From the NCBI RefSeq assembly GCF_027943725.1, contig NZ_AP025696.1, positions 62,001 through 126,000 of the forward strand: a stretch of DNA of 64,000 nt. Reading direction: 5' to 3'. Each line of letters starts with the position of its first letter. Positions within the stretch are counted from its first letter, which is position 1. The notes beneath the pieces were generated by a model, which saw only the letters and a list, made by a program, of their open reading frames with translations, made no database searches and was not told the DNA's origin. Source of the DNA: Nitrosophilus kaiyonis (GTDB taxonomy: Bacteria; Campylobacterota; Campylobacteria; Campylobacterales; Nitratiruptoraceae). The translations under genes were made by a program, and so were the position numbers. This document shows positions 1 to 64,000 of this stretch, piece after piece.

Positions 1-2021
1 TATTTTTTAACGCCATATTTTCCATCTGGGTCAACATAATGCACAAAAAGATTTGCCCAAAACTCATTCTCCTCCCAAACTTCTCCAAGACCAGCTTTCA
101 TATGAGCTTCAAGTGTTGCTCTTGTTGGATCTTTTGGTTTCCATCCCATTTTTTCAAGTGCAACTCTTAGTGCTGGCTGTCTAAAAGCAGTCCATTGCTC
201 AGGCTTAGTTGGAGCTGATTGCTGATCATGTCTCTCACCTGCAAGTCCAACAGGCAATACATAATCACAATACCAGTTAGTTTCACTCCAAGTTGGAGAA
301 AGATTAAAAGTTAATTCAAATTTATCTTCTCTTTTTAGTGCTTCAATCCATCTAAATCCATCTGGATTTATCCATACTGGATTGTACATTCTTGGAACCC
401 ATACTGCAATTTTATCAGCAACTTTAAAACCTTTTTTATTCCACTTTTCTCTCCACTCATCATCCATAATTAGATGAGGAAGTAAAAAGCTCATCTCATA
501 TGTAGAAAGTGGATATTCAGGTGGCCAAGAGTAATCATTCCAAGTATCTACACGTTCAGGCTGTTTTCCTGCAACTGTAGCTTTGAAAAATTTACCATTT
601 ACACTTACCTCATGCCAATGGTGCCAACTAACACCACCAATATCACCTTTAAGTGAACCTGTTAATGCAAGAAGCAAAAATCCACTTCTTGTATTCATCC
701 ATCCACCACGGTGTCCAATAGTTCCAGCTCTCCATAAATATGTAGATATTTTATCTTCTGCATCTACTATCATTTCCCAAAGTTTTTCAAGCTTATACTC
801 TTGACCCTCCAATTTACACTCTTTTACAACAAATTCTAAAGTATAAGGAGAGTAAAGATCTTTTAAAAGCTCGATAAAGCTCTCATAACTCTCATCATTT
901 GGAAGTTTTGAGATATAACCTTTATCTTTTATGAAATTTAGATAATCTTTATCTTTCATGAGTTTCTTCCAGTTGATCCAATTTTTCATAAACTCATGAT
1001 CAACCAAATCTTCACCATTTCTGTTTTTTTCATTTAATACTCTATTTGCTAAATATAAATATAGAGCTGCTTCGGTACCTGGCCATACTGGTAGCCATAG
1101 ATCAGCCATACCTGCACTATTTGAAAGTCTTGGATCAATTACTACAAGTTTTGCACCTTTTTTTCTTGCATCTGCGATTAAACCTGCACTTTGTTGAAAA
1201 TAGTGCCCGGCATCTGCTGCGTGAGATGATTGTAAGAAAATAAGACGACTATTTGCCCAGTCTGGTGAGTTTCTATCATCATTTGCCCACTGAATAGATC
1301 CTTGTCTAGCACCTGCACTACATATATTTGTATGAGAATCAAATCCATCAAATCCTAAAGTATGAGGAACTTTTCCACTAAAACCGTTCTCATTTGGTCT
1401 ACCAACATGATAGATAAACATTTTTCTGCTTACTTCATCACCTTTTTCAAGAAGTTCAGCAATTTTTTTGCCGATATCTTTCATTGCCTCATCCCAGGTA
1501 ACTCTTACCCATTTTCCTTCACCTCTTTTGCTACCTGGAGCTCTTTTTAGTGGAAATGGTATTCTATCTGGGTCATACATTTGTGACCAAGTACCATAAC
1601 CTTTAGCACAGTTTCTACCTCTACTTCCTGTATGAAGTGGATTTCCCATATATTTTTTAACTGTTAAACTCTTTTTATCAACCCAAGCAGTTAAACCACA
1701 TCCAGCTTCACAGTTACTACATACTGTTGGGACTATAATATATTCATTAACATAGATTCCATCTGGATTATCTTTGCTTTGAACACCTTTTCTATCTATA
1801 CCACCTCTTTTCCAATCTTCACCATCAAGCTCTTTAAAATCATCCCACTGTTCAAGAGGAGGATAAAATTGCAATGTTTTTGGTGTATTTGTAAATGTTG
1901 TTTCATTTGCTAATGCTGGTGTTTCAACAATTGTACTAAAAACACCTTTAGCTACTACAGCCCCTGTTATTGTTGCTGCTGTACCTTTTAAGAAATTTCT
2001 TCTACTCTCTAAAAAACTCAT
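1..2021 (-). CDS. Molybdopterin oxidoreductase catalytic subunit, PsrA/PhsA-like (3' part missing)
   Basis: Open reading frame from an ATG at 2021 running off the left edge, so the C-terminus is missing; about 673 residues are visible. The N-terminus has a twin-arginine export motif (SRRNFLKG, Arg7-Arg8) followed by a hydrophobic stretch, so the enzyme should be folded in the cytoplasm and exported. A [4Fe-4S] motif follows (Cys101, Cys104, Cys108, Cys138). Around residue 234 the sequence NICSAG offers a cysteine as probable molybdenum ligand. The gene is last of three, 9 nt behind the NrfD-like gene, with an AAGGAG ribosome site. The family reduces or oxidises sulfur compounds, arsenate or similar oxyanions at the periplasmic face. 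Polysulfide, sulfur or thiosulfate is the likely substrate from context, but the sequence alone does not decide it. Confidence 0.85.
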   Translation of the reverse strand, partial: MSFLESRRNFLKGTAATITGAVVAKGVFSTIVETPALANETTFTNTPKTLQFYPPLEQWDDFKELDGEDWKRGGIDRKGVQSKDNPDGIYVNEYIIVPTVCSNCEAGCGLTAWVDKKSLTVKKYMGNPLHTGSRGRNCAKGYGTWSQMYDPDRIPFPLKRAPGSKRGEGKWVRVTWDEAMKDIGKKIAELLEKGDEVSRKMFIYHVGRPNENGFSGKVPHTLGFDGFDSHTNICSAGARQGSIQWANDDRNSPDWANSRLIFLQSSHAADAGHYFQQSAGLIADARKKGAKLVVIDPRLSNSAGMADLWLPVWPGTEAALYLYLANRVLNEKNRNGEDLVDHEFMKNWINWKKLMKDKDYLNFIKDKGYISKLPNDESYESFIELLKDLYSPYTLEFVVKECKLEGQEYKLEKLWEMIVDAEDKISTYLWRAGTIGHRGGWMNTRSGFLLLALTGSLKGDIGGVSWHHWHEVSVNGKFFKATVAGKQPERVDTWNDYSWPPEYPLSTYEMSFLLPHLIMDDEWREKWNKKGFKVADKIAVWVPRMYNPVWINPDGFRWIEALKREDKFELTFNLSPTWSETNWYCDYVLPVGLAGERHDQQSAPTKPEQWTAFRQPALRVALEKMGWKPKDPTRATLEAHMKAGLGEVWEENEFWANLFVHYVDPDGKYGVKK

Positions 2022-2030
2022 TTCTTCTCC

Positions 2031-2954
2031 TTAACTAAGAGGTAGTAATTGTGGAATTATTAGCCATACATGTTTTGCTATATATAAACCCACAATAGCC
2101 GAAAAACTTGCAAGATATAAAAGCGATCCACTTTTACTTTTTAAACTAAAATAAACAAGAATCATTGGAATTATAAAAGCCAGCCATTGACCTGCCCAAA
2201 ACAACTCATGCATTACACCATGCTCTTTTACATATGCAATTATTGCTGCAACCTCTTCAGCTTTCATATGTCCAAAGTAGTATTCGCCCATGTATATTGT
2301 AAAGCTTAAAAATGCACTTGCTCCAAGAATGATTGCCAAATCTCTTTTAACTTCATAACTCCAATTTCCACCTATTAACAAAAACACTGCACTTCCGCAA
2401 AGTAGTGCTGCAAGCAACATCTGTGCAAGTTCAGTTGGCGTTTGCCAAAGCTCTCTTGCTGTTGCTTCTCCCATAATTGTAGCAGTATACATAGTTACAG
2501 GGATTGCTAATATAACAGCTAATTTTAATAATGGAGAATATAAATTTTCTAATTTACACTCTTTTTTCAAAAGATATTTTTTAACAGCTATTACTGCTAA
2601 AATAAATATTATACCCGTAAATACTGTAGCCATCCAAGCACCAACTGTTATAGCACTTGTAAAATGTGGATAGAAAAATATATGCCACATTCTAAATGGT
2701 TGATGAAGATCTAACAGTGTAAATAGTAAAAATATATTTAAAAATATAAATGAGATAATTGGCATTAAAACTTTTACTTTATCGCCAGTCTCTTTTGAAT
2801 ATCTTGCTAAAAGATAAGCACCTACAAAAACAACTCCAGTTCCTATACTTTTTGCCCACATATTTAAAGTAATCATCCAACCCCAAATAACTTGAGGAAT
2901 AGGCACATCCAATGTTACTATAGCATTTGTTGCTGCAACTGTATGTTCAACCAT
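2031..2954 (-). CDS. NrfD/PsrC-type quinone-interacting membrane subunit
   Basis: A 307-residue, very hydrophobic protein with about eight membrane segments, as in PsrC/NrfD proteins. It would anchor the catalytic and Fe-S subunits and exchange electrons with the quinone pool. The start overlaps the stop of the Fe-S subunit gene by one base (TAATG) behind an AGGAGGT ribosome site, which indicates translational coupling. The conserved part LDLHQPFRMWHIFF sits after the third membrane segment. Which way electrons flow (menaquinol oxidation or quinone reduction) depends on the unresolved substrate of the catalytic subunit. Confidence 0.85.
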   Translation of the reverse strand: MVEHTVAATNAIVTLDVPIPQVIWGWMITLNMWAKSIGTGVVFVGAYLLARYSKETGDKVKVLMPIISFIFLNIFLLFTLLDLHQPFRMWHIFFYPHFTSAITVGAWMATVFTGIIFILAVIAVKKYLLKKECKLENLYSPLLKLAVILAIPVTMYTATIMGEATARELWQTPTELAQMLLAALLCGSAVFLLIGGNWSYEVKRDLAIILGASAFLSFTIYMGEYYFGHMKAEEVAAIIAYVKEHGVMHELFWAGQWLAFIIPMILVYFSLKSKSGSLLYLASFSAIVGLYIAKHVWLIIPQLLPLS

Positions 2955-3598
2955 TAGTGACCTCCTATATGGTCTAAATGAGTTATATTATTAAAAAGAC
3001 TATATCCCTCTTCTCTTTTACTTGCAAGAGGATTAAGATGAACTTCACCACCTCCAACGTAAAAATGTTTAGGATGTGTATTTTTTTCTGGTTTTCTAAC
3101 TCTTACTCCTCCATCTTTTTGATGTTCCATAATATATCTTGAAATATGACTTGTAGGATCATCAAGATCTCCAAAAATATTTGCTTCTACGGGACATGCT
3201 ACAACACAGGCTGGCATCATCTCACTTGCAACTCTATGAGCACAATATGTACATTTATCAGCTGTATTTGTAACAGGATCCATATATATTGCACCATATG
3301 GACACGCCATCATACATCCAGCACATCCAATACATCTCTCTTTATCGATATTAACTATCCCATTATCAAGATAGTGCAAAGCACTAACAGGACATATTCT
3401 CTCGCATGGTGCATCTTCACAGTGATTACACCTAAGAGGTGTATATGTTCTTCTTGTTTCAGGATATTCTCCTACATCAACATATTTAACTCTAAGCCTC
3501 CAACTATGCAGTGGAACCTGATTTTCCACTTTACAAGCAACCTCACACCCTTTGCAACCCATACAAAGGTCTAGGTCAACCAAAAAACCCAATTTCAT
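2954..3598 (-). CDS. Four-cluster ferredoxin-like subunit (PsrB/NrfC/TtrB type)
   Basis: The protein carries four cysteine groups: CMGCKGCEVAC, CNHCEDAPCERIC, CIGCAGCMMAC and CTYC...CVVAC, the pattern for four [4Fe-4S] clusters that wire the molybdenum centre to the membrane subunit. It has no signal peptide, so it would be exported together with the Tat-bearing catalytic subunit. I chose ATG 3598 because AAGGAG lies 5 nt before it; a GTG at 3604 sits directly against that site and is unlikely. It is first of a B-C-A operon, whereas Wolinella psrABC is ordered A-B-C. Confidence 0.88.
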   Translation of the reverse strand: MKLGFLVDLDLCMGCKGCEVACKVENQVPLHSWRLRVKYVDVGEYPETRRTYTPLRCNHCEDAPCERICPVSALHYLDNGIVNIDKERCIGCAGCMMACPYGAIYMDPVTNTADKCTYCAHRVASEMMPACVVACPVEANIFGDLDDPTSHISRYIMEHQKDGGVRVRKPEKNTHPKHFYVGGGEVHLNPLASKREEGYSLFNNITHLDHIGGH

Positions 3599-3614
3599 AT
3601 GCACTCCTTTTTTG

Positions 3615-3687
3615 TAGGTGAGTAAGGTAAGTGAGTTTAGTAATGTGAGTAAGCTTTTATTATTTTACTTACTCAACCACTCACCTA
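3615..3687. repeat. Short-word repeat array with inverted halves, upstream of the psr-like operon
   Basis: GTGAGT recurs at about 13-14 nt steps in the left part and its complement fills the right part. TAGGTGAGT (3615-3623) pairs with ACTCACCTA (3679-3687), and TGAGTAAG (3646-3653) pairs with CTTACTCA (3668-3675), so a nested hairpin is possible. The rest of the gap (3688-3901) is AT-rich with no ORF and no clear promoter that I can name. Confidence 0.6.
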
Positions 3688-3901
3688 AATATAAGTTTAG
3701 CTTCTAACAAGCATAACTTTAACTAAAATAACGATTTTACCGCTACTTTGTAGCTATTAATAGATTAACATTACAAACTTAACTATAACTAAAATTAATA
3801 AATTTTTTGTAAATTAATATCTATTTTTTCTATTTTTGAGAAATATCTGCTAGATTAATAAAACATATTTAAATGCAAGATAAAAAAAATTGAAGAATTA
3901 T

Positions 3902-5266
3902 CTATAATTTAAATGAGAAAGTTGAGCCTTTTTTATATTGTGAAGAGATTACAAGTTTTGAATTATGAAGATTTAATATATAATTTACCAAATAAAGACC
4001 TAAACCCATTGAATTATCCCAACTGTTTCTTCGTGCTCTATAAAATTTCTTTGTAATTTTTTCAATCTCTTCATCTTTAATTCCAATACCTTTATCTATA
4101 ACTTTTATCTCTTTGTTTTTTATCAAAACCTTAACTTCTGATTCAGAATATTTTAATGCATTATCTATTAAATTTATTAAAACCATCTCTATCATAGTTT
4201 TATCAGCATAAACTTCTGTTGATTCGCATTCAAATATAATTTCTCTATTTTTATATTTATCTCTCAATAGTTTTACAGCCTCTTTAGCAACAATACATAT
4301 ATCAAATCTGCTTTTTTTAGGAACTAAGTCATTATTTTCAAACTGGATTGCAACTCTTAATCTATCTATCATATTAGATATTTTACTGCTTGCATTGTAT
4401 ATTTTTTCCAAAAATTTTTTTTGCATCTGTTTATCTAAATCTTCCTCTTCCATAAGAGTTTGAACATAGCCATTTATTACAGCAACAGGATTTTTAAATT
4501 CATGACTTATTGCAGATATTAATTCGCTTCTTTGCTTGTTGATTTGTTTGAGTTTTTTGTTAATTTTATCTTTTTTCTCTTCTCTTTTTTTCAATTTTTT
4601 TGTTAATTTTTTAAGATAGTCTCCTATCTCTTCAAACTCTTTTGCAAAATTCACACTCAAACTTTTACTATAATTTTTATTTGCAATTGCATTTAAATAA
4701 TCTAAAAGTTTTGTTATTTCATTATTTATTTTTTTACTTAAAAAATAAGAGATAATAAGAGCAAAAAATATAAAAATTGCAAAAATAGCTAAAAATTTTA
4801 ACCATAATGCAAGAAAGTTGTTATTTATCTGTTTTAATGATATGGCTGCCCTTATAAATATATTGCCCTCTCTTTTTGCCACATACAATAGATACTCTTT
4901 TAATGTCTTTGAATATCTTATTTTTTCACCCCATCCTTTTTTATCTGCTTCTATAATTTCTGGCCTATTTTTATGATTTTCCATTTTTGTTTTATCATAA
5001 TCACTCTCACCAATAACTACACCATCTCTATTTATGATAGTTATTCTTTGATTAGTGAGTTTTTTAATTTTTTTTGTTAAATCATCTAAATTTTTTGTAT
5101 TTGCAATTAAAGGCTCAATTAGTAAAATTGTATTTTTTAGTCTACTTTTGTAATGATTTATTTCTACATTTTTCAAAGTATAATAACTAACACCAGAAAT
5201 GAGAAAAAAAAGTAAAATAAGCAATAAAAAAAGATGATATAAAAAAATTTGATTTAGTTTTAGCAT
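3902..5266 (-). CDS. phoR: PhoR-like sensor histidine kinase
   Basis: A 454-residue membrane kinase. Residues 8-30 and about 152-176 are membrane segments; between them is a small extracytoplasmic sensor domain with the MENHKNRPEI motif followed by IRYSKTL and LLYVA, a pattern I associate with PhoR phosphate sensors. A charged linker leads to the H-box SAISHEFKNP (His255), then N-box NLIDNALKY and glycine boxes DKGIGI and GLGLYL. Its start overlaps the response regulator stop by 7 nt, so the two are co-translated. Phosphate as signal is inferred from the sensor motif and from Pho-box-like repeats nearby. The gene is followed by the psr-like operon after about 300 bp. Confidence 0.75.
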   Translation of the reverse strand: MLKLNQIFLYHLFLLLILLFFLISGVSYYTLKNVEINHYKSRLKNTILLIEPLIANTKNLDDLTKKIKKLTNQRITIINRDGVVIGESDYDKTKMENHKNRPEIIEADKKGWGEKIRYSKTLKEYLLYVAKREGNIFIRAAISLKQINNNFLALWLKFLAIFAIFIFFALIISYFLSKKINNEITKLLDYLNAIANKNYSKSLSVNFAKEFEEIGDYLKKLTKKLKKREEKKDKINKKLKQINKQRSELISAISHEFKNPVAVINGYVQTLMEEEDLDKQMQKKFLEKIYNASSKISNMIDRLRVAIQFENNDLVPKKSRFDICIVAKEAVKLLRDKYKNREIIFECESTEVYADKTMIEMVLINLIDNALKYSESEVKVLIKNKEIKVIDKGIGIKDEEIEKITKKFYRARRNSWDNSMGLGLYLVNYILNLHNSKLVISSQYKKGSTFSFKL

Positions 5267-5937
5267 ATTTTATAACCTATTCCTCTAATAGCTTTTATAT
5301 AATTTTTATCTTTATTTGGATCAATTTTCTCTTTTAATCTTTTAATAGCAACATTGACAGTTTTATCCTGATGAATCTCATTTTTATCCCATACATGCTC
5401 TAATAGATAATCTCTTGTCAAAACAACATTTTTATTTTTTATTAAAGTATATAATAGGTCAAATTCCAATTTTGTTAGCTCTACTTTTTTATTATCAATA
5501 AATACTTCTCTTGATTTCAAATCTACTTTTATATCTCTAAATAGAAGAGTATTTTCAAATTTTTGCGGTTTTGTTCTTTTGAGCATAGCTTTTACTCTTA
5601 AAATCAACTCATTCATATTAAACGGTTTTGTAATATAATCATCACCGCCTCTTAAAAATCCTGTCTCAATATCTATATCAGCATCTTTTGCACTCAAAAA
5701 AATAACTGGAACATCTATACCTTTATCTCTTATTTTTTTTACAAATTCACTTCCTTCAAGTCCTGGTAAATTTCTATCAATAATCATCAAATCAACATCA
5801 GCTTCATTTAAAAACTTTTCAACATTTTTTGCTGATAAAAATCCTTCAACTTCAAATCCCTCTTTTTCCAATCTATATTCAAGAAGTTCAAGTAGATCAA
5901 CTTCATCTTCTATAACTGCTATTAAAAATTTCTCCAT
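5260..5937 (-). CDS. phoB: PhoB-like OmpR-family response regulator
   Basis: Receiver domain in the first ~120 residues (acidic pair in VIEDE, phosphoacceptor Asp in MIIDRNLPG, Lys in TKPF) followed by a winged-helix DNA-binding domain ending KAIRGIGYKIC. I start at ATG 5937: GGGAAAG lies about 4 nt upstream, and the candidate -10 at 5956-5961 would put the transcript start near 5949, leaving no leader for the upstream ATG at 5949. It is paired with the PhoR-like kinase and divergent from the porin. A direct repeat of its own (5971-5988) suggests autoregulation. Confidence 0.75.
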   Translation of the reverse strand: MEKFLIAVIEDEVDLLELLEYRLEKEGFEVEGFLSAKNVEKFLNEADVDLMIIDRNLPGLEGSEFVKKIRDKGIDVPVIFLSAKDADIDIETGFLRGGDDYITKPFNMNELILRVKAMLKRTKPQKFENTLLFRDIKVDLKSREVFIDNKKVELTKLEFDLLYTLIKNKNVVLTRDYLLEHVWDKNEIHQDKTVNVAIKRLKEKIDPNKDKNYIKAIRGIGYKIC

Positions 5938-5970
5938 AATCTTTCCCATATGAAAATTTTAATCAAAACA

Positions 5971-5988
5971 GATAACACAATAGTTACA
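5971..5988 (-). promoter_or_regulatory. Pho-box-like direct repeat upstream of the phoB-like gene
   Basis: On the minus strand the site reads TGTAACT-ATTG-TGTTATC: two 7-mers with an 11-bp period. Nine nt downstream is TAAAAT (5956-5961), a plausible -10. Position and spacing fit a PhoB-type activator replacing a -35 element. The half-sites are related to those before the porin and PiT genes. Confidence 0.5.
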
Positions 5989-6002
5989 AATAATATATAA
6001 TA

Positions 6003-6033
6003 TGTAATCAATTTGTAATTTAAGAATTATACT
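6003..6033 (+). promoter_or_regulatory. Pho-box-like direct repeat and -10 element of the porin promoter
   Basis: TGTAATC (6003-6009)-AATT-TGTAATT (6014-6020) has the same 7-4-7 layout as the sites before the phoB-like and PiT genes. TATACT at 6028-6033 follows after 7 nt and is a good -10. The porin ATG is 43 nt further on with AGGAGA as ribosome site. This is the weakest of the three sites because the region is very AT-rich. Confidence 0.45.
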
Positions 6034-6076
6034 ATTTCAAAATAGTTTTATATTAAATTTATCAGGAGATAATTTT

Positions 6077-7282
6077 ATGAAAAAGATAACTCTATCGCTT
6101 ATGGCTTTTTTAGCAACATCAGCAATGGCAACAACTATAACTCTTTATCAAGATAAAGACAGTGGTGCAATATATACAAAACCTGGTCCTAACAGAGTAA
6201 AACTTGGAGAATTTATCTCAAAAGATGAAGTTTATAAAACAACTCAAGAAATTACACAAAAGATGAAAAAAGAGACAAAAGCAACAGAGGTTTTTAGTAA
6301 AGTTCCAAAACTAAAAATTAACGGTGTTCATTATCTTGGTTTTACACATATTAACTATGAAGATGATAATAAAGCTGATATCAATAGATTTGAAACAAGA
6401 AGAAACTATCTACAACTTAAAGCATATTGGAATAAAAAAGATTATGCAAGAATTACACTTGATACACATCAAGATGATACAGGTGATTGGAAAGTAAGAT
6501 TAAAATATGCATATTTATATCTTGATAATGTTTTACCATACACTGGAGTTGAATTTGGTCAAGTACATAGGCCTTGGATAGACTGGGAAGAGCATCATGG
6601 ATGGCTTTATAGAAGTATTGCAAAAACTTTTGTTGAAGAGCATGAAGGAGCACATTTAACAAATTCAGCAGACCAAGGAATTAACTTTAAAACAAAAACA
6701 GACTATTTTACAAGTGAAATTGGTTTATTTAATGGCGAAGGGTATCATGGAAAAGATAAAGAAAATACAAAACTATCTTTTGAGTGGAGATTAACAGCAC
6801 ACCTTCTTGGCACTGGCAAAAAGCATGTTCATACAACAAGCGATACATATGCAGATATATCATTTTTAGGCCAAATAAATCCAGACTTTAAAAATAGTAC
6901 AAATGACAAATCTAGTTCAGATTATAAAACTGATGATTTTAAATGGTATGCTATACATGCAGTTTATAACCAACCAATGTTTTTACTTGCAGGAATGTAT
7001 GCAACTTCAAAACCAAGCGATAAAATCTATGATGGTCATGGATGGAGTATAAATGGAGAGTTCAGACCAGTTAATAAATGGTCAATTTTAGCAAGATATG
7101 ACAAATGGACAGATGAATCAGGCAATAATGATACAGACAGAAAAGAGTGGATTGCGGGTATTGCATATAAATATAATAAAAATGTAAAATTTATAGCAAA
7201 CACTTTTGTTATTGACCCAGATAATACCCAAAGCGATGACAAAGAGAGCAAGTATATGTTAACTACTGAAGTTAAATGGTGA
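6077..7282 (+). CDS. Outer-membrane porin, probably phosphate-selective (OprO/OprP-like)
   Basis: A 401-residue protein with a signal peptide (cleavage expected after ATSAMA, residue ~18), a short charged helical segment (residues ~45-75), then alternating beta-barrel sequence ending in a terminal Trp as outer-membrane barrels do. The segment LGFTHINYEDDNKADINRFE followed by RRNYLQLKAYW resembles the N-terminal strands of phosphate-selective porins. It is divergent from the PhoB/PhoR-like pair and has its own box-like repeat, which supports a phosphate role. Substrate selectivity is inference; a general porin cannot be excluded. Confidence 0.7.
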   Translation: MKKITLSLMAFLATSAMATTITLYQDKDSGAIYTKPGPNRVKLGEFISKDEVYKTTQEITQKMKKETKATEVFSKVPKLKINGVHYLGFTHINYEDDNKADINRFETRRNYLQLKAYWNKKDYARITLDTHQDDTGDWKVRLKYAYLYLDNVLPYTGVEFGQVHRPWIDWEEHHGWLYRSIAKTFVEEHEGAHLTNSADQGINFKTKTDYFTSEIGLFNGEGYHGKDKENTKLSFEWRLTAHLLGTGKKHVHTTSDTYADISFLGQINPDFKNSTNDKSSSDYKTDDFKWYAIHAVYNQPMFLLAGMYATSKPSDKIYDGHGWSINGEFRPVNKWSILARYDKWTDESGNNDTDRKEWIAGIAYKYNKNVKFIANTFVIDPDNTQSDDKESKYMLTTEVKW

Positions 7283-7288
7283 TTTTTT

Positions 7289-7317
7289 AAAGTTTGCAGT
7301 TTAAAACTGCAAACTTT
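7289..7317. terminator. Bidirectional intrinsic terminator between porin and nuclease-fold gene
   Basis: A perfect 14-bp inverted repeat, AAAGTTTGCAGTTT (7289-7302) and its complement (7304-7317) around one base, lies 6 nt after the porin stop and 11 nt from the end of the convergent gene. The arms begin and end in A/T runs, so it could stop transcription from both sides. Confidence 0.75.
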
Positions 7318-7328
7318 TAATCAGATTT

Positions 7329-7913
7329 TCAATACTTTTTCATAGCTTTTTGTTTAAAATATTCAAGAATATCTATTTTTTTAACATTTTTATTAGAAGA
7401 GCCATAAAAATCTCTAACTTCTGCTAATTTTTTCATATTTTTAAATTCATTTTTCCATAATCCAAATCTTTTATCTTTAGCATATTTTTGAGCCCTATAT
7501 AATCTCATATAAAATGAGCCTAAAAGATATGGATCATTTGCATCCAAAAGAGCATACCCATCTTTTATCATTTGATAATTTATCTCTCTTCCATCTTTAT
7601 AAGAAGCCCATATATGTAAAGATTTATCATTTTCATAATCTATCTTAATAAAATCTATTTTTTCACCAACTCTAAGATTTTCTTTTAAAAAATCTATCGC
7701 TTTTGATTGTAGATTTTCTCTTTTTTTATAAGAAACATCTCTGTTTTTTTGATTTGCTTTCAAAAAAGATATAATTCCAGCCAATTTTGCTCTTTTTTCT
7801 ATTCCATTTTGCTCTATTATTATTGTATTTTCATTAATAATATCTTTGATAATTGCCTCTCTTGCATATATTGTAAAACAAAAAGCAAAAATAAATAGCA
7901 CTATTTTTTTCAT
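7329..7913 (-). CDS. Exported staphylococcal-nuclease-fold (SNase-like) protein
   Basis: A 194-residue protein with a signal peptide (residues 1-17, ending CFTIYA) and an SNase-like fold: strand-rich start with KRAKLAGI, then the conserved helix part RAQKYAKDKRFGLWKNEF. Active SNases have an Arg-Glu-Arg set; here the stretch after KLAGI does not show the usual acidic DTPE-type motif, so catalytic activity is doubtful. AGGAG precedes the ATG. The gene is convergent with the porin behind a shared terminator. It could be a degenerate nuclease or a binding domain in the periplasm. Confidence 0.6.
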   Translation of the reverse strand: MKKIVLFIFAFCFTIYAREAIIKDIINENTIIIEQNGIEKRAKLAGIISFLKANQKNRDVSYKKRENLQSKAIDFLKENLRVGEKIDFIKIDYENDKSLHIWASYKDGREINYQMIKDGYALLDANDPYLLGSFYMRLYRAQKYAKDKRFGLWKNEFKNMKKLAEVRDFYGSSNKNVKKIDILEYFKQKAMKKY

Positions 7914-7969
7914 ATCCTCTCCTAAAATAAGATTTTCAAATATTGTATCAATTATAAGTTAATTTTATG

Positions 7970-8752
7970 TTAATTGGTTATAAATTGGATGTTTTCTAAC
8001 GGAGTAATATCAAAATAGAGATTTTTTATTTTATAGCAACTCTTTTTTGCTACCTCATTTGGATCTTTAAACTCTTGCGGAGGAATGACAAAATCATTAG
8101 GCCAAAATTTATATTTTGGAGCTAATGAAAAAACCTTTTTATTTTTCTCTTTTGCTGTTAAAGCAATAGGGATTGTGCCTATTTTATGGATTAAACCAAA
8201 ACCTCCAACTCCATCAGCACCTAATAAAACGCAATCAATTTTTTCTATAAAATAGCAAGCAGCAGCATCAATAATAAGCTCAGTTTCTATACCATTTTCG
8301 CAAAGATTTTGAGCAAGTTTTATCCCCTCATTTTTAGGTTCAGATTTTGTACAGATTACTTTAAAATTTTTTCCTCTTTTTTTAGCTTCTAAAAAAACTT
8401 TATATACAAGAGAACTAAAAGAGTGAGTCATAAAAATTTTATTATCATTAAAAATTTCTATTGATTTATCTATTATCTCCTTTTCTTCATTTTGAATCTT
8501 TAACAAAAAATTATCACACTCTCTAAAAATATTTTCATGATTTTTAGATTTAATGGATTTTGCAAAATTGTATATAGAAGCCATATAGGGCTGAACTTTT
8601 TCTAATAAATTCAGTGCTTTATAAATCTCATCTATATTTTCTTTTTTTAAAACCATATTTTTTATAATGTCAATACTCTTTTTTGTTAAAAAAGAGGCCC
8701 CATTAATATTGTCATTTTTTATAGATTTTATCTCCTCTTCCCACCATTTCAT
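7970..8752 (-). CDS. eIF-2B alpha/beta/delta-family protein of unknown substrate
   Basis: A 260-residue protein whose C-terminal half carries the marks of the eIF-2B/MtnA/ribose-1,5-bisphosphate isomerase superfamily: MTHSFSSLVYKVFLEAKKRG, SEPKNEG, LLGADGVGGFGLIHKIGT and PIALTAKEKNKKVF. Bacterial members isomerise phosphorylated sugars (methylthioribose-1-P, ribose-1,5-bisP), but this copy is shorter than MtnA and has no methionine-salvage neighbours. It lies alone between the SNase-like gene and a signalling pair. I assign the superfamily, not a reaction. Confidence 0.6.
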   Translation of the reverse strand: MKWWEEEIKSIKNDNINGASFLTKKSIDIIKNMVLKKENIDEIYKALNLLEKVQPYMASIYNFAKSIKSKNHENIFRECDNFLLKIQNEEKEIIDKSIEIFNDNKIFMTHSFSSLVYKVFLEAKKRGKNFKVICTKSEPKNEGIKLAQNLCENGIETELIIDAAACYFIEKIDCVLLGADGVGGFGLIHKIGTIPIALTAKEKNKKVFSLAPKYKFWPNDFVIPPQEFKDPNEVAKKSCYKIKNLYFDITPLENIQFITN

Positions 8753-8790
8753 TAAAAATCCAATACAACAAATTTGTTAATTTTTAAAAT

Positions 8791-10500
8791 TTAATCTTTT
8801 TGTAAAATTAGTTCTATTTTAAAACAAGCACCATAAAATTTTTCGTTGTCAACTATAAACTCCTTGTTTGTAACATTTAAAAAACCATTAAAATGTTTTT
8901 CTATTATCTGTTTGCTCATATATAGCCCCATTCCGGTTCCTTGAGCTTTATGCTTTGTTGTAAAGTATGGATCAAAAATTTTAACAATAACATTATCTTT
9001 AACTCCTCCACCATTATCACAAATTTCTATAATTAGCCTTTCTTCAGTTTTTAATAATGATACTTTTACAATTTTTTCTTTTATTTCTCTTTCAATTAAA
9101 ACATCTTTTGCATTATTTAAAATATTTAAAAAAACTTGAGCAAGCTCATTTGGATATCCTACATAAAAATATTTTATTTTTTTGTCATATTCAAATATTG
9201 CTCTTATATTATTATGTTTATAAGATGCTTCTACTAAAGAAAGGGCTCTTTTAACAATATCTAAAACATTAAACTCCTCTTTTCTTTTTTCCTGCTTAAA
9301 AAAATTTCTAAAATCGTCAATAGTTTGTGAAAGATAATCTGTATAGTTAATAATTTTTTCTATATCTTTCTCAATATCCTCTATTTTTAAAATTCCAGCA
9401 TTTTTTCTCATTTTTATACCGCTTGCAACAATTTTAATAGCATTTAAAGGTTGTCTCCATTGATGAGCAATATTGCCTATCATTTCTCCTAATGCAGCTA
9501 TTCTTGATTGCTGAAGTAAAATTTTATCTTTCTCTTTTTCTTTTTTAATATCTTCAATATTAGCTATAACAATTTTTTTATTATTTAAATTTGTTGTTCC
9601 AAAAGAGACTCTTATTGGAAAAATTTCTCCATTTTTTCTTTTACCTTCAAACTCTAATGGTACATTATTATTTTTTAAAACACCATTATTTATGAAATTT
9701 TTAAATCCCTTCAAATGAGCTTCATAATAATTTTCTGGAATTATTTTTTCTAAAGTGTCTTCATTATCTATCATTTCCTCTTTTTTAAAACCAAAAATTT
9801 TCTCGGCATTTTTATTGAAAACATTTACCTTCATCTCATCATCAACTGCAATTATTGCTACTGGACTAGAATTTACTATAGCTTCTTCAAATATCTTCTC
9901 ATTAATTAGTTTTTTCATATATTCTTCTATTTTCTTTATAGCTGGTCTAAAAATAAATAAGGCTTCAATCAATAACGTAAATAGAGTTAAAATTAAAATA
10001 AACTGCTCTTTTTGTACAAGCTCACTAGTTTGCCTTTCACTCTCTTTTTGATATTCATATACTACTTTATCTAAATCTTTCAATAAAACTTGAGAATGAT
10101 TTAATATATATGATAAACTTTTTCCACTTCTTGTTTTATAAAAATTTTTTGCTTCTTTGATATATTTTTTTACCCTTTTATCTAAAAAAACCGGTTTTTT
10201 GAAAAAAATTTTTTCCACACTTTTTGGCATATTTTTTAAAGATATTAAATAATTATGTGATTTTTCCATTAACTCAATTTTCTGCTTTAAATTTTTGGTT
10301 TTATAATATATAGCAAAAAGAGCAATTTGTTGAGACAACATTCTTTGTCTACCACTTATATTTATGATTTTGGCATATTTAGACTGTTTTTTTATAAGAT
10401 TTGTTAAATTTAAATAGGCAAGGATCGATAAGATAGCAATTAAAGTTAAAGCAATCTTATATCTTAAAGATAGATTTGCTATATTATATTTCTTAAGCAT
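8791..10500 (-). CDS. PilJ-N/PAS sensor histidine kinase
   Basis: A 569-residue protein: membrane segment (residues ~15-33), an N-terminal sensor region with SGRQRMLSQQIALFAIYY (the type-IV-pili MCP N-terminal motif also found in nitrate sensors), a second membrane segment near 170-185, a PAS domain (~200-320), H-box IGNIAHQWRQPLNAI (His near 345) and an ATPase domain with DNGGGV and GTGMGLYMSK. It starts 11 nt after the receiver-GGDEF-EAL gene, so the two probably form one signalling unit. The ligand is unknown. Confidence 0.8.
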   Translation of the reverse strand: MLKKYNIANLSLRYKIALTLIAILSILAYLNLTNLIKKQSKYAKIINISGRQRMLSQQIALFAIYYKTKNLKQKIELMEKSHNYLISLKNMPKSVEKIFFKKPVFLDKRVKKYIKEAKNFYKTRSGKSLSYILNHSQVLLKDLDKVVYEYQKESERQTSELVQKEQFILILTLFTLLIEALFIFRPAIKKIEEYMKKLINEKIFEEAIVNSSPVAIIAVDDEMKVNVFNKNAEKIFGFKKEEMIDNEDTLEKIIPENYYEAHLKGFKNFINNGVLKNNNVPLEFEGKRKNGEIFPIRVSFGTTNLNNKKIVIANIEDIKKEKEKDKILLQQSRIAALGEMIGNIAHQWRQPLNAIKIVASGIKMRKNAGILKIEDIEKDIEKIINYTDYLSQTIDDFRNFFKQEKRKEEFNVLDIVKRALSLVEASYKHNNIRAIFEYDKKIKYFYVGYPNELAQVFLNILNNAKDVLIEREIKEKIVKVSLLKTEERLIIEICDNGGGVKDNVIVKIFDPYFTTKHKAQGTGMGLYMSKQIIEKHFNGFLNVTNKEFIVDNEKFYGACFKIELILQKD

Positions 10501-10511
10501 TACAAATCATC

Positions 10512-12188
10512 TCAACTTAAAAAATTTTTAGGTTTATCAAAATAAAATCCTTGAAATTTATCAATATTTAATTTTTTTAATTTTTCAAAAATCTCTTTTG
10601 AAGATACAAATTCAGCTATAGTTTGAGTATTTAACTGTTTAGAAAAGTGAGATATTGTCTCAACTATATATTCTGCTTCTTTATTTAATACAATTTCTTG
10701 AATTAAAGAACCATCAATTTTTATCATATCTGGCTTCATTTTTAATAGATATTCAAAATTGGAATAACCGCTACCAAAATCATCAATAGCAACTTTAGCA
10801 TTTATCTTTTTAATTTTTTTAATAAATAGCAAAATATTATTAAAATCTTTTATTGCCTCATTTTCCGTTATCTCAAAAATTATATTCCTACCTATATCAT
10901 AATAATTTAATTTTTCTAGAATAAATTCAATATTTTTTTTATTATCTAAATCTTGATATGAGAGATTTATGCTTATAACTTTATTTAAATCCTTAGCAAC
11001 TTGCATAGATTTTTCTATCATAATATTTGATAGTTGATTATACAATTTTGCCTTTTTTGAAATTTCTAAAAACTGAGAAGGAATCAAATAATCACCACTA
11101 TTTTCAAGTCTCATTAAAGCTTCATAATATATGATTTTTCCATCTTTATCTACTATTGATTGAAAAAATGGAATGACTCTATTATTCTTTATAGCTATTT
11201 TAATTATTTTTAAAATATCCATATAATGTTCATACTCTTTTCTTAATTTATCATCCTCTTTAAATATATTAAATCTTTGGTTATGTTTTATAGCTTTACT
11301 TAAAGCCATATCAGCTTTTTCTAAAGGATTATCTTTCCCATATCCAATACCAATAGTTACATCTAAATATATGTCTAAATCATAATTTTTTATATATATT
11401 TTTTGCGAGGATATATACTCTAAAATCTCTTCAACAAATTTTTTAAATTTTTTTTCATCAAAAAGTTGATCTTGCAAAAATACAAACTCATCTGAACCTG
11501 AGCGATAAAATTTTCCATCATATTTTTTTTCAAAAATTTTTAAAAATTGAGAAAATTCTTTTAAAACATAATTCCCATTCTCTATGCCATAGATATCATT
11601 TATGGTTTTAAAATTATCAATATCCAAAATCAAAACAATTGGTTCTTTTATATTTTTCAAATCTCTAATTAGAGAATTTCTATTTGGAAGAGCAGTTAAC
11701 TTATCATAAAAAGCTATTCTTTTTAACTCTTCTGTTTTTTTCTCAATTTCTCTTTTTAAAAATCTATTAATATCTTTTAATTTTTCTCTTAGTCTTTTAG
11801 CTTCTATAACTTCATTGGCTCTTGAAATTGCTTCTAATAACTCTTCTATATCGATTGGTTTTAAAATATAGCCGCTAATTTTTTGTTTTATCGTTTTTAA
11901 AAGAAGATCTGACTCGCTAAAAGCAGTAACATAAATTATTGGAATTTCTTTATTAATCTCTCGAATCTTTTCTACCATTGAAATTCCATCTAAATTTGGC
12001 ATCATAATATCTGTAATTATAAGATCGATTTCTTGATGATTTTCATAAATCTCAAGCCCCTCTTTTCCATCTTTGGCTAAATATATTTTTTTAAACAGAG
12101 GGGATAATATTTCATAAATATTTTCTCTTATAGATTCTTCATCTTCTACAAATAAAAATGTTAAATTTTTAAAACTTTCATATTTCAT
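10512..12188 (-). CDS. Receiver-GGDEF-EAL cyclic-di-GMP protein
   Basis: A 558-residue protein: receiver (~1-125, Asp in LIITDIMMPN), short coiled coil (~130-160), GGDEF domain (~165-310) and EAL domain (~325-555). The cyclase motif reads GSDEF rather than GGDEF, so synthesis may be weak or lost. The EAL set looks intact: EALMRL, ISINLS, EITENE, AIDDFGSGY, MIKID, IAEF and QGFYF, so phosphodiesterase activity is the better guess. The partner kinase follows by 11 nt and probably phosphorylates the receiver. Confidence 0.8.
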   Translation of the reverse strand: MKYESFKNLTFLFVEDEESIRENIYEILSPLFKKIYLAKDGKEGLEIYENHQEIDLIITDIMMPNLDGISMVEKIREINKEIPIIYVTAFSESDLLLKTIKQKISGYILKPIDIEELLEAISRANEVIEAKRLREKLKDINRFLKREIEKKTEELKRIAFYDKLTALPNRNSLIRDLKNIKEPIVLILDIDNFKTINDIYGIENGNYVLKEFSQFLKIFEKKYDGKFYRSGSDEFVFLQDQLFDEKKFKKFVEEILEYISSQKIYIKNYDLDIYLDVTIGIGYGKDNPLEKADMALSKAIKHNQRFNIFKEDDKLRKEYEHYMDILKIIKIAIKNNRVIPFFQSIVDKDGKIIYYEALMRLENSGDYLIPSQFLEISKKAKLYNQLSNIMIEKSMQVAKDLNKVISINLSYQDLDNKKNIEFILEKLNYYDIGRNIIFEITENEAIKDFNNILLFIKKIKKINAKVAIDDFGSGYSNFEYLLKMKPDMIKIDGSLIQEIVLNKEAEYIVETISHFSKQLNTQTIAEFVSSKEIFEKLKKLNIDKFQGFYFDKPKNFLS

Positions 12189-12304
12189 ATTAGAACCTAT
12201 TTATATTTGATAATTTATTGTATTTTAAAATAAATAAATTTTTTCTTATAAGTTTTTTATATAGATTTTATAATTTTTTTTAATCAAAAATATTTTAATA
12301 TATT

Positions 12305-13531
12305 TTATCCAAGATTTTTTATTTTTGATAGATAGCTATATTTCATATCAAGTTCAAAACTCTCATTTGTTGGATACTCATATCCAAAAACTTTCTTCCA
12401 TAAAGAGTGATCTTCCATGCACATATAAAAAAATACTTTTTTATGCCAAGGTTTTAAAGATTCATATGCAAATTTAAAAAGTTTTTCTTTTATCTCTAAA
12501 GGATAAGAGAGTTTTCCTGCAGCATCAACAAGTGGCATCTGTAAAATTTTTGATTTAAAAGCTCTTTTTCTAAGTTTTTTTATCACAGGTTTTATAAAAG
12601 TTAAAGTTCCAAGGCTAACCATAGCAATTCTATTTGGATCAAAATCTTTTAATAATCTATCAAAAATTTCACCATACTCTTTTTGCCAATTCTCATACCA
12701 TATCATTGGATGGAAATGAAATCCTACAAGTCTATTTTTATCATGGATTTTTTTTGCAGCTTCCAATCTATCATTAAGTGAAGAAGTGAGTCTTTCTTCT
12801 TTTTCTATAATTGACTCTGGATTTAAACTCCATGTAGTTATAATATTTGGTGGATAATCATTTTCTAATAAGTATTTTACATTATCACTTTTTGTTTTAA
12901 GCTCCAATATAACATTTGGATTTTTTTTGGCAAACTCAATCAGTGCCTCTAATACACCCCCTCTATTTCCCCACATTAAACTATCGCTGCTTTGACCAGT
13001 TCCTATATGATAAATCTCATCTTTATCAAGTTTTAAACTTAGTAGTTTTTCTTTTAAGTTTGTATTGAAAGTTATTGTATCTTCGTTATAAAAACTTTGA
13101 ATTGAGCAGTAGCTACAATCAAATCCACAAGATTCAACCATATCAAGTGTCCAAAGATTGCAGCATCTAGTCTTGGGAGATGCCACTGGACACATACCAA
13201 ACCCGAGCTTTTTATCAATATTTTGGAATTTAATTTTATGAGTTTTTTCCTTATCTATTTCAAAATTTTTATAGCTTTTTAGTTTTGATCTAATTATTTC
13301 ATATTTTTCTTTTATCTCTTTTAATATCTTCTTTTTATCTCCATCAATCCATAAATCTTTTAAGTCCCCCTCATCCCACATATTTAAATCTATTGCAATT
13401 TCTATAAGCTGTTTTAATTCATTAAAAGTTAGCCTATATTCATAGGCTTTATTTTTTAAAAATTCTCTACTATTCTTTGGTAGATTAAAAAAAAGAGTGT
13501 TTTTTATTTTGTTTTCAAAATCATATATCAA
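12305..13531 (-). CDS. Radical-SAM protein of the spore photoproduct lyase-like family
   Basis: The radical-SAM cluster motif is CGFDCSYC (CX3CX2C), preceded by FGMCPVASPKTRCCNLWTLDMV and followed by HIGTGQSSDS, LKTKSDN, TTWSLNP and GFHFHPMIWY; these match SplB-type proteins, which repair UV-induced thymine photoproduct in DNA. The frame is open to an ATG at 13606, but that would overlap the PiT gene by 79 nt. A TTG at 13531 overlaps the PiT stop by two bases (TTGA) with a GGGGG ribosome site, giving 408 residues; I chose it. No sporulation occurs in this phylum, so the role is probably general repair or an uncharacterised radical reaction. Confidence 0.65.
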   Translation of the reverse strand: MIYDFENKIKNTLFFNLPKNSREFLKNKAYEYRLTFNELKQLIEIAIDLNMWDEGDLKDLWIDGDKKKILKEIKEKYEIIRSKLKSYKNFEIDKEKTHKIKFQNIDKKLGFGMCPVASPKTRCCNLWTLDMVESCGFDCSYCSIQSFYNEDTITFNTNLKEKLLSLKLDKDEIYHIGTGQSSDSLMWGNRGGVLEALIEFAKKNPNVILELKTKSDNVKYLLENDYPPNIITTWSLNPESIIEKEERLTSSLNDRLEAAKKIHDKNRLVGFHFHPMIWYENWQKEYGEIFDRLLKDFDPNRIAMVSLGTLTFIKPVIKKLRKRAFKSKILQMPLVDAAGKLSYPLEIKEKLFKFAYESLKPWHKKVFFYMCMEDHSLWKKVFGYEYPTNESFELDMKYSYLSKIKNLG

Positions 13532-15159
13532 GGAAGTAGTATCCCCCTTATCATAAAATATATCATAGCTGCTAAAATTGCCGCAGCAGGAACGGTGATG
13601 AGCCATGCAGCAACTATCATTTTTAAAGCACTTCTTTTAACAAGTTCATATTTTTTAACTGCTTTTAAAGCTTTTTTCTCTATTTTTGTAAGCTTGATCT
13701 CTCCATGCTCTAGTTTTGCTATAACCTCTTTTTCTCTATTTATTTTTTCTATTAAAGCTTTTACAACAAAAGGATCTGCTTTTTTAAGATCTCCTAAAGA
13801 TTCCAATGCTCTTTCATACTCCTGTAGTTTTTCCATCTCTTTTTCAAGATGAGCCTCTTTAAACTCCTCTACAAGCTCCTCTTCAGTTTTTTTCTCTTTC
13901 TCTTCAAGTCTTAAAAGATATTCTCTTAAAAATCCTACTCCAAATACACCACCAACAGCAATATGGGTTGAACTAACTGGAAGTCCTAAAGCTGAAGCAA
14001 CTATAACAGTAATTGCAGCTGCAAGAGCTATACAAAAAGCTCTTATTTGATCAAGTTCAGTTATCTCGCTACCAACTTTTCTAATAAGCTTTGGACCATA
14101 TAGTGCAAGACCAATTGAGATACCAAGAGCTCCAACAAGCATAACCCAAAAAGGAATAGGAGCTTTTTTTGCAAATTCTCCACTCATTATAGCATCACTA
14201 ATTCCAGCTAGTGGCCCAACAGCATTTGCTACGTCATTTGCACCGTGAGCAAAACTAAGTAAAGCTGCACTAAAAATTAATGGAATAGTAAATAATATAT
14301 TTATAGATTCTCTTTCATTTGCTAAAGATTGTGCTTTTTTAGCTATCAAAGGTTTTACAAAAAAGAAAATCAAAACTGCTATACCAAATCCTATAATAAT
14401 AGCTAAAGGAAGAGGAACTTTTACAATATGCTTTAAACCTTTTACAATCAAATAGCTTGCAAAAGCCCAACTCATTATAGATATATAGATTGGAACCCAT
14501 TTTTTAGCAGCTTCAATTTTTTTCTCTTGAAAAATAACATTTTTCTTTATGATATATAAAAATAGAGCAGCAATTAATCCGCCAAGGACAGGTGATATAA
14601 CCCAAGAAGCTGCAATTTTCCCCATTGTAGGCCAATTAACCATTCCAAAACCAGCTGCTGCAATTCCAGCGCCCATTACCCCACCAACAATTGAGTGGGT
14701 AGTTGAAACTGGAGCACCCATAGCGGTAGCAAGATTTAACCAAATAGCTCCAGCAAGCAATGCAGCAAGCATTATCCAAATAAATACCCTAGTATTTGCT
14801 ATTAAATTTGGATCAATAATTCCTTTTCTAATTGTACCAACAACATCTGCTCCTGCTATCAAAGCTCCAGCTGCTTCAAAAATTGCAGCAACTATTATTG
14901 CTCCCATCATTGTCAAAGCTCCACTTCCAACTGCAGGACCAACATTATTTGCAACATCATTTGCACCAATATTCATTGCCATATAGCCGCCAAATATAGC
15001 AGCTACAATTAACAATGTTTTATTTTCTATCCCACTTGCATATACAGAAACATACCACATTACTCCAAGTATAAAAACAAATGCAATAGCAATCCTTGCA
15101 GCATCCCTTATATCAAACTTTTTGGCTCTTTTGACCTCTGGAATGTATTTGAGTTCCAA
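13528..15159 (-). CDS. pit: PiT-family inorganic phosphate transporter
   Basis: A 543-residue membrane protein with two homologous PiT halves: GANDVANNVGPAVGSGALT near residue 65 with MGAPVSTTHSIVGG, and AHGANDVANAVGPLAG near 310 with LGLPVSSTHIAVGG. Between the later segments is a long charged cytoplasmic helix (~430-510, rich in Glu/Lys). The start is a TTG with AAGGAG 7 nt upstream. An exact 7-4-7 direct repeat at 15217-15234 suggests control by the PhoB-like regulator encoded 8 kb away. Import uses a cation gradient. Confidence 0.88.
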   Translation of the reverse strand: MELKYIPEVKRAKKFDIRDAARIAIAFVFILGVMWYVSVYASGIENKTLLIVAAIFGGYMAMNIGANDVANNVGPAVGSGALTMMGAIIVAAIFEAAGALIAGADVVGTIRKGIIDPNLIANTRVFIWIMLAALLAGAIWLNLATAMGAPVSTTHSIVGGVMGAGIAAAGFGMVNWPTMGKIAASWVISPVLGGLIAALFLYIIKKNVIFQEKKIEAAKKWVPIYISIMSWAFASYLIVKGLKHIVKVPLPLAIIIGFGIAVLIFFFVKPLIAKKAQSLANERESINILFTIPLIFSAALLSFAHGANDVANAVGPLAGISDAIMSGEFAKKAPIPFWVMLVGALGISIGLALYGPKLIRKVGSEITELDQIRAFCIALAAAITVIVASALGLPVSSTHIAVGGVFGVGFLREYLLRLEEKEKKTEEELVEEFKEAHLEKEMEKLQEYERALESLGDLKKADPFVVKALIEKINREKEVIAKLEHGEIKLTKIEKKALKAVKKYELVKRSALKMIVAAWLITVPAAAILAAMIYFMIRGILLP

Positions 15160-15216
15160 ATTTACTCCTTTTTATTATGAACTTTTATAAATCTAATAAA
15201 AATAATAAAACTTTTT

Positions 15217-15234
15217 GGTAACAGTTAGGTAACA
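15217..15234 (-). promoter_or_regulatory. Pho-box-like perfect direct repeat upstream of the PiT gene
   Basis: Minus strand: TGTTACC-TAAC-TGTTACC, two identical 7-mers with an 11-bp period, the same geometry as enterobacterial Pho boxes though not their sequence. A TATTAT element lies about 9 nt downstream, and the TTG start is 57 nt from the box. It ends only 3 nt before the convergent-side neighbour, the hisD stop. Confidence 0.6.
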
Positions 15235-15237
15235 AAA

Positions 15238-16536
15238 CTATTTTTTATTCTCCAATCTTATCTCAACAGATTTTGCATGAGCTTCTAATCCTTCAGTATG
15301 AGCAAGAAGTGCTGCAGCCTCTCCAATATCGTGAATAGCCTGACAAGAAAAAGAAATAATTGAACTTTTTTTCATGAAATGTTCAACATTTAATGGACTA
15401 AAAAATCTTGCACTATTTCCAGTAGGAAGGGTATGATTTGGTCCTGCAATATAGTCTCCAATTGGTTCAGGTGTATTTTCTCCTAAAAATATTGCTCCAG
15501 CATGTTTTATTTTTGGAAGTTGCTCAAAAGGATTTTTCGTCATAATTTCAAGATGTTCTGGTGCAATTTGGTTCATTAAATCAATAGCTTCTTTCATGCA
15601 CTCTGCAACAATTATTGCTCCCCTTTCATCTATAGATTTTTGCACTATCTCTTTTCTTTTTAAAACTTTTAAAAATCCATCTACCTCATAAGATACCTTA
15701 TTAGCTAACTCTTTTGAAGTTGTTATTAATATAGAACTAGCCATCTCATCATGTTCAGCTTGACTTAAAAGATCAATTGCTACATATTTGGCATTTGCGC
15801 TCTCATCTGCTAATATTCCTATCTCACTTGGCCCAGCTACCATATCTATATTTACTTCACCAAAAACAAACTTTTTAGCGGTTGCAACAAAAATATTTCC
15901 AGGACCAGTAATTACATCAACTTTAGGAATAGTCTCAGTCCCATAAGCCATAGCAGCAATTGCACTTGCTCCACCCACTTTATAAACTTTTTGGATATTA
16001 CAAAGATAACATGCCGCTAAAAGAAGTTCATTTGGCTCATTATCTGGAGTTGGAGTTGTTACTACAATATCTTTTACACCAGCAACAATTGCTGGTATTG
16101 CATTCATAAGTAAACTACTTGGATATGCAGCTTTTCCTCCAGGGATATAAAGTCCTGCTCTATCAACAGGAGTTACTTTTTGTCCTAGAATTGTGCCATT
16201 TTCTTCAAAATCTATCCACGATTTAGGAAGCTGTTTTTCATGATATGATTTAATTCTATCATATGCTAGATGCAAAGCCGCTTTTAATTTACTATCTAGA
16301 TTTTCATAAGCTTTTTTCATAAGATTTGGATCTATCATTAAATCTTTACTATTTTTTGGCTCCCATCTATCAAATTTTGCAATATGTCTAAAAAGTGCAC
16401 TATTGCCTTCATTTTTAATCTCTTTAATTATTTGCATCACAATAGGAGTCACATTTTCAATATCTACTTCAGCTCTTTTTAGTATAGTTTCAAACTCTTC
16501 TTTAAAATTTTTATCTGTTGAATATAATATCTTCAT
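15238..16536 (-). CDS. hisD: Histidinol dehydrogenase
   Basis: A 432-residue protein, normal length for HisD, which oxidises histidinol to histidine in two NAD-dependent steps. Visible family blocks are VDRAGLYIPGGKAAYPSS, GPGNIFVATAKKFVFG, VAGPSEIGILAD, LSQAEHDEMA and IAPEHLEIM, the last with the catalytic Glu-His pair. Other his genes are not in the window, so histidine genes are scattered as in many Campylobacterota. The start is an ATG behind AGAGG. Confidence 0.93.
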   Translation of the reverse strand: MKILYSTDKNFKEEFETILKRAEVDIENVTPIVMQIIKEIKNEGNSALFRHIAKFDRWEPKNSKDLMIDPNLMKKAYENLDSKLKAALHLAYDRIKSYHEKQLPKSWIDFEENGTILGQKVTPVDRAGLYIPGGKAAYPSSLLMNAIPAIVAGVKDIVVTTPTPDNEPNELLLAACYLCNIQKVYKVGGASAIAAMAYGTETIPKVDVITGPGNIFVATAKKFVFGEVNIDMVAGPSEIGILADESANAKYVAIDLLSQAEHDEMASSILITTSKELANKVSYEVDGFLKVLKRKEIVQKSIDERGAIIVAECMKEAIDLMNQIAPEHLEIMTKNPFEQLPKIKHAGAIFLGENTPEPIGDYIAGPNHTLPTGNSARFFSPLNVEHFMKKSSIISFSCQAIHDIGEAAALLAHTEGLEAHAKSVEIRLENKK

Positions 16537-16551
16537 AATAGCCTCTCTTTT

Positions 16552-17475
16552 TTATTTTATGATTTTACCAAACTTTGACTTGTATCTTTCTATCATTGTT
16601 TCATTTCCTTTTAATCCACCCTGATGAATATATAAAAGTGGAGAATTTTTAGTAATTAGTGATGAGTTCATAAGAGTGATAAAACCTGTTGGATCATACA
16701 AAAGATCAAATTCAATACCTGTTTTTTCTTTTAACTCTAACCAAATCTCATATAACTCTTTATAAAGTTTGCCAAATTTATATTTTCTTGGAGGCTCAAT
16801 TATAACAGGATGAAATTTTTCATTTTTTTCAAGAGCAAAGAATTGCTTTTTGAGATACTCTTTGTCTCCTACGCAAGGGACTGTAAAAACTTGTAATTGG
16901 GAATTAGGAATTTGAAATTGGAATAGATTTTTTTGCAAAAAAAGTGCAGTTGTGCCAGTTCCAGATGGTAAAAATATATTTAATTTTTTTATATTTTTTT
17001 CATTTGCCCATTCAATAATCTCTTCTGCCAGTAAAGCAATTCCAAACTCTGCTTCTTTACATCTTCCCCCTTCTGGAATTATTAAAGTATCATCTTTTAT
17101 TTTACACTCACTTAATAGATTCTTATTCCCAATGTCCAATATCCAATGTCTAATGTCTAAAATTTTCATCCCATTCTCAAGAGCTGCCTTTAAGTTTCCA
17201 GAGGGATTTTCTAAAAGTTTTTCATTTATCCTTGTATAATATTCAAACTCCCACTTTTTCATTTTTGCTAAAACTGAAAGTGAATACATAGCATTGGATT
17301 GCATTGAACCATAAGATATAACTTTTTTTACTTTAGGAAAACTTTTTTTTAGAAAAAAATAAAATTTTCTTGCTTTATTTCCACTAAAATCTACATCGAT
17401 TAAATCATCTCTTTTTATATAAAAATTGTAGTTTTTAAATGAGAGTTTTTGTATAGGAGAGTTATTCAAAATCAA
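16552..17475 (-). CDS. PLP-dependent enzyme of the ACC deaminase/D-cysteine desulfhydrase family
   Basis: A 307-residue fold-type II PLP enzyme: RDDLIDVDFSGNKARK carries the cofactor lysine (Lys34), YGSMQSNAMYS is the ligand-binding loop and LPSGTGTTA the phosphate loop. Relatives deaminate 1-aminocyclopropane-1-carboxylate or desulfurate D-cysteine; the substrate is undetermined. Two stretches, residues ~105-116 (ILDIRHWILDIG) and ~184-196 (FQFQIPNSQLQ), are encoded by 7-nt repeat arrays and look like in-frame insertions. The start is TTG, with its ribosome site AGGA in the loop of a hairpin at 17471-17496. Confidence 0.65.
   Translation of the reverse strand: MILNNSPIQKLSFKNYNFYIKRDDLIDVDFSGNKARKFYFFLKKSFPKVKKVISYGSMQSNAMYSLSVLAKMKKWEFEYYTRINEKLLENPSGNLKAALENGMKILDIRHWILDIGNKNLLSECKIKDDTLIIPEGGRCKEAEFGIALLAEEIIEWANEKNIKKLNIFLPSGTGTTALFLQKNLFQFQIPNSQLQVFTVPCVGDKEYLKKQFFALEKNEKFHPVIIEPPRKYKFGKLYKELYEIWLELKEKTGIEFDLLYDPTGFITLMNSSLITKNSPLLYIHQGGLKGNETMIERYKSKFGKIIK
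16895..16925. repeat. Heptanucleotide array inside the PLP-enzyme gene (left-type)
   Basis: Four units starting AATT at 7-nt steps: AATTGGG, AATTAGG, AATTTGA, AATTGGA. The same words fill intergenic arrays at 41.3 and 60.1 kb. It keeps the reading frame and encodes residues ~186-196 of the host protein. Confidence 0.7.
17131..17160. repeat. Heptanucleotide array inside the PLP-enzyme gene (right-type)
   Basis: Four units at 7-nt steps: AATGTCC, AATATCC, AATGTCT, AATGTCT. These are complements of the GGACATT/AGACATT words in other arrays, so this array is inverted relative to the one at 16895. Seven-nt units give a 7-residue peptide period, visible as ILDI repeated. Confidence 0.7.
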
Positions 17476-17496
17476 AAGGCATCCTTGCCTTTTGAT
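17471..17496 (-). promoter_or_regulatory. Hairpin over the fba stop and the PLP-gene translation start
   Basis: A perfect 11-bp stem (ATCAAAAGGCA, 17471-17481, with its complement 17486-17496) closes a 4-nt loop. On the transcript the loop is AGGA, the ribosome site of the PLP gene, and the TTG start lies in the 3' arm. It could attenuate translation or end part of the fba transcript; a T-rich run follows. Confidence 0.5.
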
Positions 17497-18572
17497 TAGT
17501 TAACATTTAAACTACGAAGATCTTCATAAGCTTTTAGTACTCTTTGCTTCATAGATATTTCACCTTCTCTTAGCCATTTTCTTGGATCATAATATTTTTT
17601 ATTAGGCTTATCTTCACCTTCAGGATTTCCTATTTGCGATTGAAGATAGTCTCTATATTTTTCTATATAATTTTTAACACCTTCCCAAAACGCCCATTGA
17701 GTATCTGTATCAATATTCATTTTTACAACACCATAATCTATTGCTTCATGAATTTTAGATAATTCACTTCCACTACCACCATGAAATACAAAACTTACAG
17801 GCTTATCTTTTTCTATATTAAATTTCTCTTTTATGTATTCTTGAGAATTTTTCAAAATAATCGGCTCCAATTTTACATGTCCAGGTTTATAAACTCCATG
17901 AACATTTCCAAAAGATGCTGCTATTGTAAAATATGGACTGATTTTGCTAAGTCTCTCATAAGCTTCAGCTACTTCACTTGGTTGTGTATATAATCTTGAG
18001 TTTTCTATTCCTGTATTATCCACACCATCCTCTTCACCACCAGTAACACCAAGTTCAATTTCTAAACTCATTCCAAGTGGTGCCATTCTTTTTAGATACT
18101 CTTCGCAAGTTGAAATATTATCTTCAAGAGGCTCTTCACTCAAATCAAGCATATGTGAGCTAAAAAGAGGTTTACCATGTGTTTTATAATACTCTTCTCC
18201 TGCAGCTAAAAGTCCATCAATCCAAGGGAGAAGCTTTCTTGCTGCATGATCTGTATGTAGTACCACTGAAACTCCATAGTGCTCAGCTAAAATATGTACA
18301 TGTTTTGCTGCGCTAATTGCCCCTAAAATTGCTGCTTTTTGTCCATCATTACTCAATCCTTTTCCAGCCCAAAAATGAGCACCACCATTGCTAAGTTGAA
18401 TAATTATAGGAGAATTAGCCTCACGTGCTGCTTCCATAACTGCATTTATTGAATCTGTTCCTACAACATTTATTGCAGGCAGTGCAAAAGAGTGCTCTTT
18501 TGCATATTCATAAAGCTTTAAAAGATCATCACCCCAAACTACGCCAGGCTTTAAAAAGCTCATAACACCCAT
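17496..18572 (-). CDS. fbaA: Class II fructose-bisphosphate aldolase
   Basis: A 358-residue zinc aldolase of the long (E. coli FbaA) type, reversibly joining dihydroxyacetone phosphate and glyceraldehyde 3-phosphate. Visible are VVLHTDHAARK (catalytic Asp and zinc His), SLEIELGVTGGEEDGVDNTG, FVFHGGSGS and MNIDTDTQWA. ATG at 18572 has AGGAG 6 nt upstream. It follows the PEB4-like gene by 12 nt, the same peb4-fba order as in Campylobacter jejuni. In an autotroph it would serve gluconeogenesis. Confidence 0.95.
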   Translation of the reverse strand: MGVMSFLKPGVVWGDDLLKLYEYAKEHSFALPAINVVGTDSINAVMEAAREANSPIIIQLSNGGAHFWAGKGLSNDGQKAAILGAISAAKHVHILAEHYGVSVVLHTDHAARKLLPWIDGLLAAGEEYYKTHGKPLFSSHMLDLSEEPLEDNISTCEEYLKRMAPLGMSLEIELGVTGGEEDGVDNTGIENSRLYTQPSEVAEAYERLSKISPYFTIAASFGNVHGVYKPGHVKLEPIILKNSQEYIKEKFNIEKDKPVSFVFHGGSGSELSKIHEAIDYGVVKMNIDTDTQWAFWEGVKNYIEKYRDYLQSQIGNPEGEDKPNKKYYDPRKWLREGEISMKQRVLKAYEDLRSLNVN

Positions 18573-18584
18573 TTTAGCTCCTGA

Positions 18585-19403
18585 TTATATATTTGTCTTA
18601 ATTTCTGCACTTTTTTTAAGTTCTTGAGCTTTTTTAGAAACAATTTCTTGAAATTTTTGCATTTTTATTTGCTGTTTAATTTTATCTTTGATATCAGCAA
18701 AAGGAATAGTAGAAGAAGGTTTTTTATCTTCAACATAAATTATATGATATCCAAATTGTGTTCTAACAGGAGTTTTTGTAAATTCTCCAACGTTTAATTT
18801 AAAAGCTGCTTCGCTAAAAGGTTTTACCATCTGTTTAGGACCAAAATATCCTAAATCTCCACCATTTTTTCCACTTGGCCCAACAGATTTTGTTTTAGCA
18901 AGTTCGATAAATTTCTCTTTCAATTTATCTTTTGGAGTTTTTTCTAACTCTTGAATTATTTTTTTCGCTTCCTCTTCACTTTTTACTAAGATATGTCTTG
19001 CGTGGACAGTTTCTGGTTTTTTAAATTTTGTGATATTTTTCTTATAAAAATCTTCAGCTTCTTTATCTGTGACTTTTATGGAATCAAACTGCTTTTTCAT
19101 CCATATTTCCATAGCAAGATCTTTTTTAATTTTTTCGAGAGCCTTTTTATACTCTGGATCTTTTTCTATGCCGCTTTTTATAGCATACTCTTTTAAAAGC
19201 TCTCTTTCAATTGCTTGTTCTACAACTTTTTTCTTTAAATCTGGTCTTAATTGATCAAAAGTAATTCCAGCAGATTTTAAAATAGAGTTAACATCTGCTT
19301 TTGTTATCTGTTTACCATTTACTGTTGCTAAAATTTCAGCACCCATCATCAATGTTGCAGTCAAAGATAATGCAACTAAACCCTTTACTAAGACATTTTT
19401 CAT
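18585..19403 (-). CDS. peb4: Periplasmic parvulin-type peptidyl-prolyl isomerase (PEB4-like)
   Basis: A 272-residue SurA-like chaperone: signal peptide (~1-22), N-terminal chaperone helices beginning LATVNGKQITKADV, and a parvulin domain with HARHILVKSEEEAKK, GPSGKNGGDLGYFGPKQMVKPF and FGYHIIYVED. Length and layout match Campylobacter PEB4/Cbf2, which assists outer-membrane protein folding. It is operonic with fbaA. Confidence 0.9.
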   Translation of the reverse strand: MKNVLVKGLVALSLTATLMMGAEILATVNGKQITKADVNSILKSAGITFDQLRPDLKKKVVEQAIERELLKEYAIKSGIEKDPEYKKALEKIKKDLAMEIWMKKQFDSIKVTDKEAEDFYKKNITKFKKPETVHARHILVKSEEEAKKIIQELEKTPKDKLKEKFIELAKTKSVGPSGKNGGDLGYFGPKQMVKPFSEAAFKLNVGEFTKTPVRTQFGYHIIYVEDKKPSSTIPFADIKDKIKQQIKMQKFQEIVSKKAQELKKSAEIKTNI

Positions 19404-19449
19404 ACCAATCCTTTAAATAAATTTTGTTAAGTATCGATTATAGCTAAAT

Positions 19450-20163
19450 TTACTTCATATTATGATAAACATTTTGCACATCATCATTTTCTTCAAGCAT
19501 ATCTATTAATTTTTCAACTTTTTCAGCAGTTTCATCACTTACATCTGTTTCATTGTTTGCAACTAAGCCCACACTACTTTCTAAAATTTTTGCTCCCGTT
19601 TTTTCAATAGCTTGCAATACATTATTAAAATCTGCAGGCTCAGTTTCTATAACTAAGACTTCATCAAATTCAAGTATATCGCTTGCTCCAGCTTCAAGTG
19701 CTGCTTCCATAATCTCATCATCTTTGTCGCTTCTCTCAACTGAAATAACACCTTTTTTATCAAACATCCAAGCAACACTTCCGCTAGTTCCTAAACTTCC
19801 GCCCATTTTATTAAATGCGTGTCTAACTTCAGCAACCGTTCTATTTTTATTATCTGTCAAACATTCAACCATAATAGCAACTCCACCAGGTCCATATCCT
19901 TCATAAGTAATCTCTTCATATTTTACACCCGGAAGATTTCCGCTTGCTTTATCAATTGCTCTTTTTATATTGTCCTGTGGCATAGAAACAGCTTTTGCTC
20001 TCTCAATCGCTAGTCTTAAAGCGGCATTTGTTTCAGGATTTGGACCTCCGTCACGGACTGCTGTCATAATATCTTTAACTGCTTTTGTAAAAATTTTTCC
20101 TTTTTTAGCATCCTCTTTTGCTTTAATATGTTTAACTTTTGACCATTTATTGTGTCCTGCCAT
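19450..20163 (-). CDS. yebC: YebC/PmpR-family protein
   Basis: A 237-residue protein with the family start [14 protein letters not shown] and the blocks [33 protein letters not shown] and [21 protein letters not shown]. Members act as transcription regulators or, as shown more recently for some, in relieving ribosome stalling. Start ATG behind AGGAG. It is divergent from nth with an 83-bp gap. Confidence 0.92.
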
Positions 20164-20246
20164 TCATTCTCCTAAAGATAAAATTTAGGTAAAATTATAT
20201 CATATATAAATGTTGAGAATACCTCTACAAAATAAAAGGATTTAAA

Positions 20247-20897
20247 ATGGTTCTAAGAAATAAAAAAGAGATAGAAGAGATAAGAAAGAGACTATTAAAG
20301 CATTATCCTGCTGCTCATACTGAACTTATATATCATAACCTTTATGAACTATTAGTTGATGTAATTTTATCAGCACAATGTACAGATAAAAGAGTAAATC
20401 AAATAACTCCCGCCCTTTTTAAAAAATATCCCGATATAAAAACTCTCGCAAAAGCAAATGTTGATGATGTAAGAGAGCTTATCAAAACATGCTCCTTTTA
20501 TAACAATAAAGCAAAAAATCTAGTAGCTATGGCAAAAATGGTTATGGAAAAGTATAACGGAAAAATTCCTGAAGATGAAAAAGAGTTAGTAAAACTTCCA
20601 GGTGTTGGTAGAAAAACTGCTCATGTTATAATGATAGAGTATTTCAAAAAAAATCTTATGGCAGTTGATACACATGTTTTTAGAGTTGCTCACAGACTAA
20701 AACTAAGTGATGCGAAAACAAGAGAAGGAACAGAAAAAGATCTTGTTGAAGCTTTTAAAACTGATTTAAATGATATTCATCAAGCTCTGGTTTTATTTGG
20801 AAGATATATATGCAAGGCTAAAAATCCAAAATGTGAAGAATGTTTTTTATATGATTTATGTGATAGTAAAGATAAAAAAGAGATTAAAAAGAGTTAA
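20247..20897 (+). CDS. nth: Endonuclease III, base-excision repair glycosylase
   Basis: A 216-residue bifunctional glycosylase/AP lyase for oxidised pyrimidines. The helix-hairpin-helix LPGVGRKTAHVI holds the catalytic lysine, the catalytic aspartate is in AVDTHVFRVAHRL, and the C-terminal [4Fe-4S] site has the CX6CX2CX5C spacing (CKAKNPKCEECFLYDLC). AAGGA precedes the ATG. Its 3' end overlaps the convergent peptidase gene by 14 nt. Confidence 0.95.
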   Translation: MVLRNKKEIEEIRKRLLKHYPAAHTELIYHNLYELLVDVILSAQCTDKRVNQITPALFKKYPDIKTLAKANVDDVRELIKTCSFYNNKAKNLVAMAKMVMEKYNGKIPEDEKELVKLPGVGRKTAHVIMIEYFKKNLMAVDTHVFRVAHRLKLSDAKTREGTEKDLVEAFKTDLNDIHQALVLFGRYICKAKNPKCEECFLYDLCDSKDKKEIKKS

Positions 20898-22155
20898 CCA
20901 ACTCTTCTACAACTTCTTGAAAGATTTCAATAGATTTTATCTCAACCCTCTCTCTAGTAGAGTGGGGATTATAAATATTTGGCCCAATTGATACAATTTC
21001 AAGATTTGGAAATTTTTCACCAATTATTGCACTCTCTAACCCAGCATGAATAGCTTTATATTTTACATTATTGATATATTTTTCATAAATATTTTTTACA
21101 ATTTTTGCAAGATTTTTTATTTGAGGATTCCAAGCAGGATATTTTCCTTTAGATATTACATCAAAACCAAAAGAGTTTAATAAATTTTTAGTTTCATTCT
21201 CTATTTCATTTAACAATTCATTTTTCATACTTCTTGCAGAAAAAGATATTTTAATTTCTTTAATATTAATATCTGCAATTGCCAGATTTATACTGGTTTT
21301 TGGAATCTTTAAATCAAAATCGCATCCTCTAACTCCATGGGCAAAACCTGCGATAAAATTTATATATTTATCTGCATTTTTTATACCTAATTCATATAAT
21401 TTATCAATTTTAGATATTATAAAATTTTCACAATTTTTTAAATTTTCATTTGTAGCTATAATTGCATATGCTTTTGATGGAATAGAGTTGATTCTCTCTC
21501 CACCTTTTAACAAAATAAGCTGAAAATCTCTTAAATTTGATAAATATTTTGAAAGCTCTTTTATTGCATTTGGAATATCTTTATCAATATCAACTCCAGA
21601 ATGCCCCCCTGGAAAATTTATCGTTTCAATTTTGTAAAATTGATAAAATTTTATCTTTTCTAAATCACTTTTTTTAGATGCAAATATATCAACTCCACCA
21701 GCACAACCTATAAAGATTGAACCAAGCTCTTCACTATCAAGATTTACCATATATTTTGATTTTATAGAAAGTTCTAAGTTTTTTGCGCCAATTAGACCAA
21801 TCTCTTCATCATTTGTAAATAGATATTCTGCTTTAATATTTTTACTTATTAAATGAAGCATCAATGCAACACCTATGCCATTATCTGCCCCCAATGAAGA
21901 ATCTTTTGCCATCAAAAAATCATCTTTCTTTATTATTTCAATATCGGGAGCTTTCCCAACACAAACCATATCATAATGAGATTGTAGGCAGATTTTTCTT
22001 TTTTCTTTATAACATAAAATATTGCCTGATTTATCGACTTCCACATTAAATTTGTATTTTTTAGCAAAATCTTCTATAAAATTTTGTAATTTTTTAGTAT
22101 TTTTAGAGCAGTGAGGAATAGAAGTAATTTTTTTAAAGATATCTAAAATCTCCAC
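20884..22155 (-). CDS. pepD: Aminoacyl-histidine dipeptidase (PepD-like, M20 family)
   Basis: A 423-residue metallopeptidase that should cleave Xaa-His and related dipeptides in the cytoplasm. Metal-site blocks are LQSHYDMVCVG (His, Asp), SLGADNGIG, FTNDEEIGLIGA (catalytic Glu), NLDSEE and KAIHAGLESAIIG; the middle holds the dimerisation insert with NFPGGHSGVD. It is about 60 residues shorter than E. coli PepD. The start is GTG behind AAGGG. It is convergent with nth. Confidence 0.85.
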   Translation of the reverse strand: MEILDIFKKITSIPHCSKNTKKLQNFIEDFAKKYKFNVEVDKSGNILCYKEKRKICLQSHYDMVCVGKAPDIEIIKKDDFLMAKDSSLGADNGIGVALMLHLISKNIKAEYLFTNDEEIGLIGAKNLELSIKSKYMVNLDSEELGSIFIGCAGGVDIFASKKSDLEKIKFYQFYKIETINFPGGHSGVDIDKDIPNAIKELSKYLSNLRDFQLILLKGGERINSIPSKAYAIIATNENLKNCENFIISKIDKLYELGIKNADKYINFIAGFAHGVRGCDFDLKIPKTSINLAIADINIKEIKISFSARSMKNELLNEIENETKNLLNSFGFDVISKGKYPAWNPQIKNLAKIVKNIYEKYINNVKYKAIHAGLESAIIGEKFPNLEIVSIGPNIYNPHSTRERVEIKSIEIFQEVVEELVNSF

Positions 22156-22179
22156 TAATACCCTTGTATGTTGATATAT

Positions 22180-22318
22180 TAGACATTAGTTTCTTTCTTC
22201 TCGTGATTCGTAAATCATAATTAGTGATTATTGTCATTAGTCATCAGATTTATCTTACCAATGACTAATGACCAATGACTTAATGACTAATAACTTCTTA
22301 CTCTACTTAACTAAATCT
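22180..22318. repeat. Heptanucleotide repeat array with inverted halves
   Basis: Fills the gap between the pepD start and the host-attachment-like gene stop. The right half runs AATGACT, AATGACC, AATGACT and so on; the left half has the complement. GTCATTAGTCAT (22233-22244) pairs perfectly with 22261-22272. There is no ORF inside. Confidence 0.75.
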
Positions 22319-22327
22319 AACCAAAAA

Positions 22328-22828
22328 CTAAAAATGTTTCCCTTTTTCTTTAAAAATTTCTGGCAATCTGTTTTTATCTGTTTTTGTTAAATCCTCTTCA
22401 ATATATCTAAAAAGCTTATCTTTTACAGTAGGATATTTTGAGCTTAAAGATTCTACATTTTCCCAAACTCTTTTAAAAATATTTTGTGGAGCTGCTAAAA
22501 AATATTTTTCTGGATTATTTTCTTCAACGATTTTTGCAATATCTTCTGCTATAGCTTTGATTACATCCTCTTCAAGTTTTTTTTCAAGTTCATGTCTTTC
22601 ACCTATATTTCCACCCATTTTACCTACATCAGCTTTAAATCTTCCAGCCTCATCAGTAACAACATCTTGCAGTCTCCAGTGAGATTCAACATAATCTATA
22701 GAATTTATTAAATCAAGTTTAATATTTTCTGGCTTCAAACCAGCTTCAGCCTCTAAATCCCTTGGACTTGCTTTATAAACTTTCATTTCACCAAGATTTG
22801 TAACTATAACAATATCTCCAACTTTCAT
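22328..22828 (-). CDS. Host-attachment (Host_attach/baeRF-like) family protein
   Basis: A 166-residue soluble protein: strand start VGDIVIVTNLGEMKVYKAS, a glycine/charged middle with MGGNIGERHELEKKLEEDVI, and the family-like end KYFLAAPQNIFKRVW...EDLTK. The family was named for plant attachment in Agrobacterium-type bacteria and resembles release-factor-like folds; its biochemical role is unknown and the name should not be read literally here. I start at ATG 22828 because AAAGG is 6 nt before it and directly abuts the ATG at 22834. Confidence 0.6.
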   Translation of the reverse strand: MKVGDIVIVTNLGEMKVYKASPRDLEAEAGLKPENIKLDLINSIDYVESHWRLQDVVTDEAGRFKADVGKMGGNIGERHELEKKLEEDVIKAIAEDIAKIVEENNPEKYFLAAPQNIFKRVWENVESLSSKYPTVKDKLFRYIEEDLTKTDKNRLPEIFKEKGKHF

Positions 22829-22865
22829 TCTCATCCTTTCTTTATTAGTTTTTATAATTTTAACA

Positions 22866-23690
22866 CTATTTACCTAAAAATTTGTTGTAAAAGTAGTTAG
22901 TTGCTTCAACAAATCCTTCAACACTTCCACAATCAAATCTTTTCCCTTTAAATTTATATGCAATTACCATATTGGTTTTAGCTTGTGTCATTAAAGCATC
23001 AGTTAGTTGAATTTCACCATTTTTTCCAGGTTTAGTATTTTTTAATATCTCAAAAATATCAGGAGTTAATATATATCTTCCAATTACAGCTAAATTACTT
23101 GGAGCTTCTTCGGCCCTAGGCTTTTCAACCATATTTGAAACAACAAAAACATCTTTTTCAAGCTCTTTTGCCTCAACAACTCCATATTTATGAATATTTT
23201 CTTTTTCTACTTCCATAACTGCTACAATAGAACATCTATATTTTTTATACAATTCTATCATCTGTTTTAATACTCCATGATTTTCACCCTCACACAAATC
23301 ATCAGCTAAAACTACAGCAAATGGCTCATTTCCTATTAAAGGCTCTCCTGTCAATACCGCATGTCCAAGACCTTTCATCTCTTTTTGTCTTGTATATGTA
23401 AAAGTACATTTATTAACAAGTTCTCTGATATCAGTTAATAGGTACTCTTTTGATGTCCCTTTTATTTGATGTTCTAGTTCATAACTTATATCAAAATGAT
23501 CCTCTATTGCTCTTTTGCCACGACCAGTTATAACAGCCATGGTATAAATTCCCGCTTCAATCGCCTCTTCAACACCATATTGAATTAAAGGTTTATTTAC
23601 AACTGGAAGCATCTCTTTAGGAATTGCTTTAGTTGCAGGCAAAAATCTTGTACCATATCCGGCTGCAGGGAAAAGACACTTTTTAATCAT
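22866..23690 (-). CDS. galU: UTP-glucose-1-phosphate uridylyltransferase
   Basis: A 274-residue nucleotidyltransferase making UDP-glucose for surface polysaccharides. The signature AAGYGTRFLPATKAIPKEMLP starts at residue 8; FAVVLADDLC holds the metal Asp, and GKNGEIQLTDAL and FDCGSVEGFVEA are also typical. Its ATG overlaps the stop of the upstream membrane-protein gene (ATGA), so it is the last gene of the TonB-receptor operon. Confidence 0.95.
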   Translation of the reverse strand: MIKKCLFPAAGYGTRFLPATKAIPKEMLPVVNKPLIQYGVEEAIEAGIYTMAVITGRGKRAIEDHFDISYELEHQIKGTSKEYLLTDIRELVNKCTFTYTRQKEMKGLGHAVLTGEPLIGNEPFAVVLADDLCEGENHGVLKQMIELYKKYRCSIVAVMEVEKENIHKYGVVEAKELEKDVFVVSNMVEKPRAEEAPSNLAVIGRYILTPDIFEILKNTKPGKNGEIQLTDALMTQAKTNMVIAYKFKGKRFDCGSVEGFVEATNYFYNKFLGK

Positions 23691-24250
23691 TTTCTTCCTT
23701 TAAATGACTTTATAAAAAAATATATTATGATAATTTCTATAAAAAAAAGCAAAAAGTGCAAATCATATACTTGCTCTTTTTTATCTAAATTGTATAAATT
23801 TTCTAATATTTTATAAAATAGAAAAGAAAAAGCCATACCAAATAAATATCCAACTTGTTTACTTATATCAACTAAAGTTAGTAGTCTTTTTTTATGCACT
23901 ATCAATGTTTCTGCTCTAACAAGGTAAGCTCCAAACATGAAAGTAAGTTGATATCCAGCATAAACAAAGAGAGCACTCATATAATTATATGGAGATATTA
24001 AAAAGATAATAACAAGCAAAAGCATAATAAATTCTACAAATAAACCTATTAAAAAATATTTTTTTATATTTAATAAAACCTCATAAAATTTAGCAATGAT
24101 TATCATACCAATTGCTAAAATAATCCCTCCCAAAGAGAAAAGAGAGGGATTTAAAGGCTCATATATTACAAAAATTGAGCCAACTGATAATCCTGTAAAT
24201 AGTGAATTGAAAAATTTATATTTTAAATAATTTCTAGGTATTAATTTCAA
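23687..24250 (-). CDS. Small multi-spanning membrane protein of unknown function
   Basis: A 187-residue protein with about six hydrophobic segments and a motif resembling part of an MFS half (GAYLVRAETLIVHKKRLLTLVDISKQVGYLFG). The start is TTG overlapping the receptor stop (TTGA), and its own stop overlaps the galU start, so translation is coupled on both sides. It could be an inner-membrane partner of the TonB receptor; I do not recognise the family. Confidence 0.6.
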   Translation of the reverse strand: MKLIPRNYLKYKFFNSLFTGLSVGSIFVIYEPLNPSLFSLGGIILAIGMIIIAKFYEVLLNIKKYFLIGLFVEFIMLLLVIIFLISPYNYMSALFVYAGYQLTFMFGAYLVRAETLIVHKKRLLTLVDISKQVGYLFGMAFSFLFYKILENLYNLDKKEQVYDLHFLLFFIEIIIIYFFIKSFKGRK

Positions 24251-26274
24251 AAATTGCCTTTAATACCAATATAATATCTTCTTACGCAATTTTCTGGATA
24301 TATAACATCATCTTTTATCCAAACTCCATTTTTATAATTAAAAATATTATCCATTTTCGCAAAAATTTCAAAATTTTTCTTTAATTCATATCCTAAAGAT
24401 ATATCTGTAGAATTGTATGGTTTTTGTTTCTGTTTAAAACTATTTTTAAAATCATCCAGTGCATACATACTTGATCTATATATATGAGAGATATTTGTAT
24501 AAAATCTATTGTATTTAAAATTCAGTGATAAAGTGATATTATGTTTTGCAACACCTGGCAAATTTTTATCTTCATAATCTTTTATATCATCCTCTTTTGT
24601 TTTTGCAATTAGATATGTATAAAAAAGATTGCCAGTTAAATATCCATTTATTTTTTTCCTATATTCTAAATCGATTCCTTTTTTCTCTGTTTTATCAAGA
24701 TTTGTATTTGTATAAGTTGCAGGATTATAATAGATCTCATTTTTTACATCTATATAAAAAGCAGAAATTTTGAGTTTTTGATCCTTTGTAATTTTATTAA
24801 AACCAATTGTATAGGTTTTTGTAATCATTGTATCTATAAAATTATTAAAAACAAAGCTGTTTGTAAAAAAATCATAACTAAAAAATCTATCGATATCTGG
24901 AAACTGATATGCTCTTGTAAAATTTGCATAAAAAGAGCTATTATTTGATATTTGATAGTTATATCCTAATGTAATTGAATGATTACTATTAGAATCGCTT
25001 AAATCATTGCCATTATTTGGATCATATTTATATTCTACCTTACCTCTTCTATATCCTAAAGATAATTTATGTTTTTCAAATATATTTGAAAGATTCATAT
25101 AATAATCATAACTATTTTTTGATGTTGTGTTTGATATATTTTCTCTATCTCCATCAAATTTTGAAACTCCAAATATCCAATCAAATCCACCATTTTCATA
25201 ATTCAATTTTAAATCATACTGCTTATAATCATACCTTGAAATATAGTTTGAAAGCACATATTCTGAAAATCTATCTGTTTTTGAATGTGATAAATTTATT
25301 TTAAAATTACTATTGATTTTATAATTTAGATCAAAACTAACAGTTCTATCTTTTATTATTTGATAATTGTATGTATATCCCGCCCAGTTAGGATTACCTT
25401 CTTGTTTTGGATCATCTTCAAACTGATCTTTTGTTAATGAATTGGCATAATAGTTTTTAATTTTTGAATTTGTAGCTTGAATAGTAAAATCAATATCATC
25501 ATTAGGGAAAAAAGTTATATCAAATAAAGATGAGATTTTTTTCTCTCTTGATTCGGGTATATCTGCAGTAATTTCTCTAAAACCTTTTGATCTATAAGAG
25601 TCTATATAAAAATATCCAAAAGCACCCTCACCGCTAATACCGCCACTAAAAGTTGTGCCTAAAGTTTTATAGTTTCCTTTAAATATTTTATAGTTAAATC
25701 CCTCAGATGGTTTAGTTTTTATATTAATAACACCAGCAGTTGATCCATCACCATAAATTACAGAACCAGAACCTTTTAAAATCTCTATTTTTTCAACACT
25801 CTCTAAAGGAATAGAAGATAAAAGAGGAGGTAATAGATCGATATTATTTATTCTTTTTCCATCTATCAAAATAACAACATTTTCAAATCCGCTACTTAAA
25901 CCAAATCCGTGGATATCAATTTTAGGTGTGAATATATTTCCATAAGTTGAAGAGATATTAACAGAAGTATATCTGTTTAAAAAATCTATAAGATCAATAG
26001 ATTTTGAGTTTTCAATATCTTTTGAAGTATAAACTTCATAATTAGAACCTGCTCTTAACTCATAACTTTTTATACCTTCTGCTTCAACAACAATATTATC
26101 CAGCTCTATTGTGGAGCTTTCATCTTTAGCTGTTTTTTCTTTTGATTTTTCTTTTGCAAGTTCATGCTCTTTTTGCATAACTGTAGATGCAGTAGCTTGA
26201 AGATTTGCCATCGAAACAGTTGCTACAATAGCAGCAAGAGAAAAATATTTCCCTTTAAATCCCTTTGCAATCAT
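24247..26274 (-). CDS. TonB-dependent outer-membrane receptor, possibly for a corrinoid
   Basis: A 675-residue receptor: signal peptide (~1-28), a Lys/Glu-rich stretch (~34-52), a TonB-box-like IELDNIVVEAEG, the plug domain (VILIDGKRINN, VEKIEILKGSGSVIYGDGSTAGVINIKTK) and a beta barrel ending in a terminal Phe. It follows the corrinoid adenosyltransferase gene by 65 bp and MetH lies just beyond, so a cobalamin substrate is a reasonable guess, but iron-siderophore receptors look alike. I found no cobalamin riboswitch before it. Confidence 0.8.
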   Translation of the reverse strand: MIAKGFKGKYFSLAAIVATVSMANLQATASTVMQKEHELAKEKSKEKTAKDESSTIELDNIVVEAEGIKSYELRAGSNYEVYTSKDIENSKSIDLIDFLNRYTSVNISSTYGNIFTPKIDIHGFGLSSGFENVVILIDGKRINNIDLLPPLLSSIPLESVEKIEILKGSGSVIYGDGSTAGVINIKTKPSEGFNYKIFKGNYKTLGTTFSGGISGEGAFGYFYIDSYRSKGFREITADIPESREKKISSLFDITFFPNDDIDFTIQATNSKIKNYYANSLTKDQFEDDPKQEGNPNWAGYTYNYQIIKDRTVSFDLNYKINSNFKINLSHSKTDRFSEYVLSNYISRYDYKQYDLKLNYENGGFDWIFGVSKFDGDRENISNTTSKNSYDYYMNLSNIFEKHKLSLGYRRGKVEYKYDPNNGNDLSDSNSNHSITLGYNYQISNNSSFYANFTRAYQFPDIDRFFSYDFFTNSFVFNNFIDTMITKTYTIGFNKITKDQKLKISAFYIDVKNEIYYNPATYTNTNLDKTEKKGIDLEYRKKINGYLTGNLFYTYLIAKTKEDDIKDYEDKNLPGVAKHNITLSLNFKYNRFYTNISHIYRSSMYALDDFKNSFKQKQKPYNSTDISLGYELKKNFEIFAKMDNIFNYKNGVWIKDDVIYPENCVRRYYIGIKGNF

Positions 26275-26339
26275 TTTGTCTCCTTTTTTATTTGGGAATT
26301 TTAAAAAAACAAAATTCTACCAAAAATTTTTATTTACTA

Positions 26340-26843
26340 TTAATATTCAATCCCCTCTCTTGCATTTACCCCTTTATCAAAATAGTGCTTTATTTTTTTC
26401 ATATATGTTACAAGATCAGCCTTTTTTATCATTTTTTCAGTTGCACCTCTGCCAGTTAATATAAGCTCAACATTTTTTGGTTTTTCATCAATAACTTTTA
26501 TAATCTCCTCTTCGCTCAAAAGACCATACAAAAAAGCAACTAATATTTCATCTAAAATTATTAGATCAAAACTTTTCTCAAATGCATTAAAGACTCTTTC
26601 ATACTGATTTTTTACCATCTGAAACTGTTTTTTTGAAGGATGAGTTTTTATAAAATTTCCATCCCATTCTCTATCTACTATAACACCAAGACTTTTTAAT
26701 ATCTCTATCTCATGTGAAATCCATGCTTTCATAAATTGAAAAATAAAAACTCTTTTTTTTGCCCCAACAGCTCTAAGGGCTAACCCAATAGCAGCAGTAG
26801 TTTTTCCTTTCCCGTCTCCAGTATAAATATGAACAAATCCCAT
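26340..26843 (-). CDS. cobO: Cob(I)yrinic acid a,c-diamide adenosyltransferase (CobO/BtuR type)
   Basis: A 167-residue enzyme that attaches the adenosyl group to reduced corrinoids. The P-loop is YTGDGKGKTTAAIGLALRA, followed by VFIFQFMKAW, LIILDEI, LILTGRGA and the family C-terminus NAREGIEY. GGAG precedes the ATG. Its neighbours (TonB receptor downstream, MetH upstream) fit corrinoid uptake and use. Confidence 0.92.
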   Translation of the reverse strand: MGFVHIYTGDGKGKTTAAIGLALRAVGAKKRVFIFQFMKAWISHEIEILKSLGVIVDREWDGNFIKTHPSKKQFQMVKNQYERVFNAFEKSFDLIILDEILVAFLYGLLSEEEIIKVIDEKPKNVELILTGRGATEKMIKKADLVTYMKKIKHYFDKGVNAREGIEY

Positions 26844-26873
26844 AAAATCTCCAAATTTTGATAAAATATCTTT

Positions 26874-27035
26874 ATGTGTTTAATTATAACAATAATATTT
26901 TTACTCTTAGCAATTCAAGCTTTAATTGAAAGCAATATAAAAGGTGCGATACTCTATTTCTCTATATCGCTATTTTTTGCAGTTTTGATGATATTAAATA
27001 TTATAAGAGTTTATAAAAAGAGGCAAAAAAATTAA
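26874..27035 (+). CDS. Possible 53-residue membrane protein
   Basis: A short ORF opposite in direction to both neighbours, filling the gap between cobO and metH. The product starts MCLIITIIFLLLAIQ, has two hydrophobic segments (~2-18, ~25-44) and ends in a basic tail (RVYKKRQKN), the positive-inside pattern of a small two-pass protein. Its stop overlaps the metH stop by 3 nt. A GATAAAAT element lies close upstream but there is no good ribosome site, so it may be chance. Confidence 0.4.
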   Translation: MCLIITIIFLLLAIQALIESNIKGAILYFSISLFFAVLMILNIIRVYKKRQKN

Positions 27036-30000
27036 ATATTAAAATATTTCGCCTCTGGATGGTGAACAACTATAGCACAGGTAGATTGTTCTGGATGAAT
27101 CTGAAAAGTTTCACTTAATATAATTCCAAACTCTTCAGGTTTTAAAAGATTAAAAATATGTCTGTTTAGTTCTAAATCTGGACATGCTGGATAACCTGGT
27201 GAATATCTGGCCCCCTGATACCCTACCATCTTAACATCATGCAAATCTGGCTTTTCATTGCGTAAAATTCCAAGCTCTATGCGTATCTGTTTGTGTGCAA
27301 TCTCAGCTAAAGCCTCTGCAAGTTCAACACTTAATCCATGAACAAGATGATATTCATGATATTTTCCTGATTTAAAAAGCTCTCCTTCATATTCGCTAAA
27401 TCTGCTTCCTGCACTTACACAGGTAAAAGCACTAACATCCATACGTTCACTATGAAAATAATCAGCTATGCATCTATGAGGTGGTTTTGATTGTCTTGGA
27501 AAAGTAAAAATTTCTATCGCATCACCAACTATATTCTCTATTGGCTCACGATTTGCATCCTCATCTTTTTGCCAGCCAAACTCTGTTCCAAAAACATAGA
27601 GCTCATTATCCACACGCCTAGCTGGCCAATATCCATAAAGGATTGTTGGTTTGAATATATTTTTGAGCTCATTTCTTAGTCTATTAAAAGATGGAATCAC
27701 CTTTTCATCCAATTGCTTTTGATACTCCTCTTTGCTTATACCTTTTGATTTATAACCCCAACGCTGTTTAAAAAGAAGCCTTTTATTTATCCATTCATAT
27801 GCTATATCTGGATCAATATCAAGAGTCCTTCTTCCCCAAAATGGCGGTATTGGCACAGGAGCTGGTTTTGGCAAGATAATGTTTGCTGGATCAATTCTTA
27901 CTTCTTCTTTAGGTTTTACCTCAACAATCTCCTCTTCATCTTTATCACTTCCAAGTTTTGTATCAAAATTACCCTCTTCTATTCTACTCATTGCAACAAT
28001 ACCATCAAAAGCGTCACGGCAATAAAATATAGGTCCATCATACTCTTTCCTACAAAACTCATCAACAAACTTTTTAGTAAGTGCTGCACCACCTAAAAGT
28101 ACTGGAACATCTATACCTTTTTGCTTCATCTCTTTTAGATTTTCAAGCATTACTTGGGTTGATTTAACCAAAAGACCACTCATTCCAATTGCTTGAGCAT
28201 TATGCTCTTTGTAGGCTTTGATAAACTCTTCAAGTTCCACTTTGATACCAAGATTTATTACTTTAAAGCCATTGTTTGTTAGTAAAATATCTACCAAGTT
28301 TTTACCAACATCATGCACATCACCTTTGACAGTGCCTAAAACAAGAGTAGTTTGAGACTGCTTTTCTTTCTTAGGCAAGAACTGATTGAGATAATCAACT
28401 GCTGCTTTCATGACCTCTGCACTTTGAAGTACGAAAGGCAACTGCATCTGTCCGCTACCAAAAAGATCTCCTACCTCTTTCATAGCCCCGATTAAAATCT
28501 CATTAATGATCTTTTCTGGATCAATTACATCTTTGGCTTTTTCAAGAAGTGGCATTATCCGCTCTTTATCACCATCAATTAAGAGCTTATGAATCTGCTC
28601 TTCCAATGGAAGTTTACTTAGTTCATCATCGCTAGATGCCTCTTTTTTCTCTGCTTTACTAAAGTGTTCTATAAACGCAAAAAGAGGATCGCCATTTTCT
28701 CTTCTATTAAAGAGTAGATCTTCACAAACTTTTCTATCTTCATCGCTTATTTTATGATAAGGAATGAGATTTTTTACATTCACAATTGCCATCGTAAGAC
28801 CAGCTTGAACGCAGTGGTGTAAAAAGACGCTATTGAGATACTCTCTAGCATGTTTTTCAAGACCAAAGCTAATATTAGAAACCCCTAAAACTGCTCCAAC
28901 TTCTGGATGACGTATTCTTAATTCTCTAATCGCTTCAATAGTTTCAATGGCTGCTGTCTGATACTCTTCATCCCCACTTCCAACTGTAAAGGTCAAAAGA
29001 TCAAAAACTAGATCACCAGGATTTAAACCATGTTTATTTACTGCCCTTTCATACATACGCTCTGCAACTGCAAGCTTTTTCTCTTTTGTTTTGGCCATTC
29101 CCTCTTCATCAATAGTCAAAAGAACCAAAGCTGCTCCATAACGTTTAGCCAATGCACAAATTTTGTCAAATTTTTCTATCCCATCTTCAAGATTGGCTGA
29201 ATTTATAATTGGACGTCCGCCAATATGTTTTAATGCTACTTCAATGGCAGGAACCTGGGTAGAGTCTGGCATAAGAGGGATTGGAATCTTTTCGTTGTAA
29301 AGTTTTATAACCTCTTTCATATCTGTTGTTTCATCACGCCCTGCAAATCCAACACTCACATCTATACCATGTGCTCCGCTTCTAACTTGCTGCTGAGCTA
29401 CACTCAATGTCCCTTCGTAATCACTCTTTAATAAAAGTTCTCTAAAAGCTTTGCTTCCTGTTGCGTTACTTCGCTCACCCATTAAAAATGGAGGCGGATC
29501 TTGCATAAGTGTGCGAGATTCAAAAAGACTTGCAATAGATCTTGGCTGTTTTCCCTTTGGAGGAAGCGGTTTTTTGCCTTCAACTGCATCTACCAAAGCT
29601 TTAATATGTTGAGGAGTTGTTCCACAACATCCGCCAAGCAAGGCTACACCATCAATTGAGGTAAATTTGGCTTCAAGCTCTGTAAACTCTTTTGGGCCCA
29701 TTGGATAGAAGGTATAACCACCTCTGTTTTGAGGAAGCCCTGCATTTGCATGGATACTTATTGGTCTATCCCAAACTTCACTAAGCACCCTTACATGCTT
29801 TTCAATCATATCAGGACCTGTACCGCAATTAAACCCAAGTGAAATAATGTCAAATGGCTCTAATATAGTAGCAATAGTTGTAGCATCAGTTCCAATTAGC
29901 ATAGTTCCATTTTGCTCAATAGTAACACTAACCATTATAGGAATATCAGGAACACTGTCTTGGCAAGCATGGATAGCTGCTTTTATCTGAAGTGGATCTT

Positions 30001-30478
30001 GACAAGTCTCAAGTAAAAATAGATCTGCTCCACCATCTTTTGCTCCTTTTGCAGCCTTAGAGTAGCCTTCATACATTTCATCATAATCAATATGTCCAAG
30101 ACTTGGGAGCTTTGTTCCAGGACCTAATGAACATGCAACAAATCGTGGCTTCTCAGAAGTACTATAAGCCTCACAAACCTCTTTTACAAGCTCACATCCT
30201 TTTTTTGTAATTTCATATGCCTCATCTGCCAAGCCATACTCATCCAATACCCAGGGCATTGAACCAAAAGTATTAGTTTTGATTATATCAGCACCGACTT
30301 TAGCATATGCCTCATGGATGGATTTTATGATATTAGGAGCTGTTTTATTTAAAAGTTCATTACACCCCTCTTTTCCCTGCCAAGCAGACTCTGGTATCTC
30401 CTTTGCTTTGGCTTGTAGTTGAGTGCCCATAGCACCATCAATTATTAATATTTTTTCTTTTATTAATTTTTTTAACAT
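27032..30478 (-). CDS. metH: Cobalamin-dependent methionine synthase
   Basis: A 1148-residue protein with all four MetH modules. The homocysteine domain has zinc cysteines in GFNCGTGP and LLGGCCGTTP (~280-290). The methyltetrahydrofolate domain starts near 335 (GERSNATGS). The cobalamin domain has the His ligand in KGDVHDVGKN (~715). The C-terminal reactivation domain (~880-1148) has RYSPGYPACPDL for S-adenosylmethionine. It methylates homocysteine to methionine. It is divergent from the PAS gene across an AT-rich 90-bp gap. Confidence 0.96.
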   Translation of the reverse strand: MLKKLIKEKILIIDGAMGTQLQAKAKEIPESAWQGKEGCNELLNKTAPNIIKSIHEAYAKVGADIIKTNTFGSMPWVLDEYGLADEAYEITKKGCELVKEVCEAYSTSEKPRFVACSLGPGTKLPSLGHIDYDEMYEGYSKAAKGAKDGGADLFLLETCQDPLQIKAAIHACQDSVPDIPIMVSVTIEQNGTMLIGTDATTIATILEPFDIISLGFNCGTGPDMIEKHVRVLSEVWDRPISIHANAGLPQNRGGYTFYPMGPKEFTELEAKFTSIDGVALLGGCCGTTPQHIKALVDAVEGKKPLPPKGKQPRSIASLFESRTLMQDPPPFLMGERSNATGSKAFRELLLKSDYEGTLSVAQQQVRSGAHGIDVSVGFAGRDETTDMKEVIKLYNEKIPIPLMPDSTQVPAIEVALKHIGGRPIINSANLEDGIEKFDKICALAKRYGAALVLLTIDEEGMAKTKEKKLAVAERMYERAVNKHGLNPGDLVFDLLTFTVGSGDEEYQTAAIETIEAIRELRIRHPEVGAVLGVSNISFGLEKHAREYLNSVFLHHCVQAGLTMAIVNVKNLIPYHKISDEDRKVCEDLLFNRRENGDPLFAFIEHFSKAEKKEASSDDELSKLPLEEQIHKLLIDGDKERIMPLLEKAKDVIDPEKIINEILIGAMKEVGDLFGSGQMQLPFVLQSAEVMKAAVDYLNQFLPKKEKQSQTTLVLGTVKGDVHDVGKNLVDILLTNNGFKVINLGIKVELEEFIKAYKEHNAQAIGMSGLLVKSTQVMLENLKEMKQKGIDVPVLLGGAALTKKFVDEFCRKEYDGPIFYCRDAFDGIVAMSRIEEGNFDTKLGSDKDEEEIVEVKPKEEVRIDPANIILPKPAPVPIPPFWGRRTLDIDPDIAYEWINKRLLFKQRWGYKSKGISKEEYQKQLDEKVIPSFNRLRNELKNIFKPTILYGYWPARRVDNELYVFGTEFGWQKDEDANREPIENIVGDAIEIFTFPRQSKPPHRCIADYFHSERMDVSAFTCVSAGSRFSEYEGELFKSGKYHEYHLVHGLSVELAEALAEIAHKQIRIELGILRNEKPDLHDVKMVGYQGARYSPGYPACPDLELNRHIFNLLKPEEFGIILSETFQIHPEQSTCAIVVHHPEAKYFNI

Positions 30479-30568
30479 AAATCCTCTCTTAATATTTACA
30501 TATTTTTATTTTATATATTCATATTTTTTATTATAATATTATACCTTGAAATATTTTTAGGAGATTTA

Positions 30569-31024
30569 ATGAAAAAGATTAAAAATATCAAAACAGGAAA
30601 AGAGATAGAAAGAGCTGATCCAGTTGATATTGAAGTTCCATTTGATGGTGGAGTTATGATTACTGAAACTGATCCTGCTGGAATTATTACTTATGCAAAT
30701 AGAAAATTTAGAGAGATGACTGGATTTACAAAAGAAGAGCTCATAGGCTCACCTCACAATATAAATAGACATCCTGATATGCCAAAAGCAGCATTTAAAC
30801 AGATGTGGGACACAATCAAAAGAGGCGAATATTGGGAAGGCTATGTTAAAAATATTAGAAAAGATGGAAGATATTATTGGGTAATTGTTTGGATAAAGCC
30901 AAAATTTGATGAAAATGGTGAAATTATAGGTTATATTGCTGGTAGAAAAGTGCCAGATAGAAATATGGTAAAAAGAATAGAAGAGCAATACAAAAAAATG
31001 AAAGAACAAGAGGAGAAAAAATAG
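30569..31024 (+). CDS. Stand-alone PAS-domain protein (Aer/CetB-like)
   Basis: A 151-residue soluble protein, almost entirely one PAS domain: DPAGIITYANRKFREMTGFTKEELIGSPHNINRHPDMP, then YWEGYVKNIRKDGRYYWV and IAGRKVP, ending in a Lys/Glu helix. Aer and Campylobacter CetB PAS domains look like this and bind FAD or heme to sense redox state. No transducer gene is adjacent. AGGAG precedes the ATG. Confidence 0.8.
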   Translation: MKKIKNIKTGKEIERADPVDIEVPFDGGVMITETDPAGIITYANRKFREMTGFTKEELIGSPHNINRHPDMPKAAFKQMWDTIKRGEYWEGYVKNIRKDGRYYWVIVWIKPKFDENGEIIGYIAGRKVPDRNMVKRIEEQYKKMKEQEEKK

Positions 31025-31037
31025 ATATCTATTTTTT
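31016..31037. terminator. Palindrome spanning two convergent stop codons
   Basis: AAAAAATAGAT followed directly by its complement gives an 11-bp perfect palindrome centred on GATATC. It contains the stop of the PAS gene and the stop of atpG, with poly-A/poly-T flanks, and may act as a two-way terminator although the stem is AT-only and loopless. Confidence 0.45.
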
Positions 31038-31877
31038 TCTCTTAATAGATTTATAACCGTTTATAATCTCAAGAAGTTCATTTGTTATCTCTTCTTGTCT
31101 TAGAATATTTAGCTTTTCATTTATATCTTTTGTCTTTTTTTCAATATGATTTTCAGCATTTATCATAGTATTAAGTCTTGATTGGTTTTCACTGCTTATT
31201 GATTCTATAAATGCTCTATATAAAGATATTAAAAGATACTCTTCAATTAAACTATCTAAAATATTCTCTTTTTCCAAATATAAAAGTGGCTCTTTTATTT
31301 TTATATATTTTTGAAATTTTTCAAAATCTGGAGGAAGAATCTTTTCATTTTTAATTACTATATCAGAATTATCTAAAAGTTTAGAGTAGATTAATATGAG
31401 CTCTTTTATACTGTTTTTTTCAAAAAAATCTACAAGATATTCAACTAAATTTGATACTTTCTCTTCTATTGTATCAATATTTGAAGCACCATCCATTAGA
31501 TATATTACATTTAATTTTTTTTCGCCTATTTCATCATTTATTTTTCTACCAACTGATATTAAATAGTAATCTTTTTTATCTATATTTTCAAAATATTCTA
31601 AAATTTTTTCATTAAATGCCCCGCATAATCCCTCTTGAGCTCCAAAAAGAATATAAAGAGTTTTTCCTTGATACAGTTTTGAGCTTTTAAGATATGGAAA
31701 ATACTCTATCATATAAGCAATTGAGTCTTCAACAGAGTTTTGATATTCTCTTATATTTGGAAGTTCTCTTTTTGATTTTAAAATTGTAAAATTAGCATAA
31801 GCCTTCATAGAAGAGACAATATCTTTTAAATCCTTTAATGTATGAATCTTTTTTTTAAGTTTTTGAGATTCAATCAT
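31029..31877 (-). CDS. atpG: N-type ATPase gamma subunit
   Basis: A 282-residue protein, last of the leftward atpBEFAG operon. The N-terminal coiled helix (SQKLKKKIHTLKDLKDIVSSMKAYA) and the matching C-terminal helix (LNTMINAENHIEKKTKDIN) form the central stalk; the middle carries GAQEGLCGAFNEKIL, the gamma signature. It overlaps the atpA stop by 8 nt. The sequence is diverged from ordinary F-type gamma, as expected for N-ATPases. Confidence 0.85.
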   Translation of the reverse strand: MIESQKLKKKIHTLKDLKDIVSSMKAYANFTILKSKRELPNIREYQNSVEDSIAYMIEYFPYLKSSKLYQGKTLYILFGAQEGLCGAFNEKILEYFENIDKKDYYLISVGRKINDEIGEKKLNVIYLMDGASNIDTIEEKVSNLVEYLVDFFEKNSIKELILIYSKLLDNSDIVIKNEKILPPDFEKFQKYIKIKEPLLYLEKENILDSLIEEYLLISLYRAFIESISSENQSRLNTMINAENHIEKKTKDINEKLNILRQEEITNELLEIINGYKSIKRKK

Positions 31878-33399
31878 TATTAAAGTTGCCTTTGTAATTT
31901 TCTAAAATTTTTTCTGCAATCTCTTTTATTTTACTTATAATTGATTCATCAATATCTTTTTTCTCTTTTATATTTATAAAAATTTCTGGATAATTAATAT
32001 CTATGTTTTTCAATACCTCATCAACATAATTTCTAACTTTTTTTAAAGAGATTTTTTCCAAATACCCCTCATTATGAAGCATAAATATTACTACTTGATG
32101 AGGCATATCAAAATGTTCAAATCTTTGCTGTTTTAAAATCTCTCTTAAAGCTTCACCTCTTATTAAAAGTTTTTGGGTTTTCTCTTCAAGTTTTGCTCCA
32201 AATTTTGTAAATACTTCCACTTCTAAAAATTGAGAATAATCAAGTTTTAATTTTGCAGCAACTTTTTTCATTGCATCAACTTGAGTTTTTCCCCCAATTC
32301 TTGATACTGATTTTCCAATATCAATTGCAGGTAAAAAACCCATATTAAAAAGCTCTCTATCTAAATATATCTGACCATCAGTTATTGATATAAGATTTGT
32401 AGGAATATATGCAGATATTCTTCCAGATTGGGTTTCAATAATAGGAAGAGCTGTAATTGAGCCTCCTCCATATCTATCGCTTCTTCTTCCTGCTCTTTCA
32501 AGAAGTTTTGAATGGATATAAAATATATCACCAGGATATGCCTCCCTTCCTGGAGGTATTTCTAATAATAGCGATAACATTCTATAAGCATCTGCATGTT
32601 TTGTTAAATCATCATAAATAATTAAAGCATCTTTTCCTTGGTCTCTAAAATATTCCGCTATTGCACAACCAGCATATGGAGCAATAAATTTTAATCCAGG
32701 TGCATCATCTGCAGATGCAGCAACAACAATAGTATAATCTAATGCGTTGTTTCTTTTAAGCTCACCTATAACTTTTGCTATTTGAGACTTTTTTTGACCT
32801 ATACTTACATATATACAAAATATATCTTGGTCTTTTTGATTTATAATTGTATCTATAGCTATAGAAGTTTTGCCAAGAGAACTATCTCCAATTATAAGCT
32901 CTCTTTGCCCTCTACCAATAGGAATCATAGAATCTATAATTTTTATACCAGTATATAAAGGATTTTTTACAAAATCTCTTCTTACCATAGGAACAGCTTC
33001 TGCTTCAATTGGATAAAATTTATCTGTTTGTATTTTTCCTTTTTCATCTAAAGGCTCTCCCAAAGGATCTATAACTCTTCCTAAAAGCTCATACCCTACA
33101 GGAACTGAAACTGCTTTTGATGTTTTTAAAACCTCGTCACCTACTTCAATATTTTTATAGTCTCCAAGAACAACAGCTTGTACTCTTTTCTTTTCTATTT
33201 TTAACGTTAGGGCATATACACCTTTTGGAAGATAAAGAAGCTCATAAAATCCAACATCAGATAGATTTTCAATATCAATAATACCATCACCAATGTCGCT
33301 AACAATTCCCTCTTCTTTGTAAATTGGTTTAAATTTACTCTTTTTTAAATCATTTATAACATCTTCAAAAAAATTATCAATATATTTTGTAGAATCCAT
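31870..33399 (-). CDS. atpA: N-type ATPase alpha subunit
   Basis: About 509 residues. The P-loop is GDSSLGKTSIAI; other blocks are GIKIIDSMIPIGRGQRELI, ALIIYDDLTKHADAYR, PGREAYPGD and DIGKSVSRIGGKTQ. An in-frame TTG at 33426 would overlap atpF; ATG 33399, 10 nt after the atpF stop with AGAAGA upstream, is more likely. It forms the catalytic hexamer with AtpD, which is encoded in the opposite operon. Confidence 0.9.
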   Translation of the reverse strand: MDSTKYIDNFFEDVINDLKKSKFKPIYKEEGIVSDIGDGIIDIENLSDVGFYELLYLPKGVYALTLKIEKKRVQAVVLGDYKNIEVGDEVLKTSKAVSVPVGYELLGRVIDPLGEPLDEKGKIQTDKFYPIEAEAVPMVRRDFVKNPLYTGIKIIDSMIPIGRGQRELIIGDSSLGKTSIAIDTIINQKDQDIFCIYVSIGQKKSQIAKVIGELKRNNALDYTIVVAASADDAPGLKFIAPYAGCAIAEYFRDQGKDALIIYDDLTKHADAYRMLSLLLEIPPGREAYPGDIFYIHSKLLERAGRRSDRYGGGSITALPIIETQSGRISAYIPTNLISITDGQIYLDRELFNMGFLPAIDIGKSVSRIGGKTQVDAMKKVAAKLKLDYSQFLEVEVFTKFGAKLEEKTQKLLIRGEALREILKQQRFEHFDMPHQVVIFMLHNEGYLEKISLKKVRNYVDEVLKNIDINYPEIFINIKEKKDIDESIISKIKEIAEKILENYKGNFNND

Positions 33400-33409
33400 A
33401 TTTTTTCTT

Positions 33410-34150
33410 CTATTTTTGATGTTCAATTAGATTTTCTATTTCATCGATTTGAGCTTTTATAGAGCCATCAAAAAGATATGCATTTACTCTTAATTTTATA
33501 CCACCTATGAGATTTTTATCAATTTTTATCTCTTTTTGAACATTTTGGCATTTAAAATATTTTGAAATCAAATAATCAATATCTTTCATAATTCTTTCAT
33601 CAATAATATCAAATAGCGTTATTGATATTTTACAACTCTCTTGAGGCTCAATTTTTTCAAGTTTCTCTTTGAAATCTTTTTCGAAATTTTTGATAAATTT
33701 TTCTATCAATAATTCATTTATATCTTTATCTATGATATGAACAAAAAACTCTTTTGCAAACTCTTTGGAAAACTCCTTACTTTTATCTAAGATATATTTA
33801 TAGATTTTTTGTTTTTCCTCTTCTATTATGGCTTTTTCTTTTTCTAAAATCTCTTTAGCCTCTCTTTTAGCATCTTCTATAATTTTTTCTCTAACTTTTA
33901 AAGCCTCAGCATTTGCTTCATTTACTATCTTTTGTTTTAATATTTTTATGTTTTTTAGCTCTTTTTCATATTCATTTTTTAAATCAAGAGCCTCTTTTTC
34001 CTTTTCTGTAGCAATCTTAAATCTTTTGTTTATTATCTCTTCTCTCTCTTGTATAACTCTTTTTATAGGTTTAAATAAAACTTTATATAAAATATAAATA
34101 ACAACTAAAAAGTTTATTATTGAAAATGCAAAAGTCCACCAATTAAACAT
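33410..34150 (-). CDS. atpF: N-type ATPase b subunit fused to a delta/OSCP-like C-terminus
   Basis: A 246-residue protein, much longer than a usual b subunit (~150-170). Residues 1-25 form the membrane anchor, ~30-145 a long charged helix (the stalk), and the end carries IGGIKLRVNAYLFDGSIKAQ, which matches the C-terminal delta/OSCP signature (GG...DGS). No separate atpH gene is present in the cluster, so this fusion probably supplies the peripheral-stalk cap. Confidence 0.8.
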   Translation of the reverse strand: MFNWWTFAFSIINFLVVIYILYKVLFKPIKRVIQEREEIINKRFKIATEKEKEALDLKNEYEKELKNIKILKQKIVNEANAEALKVREKIIEDAKREAKEILEKEKAIIEEEKQKIYKYILDKSKEFSKEFAKEFFVHIIDKDINELLIEKFIKNFEKDFKEKLEKIEPQESCKISITLFDIIDERIMKDIDYLISKYFKCQNVQKEIKIDKNLIGGIKLRVNAYLFDGSIKAQIDEIENLIEHQK

Positions 34151-34152
34151 TT

Positions 34153-34419
34153 TTAATGCACCACATATTTAATCAAAGGATTTGCAAAAATTATAATCAA
34201 TGCAATAACAAGTGAATATATTGCAACAGATTCAACCATTGCCATACCAACAAATAATAGCTTTGTAACATCATTTGTTGATTCTGGCTGTCTTCCGATA
34301 GTCTCTATTGCTTTAGTTAAAGCTTCTCCTTCCCCTCGCGAAGGAGCATATCCTCCTATTGCAATAGTTAAACCTGCAGTTATAATTGAAACTGCTACAA
34401 TTATGGTTATTCCATCCAT
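34153..34419 (-). CDS. atpE: N-type ATPase c subunit
   Basis: An 88-residue, two-helix rotor subunit. Helix 1 has PSRGEGEAL with Glu30; helix 2 has GMAMVESVAIYSLV with the ion-binding Glu63, Ser64 and Val65. Two carboxylates facing each other (Glu30 plus Glu63) and loss of the threonine of typical sodium sites leave Na+ or H+ open. The polar loop is GRQPES. AAGGAG precedes the ATG. Confidence 0.92.
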   Translation of the reverse strand: MDGITIIVAVSIITAGLTIAIGGYAPSRGEGEALTKAIETIGRQPESTNDVTKLLFVGMAMVESVAIYSLVIALIIIFANPLIKYVVH

Positions 34420-35115
34420 TTATACTCCTTTTTTTGTTTGGGCTGTAATTCCACCAACAATAAATATAAAAGCAAGCATTCCAAAAAGATAAGCTTGTAT
34501 AACATCTCCAACTAAACTTAATATAATCATTGGCACTGGAACTAATAATCCAGCAAGAAGAGCTAATATTGCAACAATAAGCTCCCAGCTTAGCATATTT
34601 CCAAAAAGTCTAATAGCCATTGCAAAAATTCTTGCAAAATCTCCAAAAATATTTAATGGCAATAAAATAAATATTGGTTCAATATATTTTTTTAAATAAT
34701 TTTTCAAGCCGCTATATTTTATACCATAATAGTGTATAGAAAAAAATACTATCGTTGCCAAAGCAGCAGTAACACTTAAATCTCTTGTAGGATTGTGAAG
34801 ATATGGGATTATATCAACTAAATTTAAAAACCCTACATATATCCAAATACTTCCAATAAAAGGAACAAGTCCCCATGGATCTTTTTTAAATACTGATTTG
34901 ATTGTATCATATGTAGCTATTACAATTGCTTCAGCAAAAATTTGAACTTTTGAAGGTTTTGTTATAGATAAATTTCTAGTAATAATATAAGAGATTAACC
35001 ATATAAATAATATTAATCCCCAACTTGTAACAACTGCATCAGTAACAGGTACTGCATAGTTTAATATCTCAATTTTAAAAGCAACTTGCGGGATAACTAT
35101 TGTTTTTTCAATCAT
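34420..35115 (-). CDS. atpB: N-type ATPase a subunit
   Basis: A 231-residue membrane subunit with about six segments. The essential arginine is in FAMAIRLFGNMLSWELIV (~residue 167), next to the channel region; the last segment has QAYLFGMLAFIFIVGGI. It is first of the leftward operon and ends directly at the atpE ribosome site. The promoter must lie in the 77-bp gap to atpD. Confidence 0.9.
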   Translation of the reverse strand: MIEKTIVIPQVAFKIEILNYAVPVTDAVVTSWGLILFIWLISYIITRNLSITKPSKVQIFAEAIVIATYDTIKSVFKKDPWGLVPFIGSIWIYVGFLNLVDIIPYLHNPTRDLSVTAALATIVFFSIHYYGIKYSGLKNYLKKYIEPIFILLPLNIFGDFARIFAMAIRLFGNMLSWELIVAILALLAGLLVPVPMIILSLVGDVIQAYLFGMLAFIFIVGGITAQTKKGV

Positions 35116-35183
35116 TTCTTTCCTTAGGTTTTATCTAAACTCCTATATGATATGATATATAAATAGAAATTAAATTTTTTTGA

Positions 35184-36931
<1,748 letters not shown>

Positions 36932-36939
<8 letters not shown>

Positions 36940-37204
36940 AGAAAAATTTGAAAAAGAGATTGAAAAAAAAGCCTCTTTTTTAGAAAAATGGAGAAAAAAA
37001 GGGGTATTTTGGGGGACTCTTGCTGCAATTGGAACAATTGGATGGATGATTGTTTTACCATCTGTATTAGGTGGATATTTAGGAAAATATATAGATGAAA
37101 AATATAACTCTCCCGGTGATATTTCTTGGACTATTACACTTCTTATTTTAGGATTAGGGGTTGGAATATATTCTGTTTGGAGATTTTTTTATTATAAAAA
37201 ATGA
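36932..37204 (+). CDS. atpQ: N-type ATPase accessory protein AtpQ (AtpI-like)
   Basis: A 90-residue protein with two membrane helices after a charged N-terminus; GVFWGTLAAIGTIGWMIVLPSVLGGYLGKYID is the AtpI-family core. The start is TTG, overlapping the atpC stop with GGAG upstream. AtpQ is one of two small membrane genes that define N-ATPase clusters. Confidence 0.8.
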
Positions 37205-37452
37205 AAATATTTTTTGCTTTTATTCTTGGAGTAATTTTTACTGTTTTTTATTTTTTTAATATCAAATATGAATTAAAATTTTTCTCAATAAGAAAAAAAT
37301 CTATTTTTTTCAATTTTTATACAAGACTTTTTTTAGCTTCATTATATTTTTCGACCATACTAATTTTATTAAAAGATATTGGATTAATTTCAATAATTAC
37401 TTTTTTAATTTTAAGATATGTATATTTAGCAATATATGTTAAAAATTTATAA
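37201..37452 (+). CDS. atpR: N-type ATPase accessory protein AtpR
   Basis: An 83-residue hydrophobic protein with three predicted membrane helices and arginines near the ends (FYTRLFLAS, LILRYVYLAIY). Arginines in AtpR have been proposed to contact c-subunit carboxylates during ring assembly. The start overlaps the atpQ stop (ATGA). The stop abuts the convergent Sua5-like gene with no spacer. Confidence 0.75.
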   Translation: MKIFFAFILGVIFTVFYFFNIKYELKFFSIRKKSIFFNFYTRLFLASLYFSTILILLKDIGLISIITFLILRYVYLAIYVKNL

Positions 37453-37971
37453 CTATCTAATTTTTATTTTTCTTTTTTTACCAACTTTTATCAATCTTGA
37501 TGGTTTTCCTTCAAAAAAGCCCCTAATATCTTCTACTATAATATCACACACCTTTATAGCAAAATTTTTATCAAATTTTTTACCTGACTCATTTGCAGAA
37601 GTTGAATACATCCACTCAAATTTTTTTAAAAAATCAAGATGATGCTTATCTTTTATAACTCTTATTGCTTTAGCGTTTGGATAAATAAATGTCGTTTTTT
37701 TTGCCCTTCTAATCTCTTTTTTAAATTTTTTTGGGACTCTTGAGAAATTTTTTAAAGTTTTAAAACTATCTACAGAGATTAAAAAAGGCTTATTTGGATC
37801 TCTTTTTTTAATATTAGAGAGTTTTTTTGCATTTTGAGATAAAAATCCCACAGTTGTATCAGTTTGTGCAAGATAGATTTTGTCAGGTTGAAGGTTGAAG
37901 GCTGAAGGCTGAAGGATTCTTTCCTTCTTCCTTCTCCCTTCTTCCTTCTCCCTTCTTCCTTCTCCCTTCAA
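37453..37971 (-). CDS. Short Sua5/YciO/YrdC-family protein with a repeat-encoded N-terminus
   Basis: From about residue 30 the sequence is a YrdC-type domain: YLAQTDTTVGFLSQNAKKL, KRDPNKPFLISV, TFIYPN and MYSTSANESGKKFD. YrdC/Sua5 proteins make threonylcarbamoyl-AMP for tRNA t6A; the short copies in this phylum may have that or another role. The first ~28 residues (Gly/Glu/Arg/Lys-rich) come from a repeat array; the only start in frame is a TTG at 37971, 3 nt after the carB stop. The original start codon seems to have been lost. Confidence 0.65.
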   Translation of the reverse strand: MKGEGRREKEEGRRKKERILQPSAFNLQPDKIYLAQTDTTVGFLSQNAKKLSNIKKRDPNKPFLISVDSFKTLKNFSRVPKKFKKEIRRAKKTTFIYPNAKAIRVIKDKHHLDFLKKFEWMYSTSANESGKKFDKNFAIKVCDIIVEDIRGFFEGKPSRLIKVGKKRKIKIR

Positions 37972-37974
37972 CCT
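37885..37974. repeat. Repeat array at the carB/sua5 junction
   Basis: The left half repeats GGTTGAA/GGCTGAA 7-mers; the right half holds three copies of the 14-mer TTCTTCCTTCTCCC (two heptamers). AGGTTGAAGG (37885-37894) is the exact complement of CCTTCAACCT (37965-37974). The array encodes the N-terminus of the Sua5-like protein on the minus strand. Confidence 0.75.
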
Positions 37975-40900
37975 CTACTCCTTCAAATAATCTTGCAAAG
38001 ATTTAGGTTTTAATTTTTCCTCTTTTAATTTTTTGATAGCCTCAGCGGCAACTCTTGCAGCTGCTAATGTTGTAAAATATGGTATATTAAATCTAAGTAC
38101 AGCCTCTCTTATCTTTTTAGCATCATCTTTACTTGCTTTATTATCACTAGTATTTATAGCTAAGGCAATTTCGCCATTTTTAATCATATCTTCTATATTT
38201 GGTCTACCTTCACTAATTTTTAAAACTCTTGAAGATTCAACACCATTTTCTTTTAAAACTTGATGGGTTCCTGAAGTAGCAACTATTTTAAATCCAAGAT
38301 CGATATACATTTTTGCAATATCTACAGCAAATGGCTTATCATAATCGGTTAATGAAAGAAATAGATTTCCATTAAGTGTCAAACGGTTACCTGCAGCAAA
38401 TTGCGCTTTTGCAAAGCTTATACCAAAATTATCACTTATTCCCATAACCTCGCCGGTACTTTTCATCTCTGGTCCCAAAATCAAATCAGCACCTATAAGC
38501 TTATTAAATGGAAATACCGCTTCTTTTACAGATATATGAGATTTAAGCTTTGGCTTTAATATTCCATTTTGCTCAATTACAATGTTATATTTGTCATAAA
38601 ATTTTAAAGCCTCTTTTAAATCGCCTTTTATCATAACTCTAGTAGCTACTTTTGCTAAAGGAAGACCTGTAGCTTTAGAAACAAAAGGAACAGTTCTACT
38701 TGCTCTTGGATTTACTTCAATTAGATAAACTTTATCTTTATAAATTGCATATTGAATATTTAAAAGTCCTTTTACTCCAAGTCCAAGGGCAATTGTCTTT
38801 GTTTGCTTTTCTATAGTTTTTAAAATTTCATCTTTAATAGATACTGTTGGCAAAGAGCAAGCGCTATCGCCAGAGTGAATACCAGCCTCTTCTATATGCT
38901 GCATTACTCCGCCTATATATACATCCTTTCCATCACTTATAGCATCAACATCAATTTCAATAGCATGGTCTAAAAATTTATCTATCAAAACAGGAGATTC
39001 ATTGCTTACACTTACAGCTTCATCCATATACTCTTTAAGCTCATTTTCATTGTAAACTATCCTCATAGCTCTACCACCAAGTACATAGCTTGGTCTAACA
39101 AGAACCGGATATCCAATATTTTCGGCAATTTTTAGAGCATCTTCTTTTGTTGTTGCAGTTCCATTTTCAGGTTGCAATAGATTGTTTTTTGTTACAAAAT
39201 CGCTAAATTTCTCTCTATCTTCTGCCAAATCAATAACTTTTGCGCTTGTTCCTACAATCTTTGCGCCTATTGTAGTTAAAGGTTTTGCAAGCTTTAATGG
39301 AGTTTGTCCCCCAAAATGAACAATAACACCATCTGGATTTTCAAGTTCAATAACACTTCTTACTCTTTCAAAATCGATAGGCTCAAAATATAAAATATCA
39401 CTTGTATCATAATCAGTTGAAACAGTTTCTGGGTTACAGTTGTACATAATTGTTTTTATTCCCATATCTTCAAGAGCAAAAGCAGCATGAACACAGCAGT
39501 AATCAAACTCAATCCCCTGACCTATTCTATTTGGCCCACCTCCAATAATTAAAACTTTTTTTTCACTCTCTAACTCGCTAACTTTCTCACTCTCTAACTC
39601 TCTAACTTCTTTTGATATATTTGTAGTTGAGTAAAGATATGGTGTTAATGCTTTAAATTCTGCTGCACAAGTGTCAACTTCATTATATTCATGTTCTATT
39701 TTTAGATTTTTTCTTGCATTATAAACATCATTTTCTGTTAAATTTGTATGCTCTTTTTCATTGATAAGCTTAGCAATCATTTTATCACTAAAGCCATATG
39801 TTTTTGCAACTCTTAAAAGCTTTTCATTTTGCAAAATATCCAAATCAATTCTTTTTTCAAAATCTACAATCTCTTCAATTTGATATAAAAACCATCTATC
39901 AATTTTACAAAGTTCATAAATATCTTCTACAGTTAAACCATTTCTAAAAGCTTCTGCAATGTAAAGAAGTCTTTTTTCATTTGGTCTTCTTATCTCTTTT
40001 TTTATAGTCTCAATATCAGCTTCAACTTTTTCAAAACCGCTAAGACCAGTTTCAAGTGAACAAAGGCCTTTTTGAATAGACTCTTTAAAAGTTCTACCAA
40101 TTGCCATTACTTCGCCAACACTTTTCATTGATGTTGTCAGTGTTGAATCAGCTTGAGGAAATTTTTCAAAAGTAAATCTTGGAATTTTTGTAACTATATA
40201 ATCAATCACCGGCTCAAAACTTGCTGGAGTTCCTGTGATATCATTTTTTATCTCATCAAGCGTATAACCAACTGCTAAAAGAGTAGCTACTTTAGCTATT
40301 GGATAACCAGTTGCTTTAGATGCTAAAGCTGAACTTCTACTTACTCTTGGATTCATCTCAATTACTGTCATTCTACCAGTCTCAGGATGAACAGCAAACT
40401 GAACATTACTTCCCCCAGTATCAACACCTATCTCTCTTAAAATTGCAAATGAGGCATCTCTCATTCTTTGATACTCTTTGTCTGTTAGAGTTAGAGCTGG
40501 TGCAACAGTTATAGAATCTCCAGTATGAACACCCATAGGATCAAGATTTTCAATAGAACAAACTATAATACAGTTATCCTCTTTATCTCTAATAACCTCC
40601 ATCTCATACTCTTTCCATCCAAGGAGGCTCTCTTCGATTAATATCTCATTTATTGGACTAGCTTCTAAACCTTTTGCAGCTAAAGTTTTAAATTCATCAA
40701 TATTATATGCAACTCCGCTTCCTCCACCAGCAAGTGTATATGAAGCTCTAATAATTAAAGGAAACCCTATCTCTTTTGCTGCTTCAACAGCTTCTTCTAA
40801 AGAGTATGCATATCTACTTTTTGGAAGGTCCATACCAATTTTTAGCATTGCTTCTTTAAATGCTTGTCTATCTTCACCTTTTTTAATAGCTTCTGGATCT

Positions 40901-41247
40901 GCTCCCAAAAACTTAACACTTTCAAGCATTCCTTTTTCATACATACTCATAGCAACATTTAATGCGGTTTGTCCTCCCATAGTAGGAAGTATTGCATCAA
41001 CATTTTCTTTTTTAATTATTTGATAAACAATCTCTTCAGTTATAGGCTCAATATATGTTCTATCTGCAAATTCTGGATCAGTCATAATAGTTGCAGGATT
41101 TGAATTAATTAAAACAACTCTATATCCAAGCTCTTTTAGAGTTTTTGTAGCTTGGGTACCAGAGTAGTCAAATTCGCAAGCTTGTCCTATTACAATTGGA
41201 CCCGAACCTATTAAAAGTATTGTATTAATATCTTCTCTTTTTGGCAT
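37975..41247 (-). CDS. carB: Carbamoyl-phosphate synthase large subunit
   Basis: A 1090-residue duplicated ATP-grasp enzyme making carbamoyl phosphate for arginine and pyrimidines. The two halves start [20 protein letters not shown] and [19 protein letters not shown]; each has an ATP-grasp block ([23 protein letters not shown]), and the C-terminal allosteric domain starts near 940. The linker between halves (~547-562) reads [16 protein letters not shown] and is encoded by a repeat array, about 8 residues longer than in E. coli. The small subunit gene is not in the window. Confidence 0.96.
39563..39609. repeat. In-frame short-word repeat inside carB
   Basis: TCACTCTCTAACTC occurs twice, 24 nt apart, with further CTAAC words between and after. 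It codes for the Glu/Ser/Leu-rich inter-half linker of CarB. The words resemble those in the intergenic arrays. Confidence 0.7.
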
Positions 41248-41301
41248 TTACAACCCTTGTGAAGTTAAATTTAGATATTTTACAAAAAAGTTGATAAAAG
41301 T

Positions 41302-41476
41302 GACATTAGTTATTGGACATTGGTCATTGGTAATTAGTAATTTGGAATTGGGAATTAATATAAGTATTAAGTTTTTAAATTATTACTATATACTAATTAT
41401 TTAATTATTAACTCTTAGCTCTCATTCACTATACTAACCTATCACTAATTCATATTAATGACTAATGTCTAATGAC
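41302..41476. repeat. Heptanucleotide array between mreC and carB
   Basis: The left part has ATT recurring every 7 nt for eight units (GACATT, AGTTATT, GGACATT, GGTCATT, GGTAATT, AGTAATT, TGGAATT, GGGAATT). The right end carries the complement; GACATTAGT (41302-41310) pairs with ACTAATGTC (41461-41469), 12 of 13 if extended. The centre is AT-rich with no ORF. Confidence 0.8.
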
Positions 41477-41478
41477 TT

Positions 41479-42231
41479 TTAATTATTTATAATGACCCAA
41501 AAATATTTTGGATGTGAAATATCTGCATAAGGTTTAATTTCTGCTACTTTATAACTTCCTCTTTCTTTAATTTTTATTACTTTTCCAACTTTTATACCAT
41601 AAAAAAATATATTATCCATTCCACTTGTAACAACCTCATCCCCAACTTTAATCTGCTTATGCATTGGTATAAATTTTACTTTCATAATTCCATTTTTATG
41701 TCCAATAGCAACACCTGGGGCTCTAACATCTCCAATTTCTACAGCATATGCACATTTTTTATTACTATTTAAAAGTGCAAGAGGTTTTGAATTTTTTTCA
41801 ACAACTATACCAGCTGCGAAATCATCTTTTACAAGACCATAAATTTTTGTTTTATTAAAATCCTTAAAATCTATCCAAACAGAAGAAAAATCACCAAGTT
41901 TAGAATATGAAATAGCCCTAACAAGCTTTATATCAAAACTATTTTTTATTGAAGAGTTACACTCTTTTTTTATTGATTGAAGTTCATCTTTTATTGCATT
42001 AAACTGCAGTTTATATTTTTCCAATTCTCGATTTTGCAAAAGAAGATTTTCTATAGTCTCTTCTTGATTTAAATGAAGTAATATAATATTTTCTAAATAA
42101 TCATTTATTTGATGATATTTTATTTTTATAAAATTTGTAAAATCTTGTAACTCTTTTTGGAGGAAATTAAATTTAATTCCTCCAATAAAAAGAAGTAAAA
42201 TAGTTAAATATAAAATAAATTTTTTATTCAT
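41479..42231 (-). CDS. mreC: Rod shape-determining protein MreC
   Basis: A 250-residue protein: one N-terminal membrane segment (~5-22), a coiled coil (~55-95) and a beta-barrel periplasmic domain with VEIGDVRAPGVAIGHKNGIMKV, IKVGDEVVTSGMD and the ending HPKYFWVIIN. It links cytoplasmic MreB to wall synthases. It overlaps the mreB stop by 8 nt. It is the last gene before the array that separates it from carB. Confidence 0.9.
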   Translation of the reverse strand: MNKKFILYLTILLLFIGGIKFNFLQKELQDFTNFIKIKYHQINDYLENIILLHLNQEETIENLLLQNRELEKYKLQFNAIKDELQSIKKECNSSIKNSFDIKLVRAISYSKLGDFSSVWIDFKDFNKTKIYGLVKDDFAAGIVVEKNSKPLALLNSNKKCAYAVEIGDVRAPGVAIGHKNGIMKVKFIPMHKQIKVGDEVVTSGMDNIFFYGIKVGKVIKIKERGSYKVAEIKPYADISHPKYFWVIINN

Positions 42232-43258
42232 TAGAGAGTTGCTGAAGGATTTCTATCTCTTCTAAAGCTTTACCTGTACCTTTTGCAACCGCCAATAATG
42301 GATCCTCACTAACAAATACAGGCAATTTTACAATATCTGAAAGGTATCTATCTAAATTTCTAATCAATGCACCTCCACCAGTTAATACAATTCCATTTTC
42401 AACAATATCTCCAGCAAGTTCTGGAGGCATCTTTTCAAGTATCTCTTTAAGAGCATCTGCTATCTCTTTCAATGGAGCTCTCATAGCCTCATAAATATCA
42501 TCACTTGTAATTTCTATTGAAGAGAGCATTCCGGTTAATTGATCCCTTCCATTAACTATCATTTTAAGCGGCTCTTTTAATGGAAGGGCTGTTCCTATAT
42601 TTATTTTAACCTCTTCTGCAACTCTATCTCCAATTAAAAGATTATATTTTTTCTTTATAAAATCTGCTATTGCTCTATCAATTTTATCTCCAGCGGTTCT
42701 TACAGACTTACAAACTACAAGACCCCCAAGGCTGATAACACCAATTTCAGTTGTTCCCCCGCCAATATCAACAACAAGATTTCCATGAGGCTCTTTTATA
42801 GGAAGACCTGCGCCAATAGCTGCAGCCATTGGCTCTTCAATTAAAAATACTTCTCTTGCTCCAGCACTTAAGGCTGATTCTCTTACTGCTTTTCTTTCTA
42901 CCTGAGTTAAACCATATGGTACACAGATTATTACTCTTGGTCTTAGAAATGCTTTTCTGCTATGGGCCTTTTCTATGAAATATCTTATCATCTTTTCAGT
43001 CATATCAAAATCTGCTATTACTCCATCTTTCATAGGCCTAACTGCTCTAATATCACCTGGAGTTTTACCAACCATCTCTTTAGCTTCTCTTCCAACAGCT
43101 AAGATTTTTTCTCTACCAAATCTATCTTTTTTTACTGCCACTACAGATGGCTCATTTATAATAATTCCCTGTCCTTTTACAAGAACTAGAGTATTTGCAG
43201 TTCCAAGATCTATACCCATATCATTTGAAAACCAGCCTATAATCTTATCAAATATCAT
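42224..43258 (-). CDS. mreB: Actin-like cell-shape protein MreB
   Basis: A 344-residue actin homologue of standard length. ATP-binding blocks are GIDLGTANTLVLVKG, NLVVDIGGGTTEIGVIS and GIVLTGGGALIRNLD; VIICVPYGLTQVERKAV is also typical. It polymerises under the membrane and directs lateral wall growth. AGGAAA precedes the ATG, 9 nt after the clpX stop. Confidence 0.96.
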   Translation of the reverse strand: MIFDKIIGWFSNDMGIDLGTANTLVLVKGQGIIINEPSVVAVKKDRFGREKILAVGREAKEMVGKTPGDIRAVRPMKDGVIADFDMTEKMIRYFIEKAHSRKAFLRPRVIICVPYGLTQVERKAVRESALSAGAREVFLIEEPMAAAIGAGLPIKEPHGNLVVDIGGGTTEIGVISLGGLVVCKSVRTAGDKIDRAIADFIKKKYNLLIGDRVAEEVKINIGTALPLKEPLKMIVNGRDQLTGMLSSIEITSDDIYEAMRAPLKEIADALKEILEKMPPELAGDIVENGIVLTGGGALIRNLDRYLSDIVKLPVFVSEDPLLAVAKGTGKALEEIEILQQLSNE

Positions 43259-43267
43259 TATTTTTCC

Positions 43268-44494
43268 TTATGCGCTCTTTTGAATATTTTTTTTAATAAA
43301 AATTGGTTTTTCTTTTTTTTCAATAACATCTTTAGTTATAACTATTTCATAACCTTTATATTCTGGAAGTTCAAACATAATATCAACCATTATCTCTTCC
43401 ATAATAGCTCTAAGCCCTCTCGCTCCGGTTTTTCTTCTGATAGCTAAATCTGCAATTGCTTCTAATGCCTCTTTTTCAAAAGAAAGTTCAACATCATCAA
43501 TTGCAAAAAGCTTTTTATACTGTTTAACTAAAGCATTTTTTGGCTCAGTTAATATTCGAACAAAATCATCTTTGCTTAATTGATTTAAAGTTGCAATCAT
43601 ATGAAGTCTACCAATGAGCTCTGGAATCAGTCCATACTGAACAAGATCATCAGGTTCTACATAATTTAAAACCTCTTCATCTTCCATTTTCCCTTTTTTC
43701 TCCTGTCCAAAACCTAAAACATTTCCTCCAAGTCTTCTTTTTATTATATCAGTCAATCCATCAAATGCTCCGCCACAAATAAATAAAATATTTGATGTGT
43801 CTATTTGAATAAATTCTTGATTTGGATGTTTTCTGCCACCTTTTGGAGGAATATTTACTACACTTCCTTCAATAATTTTCAAAAGAGCCTGCTGAACTCC
43901 TTCACCTGAAACATCTCTTGTAATAGACCTATTTTCTCCTAATCTTGAAATTTTATCTATCTCATCTATAAAAATTATTCCTCTCTCAGCTTTTTTAACA
44001 TCACCATCAGCAGCTTGCAAAAGTCTAACCAACACATTTTCTACATCTTCGCCCACATAACCAGCTTCTGTTAAACTTGTTGCATCAGCAATTGCTAATG
44101 GTACATCTAAAAATTTTGCCATAGTTTGGGCCATTAAAGTTTTTCCACTTCCTGTAGGTCCAATAAGTAAAATGTTAGATTTTGCTATTTCAGTATCATC
44201 TTCTTCTATATTTTTTTGTTTAAAAATTCTTTTGTAATGGTTATATACAGCAACTGCAAAAATTTTTTTTGCTCTTTCTTGCCCTATTACATATTCATCA
44301 AGAACTGCTTTTAACTCTTTTGGAGTCATAAGCTCTTTATCAAACTCTATTTCATTACTCTCTTCTTCCTCTTCACCAAAAAGAATTTTATAAGCTGATA
44401 CTACACAATTTTTACAAATATATACATCATTTCCTGCAATTAATGGATTTTCTTCACTTTCATAAGATCCACAAAAACTACACTTTCTAAGCAT
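43268..44494 (-). CDS. clpX: ClpX, unfoldase subunit of the ClpXP protease
   Basis: A 408-residue AAA+ protein. The N-terminal zinc domain has two Cys pairs ([13 protein letters not shown]). The AAA+ core has Walker [16 protein letters not shown], Walker [12 protein letters not shown], a GYVGED pore loop and the C-terminal sensor [13 protein letters not shown]. It is upstream of mreB and downstream of lpxA, as in Campylobacter. Confidence 0.96.
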
Positions 44495-44514
44495 CCATTT
44501 CCTTTATTTAAATT

Positions 44515-44690
44515 TAGACATCAGTCGGTAGTCCTTAGTAACTTTATTTCGTTATTCGTAATTAGTAATTAGTGTTAAGTTTTTTAAACTAACACTAACA
44601 CGATTCACTATCAATAAATTCTTAATTCTTAACTCTTACACTATCTATAAAACTCAATGATTAATGACTTAATGACTAATGACTTCTTGC
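44515..44690. repeat. Heptanucleotide array between lpxA and clpX
   Basis: TTATTCG, TAATTAG, TAATTAG, TGTTAAG run at 7-nt steps; TTAGTGTTA (44569-44577) pairs with TAACACTAA (44590-44598). The right end has AATGACTTAATGACTAATGAC words. It shares TTTCGTTATTCGTAATT with the next array. It lies inside a gene series that is normally one transcript. Confidence 0.78.
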
Positions 44691-45458
44691 TCATCTAAAA
44701 GGTATTCCCCTTTTAGTTTCTAAAACAAATTTTGCTAAATTTTTAATATGATCATTATTACTATTTTCATATAAACTTAAAGCTGTCTCTTGCAAAGGTT
44801 TTCCACTTTGAAAAAGTTCTTTATATGCTTTTTTAAGAATATCAACAACTTCTCTTCCTAGTTTTCTTCTAAGTCCAACTATATTTAATCCCCTAAGTAC
44901 AGCTCTATTGCCTTCAGCAAGACAATAAGGAGGAATATCTTGATTAACTGCACTAGCACCTGCTATCATAGCAAAATCACCAATTTTGACAAATTGATGA
45001 ACAGGACTCATTCCACCAATTACCACATTATCCCCAAGTTCAACATGACCTGCTAATGTGGCAGCATTTGCTAATATACAGTTATTCCCTATAATACAGT
45101 CATGAGCTACATGAACATATCCCATAAAAAAATTATTATCTCCAATAACTGTTTTTCCTCCACCACCTTTTGTTCCGGGATTAAATAGACAAAATTCCCT
45201 TATAACATTATTTTTGCCAATAATTAATTCTACATCTTCTCCACTAAATTTCATATCTTGAGGAATAGACCCAATTACTGAATTATAAAAAATTTTAGTA
45301 CCTTCACCAATTATAGTCTTTCCATCAATAACTGCACCTTGCATAATAACGCAATTATCACCTATTATTGCATCTTTTGAGATATAAACATTTGGCCCTA
45401 TGGTTACATTTTTACCTATTTTTGCGCCTTCTTCAATTATTGCTTTTTCTGAAATCAT
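44691..45458 (-). CDS. lpxA: UDP-N-acetylglucosamine acyltransferase
   Basis: A 255-residue left-handed beta-helix enzyme that starts lipid A synthesis. Hexapeptide repeats (IGKNVTIGPNVYISKDAIIGD) fill the first two thirds; the catalytic His is in GYVHVAHDCIIGNN, followed by LAGHVELGDNVVIGG, and a helical C-terminus. GGAG precedes the ATG. Confidence 0.96.
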   Translation of the reverse strand: MISEKAIIEEGAKIGKNVTIGPNVYISKDAIIGDNCVIMQGAVIDGKTIIGEGTKIFYNSVIGSIPQDMKFSGEDVELIIGKNNVIREFCLFNPGTKGGGGKTVIGDNNFFMGYVHVAHDCIIGNNCILANAATLAGHVELGDNVVIGGMSPVHQFVKIGDFAMIAGASAVNQDIPPYCLAEGNRAVLRGLNIVGLRRKLGREVVDILKKAYKELFQSGKPLQETALSLYENSNNDHIKNLAKFVLETKRGIPFR

Positions 45459-45471
45459 TAATACTCCATAA

Positions 45472-45665
45472 ATTAGTCATTAGTCGTCAGCCTTTAGTCT
45501 TTAGACATTGGACACCGGCCATTTTGTTTCGTTATTCGTAATTCGTAAAACGTGATTGGTAATTGGAAATTAGCTTCTTCACAGCTTCACACCTTCTCCG
45601 CTTCCCTACTTATCCCCATTTTCTCACTTTCTCACTTCCTTACTCATCTTACTCAACTACTCACC
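45472..45665. repeat. Heptanucleotide array between fabZ and lpxA
   Basis: The clearest 7-nt phase in the window: ATTAGTC, ATTAGTC, GTCAGCC, TTTAGTC, TTTAGAC, ATTGGAC, ACCGGCC; then GTTATTC, GTAATTC, GTAAAAC, GTGATTG, GTAATTG. The right half is pyrimidine-rich (CTTCTCAC/CTTACTCA words). No ORF. Confidence 0.8.
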
Positions 45666-45671
45666 AAAACA

Positions 45672-46118
45672 CTATCTATCAACAATCATAGCCTTTAATT
45701 CTGCTTCTGCAACTAAATTTTCATCAACATATGCTTTTCCTTCAAGCACCCAGATATTTCCTCTATGTTTAATGACATTTAGTCTATATTCTAATCTATC
45801 ACCAGGTTTTACAGGATTTCTAAATTTGGCTTTATCGATACTCATAAAATAAACAACTTTATCTTTTGCAGCTTCTTGGGCCTCTTTCGATGAGCTTTTA
45901 AAAGCCAAAATTCCTCCAGCTTGTGCCATTCCTTCTATTATCATAACACCCGGATAAATTGGATGACCAGGAAAATGCCCTTCAAATACTGGCTCACTGA
46001 TACTTACATTTTTATAAGCAACTACACTCTCTCCCTCTTTCAAATCTGTTACTCTATCAACAAGTAAAAAAGGATATCTATGTGGTAATATGTTTTGAAT
46101 TTCTACAACATCTATCAT
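45672..46118 (-). CDS. fabZ: 3-hydroxyacyl-ACP dehydratase
   Basis: A 148-residue hot-dog enzyme of fatty-acid synthesis. The catalytic helix is [22 protein letters not shown] with the active His and Glu; [14 protein letters not shown] is the family start. AAGGA precedes the ATG. It is first of the lipid A/shape gene series, separated from the next gene by a repeat array. Confidence 0.96.
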
Positions 46119-46140
46119 TATTATCCTTTATTGTAAGTTT

Positions 46141-46226
46141 AAGTTGTCAAAATAGTTGAGTGGTTGAGTAGTTTCTTATATTACAATTTAACCACTCAAC
46201 TACTTAGCCACCCAACTAATCAACCA
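46141..46226. repeat. Inverted short-word array between queH and fabZ
   Basis: GTTGAGTGGTTGAGTAG words on the left and their complement on the right; TAGTTGAGTGGTT (46153-46165) pairs perfectly over 13 bp with 46190-46202. It resembles the array at 3615-3687 (GAGT/ACTC words). Confidence 0.75.
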
Positions 46227-46246
46227 TATTATTAAATTTCGATATT

Positions 46247-47329
46247 TTATCTTAATGTTACTAAATTTTCTCTAACATCGTTATATAGTTTATATTTTAA
46301 ATATATTTCAATTTTTTTTGTTGGAATTTTATCAACTACAATTATTGCAGATGTATCATAATCTTCAAAACTCAAATGTTTTCTTACCTCTATCTCATGT
46401 TTAACATCAAAATCACTAAATATCATCTCTTTAACACTTTTAAAATTAAGCCCACTTAGCTCATTAAAAAATTTAAGCTCAATAAATCTTACCTCTTCTC
46501 TATTTAAATAATATACATTGCTAAGTTCGAAATCTATTTTGCCTCTAATATAGTCTCTTTTTGATGTGGAATAATAAAGAAAATAGGATGGAATAACATT
46601 TTTATCCTCTTTTACAAATGCTCTCAATAATCTATAATTTAAAAATTTTTGTCTTATTATTTTATATTCAATATTTTTCTCTTCTAATTTTATTCTCTCT
46701 TCATAAATTTTTAGTCTCTCTTCTATGGAAGCTGGTAATATTTGATTGTTTATTGGATTTATCATCTCATCCATAAAAATATTTTGTTCCTCTCTTTGAT
46801 TCATCAAACCAAACAGACAGCCACAATAATCTTGACGATATAACTTTTGCTCTTTTGTTACACGAGATTGCTCTTGTGAACCGCCACCGCTTCTATAATC
46901 AACAAATATAAACTTAGTATCCAGCTCTTTATCAATCTCTTTTGCACTATTTTTTAACTGCTCTTGAGATTTTAAAGGACTTACCAAAAGAGTTGTTGTG
47001 TATCTTTTTTCTCCTAACTCTTTTGCTTTTCTCGCAGCAACTTTTAATCTTTTATCAAAACATATTTCACATCTTTTCCCTTTTTCTGGCTCTTTTTCAA
47101 GACCTTCTACAGCTTTTAACCAATTTTCAAAATCATACTCCCCTTCAATAAGTTCAATTCCCAATTTTTCGCAACTTCTTTTTACATCTAAAAGTCTTAA
47201 TTTGTATTCACTATATGGATGAATATTTGGATCATAAAAAAAACCTATCAATTTTTCATTTGGAAAATCTTTTTTTAGTTTTTCTAAAAAAAAGTGACTA
47301 TCAACACTACAGCATATATGTACTAACAT
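46247..47329 (-). CDS. queH: Epoxyqueuosine reductase QueH with C-terminal extension
   Basis: About 360 residues. The N-terminal ~190 are QueH (DUF208): MLVHICCSVDSHFFLE (Cys pair), YDPNIHPYSEY, KGKRCEICFDKRL, TTTLLVSPLKS and YRQDYCGCLFGL; these cysteines hold an iron-sulfur site that reduces epoxyqueuosine in tRNA. The remaining ~170 residues are an extension of unknown role. ATG 47329 overlaps the nadE stop by 7 nt with GGGGAAG upstream; the longer frame to 47362 lies within nadE. Confidence 0.85.
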   Translation of the reverse strand: MLVHICCSVDSHFFLEKLKKDFPNEKLIGFFYDPNIHPYSEYKLRLLDVKRSCEKLGIELIEGEYDFENWLKAVEGLEKEPEKGKRCEICFDKRLKVAARKAKELGEKRYTTTLLVSPLKSQEQLKNSAKEIDKELDTKFIFVDYRSGGGSQEQSRVTKEQKLYRQDYCGCLFGLMNQREEQNIFMDEMINPINNQILPASIEERLKIYEERIKLEEKNIEYKIIRQKFLNYRLLRAFVKEDKNVIPSYFLYYSTSKRDYIRGKIDFELSNVYYLNREEVRFIELKFFNELSGLNFKSVKEMIFSDFDVKHEIEVRKHLSFEDYDTSAIIVVDKIPTKKIEIYLKYKLYNDVRENLVTLR

Positions 47330-49239
47330 TCTTCCCCATTCCCTTCCAAATCTTTTATCCATTCAGAAACAACAGCATCACTTGGCATTCTCCAATCGCC
47401 TCTTGGACTAAGAGAGATTGAGCCAACTTTTGGACCATCAGGCATACAGCTTCTTTTAAATTGATTTACAAAAAATCTTTTTATAAAAACTTTGAGCCAT
47501 TTTCTAATAGTTTTTTCATCATATCTATCTTCAAAAGCAATATTTGCTAAAAACTCTATTTTTATTGGAGTTGCTCCATATTTGATCATATGATAAAGAA
47601 AAAAGTCATGAAGCTCATATGGTCCTATTATATTTTCTGTTTTTTGAGTAATCTCTTCATCTTTTTTAGGCAAAAGCTCCGGTGAAACAGGTGTATTTAT
47701 AATATCTATTAAAATATCTGCAACCTTTTTTTCCATATTTGAAGCTACCCAATTTATAACATATCTTATCAATGTTTTTGGAACAGATGCATTTACATTA
47801 TACATAGAGATATGATCAGCGTTATATGTTGAAAAACCAAGAGCAATTTCACTTAAATCTCCTGTCCCAACAACAATACCACCCTCTTTATTAGCAATAT
47901 CCATTAAAATCTGCGTTCTCTCTCTTGCTTGTGCATTTTCATAAGTTATATCATGAATATTTGGATCATGCCCAATCTCTTTAAAATGCTCTAAAACTGC
48001 ATCTTTTATATCTATCTCTCTAAAATCTACGCTAAAATATTCACAAAGCTTTTTTGCATTTTCATATGTTCTGCTTGTTGTACCAAATCCAGGCATAGTT
48101 ATTGCTATAATATCTTTAAAATCTTTATTTAATAATTCACAAGTTTTTATACAAACCAATAGCGCCAATGTTGAATCAAGTCCGCCAGATATTCCTAGGA
48201 TTAGTTTTGGATTTCCAATATGCTCTACTCTTTTTGCAAGCCCAGCTGATTGAATATTAAATATCTCTTGACATCTTTTATCTATAACATTAGGATTTGA
48301 AGGAACAAATGGATGAGGATCTATATATCTATTTAAAGTATCAATTTTATTTAATTGGTTTAAATTTATAACTCTAAAATTTTCAATAACACTATCTTTA
48401 TATGAAGTCTCACTAATTCTTATAAAATTTAATTTTTGAATATCAATATCTGCAGTTATAATTTGGCTTTCTCTTTGAAATCTGCTATTTTCATTTAATA
48501 TTGTTCCATTTTCACCAATAATTAAATGTCCTCCATATACTAAATCGGTAGTAGATTCACCAACTCCACTTGATGCATATATATATCCACCTACAATTCT
48601 TGCGCTTTGAGTTTTTACAAGTTCTCTTCTATATTCATATTTTCCAACATACTCATTACTTGCTGATAGATTAAATATCAGATTTGCCCCAGCTTGAGCA
48701 TAATGCAAAGATGGCGGAATAACACTCCATAAATCTTCACAAATCTCAACTCCAAATAGAATATCTTTATAATGAAATAGAAGATCAACTCCAAAAGGTA
48801 TCTCTTTATCAAAAAAATCCAAAAAAGAGCTTTTTATATTTTTTCCACTTACAAACCATCTTTTTTCATAAAACTCTTTATATGTGGGAAGATAACTTTT
48901 AGGAACTACTCCTAAAATTTCTCCTTTTTGACAAACAAATGCACAGTTATAAAGTCTATTTTTATAAATTGCCGGAGCTCCCAAAATAAATACTATATTT
49001 AAATCTTTTGTTTTTTTCAAAATACTGTTTAAATGCTGATAAACATTTTCAATCAATATATCTTGAAAAAAAAGATCAGCTGCACTGTAAGAAGTTAAAG
49101 ATAGCTCTGGAAAAACTGCAATAGAAATATTTTTTTCCTCTGCTTTAAAAATCAGATCAATAATTTCGCTGCTATTTTTTTCAATATCTGCAACCCAAAC
49201 CCTAGGAGAAATTGCAGCAACTCTTGTAAAACCATACAT
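47323..49239 (-). CDS. nadE: Glutamine-dependent NAD+ synthetase
   Basis: About 638 residues in two parts. The N-terminal nitrilase-type glutaminase has Glu in VFPELSLTSYSAAD, Lys in PKSYLPTYKEFYEKRWF and Cys in FGVEICEDLW. The C-terminal synthetase (~330-620) has the ATP loop LGISGGLDSTLALLV and GTGDLSEIALGF. It uses glutamine rather than ammonia for the last NAD step. ATG 49239 starts 1 nt after the cyclophilin stop; the TTG at 49257 is less likely. Confidence 0.93.
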   Translation of the reverse strand: MYGFTRVAAISPRVWVADIEKNSSEIIDLIFKAEEKNISIAVFPELSLTSYSAADLFFQDILIENVYQHLNSILKKTKDLNIVFILGAPAIYKNRLYNCAFVCQKGEILGVVPKSYLPTYKEFYEKRWFVSGKNIKSSFLDFFDKEIPFGVDLLFHYKDILFGVEICEDLWSVIPPSLHYAQAGANLIFNLSASNEYVGKYEYRRELVKTQSARIVGGYIYASSGVGESTTDLVYGGHLIIGENGTILNENSRFQRESQIITADIDIQKLNFIRISETSYKDSVIENFRVINLNQLNKIDTLNRYIDPHPFVPSNPNVIDKRCQEIFNIQSAGLAKRVEHIGNPKLILGISGGLDSTLALLVCIKTCELLNKDFKDIIAITMPGFGTTSRTYENAKKLCEYFSVDFREIDIKDAVLEHFKEIGHDPNIHDITYENAQARERTQILMDIANKEGGIVVGTGDLSEIALGFSTYNADHISMYNVNASVPKTLIRYVINWVASNMEKKVADILIDIINTPVSPELLPKKDEEITQKTENIIGPYELHDFFLYHMIKYGATPIKIEFLANIAFEDRYDEKTIRKWLKVFIKRFFVNQFKRSCMPDGPKVGSISLSPRGDWRMPSDAVVSEWIKDLEGNGEEC

Positions 49240-49240
49240 C

Positions 49241-49756
49241 TTAATCTCTTTTTTCAAAAATCTCTATCGATTCGATAATATCACCTTGATCAATCATATC
49301 AAGAGTCATAAATGATGAGGCATCATCTTCAGGAATTTCCCCAAAAACTGTATGAATCCCATCTAAATGAGGACAATCAACAAAACATATAAAAAATTGG
49401 CTGCCTCCTGTATCGCGTCCTGCATGTGCCATTGATATAGCACCTCTTACATGTTTATGAATATTCTTATCACATTCACAAGGTATTGCCCATCCAGGTC
49501 CACCTGTTCCTGTACCCTTTGGACAGCCACCTTGAGCCATAAAACCTTTTATAACTCTATGAAATTTTAGTCCGTTATAAAATCCTTCATTTGCTAAATG
49601 TGCAAAATTTGCTACAGTATTTGGAACTTCATTTGGAAAAAGCTTTATCCAGACATCACCTTTATCTTTTATTTTAATTTTTGCCCAGTTTAATCTATTT
49701 AATTCGCTATCTGAAATATCGTAAATTTTTAGTTCTTTTTTAAATCTATTAAACAT
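49241..49756 (-). CDS. Cyclophilin-type peptidyl-prolyl isomerase
   Basis: About 171 residues: IKLFPNEVPNTVANFAHLA, FHRVIKGFMAQGGCPKGTGTGGPG (catalytic Arg, Phe, Gln), ISMAHAGRDTGGSQFFICF and HLDGIHTVFGEI are all cyclophilin blocks. It has no signal peptide, so it is cytoplasmic. I start at ATG 49756, preceded by AAGGA; the in-frame ATG at 49777 has no site. It is operonic with nadE and queH. Confidence 0.92.
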   Translation of the reverse strand: MFNRFKKELKIYDISDSELNRLNWAKIKIKDKGDVWIKLFPNEVPNTVANFAHLANEGFYNGLKFHRVIKGFMAQGGCPKGTGTGGPGWAIPCECDKNIHKHVRGAISMAHAGRDTGGSQFFICFVDCPHLDGIHTVFGEIPEDDASSFMTLDMIDQGDIIESIEIFEKRD

Positions 49757-49867
49757 AATATTTTCCTTTTTATACATTTTTAAATTTTTTTTAATTATAC
49801 CAAATAATTTAAACTCGATTTATAAGCTAATTTGTTAAAATCGAAAAAATCTCATCAAGGATTTGCT

Positions 49868-51145
49868 ATGAAAAAAATTATTGCATCTTCTTTAACTTTA
49901 GGCCTATTATCTTTAGCTTATGCAGCAGCATATAAAATCCCAGAACAATCTATAAAATCTTTGGCACTTGGTGGAGCCTATGTAGCTGGGGCAGATGAAG
50001 CAGATTGTGCATATTTTAATCCAGCAAATATGAGTTTCCTAAATGAAAAGCAAAGATTTGAGCTTGCATTGACAGCAATATATCTTCCAAAAATCAAATA
50101 CAGCGGTAAGCAGATAGTTGGAATGAGTGGGAATACACCTATTTACTATAAAGATGTATATGGGAAAAGTGCAGACAATGAAACAAAAAGTGAATCTTTT
50201 TTAATTCCTCATTTACATTTCATATCAAAACCTTTTGGTAAGGTAAGATATGGACTATCTTTGACAACTCCTGCAGGACTTTCAAAAAGATGGGAAGAGC
50301 AACCTCAAACATGGAGTGCTAAACAGTTTACTTTAAGAACATTAGAATTTAATCCAACAATTTCTTATCTTGTAAATGACAATTTTTCCATTGGCGCAGG
50401 TGTTAGAGCACTTTTTACAGATGGAAAAATTAAATTAAATCCACCTGTAAATAGTACAACAAGTTTAGATTATGATATGAAAGGTGACATTAGAACAGTT
50501 TTTGGATATAACTTGGCATTAAGTTATAGATTTGATAAAAGTTTTATAGTTTCAGCAACTTATAGATCAAAAATAGATCTAAAAGAAAAGGGTGATACCA
50601 CAATTACAACATATAATAATGGAAACAAAGTAAATGAAGTAGATACAACGGGTAAAGTTACAGTACCACTTCCAGCAACACTTATTTTAGCAACCTCTTT
50701 AGATTTAAATGAAAAAGCAAGATTTGAAATTGTTTATGAAAGAACATTTTGGAGCAGTTATAAAAAATTAAAAATAGAGTTTGACGATGCAGAAAATTAT
50801 AATATAGAAAAAGATAAAGATTGGGATGACACAAATACATTTAGAGTTGGATTAACCTATAAAAATAGTGATAAATTAACAACAATGTATGGCTTAAGCT
50901 ATGACCAAACCCCAATACCAGCTAAAACTTTAGGCTATGAACTTCCAGATAGCGATGCTTTAATTTTATCATTAGGAGCACTTTATAAATATAAAGAAAA
51001 TATATCATTAGGAATTGCATATCTGTATGATTATAAATTTAAAAGAGAGATAAACTTAAGTGATCAAAATATCAATGGAATTGTAGGAGAATTTAGCAAA
51101 GGTGGAGCACATCTTTTGAACCTATCTTTTAATTATAGGTTTTAA
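49868..51145 (+). CDS. FadL/OmpP1-family outer-membrane transporter
   Basis: About 425 residues: signal peptide (MKKIIASSLTLGLLSLAYA), then the FadL start AYKIPEQSIKSLALGGAYVAGADEADCAYFNPANMSFL, and a beta barrel ending in Phe. FadL proteins pass long-chain fatty acids or hydrophobic compounds. ATG 49868 has AAGGA 7 nt upstream. The acyl-CoA ligase gene starts 2 nt after the stop, so uptake and activation are coupled. Confidence 0.88.
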   Translation: MKKIIASSLTLGLLSLAYAAAYKIPEQSIKSLALGGAYVAGADEADCAYFNPANMSFLNEKQRFELALTAIYLPKIKYSGKQIVGMSGNTPIYYKDVYGKSADNETKSESFLIPHLHFISKPFGKVRYGLSLTTPAGLSKRWEEQPQTWSAKQFTLRTLEFNPTISYLVNDNFSIGAGVRALFTDGKIKLNPPVNSTTSLDYDMKGDIRTVFGYNLALSYRFDKSFIVSATYRSKIDLKEKGDTTITTYNNGNKVNEVDTTGKVTVPLPATLILATSLDLNEKARFEIVYERTFWSSYKKLKIEFDDAENYNIEKDKDWDDTNTFRVGLTYKNSDKLTTMYGLSYDQTPIPAKTLGYELPDSDALILSLGALYKYKENISLGIAYLYDYKFKREINLSDQNINGIVGEFSKGGAHLLNLSFNYRF

Positions 51146-51147
51146 AC

Positions 51148-52704
51148 ATGTTTGAATACAGATATAACAGTTTTTATGAAATATTAAATGGGCATGCGAA
51201 AAAAAGAGGAAACAGTATAGCTCTATTTGATGAAAACAGAAAAATAACATACAAAAGGTTAAAACTCAAAGTTGATACTTTTGCAAGATTTTTAGAATTT
51301 ATAAATATAAAAGAAAATGATAAAGTAGGTTTAGTTCTTGTAAATTCAACTGAATTTATTGTCTCATTCTTAGCTATACAAAAATTAGGAGCTATTCCTG
51401 TTCCTATTAATACATTTTTAAAAGAGGATGAAATTGCTTTTATATTAAATGATTGCGATGCAAAAGTTTTAATAAGCTCAGCAAAATTTGCAAAAGAGAC
51501 AAAAAATCTATTCTCAAAAACAAAAATCCAAAAAATAATATGGGAAGGTGATTATAAAGATTTAGATGAAAATAATATTAGTTTTAAAGAGATATTATCA
51601 AATCTTGAATCTCACGAAAAAATAGATTTTAAACCAAATATTGATTATATTGCAACAATTATATATACTTCTGGTACCACTGGAAAACCAAAAGGTGCAC
51701 TCCTTAGCTATAGAAATATATTCTCAAATATTTTAGGTGTTGAAAAACTTTTAAAAATAACTCCAAAAGATAGATTTATTGTATATCTGCCAATGTTTCA
51801 CTCTTTTACATTAACTGTAACAGTATTAATGCCTCTATATTTTGCAAGCCCAATAGTTATAATAAGGTCAATATTGCCATTTTCAAATATAATAAAACAG
51901 GTACTATTAAAAAGGGTAACAATTTTTACTGGAGTTCCAGATGTTTACAAAGCTCTTGCAAAAGCTAAACTTCCTTGGTATTTTCATCTATTTAATAAAG
52001 TAAAATTTTATGTAAGTGGAGCTGCTGCACTTCCAGAGGATACTTTGAAAAAATTTAATCAAAAATTTAAAAAAGGAAAACTTCTTGAAGGATATGGGCT
52101 TAGTGAATGTTCACCTGTAGTTTCAGTTAACCTTCCAAACTTGCAAAAACCAAAATCTGTAGGGCCTGCAATTCCAGGAGTTGAAGTAAAAATTGTTGAT
52201 GAAGATATGGTTGAATTGCCTTATGGTGAAATAGGAGAGATTATTGTAAAAGGTGATAATGTAATGCAAGGTTATCTTAACCGCCCAGAAGCTACAGCTC
52301 AAACTATTGTAAATGGTTGGCTAAAAACTGGTGACCTTGGCTATATGGATGAAGATGGATTTATTTACATAGTAGATAGAAAAAAAGATTTGATAATTTC
52401 AAAAGGAATTAATATCTATCCAAGAGAAATTGAAGAGATTTTACTTAACAACCCTTTTATCAAAGCTGCTGCAGTAATAGGGAAAAAAGATGAAAAAAGT
52501 GGAGAGATACCTGTTGCATATATTGAACTTGAAGAGGGAAGCAATATAAAAGAGAGTGAAATAAAAAAATATTTAAAAGAAAATTTGGCAAATTTTAAAA
52601 TTCCAAAAGAGATATATATTGTGGATGAACTTCCAAAAAATGCAACGGGAAAAGTATTAAAAAGAGTCTTAAAAGAGAGGCTTGGCAAAGCCAACAGGCT
52701 TTAG
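51148..52704 (+). CDS. Long-chain acyl-CoA ligase (FadD-like)
   Basis: A 518-residue AMP-forming ligase: P-loop IIYTSGTTGKPKGAL, LPMFHSFTLTVTVLMPL, LEGYGLSECSPVVSVN, KTGDLGYMDEDGFIYIVDRKKD and the catalytic Lys in KNATGKVLKRVLKE. With the FadL-type porin directly upstream it probably activates imported fatty acids; no beta-oxidation genes are in the window, so phospholipid recycling is equally possible. Its last codons lie in the structured segment at 52679-52877. Confidence 0.88.
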   Translation: MFEYRYNSFYEILNGHAKKRGNSIALFDENRKITYKRLKLKVDTFARFLEFINIKENDKVGLVLVNSTEFIVSFLAIQKLGAIPVPINTFLKEDEIAFILNDCDAKVLISSAKFAKETKNLFSKTKIQKIIWEGDYKDLDENNISFKEILSNLESHEKIDFKPNIDYIATIIYTSGTTGKPKGALLSYRNIFSNILGVEKLLKITPKDRFIVYLPMFHSFTLTVTVLMPLYFASPIVIIRSILPFSNIIKQVLLKRVTIFTGVPDVYKALAKAKLPWYFHLFNKVKFYVSGAAALPEDTLKKFNQKFKKGKLLEGYGLSECSPVVSVNLPNLQKPKSVGPAIPGVEVKIVDEDMVELPYGEIGEIIVKGDNVMQGYLNRPEATAQTIVNGWLKTGDLGYMDEDGFIYIVDRKKDLIISKGINIYPREIEEILLNNPFIKAAAVIGKKDEKSGEIPVAYIELEEGSNIKESEIKKYLKENLANFKIPKEIYIVDELPKNATGKVLKRVLKERLGKANRL

Positions 52705-52877
52705 AAAACAAACTGCTTTGTTTTCGTGCCAAGCCGAAAGATATGAATATATGTGAGTCCGAAAAACAAGGTTTTTCGTGATGAACATATGAGTATCTGG
52801 TAGACATTGAAAAAAATCACAACTGTAAAATAGTTCGTGATTTTTGGTCATTTTATAAAGCCGACAGGCTTTAGAAA
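52679..52877. other. Multi-hairpin intergenic segment before panE
   Basis: Five stems lie in series. GGCTTGGCA (52679-52687) pairs with 52727-52735 and encloses AAAGCC/GGCTTT (52687-52702) and GAAAACAAA/TTTGTTTTC (52704-52725), a three-way layout. Next CGAAAAAC/GTTTTTCG (52760-52778) with outer ATATGT/ACATAT and GATA/TATC; then a 13-bp stem with one bulge (52812-52845); then AAAGCC/GGCTTT again (52857-52872). A 21-nt sequence around the first and last small hairpins is repeated with one mismatch (52687-52707, 52857-52877). It starts inside the ligase gene and ends 12 nt before the panE start. Confidence 0.6.
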
Positions 52878-52889
52878 TAAAGGAAAAAT

Positions 52890-53729
52890 ATGAAAATTGC
52901 AGTTATTGGCGGTGGCGGAGTTGGAGGATATATTGCAGCAAAACTAAGTGAAGTTGCAGATGTTGATCTTATATCTAAATCTCTTCATCAATTAAAAATA
53001 ATAGAAAACAATCAAGAAAAAATCTATCATCCAAATATTGTTCGAAGTCCGACTTCGAAGTTGTATGATATTGTTATTTTTGCAACAAAAAGCTATGTTT
53101 TAGAAAAACATGCAAAAGAGTTAGAAAAAAATGTCAATGAAAATACCATAATTTTACCTCTCTTAAATGGAATAAAGCCATATTATATTTTAAAAGAGAT
53201 ATTTAAAAACTCTAAAGTTATAAAAGGTGCAATCTATATCATATCAAATAAAATATCAACAGATACAATAAAAGTAAAAGGGAAAGGTGCCCTTGTTGTT
53301 TTTGAAGATATTAATGATAAAACAAAAAAATTAAAAGAGCTTTTTGAAAAAGCAGGAATCAAAGTAAAAACACCAAAAGATATAGATAAAGCTATATGGC
53401 AAAAATATCTATTCATTGCGGCTACTGCAGCTTTAACAACATATTATAAAAAAACTTTTGGAGAGATTGCTAAAGAGCATTTAGATGAGTTTGAAAAAAT
53501 TCTTGATGAAATTATAGATATTGCAAAACAAAATGGTATAAATTTAGATAAAGAAGATAAAGAAAAAGCAATTTTATTATTAATAAAATCCCCTAAAGAT
53601 GCAAAATCATCAATGCAGCTTGATTTTGAAAAAAATCAAAAAAGCGAAATTGATAACATTTTAGGATTTTTAGCTACTAATAAAGACACTCTAATCTATA
53701 GAATATATAAAAAATTAAAATCTAATTGA
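52890..53729 (+). CDS. panE: 2-dehydropantoate 2-reductase
   Basis: A 279-residue NADPH-dependent reductase of pantothenate synthesis, slightly short for the family. Residues 1-15 form the dinucleotide loop MKIAVIGGGGVGGYIAA; ILPLLNGIKPY and AIWQKYLFIAATAALTTYYKK (catalytic Lys region), and SSMQLDFEKNQKSEIDNILG complete it. A 19-bp palindrome sits in the early loop (NIVRSPTSKL). AAAGGA precedes the ATG, just after the multi-hairpin segment. The 3' end overlaps the convergent EAL-HDOD gene by 15 nt. Confidence 0.85.
   Translation: MKIAVIGGGGVGGYIAAKLSEVADVDLISKSLHQLKIIENNQEKIYHPNIVRSPTSKLYDIVIFATKSYVLEKHAKELEKNVNENTIILPLLNGIKPYYILKEIFKNSKVIKGAIYIISNKISTDTIKVKGKGALVVFEDINDKTKKLKELFEKAGIKVKTPKDIDKAIWQKYLFIAATAALTTYYKKTFGEIAKEHLDEFEKILDEIIDIAKQNGINLDKEDKEKAILLLIKSPKDAKSSMQLDFEKNQKSEIDNILGFLATNKDTLIYRIYKKLKSN
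53041..53059. repeat. Palindrome inside panE
   Basis: TTCGAAGTC and its exact complement around a single base, coding for part of NIVRSPTSKLYD in the loop after the first strands of PanE. Its base composition is richer in G+C than the flanks. It may be a small in-frame palindromic insertion. Confidence 0.5.
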
Positions 53730-54935
53730 TTTTGCATAGCTGTTTATAATAATTTGATTAAATTCAGAAACATTCATATTAAATTCATTTAAATATTTAT
53801 AAAGCATACTATTATCTCCGGCTTCTTGGGCAATAATAAAATTTAAAAGTTTTCCATATATATTATATCTATACATGATAGCATCTTTTATTTCCTTGCT
53901 AATTCTCATACTTTTAAAAATTTCATCTATTGGAACTTCAAAAATAACGTCAATTAAAGATAATAGTCCAGTAAGATATGCAATTTCTTCATCTATTTTT
54001 ATTTTTTTAGCTAAAAGTGACATTAAATCAGCTCTATTTTTAGCTAGCATTAATATAGGGTTTGAAGAAATATCCTCTTCTAAGCCTGAGTATAACATTA
54101 AAATAAGCCATCTTTTTAAATTTTTCATACCCAAAAGGGCAACTGCATGTTTCACTGAAGAGATCTCTTGTCTAAAAGAAAAGTAAGCTGAGTTCATTAG
54201 TTTTAAAAGATTAATTGTTAATTTTGGTTCTTGTTTTATAAGTTCAACAATTTCGCTAATTTCTGCATTATTATCTATCAAATTTAATATGGAAATAATA
54301 GTAAATCTATCTGGATTTAACATTTTTTGTTTTGAAACTACAGGTTTTGAAAAAAAATAGCCCTGAAAAAGATCAAATCCCATAGATTTATATTTTTCAA
54401 AATCCTCTTCATTTTCAACTTTTTCAGCTAATAATAAAGAATCTAATTTTTGAAAATAATCTATTTTTTTAAACATCTCTTTTTCATGATGATTTACATC
54501 AGCTATATCAAATTTGATAATATCAAAAAGTGGAAAATAGTCTTCATATATTTTAAAGTTATTTGGGTCACAAAAATAATCATCAAGTGCAAATTTATAA
54601 CCCTTTTCCTTTAAATACCAAATCCTTTCTATAACTTTTTTTGAAGGCACAACTGTCTCTAAAACTTCAATTATAAATTTTTGTGGTGGAATCAAAGATA
54701 ATATATCACTTTCTAACAGATTATTATCAACATTTATAAATCCAAGCTTATTTCCAGTTAAACTTTTAAAATCAATATTATTAAATAAAATAGTTAAAAT
54801 ATGAGAAGTTGCTCTTATATTATCAGACTCTGTACATACATTTTCTTCATTTGATCTAAACAAAATCTCATAACCAAATATCTTATTATCACTATCTAAA
54901 ATTGGTTGCCTTCCTAAAAAAACATCATTGAGCAC
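53715..54935 (-). CDS. Degenerate EAL plus HDOD signalling protein
   Basis: A 406-residue protein: EAL-like domain (~1-200) and HDOD domain (~200-390). The EAL motif reads YEILFR and the usual DDFG is DDYF, so c-di-GMP hydrolysis is probably lost; LAEKVE and QGYFFSKP remain. The HDOD part has KQEPKLTINLLKLMNSAYFSF and VKHAVALLGMKNLKRWL. Such proteins (YuxH/CdgJ-like) act as signalling scaffolds, often on motility. GTG start behind GAGGTGA. Confidence 0.82.
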   Translation of the reverse strand: MLNDVFLGRQPILDSDNKIFGYEILFRSNEENVCTESDNIRATSHILTILFNNIDFKSLTGNKLGFINVDNNLLESDILSLIPPQKFIIEVLETVVPSKKVIERIWYLKEKGYKFALDDYFCDPNNFKIYEDYFPLFDIIKFDIADVNHHEKEMFKKIDYFQKLDSLLLAEKVENEEDFEKYKSMGFDLFQGYFFSKPVVSKQKMLNPDRFTIISILNLIDNNAEISEIVELIKQEPKLTINLLKLMNSAYFSFRQEISSVKHAVALLGMKNLKRWLILMLYSGLEEDISSNPILMLAKNRADLMSLLAKKIKIDEEIAYLTGLLSLIDVIFEVPIDEIFKSMRISKEIKDAIMYRYNIYGKLLNFIIAQEAGDNSMLYKYLNEFNMNVSEFNQIIINSYAKSIRF

Positions 54936-54948
54936 TTCTCACCTCTTT

Positions 54949-56913
54949 TTAACTAATTGAACAGAGTTTTAATAACGCCTCACTATCTGGCTCTCTTTTT
55001 GCAAATGCTTTGAAACTATCTAATGCTGGTCTGCTGCCCCCTTTGCATAATATCTCTTGAAGATAACTTTCACTTATTTCATGATTATAGATTCCATTAT
55101 CTACAAAGATAAAAAATGCATCAGCACTTAATACTTCAGCCCATTTATAACTATAATAGCCTGCTGCATAACCTCCTGCAAATATATGTGAAAAACTCCA
55201 TTGAAATCTGTTATATTTAGGTGGTTTTATCACACTAACCTCTTCTCTTACTCTATCTAAAACTTTTTGAACATTAACAGGATATTGCATATGAATTAGC
55301 ATATCAAAAAGTCCAAACTCAAGCTGTCTAACCATAGCCATTGCGCTTTGAAAATTTTTAGATGCCACAAGTTTATCAATCATCTCATCGCTTAAAACTT
55401 CTCCACTCTTATAATGTTTTGCAAACTCTTTTAAAACCTTTTTCTCATATGCAAAATTTTCCAAAAACTGGCTTGGAAACTCTACTGCATCCCATTCAAC
55501 TCCACTTATTCCACTAGCAAAAGGCTCTTTTACTTCGCTTAATAAGTGATGAAGGGCATGTCCCATCTCATGAAACAGTGTTACAACATCACTTGGTCTT
55601 AGCAGACTTGGATTATCTTTCGTTGATGGAGCAAAATTTGCAACAATATAAGCTATTGGATAAATAGTTTCGCCTTTTTCATCAATATGGTGACTTATCC
55701 ACTCATCCATCCATGCTCCACCTCTTTTACCCTCTCTTGCTTCAAGATCAAGATATAATCTACCAACCAATCTATTTGGCAAACTCAATTCATAACATTT
55801 TACACTCTCATCCCATACAGGAGTTTTAACCTCCTTAAATTCAAGTCTAAAAAGTTTATTTAAAAATTTAAAAAGCCCATTTACAGTCTGTTCTTTTTCA
55901 AAATATGGCCTATAATACTCCTCTTCAAATCCAAACTTTTCCTCTTTTAACTTTTCACTATAGTATGCAACATCAAAAGCTTGGAGCTCATCTTCTAAAC
56001 CTTTTTCTTTAGCAAACTGTTTTAGCTCTTCAAACTCTTTTATCGCTTGTTTTTTACTTCTTTTTGCTAAATATTTTAAAAAATCAACAACTTTTTCAGG
56101 TTCAGCTGCCATTTTAGTCTCAAGACTAAGCTGGGCATAATTTTTAAAACCTAAAATTTTTGCCTTTTCATCTCTTAATTTTAATATCTCATTTAAAATA
56201 TCCTCATTTTCTGGAGCTCTTGTAACATATGCTCTGTAAAGCTTTTCTCTTTTTTCTCTGTTGCTTCCATATGTCATATAAGTTATAAAGCTTGGCTGTT
56301 TAAGAGTAAATCTGTAAACAGTTTTTCCATCTTTTTCAATTTTTGCTGCATCAAGGTCAGTTTTTGGAAGCTCTTTTACATCTTCAAAATTTTCAATGAT
56401 CATTTCATAATTATCGGTAGCTTTTAAAAGATTTTGAGCAAACTTAGAATTAAGCTCACTCAAAGCTATATTTATATCTTTGAGCCTGTTTTTTTTATCT
56501 TCATCAAGTCCAACACCACTTAATTCAAACTCTTTTAAAAGATCTGTTAAAACTTTTCTTCTATCTTGCTCTAAAATTTCATACTCTTTTTCATATATAT
56601 CTTTTAATGCTTTATAAATATTTTCATTTTGTCCAAATTCTGTATGATATCTGCTAATTTCTGGCAATAATTCATTATAAACTTTTTCTGTTTTATCACT
56701 ATTTTTTACATAATTTAGATGGGATATAGGACTAAAATAAAATCCAAGTTTTTCCTCCATTAACTGTAATGGACGAACAAAATTTTCATATGTTTTTAAA
56801 GGAAGTTTTAAAAGCTCTTCTATTTTTTTCCTATTATCATTTATAATTTTTAAGACTTGTTCTTTTTGATTTTCAATATTTTCTTCATTAACTGAAAATT
56901 CTGGAAATCTCAT
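54949..56913 (-). CDS. M3-family oligopeptidase (OpdA/PrlC-like)
   Basis: A 654-residue zinc metallopeptidase. The zinc motif is VTLFHEMGHALHHLLSE (~residue 447), with the third ligand Glu in VEWDAVEFPSQFLENF. The helical N-terminus and the C-terminal FSHIFAGGYAAGYYSYKWAEVL are typical of cytoplasmic oligopeptidase A. It degrades short peptides. The start overlaps the HIT gene stop by 4 nt (ATGA). Confidence 0.92.
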   Translation of the reverse strand: MRFPEFSVNEENIENQKEQVLKIINDNRKKIEELLKLPLKTYENFVRPLQLMEEKLGFYFSPISHLNYVKNSDKTEKVYNELLPEISRYHTEFGQNENIYKALKDIYEKEYEILEQDRRKVLTDLLKEFELSGVGLDEDKKNRLKDINIALSELNSKFAQNLLKATDNYEMIIENFEDVKELPKTDLDAAKIEKDGKTVYRFTLKQPSFITYMTYGSNREKREKLYRAYVTRAPENEDILNEILKLRDEKAKILGFKNYAQLSLETKMAAEPEKVVDFLKYLAKRSKKQAIKEFEELKQFAKEKGLEDELQAFDVAYYSEKLKEEKFGFEEEYYRPYFEKEQTVNGLFKFLNKLFRLEFKEVKTPVWDESVKCYELSLPNRLVGRLYLDLEAREGKRGGAWMDEWISHHIDEKGETIYPIAYIVANFAPSTKDNPSLLRPSDVVTLFHEMGHALHHLLSEVKEPFASGISGVEWDAVEFPSQFLENFAYEKKVLKEFAKHYKSGEVLSDEMIDKLVASKNFQSAMAMVRQLEFGLFDMLIHMQYPVNVQKVLDRVREEVSVIKPPKYNRFQWSFSHIFAGGYAAGYYSYKWAEVLSADAFFIFVDNGIYNHEISESYLQEILCKGGSRPALDSFKAFAKREPDSEALLKLCSIS

Positions 56914-57278
56914 AAATTCTCCTCCAATATTTTTTTAATATTTTTGTAAAAAATCTCAAAATCTGGCAATTTCAAATTTGATTCTCTTTGTTTTTTGCCC
57001 CACATTGGCTCAGGGAAAAAACTATCATTTTTAAATCTTGCCATTATATGCCAATGAACCTGCGGAACATAATTGCCAAAAGAGGCGATATTAATTTTTT
57101 CTGGTTTAAAATATTTTATCATCTCTTTTTCTATAAATTCTAAAGCTTTAAAAATAGCCTCTTTTGTTGCTTTATCGCAATCACTCATCTCTTTACACTT
57201 TTTTTTAGCAAAAATTTTGAGCCATGGAACCTCTGATCTTTCTTCTTCAATAAAAATTAAACTATTTTCATAAATCAT
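56910..57278 (-). CDS. HIT-family protein
   Basis: A 122-residue protein: VPWLKIFAKKKCKEMSD, then NYVPQVHWHIMARFKNDSFFPEPMWG. The triad reads His-Trp-His-Ile-Met, so the third histidine is replaced; subfamilies ending ARF with a PEP(I/M)WG tail seem to share this. HIT proteins hydrolyse or transfer nucleotides such as Ap4A or AMP conjugates. AGGA upstream of the ATG; coupled to the M3 peptidase gene. Confidence 0.8.
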   Translation of the reverse strand: MIYENSLIFIEEERSEVPWLKIFAKKKCKEMSDCDKATKEAIFKALEFIEKEMIKYFKPEKINIASFGNYVPQVHWHIMARFKNDSFFPEPMWGKKQRESNLKLPDFEIFYKNIKKILEENL

Positions 57279-57340
57279 TTTCTATCCTGTTTCATAATAA
57301 ATATTTATTATAGTAAAATAATTTTTCTCAAGGAGAGCTG

Positions 57341-57745
57341 ATGAAAAAAATTTTATTGTTAATACTATTTATATCTTCACTTTTTTCTCAAATAAATTGG
57401 CAAAATAGCTACAAAAATGCTTTAAATTTAGCAAAAAAAACAAAAAAGCCTCTTCTTGTTTTTATGCAAAGATTAAATCCTCCATGCAGATGGTGTGAAA
57501 AAATGAAAAATACAACACTCAAAGATGAAAAAATAGCAAATATTATAAATAAATATTTTATCCCAGTAAAAATAGTAAGAGAAAAGAAAAATTATCCAAA
57601 TTTTTTAAAATCAAAATATGTCCCTGCAATATTTATATTAGATTTCAATGAAAAACCTATAACAAAAATTGTAGGGTATTGGGATGTAAATGATTTTGAG
57701 AGTGATTTGAGATATATTTTGAAAAAATTGAATTCAAAAAATTAA
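57341..57745 (+). CDS. Exported thioredoxin-like protein
   Basis: A 134-residue protein with a signal peptide (~1-17) and a thioredoxin fold: ALNLAKKTKKPLLVFMQRLNPPCRWCEKMKN with a CRWC active site, then VPAIFILDFNEKPITKIVGYW. It is likely to be a periplasmic disulfide or thiol handler of the SoxW/DUF255-like kind. AAGGAG precedes the ATG. It lies upstream of acs in the same direction. Confidence 0.82.
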   Translation: MKKILLLILFISSLFSQINWQNSYKNALNLAKKTKKPLLVFMQRLNPPCRWCEKMKNTTLKDEKIANIINKYFIPVKIVREKKNYPNFLKSKYVPAIFILDFNEKPITKIVGYWDVNDFESDLRYILKKLNSKN

Positions 57746-57813
57746 TTTTTGTAATATAAAAGAAAATAATAATTATTGTGCAATTCTTTATCCTACAAAA
57801 TAAAGGAGGAAAT

Positions 57814-59766
57814 ATGGAAAATATACCTATTTTTGACCCAAGTGAAGAGATTAAAAAGGTAGCAAGAATAAAAAGTATGGATGAGTATTGGTCTTTAGTT
57901 GAAGAGGCCAAAAAAGATTATGAAGGTTTTTGGGATAGGTTGGCTAAAGAAAAAATTGATTGGATAAAGCCTTATAGTAAAGTCTTAGATGATAGCAATG
58001 CGCCATTTTACAAATGGTTTATCGGTGGTAAACTAAATGTAACTGTGCAATGTATCGATAGACATCTTCAAAAAAGAAAAAATAAAGCTGCAATTATATG
58101 GGAAGGCGAGCCAGGTGATAAAAGAGTTATTACATATTTAGAGCTATATTATGAAGTAAACAGATTTGCAAATCTACTTAAAAACAGGTTTGGAATAAAA
58201 AAAGGCGATAGAGTTGTAATTTATATGCCAATGATTCCTGAAGCTGCTTTTGCAATGCTTGCATGCGCAAGAATTGGAGCAATACATTCTGTTGTTTTTG
58301 GCGGTTTTAGTGCAGAAGCCCTTAGAGATAGAATAGTTGATGCTCAGGCAAAACTTGTTATTACTGCTGATGGAGCATACAGAAGAGGAAAACCTTATCT
58401 TTTAAAACCTGTAGTTGATGTTGCTCTATCAAAAGATTGTGAAAGTGTAGAGTCAGTTTTGGTTATTAGAAGAAACAATGAAGATATCTCTTGGCATGAA
58501 GGAAGAGATTACGATTATAACGAGCTTATAAAAAATGAAAGCGGCCATTGTGAGCCTGAAATTATGGATAGTGAAGATCCTCTATTTTTACTTTATACTT
58601 CAGGAAGTACTGGTAAGCCAAAAGGAGTACAGCATAGCCAAGCTGGATATATTCTTTGGGCGCAGCTTACAATGGAGTGGGTATTTGATATAAAAGAGGA
58701 AGATACATATTGGTGTACAGCTGATGTTGGCTGGATAACAGGACATACATATATCGTTTATGGACCACTTGCTGCAGGGGCTACAACTATGATGTATGAG
58801 GGAGTTCCTGTATATCCAGATGCTGGTAGATGGTGGAGAATGATTGATGAGTATAAAGTTAATCAATTCTATACAGCTCCAACTGCAATAAGACTTCTGC
58901 ACAAAATGGGAGAAGATGAGCCAGAAAAGTATGATTTAAGAAGTCTAAGAATTTTAGGAACAGTGGGTGAGCCAATCAATCCAGATGCATGGATGTGGTA
59001 TTTCAATAAAGTTGGTGGAGGGAAATGTCCAATAGTAGATACTTGGTGGCAAACTGAAACTGGCGGTCATATGATAAGCCCTCTTCCTGGAGCTACTCCG
59101 ATAAAACCAGGTTCTGCAACATTTCCACTTCCAGGAATTTTTGCTGAAATAATTGATACTGAAGGAAACAAAAAAGAGCCAAATGAAAAAGGGTATCTAT
59201 GTATAACTAAACCTTGGCCAAGTATGATTAGAACTATTTGGAACGATCCAGATAGATTCGTTAAAAGCTATTTTGGAACATGTAAAAAAGATGGAAAACC
59301 TGTATATTTTAGTGGTGATGGAGCTATATATGACGAAGATGGCTATATTTGGATAACAGGAAGAATGGATGATGTTATTAATATAAGCGGTCATAGACTT
59401 GGAACTGCTGAAATTGAAGCTGCAATTGGACACCATCCAAGAGTAGCTGAGTGCGCAGTTGTTGGAAAGCCCCACGAAATAAAAGGAGAGAGTGTATTTG
59501 CTTTTGTTGTCTTAAAAGATGATGAAGGTATTGCAGATGAGGTTGAACTAACAAAAGAGATAAATGAAGTTATAACAAAAGATATAGGACCTTTAGCTAA
59601 AGCTGATGAGGTTGCTTTTGTTCCAGGACTTCCAAAAACAAGAAGCGGTAAGATTATGAGAAGAATTTTAAGAGCTATCGCTAAAGGTGAAGAGATTAAA
59701 CAAGACACCTCAACTCTTGAAGACCCATCTGTTGTAGAGAAAATAATACAAATCGTTCAAAAATAA
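57814..59766 (+). CDS. acs: Acetyl-CoA synthetase
   Basis: About 650 residues, matching E. coli Acs length. Blocks are [67 protein letters not shown] and [17 protein letters not shown], whose lysine is the usual acetylation-controlled residue. It activates acetate in two steps. I start at ATG 57814 because AGGAGG lies 5 nt upstream. The stop abuts the convergent zinc-ribbon gene. Confidence 0.96.
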
Positions 59767-60033
59767 TCAAATCCCACATTTACCGGAGCCACATCCACTG
59801 GCTCCAACATTAAACTCCTCTTCATATCCACAATTTTCACATCTATATATCACATTTGTCGTACCACTACATCCACCACTTTTACTTCTTTTAACAGTAA
59901 TACTTTCCTTTTCACACTCCGGACATATCCCTTTTTCAATTTTTGAAAGCTTTTCACCTTTTTGTTTTATATAAAGATAATAAGCTACTACACCCAAAAT
60001 AGATAAAATCAGTGTAACTATAAACAAATACAT
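59767..60033 (-). CDS. Membrane-anchored zinc-ribbon small protein
   Basis: An 88-residue protein with an N-terminal membrane helix (~1-22) and a cytoplasmic or periplasmic zinc ribbon (CPECEKE...CENCGYEEE), ending in the Cys/Gly-rich ASGCGSGKCGI. The tail pattern GCGSGKCG is unusual and could bind metal. AAAGG precedes the ATG. No function can be assigned. Confidence 0.65.
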   Translation of the reverse strand: MYLFIVTLILSILGVVAYYLYIKQKGEKLSKIEKGICPECEKESITVKRSKSGGCSGTTNVIYRCENCGYEEEFNVGASGCGSGKCGI

Positions 60034-60051
60034 TCAAAACCTTTTCATAAA

Positions 60052-60218
60052 AATTAGACATTAGGAATTGGGAATTAGCGTTAGTATTGGCATTGGTGGA
60101 AAGTTTTGAACTTATCACTAATACTATCACTATCCACTATCACTAATTTCTTCTCCACTATCCCGCTTCACTCCTTCACTGCTTCTCCGCTTATCACCTT
60201 ACCACCTACACCACTAAT
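60052..60218. repeat. Heptanucleotide array between the zinc-ribbon and Sel1 genes
   Basis: Left: TTAGACA, TTAGGAATTGGGAATTAG words; right: CACTAATACTATCACTATCCACTATCAC and CTTCTCCGCTT words, complementary in sense. TAGTATT near 60082 can pair with AATACTA near 60119. No ORF. Confidence 0.72.
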
Positions 60219-60476
60219 TTACTCTCTTCCAAACACACTTGAATCTGTTGAAATTGTTTGAAGCATATATTTAGCATCCAAATTTCCTTTTCTATTTGCT
60301 CTCTTCCACCAATTTATAGCTTCATCTAAATCTTTTTCTACTCCCCACCCTTCATAATACATCATTCCAATATAATACATTGCTTCACTATTTCCATCTT
60401 TAGCTAAACTTTTAAATAAAGGCAAAGCTTTTTCATATTCATCATTTTCAAAATACTCAATTGCCTCTTTTATCAT
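60219..60476 (-). CDS. Small Sel1/TPR-repeat protein
   Basis: An 85-residue protein of tandem helical repeats: [21 protein letters not shown] and the Sel1 motif [25 protein letters not shown]. Sel1 proteins mediate protein contacts. The ATG overlaps the MutS7 stop (ATGA), so it is translationally coupled to the mismatch-repair-like gene and may be its partner. Confidence 0.78.
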
Positions 60477-63397
60477 TTTTCCACCTCAGTATAATGTAGT
60501 TTTAAACCCTCTTCTGTCATAACAAAACCATTTATGATAATTTTTCCTTCATGAACCATTTTATGATGTTTTGAACAAAGAGGAATAAGATTGTATTTAT
60601 GATTTGCTTTAAAATGCTCTATAAAACCAGAATTTGCCATAGATTTTGGCTTTATATGGTGTACCTCTTCAACTATTTCGTTACATATTGCACATTTTGT
60701 TAAATATACACTTTTATTGTATCTGCTTCTTCTTTTTTTCTTTAAAAGCTCAATCTCATTAAAACTTTTTGTCAACTCTTTTCTTATATCATAAGCATAA
60801 TCTAAAAATTTTTTGTCAAGATGTAAAGCTTTTGCAAACTCTAAACCATATAAAGTGCTTCCGCTGCCAATTTCAAGCTTTCTATTGTAAATAAGTTTAT
60901 CATTTTCCTCATCATAAGTTACACCTAAATGTAAAAAAATAATATTTTTTAACTCTTTTATTACTTTTAATTCTGTTAGTTGATGAAGATGAGTTGCAAA
61001 TATAAAATAGCTTCCAATTTCACTAAGCCTTTTAATTGCAGCACTCACTATGGATAGAGCTGAATATGTCTCTGTTCCATGACTTATCTCATCACCTAAA
61101 ATTAAAGAGTTAGATGTGGCTCTATTGAATATATTTTTAAGCTCTAACATCTCAATTGCAAATGTTGAGAGACCCTTATATAGATTATCTTTTGAAACTA
61201 TTCTTGTAAAAATCTTATCAACAATTGAGTATCTCATATAAGTCGCAGGCACAAAAAGCCCGGCTTGCGCCATAATAGTAGCAATACCTACACTTTTCAT
61301 TAATGAACTTTTTCCACTTGAATTTATACCATAAAGCAAAATACCTTTAATATCTTTTGAATCGCTTGCTTCAATTGTAATATGGTTATGTTTAATATCT
61401 TCTACTCTACCCAAAAAAATATCATTTGGTATATATATTCCATTTTCCTCTCTTGATTCAATTATTGGATGTCTAAGCGCAATAAACTCTATTATATTCT
61501 CATCTACAATTTCTGGCTTTGAATAGTTGTATAATTTTGCACTTTTAGCCCCAGTTATTGCAAAATCAAGCTCACCTATAAAAGTTATCAGTTTTTCCAA
61601 AAGAGCACTATATAGTTTTTCTAAATCTTCTAAAACCTCAATATATGTCTTTTTTACTAAAGATATTAGTCTTGAATGAAGAGTGATATACTCTTTTGAT
61701 AAATCTTCTATATAACTTGAGCTTATTTTTACACTATTTTTAAGTTTTTTAAAATTAAACTCTTTCAAAAAAAGATGTTTCCCATCAATCAATATAAAGC
61801 TCTCTAACAGCTCTTTTTCAATGATTGAAAATCTATTTTTAGTAAGATTTATATAAAACCCTTCACTATCTAACCATCCAATATTTACATATCCTTCATC
61901 TTTTTCAAAGAATGATGATACATGCTCTTTTATCTTTTCCAATTTTGATAAAACATCTTTTATATCCTCTTCGATTTTATCTATAAAAATATTTACACCT
62001 GGATTAAAAAGATTACTATCAATTTGGTCTCTTCTATATTTTGCGCTATTTTCAAAATTAAATATTCTCTCAAGCTCTTTTCTAAAATTATAAACCTCTT
62101 CTATTGAGAAATTTTCTATATTTAGATTATATTTTTTTGCTTCATTATATATTTTTTCTATTGAGTATAAAGAGGAGTGAAGATAGTTCATCTCAAAAGG
62201 GTGAGCCTTTTTTAATTTAATTCTTCTTAATATTCTTTCAATATCATAAACCTGCTTTAAGATTCTTTCAAACTTTGGAAAATCCTCAATCAATGACTCA
62301 ATCAAAAAATATCTTCTTTGAAGCTCTTTTTTATCTTGTATAGGATTTAGTAGTCTTTCTTTTAAAACTCTCTTTCCTATTGGAGTGGAGGTAAAATCAA
62401 GAAGCTTTAATAGCGTCATCTCATTTGGATCTCTTGAGATTATATTTAACTGCTCTAAAGCATTATTTCCAAGATATACAAATTTATTATTTCCAAGAAA
62501 TATCGGACGATTTAGTTTTTCTATAATTGCCGGGTCATGCTCTATTATGAAATCCAGCAAAAATGCCAAAGATTCACTTGCATAAGGATATTTTTCAAGA
62601 TCAAGATACTCAATTGGACTTAAAATAGATTTGATTGAAAAAACTTTTGAAAAAAGCTCATTTTGATAAGAGATTTTTAGTCTTTGAGCATTTTCATTAT
62701 AGGTATAATGATTTTTAATCTCCAAATAGTTATAAATAAACTCTTTATCAACCTCCCCTTCAAAAGTTATAACAACTTCAGAAGTATTGTATGTTTGCAA
62801 AAGATTAAATATCTCATCAAGAGCATATGTTTTGTCATCTCTTGTTGAAAATACTTCATTAACATAGCATTTTCCAGTAGTTACATCAATAGCACTATAT
62901 CCAGCATAATATGAGCCTCTATTTTCACCAATTAACAAAGAGACTATAAAATTTTCTGTAGGTTCAACTTGATAATCAAAATTTGTTCCAGGAGAGATTA
63001 TATTTGAAAGATATCTTTTTACATTAGGAGGCTCGCCTTTTTGACGAATTAAAACTATTGTATATTTTTTACTTTGAATAAGTCTGTTAAGATATCTCTC
63101 AAGAGCAAAATTTGGCACACCTGCCATAAGTGGATTTGCAATGGAATTTTCTAAAATGGATTTATTTTTTCTTGTTAATTGAATATTCAAAAACTCTGCT
63201 ATCTCTTTTGCTTTTCCAATCTTTAACTCTTCATTATTAACCTCATAAACTTCAAAAAAAGAGCCAACCTCCATTAAAACTACTGTATTTTGTCCATACT
63301 TTTTTTCAAAAAATTGTTGCAGTTCAAAATATATTTGTGTTAATAGTTTCTTTTTATCATTTAAAAGCTCATTTAAATCTTTAAACTCAATTTCCAA
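60473..63397 (-). CDS. MutS7-type MutS homologue with C-terminal HNH nuclease
   Basis: A 974-residue protein. The mismatch-reading loop is [14 protein letters not shown] (~41-54). Connector, lever and clamp domains follow; the ATPase has Walker [14 protein letters not shown] (~690) and [18 protein letters not shown]. From ~900 comes an HNH domain: [32 protein letters not shown]. MutS plus HNH is the layout of the MutS7 lineage known from Epsilonproteobacteria, octocoral mitochondria and giant viruses; it could recognise and cut DNA without MutL. TTG start, divergent from pyrF. Confidence 0.88.
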
Positions 63398-63423
63398 AAA
63401 TTGCCCCTATTTAAATTTATCTT

Positions 63424-63447
63424 ATTATATCGAAGGTTTGATATAAT
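63424..63447. promoter_or_regulatory. Divergent promoters for mutS7 and pyrF
   Basis: A perfect TATAAT at 63442-63447 on the plus strand lies 33 nt before the pyrF ATG, and a perfect TATAAT on the minus strand (63424-63429) faces mutS7 26 nt from its start. Neither has an obvious -35, normal for sigma-70 promoters in this phylum. Confidence 0.55.
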
Positions 63448-63480
63448 TTTGATTATTAATATAAAATTAAAAGGATTTTA

Positions 63481-64000
63481 ATGAAGCTTTGTGTTGCTTT
63501 AGATTTACCAACAAAAGATGAAAATATAAAACTAGCTCGCAATATAAAAGATTTTGATATTTGGCTAAAAGTGGGGCTTAGAAGCTATATAAGAGATGGA
63601 AAAGAGTTTATACAAGAGTTAAAAGAGATAAATTCAAATTTTAATATTTTTCTTGATTTAAAACTTTATGATATTCCTAATACAATGGCAGATGCTGCTG
63701 AAGAGATTGCTAAAATTGGTGTTGAAATGTTTAATATTCATGCCAGTGCTGGCAAAGAAGCTATGAATATGGTTATGCAAAGACTTAAAACTTTTGAAAA
63801 AAGACCACTTGTTTTAGCAGTTACAGTCTTAACATCCTTTGATGAAAAAAGTTTTAAATATATTTATAATGACTCTATTGAGAATAAAGCAAACCAATTT
63901 TCTATTGATGCTTATAAAGCTGGACTTGATGGTGTTGTATGTTCTGTATTTGAGAGCAAAAAAATTAAAGAGTTAACAAGTAAAGATTTTATCACTTTAA
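63481..64000 (+). CDS. pyrF: Orotidine 5'-phosphate decarboxylase (3' end missing)
   Basis: The first 173 codons are present, cut by the window end. The N-terminus [19 protein letters not shown], the catalytic DxKxxD motif in [17 protein letters not shown], and [11 protein letters not shown] with LAVTVLTS identify PyrF, which makes UMP from OMP. AAGGA precedes the ATG and a TATAAT box lies 33 nt upstream. Confidence 0.93.

What the first reader, a model, noticed from the sequence alone, without database searches (positions are those of the whole stretch)
41302..41476. Family of degenerate 7-nt-period arrays, usually as two inverted halves, scattered through the window
Arrays at 3.6, 22.2, 37.9, 41.3, 44.5, 45.5, 46.1 and 60.1 kb share words (GGTAATT, AGTCATT, GGGAATT and complements). 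Here ATT recurs every 7 nt for eight units, and the complement words close the array, giving perfect pairings of 9-13 bp in several copies. Units are too degenerate for simple slippage alone. They resemble the short tandem heptanucleotide families described in cyanobacteria, which I do not know as a described feature of Campylobacterota. How they arise, spread and stay palindromic is unexplained.
Basis: partly seen in the sequence, partly recalled or inferred. Interest (0 to 1): 0.78.

Follow-up and report, generated by a model that had tools for sequence, protein, structure and literature searches.

The report
Convergent seven-base repeat islands between genes
Roughly 200-270 short patches of imperfect 7- and 8-base repeats sit between the genes of this bacterium, always G-rich side first and with their repeat words in a fixed order; they have spread recently in this lineage, but what spreads them is unknown.

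Summary
Lag-7 arrays: 49 clusters versus 0 in Markov controls over 464 kb; the outer word ATTRGWS: 311 hits genome-wide versus 1 in the reversed control. I estimate 200-270 elements of 50-250 bp, mostly intergenic. (1) Polarity: the G-rich arm precedes the C-rich arm (55:1), whatever the flanking gene orientation; gaps without elements lack it. Unrelated word sets in other Campylobacterota and viral contigs show the same polarity (32:4). (2) Eleven word types follow one order from outside to centre (148 of 162 comparisons; shuffled maximum 114). (3) The arms of one element match each other no better than arms of other elements, so pairing is not maintained. Copies align at 72-82% and share a core found 18 times here and in none of four congeners: the family dispersed recently in this lineage. 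Orthologous gaps are mostly empty or hold a different array. No reverse transcriptase, Y1 transposase or Ku was detected. Best reading: a slippage-prone repeat family copied into gaps, probably by repair or replication template switching. It resembles the convergent GGGAATC heptamers of Xanthomonas. New variant of a known kind; the source of the polarity is unexplained.

The parts
41302..41357 (+). G-rich arm of the 41.3 kb element: continuous 7-nt register, units drifting ATTRGWC -> ATTRGTA -> ATTRGGA
   Evidence: Sequence; TRF; arm listing
41358..41400 (.). Core between the arms (TATTAAGTTTTTAAATTATTACTATATACTAATTATT), related to the TTAAGTTTTTAAATTATCACTAAA core of other copies
41401..41477 (-). 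C-rich arm (TTAACTCTTAGCTC ... CTATCACTAATTC ... AATGACTAATGTCTAATGAC): G-rich words on the minus strand, outer words nearest the gene
22178..22296 (.). Element between two co-directional genes; GTCATTA words and TTCGTGA words. G001 has an array of other words in the same gap
3610..3690 (.). Element with 8-nt words (GTGAGTAA/GTAAGTGA ... CTTACTCAACCACTCACC)
37885..37975 (.). Element AGGTTGA/AGGCTGA ... CCTTCTTCCTTCTC; shared with G001 and G003 at the edges but with different inner units, absent in G004
44519..44685 (.). Element in the clpX-lpxA gap; G001 and G003 have a different array there
45468..45662 (.). Element in the lpxA-fabZ gap (213 bp here; 2-12 bp and no array in G001, G003, G002)
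46150..46228 (.). Element with 8-nt words (AGTTGAGTGGTTGAGTAG ... AACCACTCAACTACTTAGCC) upstream of fabZ; longest perfect inverted repeat 13 bp; no array in G001/G003
60050..60201 (.). Element with core CACTATCCACTATCAC and 8-nt C-arm words; G001 has a different array in the same gap
16893..16923 (+). GGGAATT-type words in frame inside a coding loop of the 307-aa gene 16552-17475 (minus strand)
17125..17165 (-). ATTRGAC-type words in frame inside another loop of the same gene (peptide ILDIRHWILDIGN)

Best explanation
The 41.3 kb feature is one copy of a lineage-specific dispersed family of non-coding intergenic elements. Shown: each element is a chain of 7- or 8-nt words in a fixed order, running G-rich strand inward from both edges to a core; copies are alignable to one another; the family multiplied in this lineage after the split from its congeners; arms change by whole-unit gains and losses and by loss of modules. 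Inferred: a broken or stalled DNA end in a tolerant intergenic gap copies all or part of an existing element by repair or replication template switching at the repeated words, without a dedicated transposase. Many near-identical words allow jumps in register, which would explain missing modules, mixed arms and variable ends. Gene gaps tolerate the insert, and no host function is needed. Why both edges always carry the G-rich strand inward is not explained by copying alone, because unrelated word sets obey the same rule.
For: Copies align at 72-82% over 100-200 bp across arm, core and arm. One core (TATCACTATCCACTATCAC, up to 2 mismatches) occurs 18 times here and 0 times in four congeners; its copies differ in modules and in ends. 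One linear order of 11 word types fits 148 of 162 within-arm comparisons, shuffled maximum 114. Polarity 55 G-to-C versus 1; present in co-directional, convergent and divergent gaps (40/42, 6/6, 3/3) and absent from gaps without elements. Of 24 element gaps with a G001 orthologue, 17 lack an array-like gap there; lpxA-fabZ is 2-12 bp in three congeners. G001 and G003 (92-94% identical) differ by 7-, 16- and about 109-bp changes in arrays. No PF00078, PF01797 or PF02735 match in this genome.
Against: No near-identical pair of copies turned up in the 464-kb sample, so recent copying was not seen directly. No clean pre-insertion site at strain level was available, so a target duplication or short transposon ends cannot be excluded. 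Copying does not by itself explain why four other genomes and viral contigs with other words, often different in the two arms, show the same polarity (32:4). An unidentified transposase would leave much the same picture.
Confidence: 0.45

Rival explanations
1. Break-end extension: at a double-strand break both 3' ends are extended with G-rich heptamer repeats by an unidentified activity and then joined, like two telomere-type arrays fused head to head. This gives G-in polarity from both edges, independent words in each arm, and no target duplication.
For: Polarity holds for unrelated word sets in G077, G061, G241, G349 and viral contigs, 32 G-to-C versus 4 C-to-G. Left and right arms often carry different words and are not mutually matched. 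In Xanthomonas the convergent GGGAATC pairs are likewise always one plus, one minus (PMC4692102). Vertebrate interstitial telomeric repeats arise at break repair (PMC2246262, PMC8537989), and a bacterial telomerase-like tandem-repeat synthesiser, DRT10, has been described (PMC12632851).
Against: No PF00078 reverse transcriptase in this genome or in G061, G241, G349 and no Ku in any of 18 genomes. In the window's genome the modules have a fixed order and a shared core, which needs a template.
Confidence: 0.22
2. Plain polymerase slippage: each array grew independently where a chance heptamer seed lay, then decayed.
For: Shown to happen elsewhere: in an Escherichia albertii plasmid an array of 12 heptamers (GGACATT/AGACATT) stands where two E. 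coli plasmids have only AGACATTATACATT. Heptamer arrays are over-represented in bacteria and slippage is the published hypothesis (PMC4692102). Unit-sized differences occur between G001 and G003.
Against: Does not give a fixed order of 11 word types, a shared non-periodic core in 18 places, polarity, or 200-bp composite inserts in gaps that are 2-12 bp and seedless in relatives.
Confidence: 0.15
3. Non-autonomous transposon (MITE/REP-like) moved by a transposase that was not recognised or has been lost.
For: Alignable dispersed copies, lineage-specific burst, inverted-repeat character, empty orthologous gaps.
Against: Outer ends vary between copies (A, B, C, D, E, G or I words outermost); no target duplication could be seen; no Y1 transposase. 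DDE transposases were not surveyed.
Confidence: 0.13
4. Conserved regulatory RNA hairpins or terminators.
For: Some elements fold better than shuffles (41.3 kb z -7.1, 37.9 kb z -6.7, 46.1 kb z -6.6).
Against: 45.5 kb folds worse than shuffles (z +1.6); arms not co-maintained; no Rfam match; position follows gap counts except for few divergent gaps; not conserved at orthologous sites.
Confidence: 0.05

Closest known systems
GGGAATC / GGGGA(C/T)T heptameric repeats of Xanthomonas and Nostoc (Rehm et al. 2015, PMC4692102)
   Same: Intergenic heptamer arrays over the whole genome; 70-75 pairs per Xanthomonas genome in convergent orientation; under-represented between divergent genes; strong length and sequence variation between close relatives; no regulatory role found
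   Different: One G-quadruplex word family there. Here many graded words in a fixed order, few GGG runs, a shared core, and mostly different or empty orthologous gaps
TAACTGA direct repeats (MacGregor 2015, PMC4679880)
   Same: Intergenic heptamer arrays, sometimes mixed with other heptamers, occasionally inside reading frames, patchy across phyla
   Different: Single word, mostly just upstream of start codons, only one indirect repeat in BOGUAY
Cyanobacterial STRR heptanucleotide repeats (cited in PMC4692102)
   Same: 7-nt units in intergenic DNA; GTCATTR words also found on Nostoc plasmids
   Different: Usually described as simple tandem arrays; order and polarity not described in the texts I could read
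Interstitial telomeric sequences from break repair (PMC2246262, PMC8537989)
   Same: Short G-rich tandem repeats inserted at orthologous empty sites
   Different: Eukaryotic and made by telomerase; no reverse transcriptase was detected here

Membership tests
Heptamer tandem-repeat families of bacteria (STRR / GGGAATC type) | Tandem 7-nt units in excess over chance, mostly intergenic | tested here: met
   49 versus 0 lag-7 clusters; most elements lie in gaps between genes
Heptamer tandem-repeat families of bacteria (STRR / GGGAATC type) | Convergent pairing of arrays, as in Xanthomonas | tested here: met
   55 G-to-C versus 1 C-to-G
Heptamer tandem-repeat families of bacteria (STRR / GGGAATC type) | A single near-perfect repeat word | tested here: not met
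   Eleven word types, graded and ordered; 8-nt words too
REP elements with RAYT transposase | Y1 (TnpA-REP) transposase in the genome | tested here: not met
   No PF01797 match in the window's genome
MITE | Fixed terminal inverted repeats | tested here: not met
   Outermost words vary between copies
MITE | Target-site duplication | tested here: inconclusive
   Nearest empty sites are about 77% identical; boundaries cannot be placed exactly
Telomerase-like (DRT10) repeat synthesis | A reverse transcriptase in the genome | tested here: not met
   No PF00078 match in the window's genome; a very divergent enzyme is not excluded
Simple sequence repeat made by slippage | Local seed at the orthologous empty site | tested here: not met
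   lpxA-fabZ gap in G001, G002 and G003 has no such words

The most novel reading that the evidence does not exclude
Bacterial heptamer-array islands are scars of a general process in which both 3' ends of a broken or stalled chromosome are extended with G-rich repeat words before joining, giving a universal G-in polarity across unrelated bacteria, by an activity not yet described.
Probability: 0.15. Interest if true: 0.9.

Novelty: new variant of a known kind. Interest (0 to 1): 0.6.

Why it matters
Bacterial heptamer arrays have been treated as simple slippage products or possible regulatory sites. The ordered vocabulary, the polarity independent of genes and words, and the dispersal with a shared core show that slippage alone cannot make them, and give three countable features that any mechanism must explain. 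In this genome the elements take up a sizeable share of intergenic DNA and also reach into a protein-coding gene, so they shape operon spacing and protein loops.

Tried and rejected
Reverse transcriptase (PF00078), Y1 transposase (PF01797) and Ku (PF02735) as helpers: none in this genome. Array-rich genomes outside this genus do not consistently have them either. Rfam: nothing in the window. Palindrome maintained by pairing or gene conversion: rejected by the arm-matching test. Gene-edge base composition as the cause of polarity: rejected, because gaps without elements lack it. The array-like stretch in carB (39559-39608): a length-variable coding linker, C-rich words only, not such words in relatives; excluded. 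Array words in E. coli chromosomes and plasmids: no match, but BLAST masking of simple repeats makes this weak. The reversed-control column was computed wrongly (it included minus-strand hits); the corrected control for the main word is 3 versus 143.

Full report
What is there. The window is positions 62001-126000 of a closed 1.77-Mb genome, 29.5% G+C in the window. Its nearest relatives by carB are Campylobacterota. At 41305-41357, in the gap between carB and mreC, ATT recurs eight times every 7 nt, with complementary words at 41456-41477. Over 464 kb of this genome, 49 lag-7 clusters stand against 0 in an order-3 Markov control. The outer word pattern ATTRGWSATTRGWSATT has 311 hits with at most one mismatch against 1 in the reversed control.

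Anatomy. In 464 kb I delimited 72 clusters of at least three word hits, a few of them coding. About 8 true elements in the unbiased window suggest some 220 per genome; the wider, partly hit-biased sample suggests up to about 270. In 55 of 57 two-armed clusters the G-rich arm comes first and the C-rich arm second; one is reversed and one mixed. The reversed one is the carB coding linker, which relatives do not share as an array. From outside to centre the commonest arm drifts in an unbroken 7-nt register: ATTRGWC, ATTRGTA, ATTRGGA, ATTAGTG, then TTAAGNG or GTGATAG words and a core. A second set has 8-nt words (AGTTGAGT, GTGAGAAA, GTGAAGC) and GGTTGAA. One total order of all 11 word types satisfies 148 of 162 within-arm comparisons; the best order on shuffled arms reaches at most 114.

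Polarity belongs to the elements. Gaps with elements have a positive G-to-C index in 40 of 42 co-directional, 6 of 6 convergent and 3 of 3 divergent cases; gaps of 80-500 bp without elements do not (17 of 42, 4 of 9, 5 of 23 positive). Other genomes of the order (G077, G061, G241, G349) and viral contigs carrying other words, often different words in the two arms, show 32 G-to-C against 4 C-to-G neighbours. The same convergent arrangement is reported for Xanthomonas GGGAATC repeats (PMC4692102).

Not a maintained palindrome. Within an element, the left arm matches its own right arm no better than the right arms of other elements of the same class (mean percentile 0.43 for the commonest class; within-class permutation p = 0.28). 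Perfect pairings in the window range from 5 to 13 bp, and only two exceed all shuffles.

History. Elements align with one another at 72-82% over 100-200 bp. The core TATCACTATCCACTATCAC occurs 18 times in this genome and never in four congeners; its copies share the order but differ in which modules they keep and where they end. Of 24 element gaps with an identifiable G001 orthologue, 17 lack an array-like gap there, while 7 have one; gaps without elements in G000 rarely have one in G001 (5 of 104; Fisher p = 0.0015). So gaps are reused. Examples: lpxA-fabZ is 213 bp here and 2-12 bp in three congeners; the 60.1 kb gap holds different arrays in G000, G001 and G003; the 37.9 kb array is shared with G001 and G003 at its edges but not inside. 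G001 and G003, 92-94% identical, differ by 7, 16 and about 109 bp within arrays.

Inside a gene. The 307-aa product of 16552-17475 (minus strand) carries array words in frame in two loops. Related species of the same family have G-rich words at the first and C-rich words at the second, but often different words; G002 and G035 have neither.

Slippage does occur. In an Escherichia albertii plasmid an array of 12 heptamers stands where two E. coli plasmids have AGACATTATACATT. That shows local growth of one of these very words in an unrelated organism, so shared words between phyla are not by themselves evidence of transfer.

Mechanism. The data require copying, because of shared order and core, plus unit-sized slippage. 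No reverse transcriptase (PF00078), Y1 transposase or Ku was found in this genome, and ends are variable, so I favour template switching at broken or stalled DNA ends; this step is inferred. The polarity across independent word sets is better explained by extension of both 3' ends with G-rich repeats, as in break-repair telomeric inserts (PMC2246262) or a DRT10-like enzyme (PMC12632851), but no such enzyme was detected. I leave that as the main open rival.

Known or new. Heptamer arrays, convergent pairs and their avoidance of divergent gaps are known from Xanthomonas (PMC4692102), and TAACTGA arrays from several phyla (PMC4679880). I found no description of ordered, graded multi-word elements with a shared core, nor of this family in Campylobacterota, in the open literature I could search. 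I file it as a new variant of a known kind.

Noticed in passing
16552-17475 (minus strand): A 307-aa enzyme-like protein (no Pfam match) carries array-derived peptides in two loops; homologues in the same family have other array words at the same loops, G040 also a further insert.
   Followed up: partly
39559-39608 in carB: A length-variable, low-complexity linker in carB with CTCTAACT-type words, longer here than in congeners; probably ordinary coding variation.
   Followed up: partly
L138:8788-8968; L104:18866-18884; L106:9674; L235:18416; L253:3914: A second dispersed repeat, about 180 bp, bounded by CTCTGAAAAATTACAAATT and its complement, present in G001 and absent in G003 at one site; sometimes abuts the arrays.
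   Followed up: no
52711-52870; L109:2070-2088; L112:14197-14215: A third dispersed palindromic repeat around CGAAAAACAAGGTTTTTCG, twice lodged inside array elements.
   Followed up: no
L127-L130 (G001), gap clpX-lpxA: A repeat TGCTCGCTCACGAAACTCCTTGAGTTTCGGACTCGCATATACTACAAGC occurs twice in the clpX-lpxA gap in G001 and G003.
   Followed up: no
L187-L189, L313-L320 (G241, G349): Array-rich species with many perfect heptamer words (AGTGAGG, GTCGGCA, GATGGAA, GGTGAAT) in clusters such as GGGCC; good material for finding fresh insertions.
   Followed up: partly
L197:1514-1605 (E. albertii plasmid pEA4_88): Array of 12 GGACATT/AGACATT units with a near-empty orthologous site in E. coli plasmids, a clear natural case of heptamer expansion.
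   Followed up: yes
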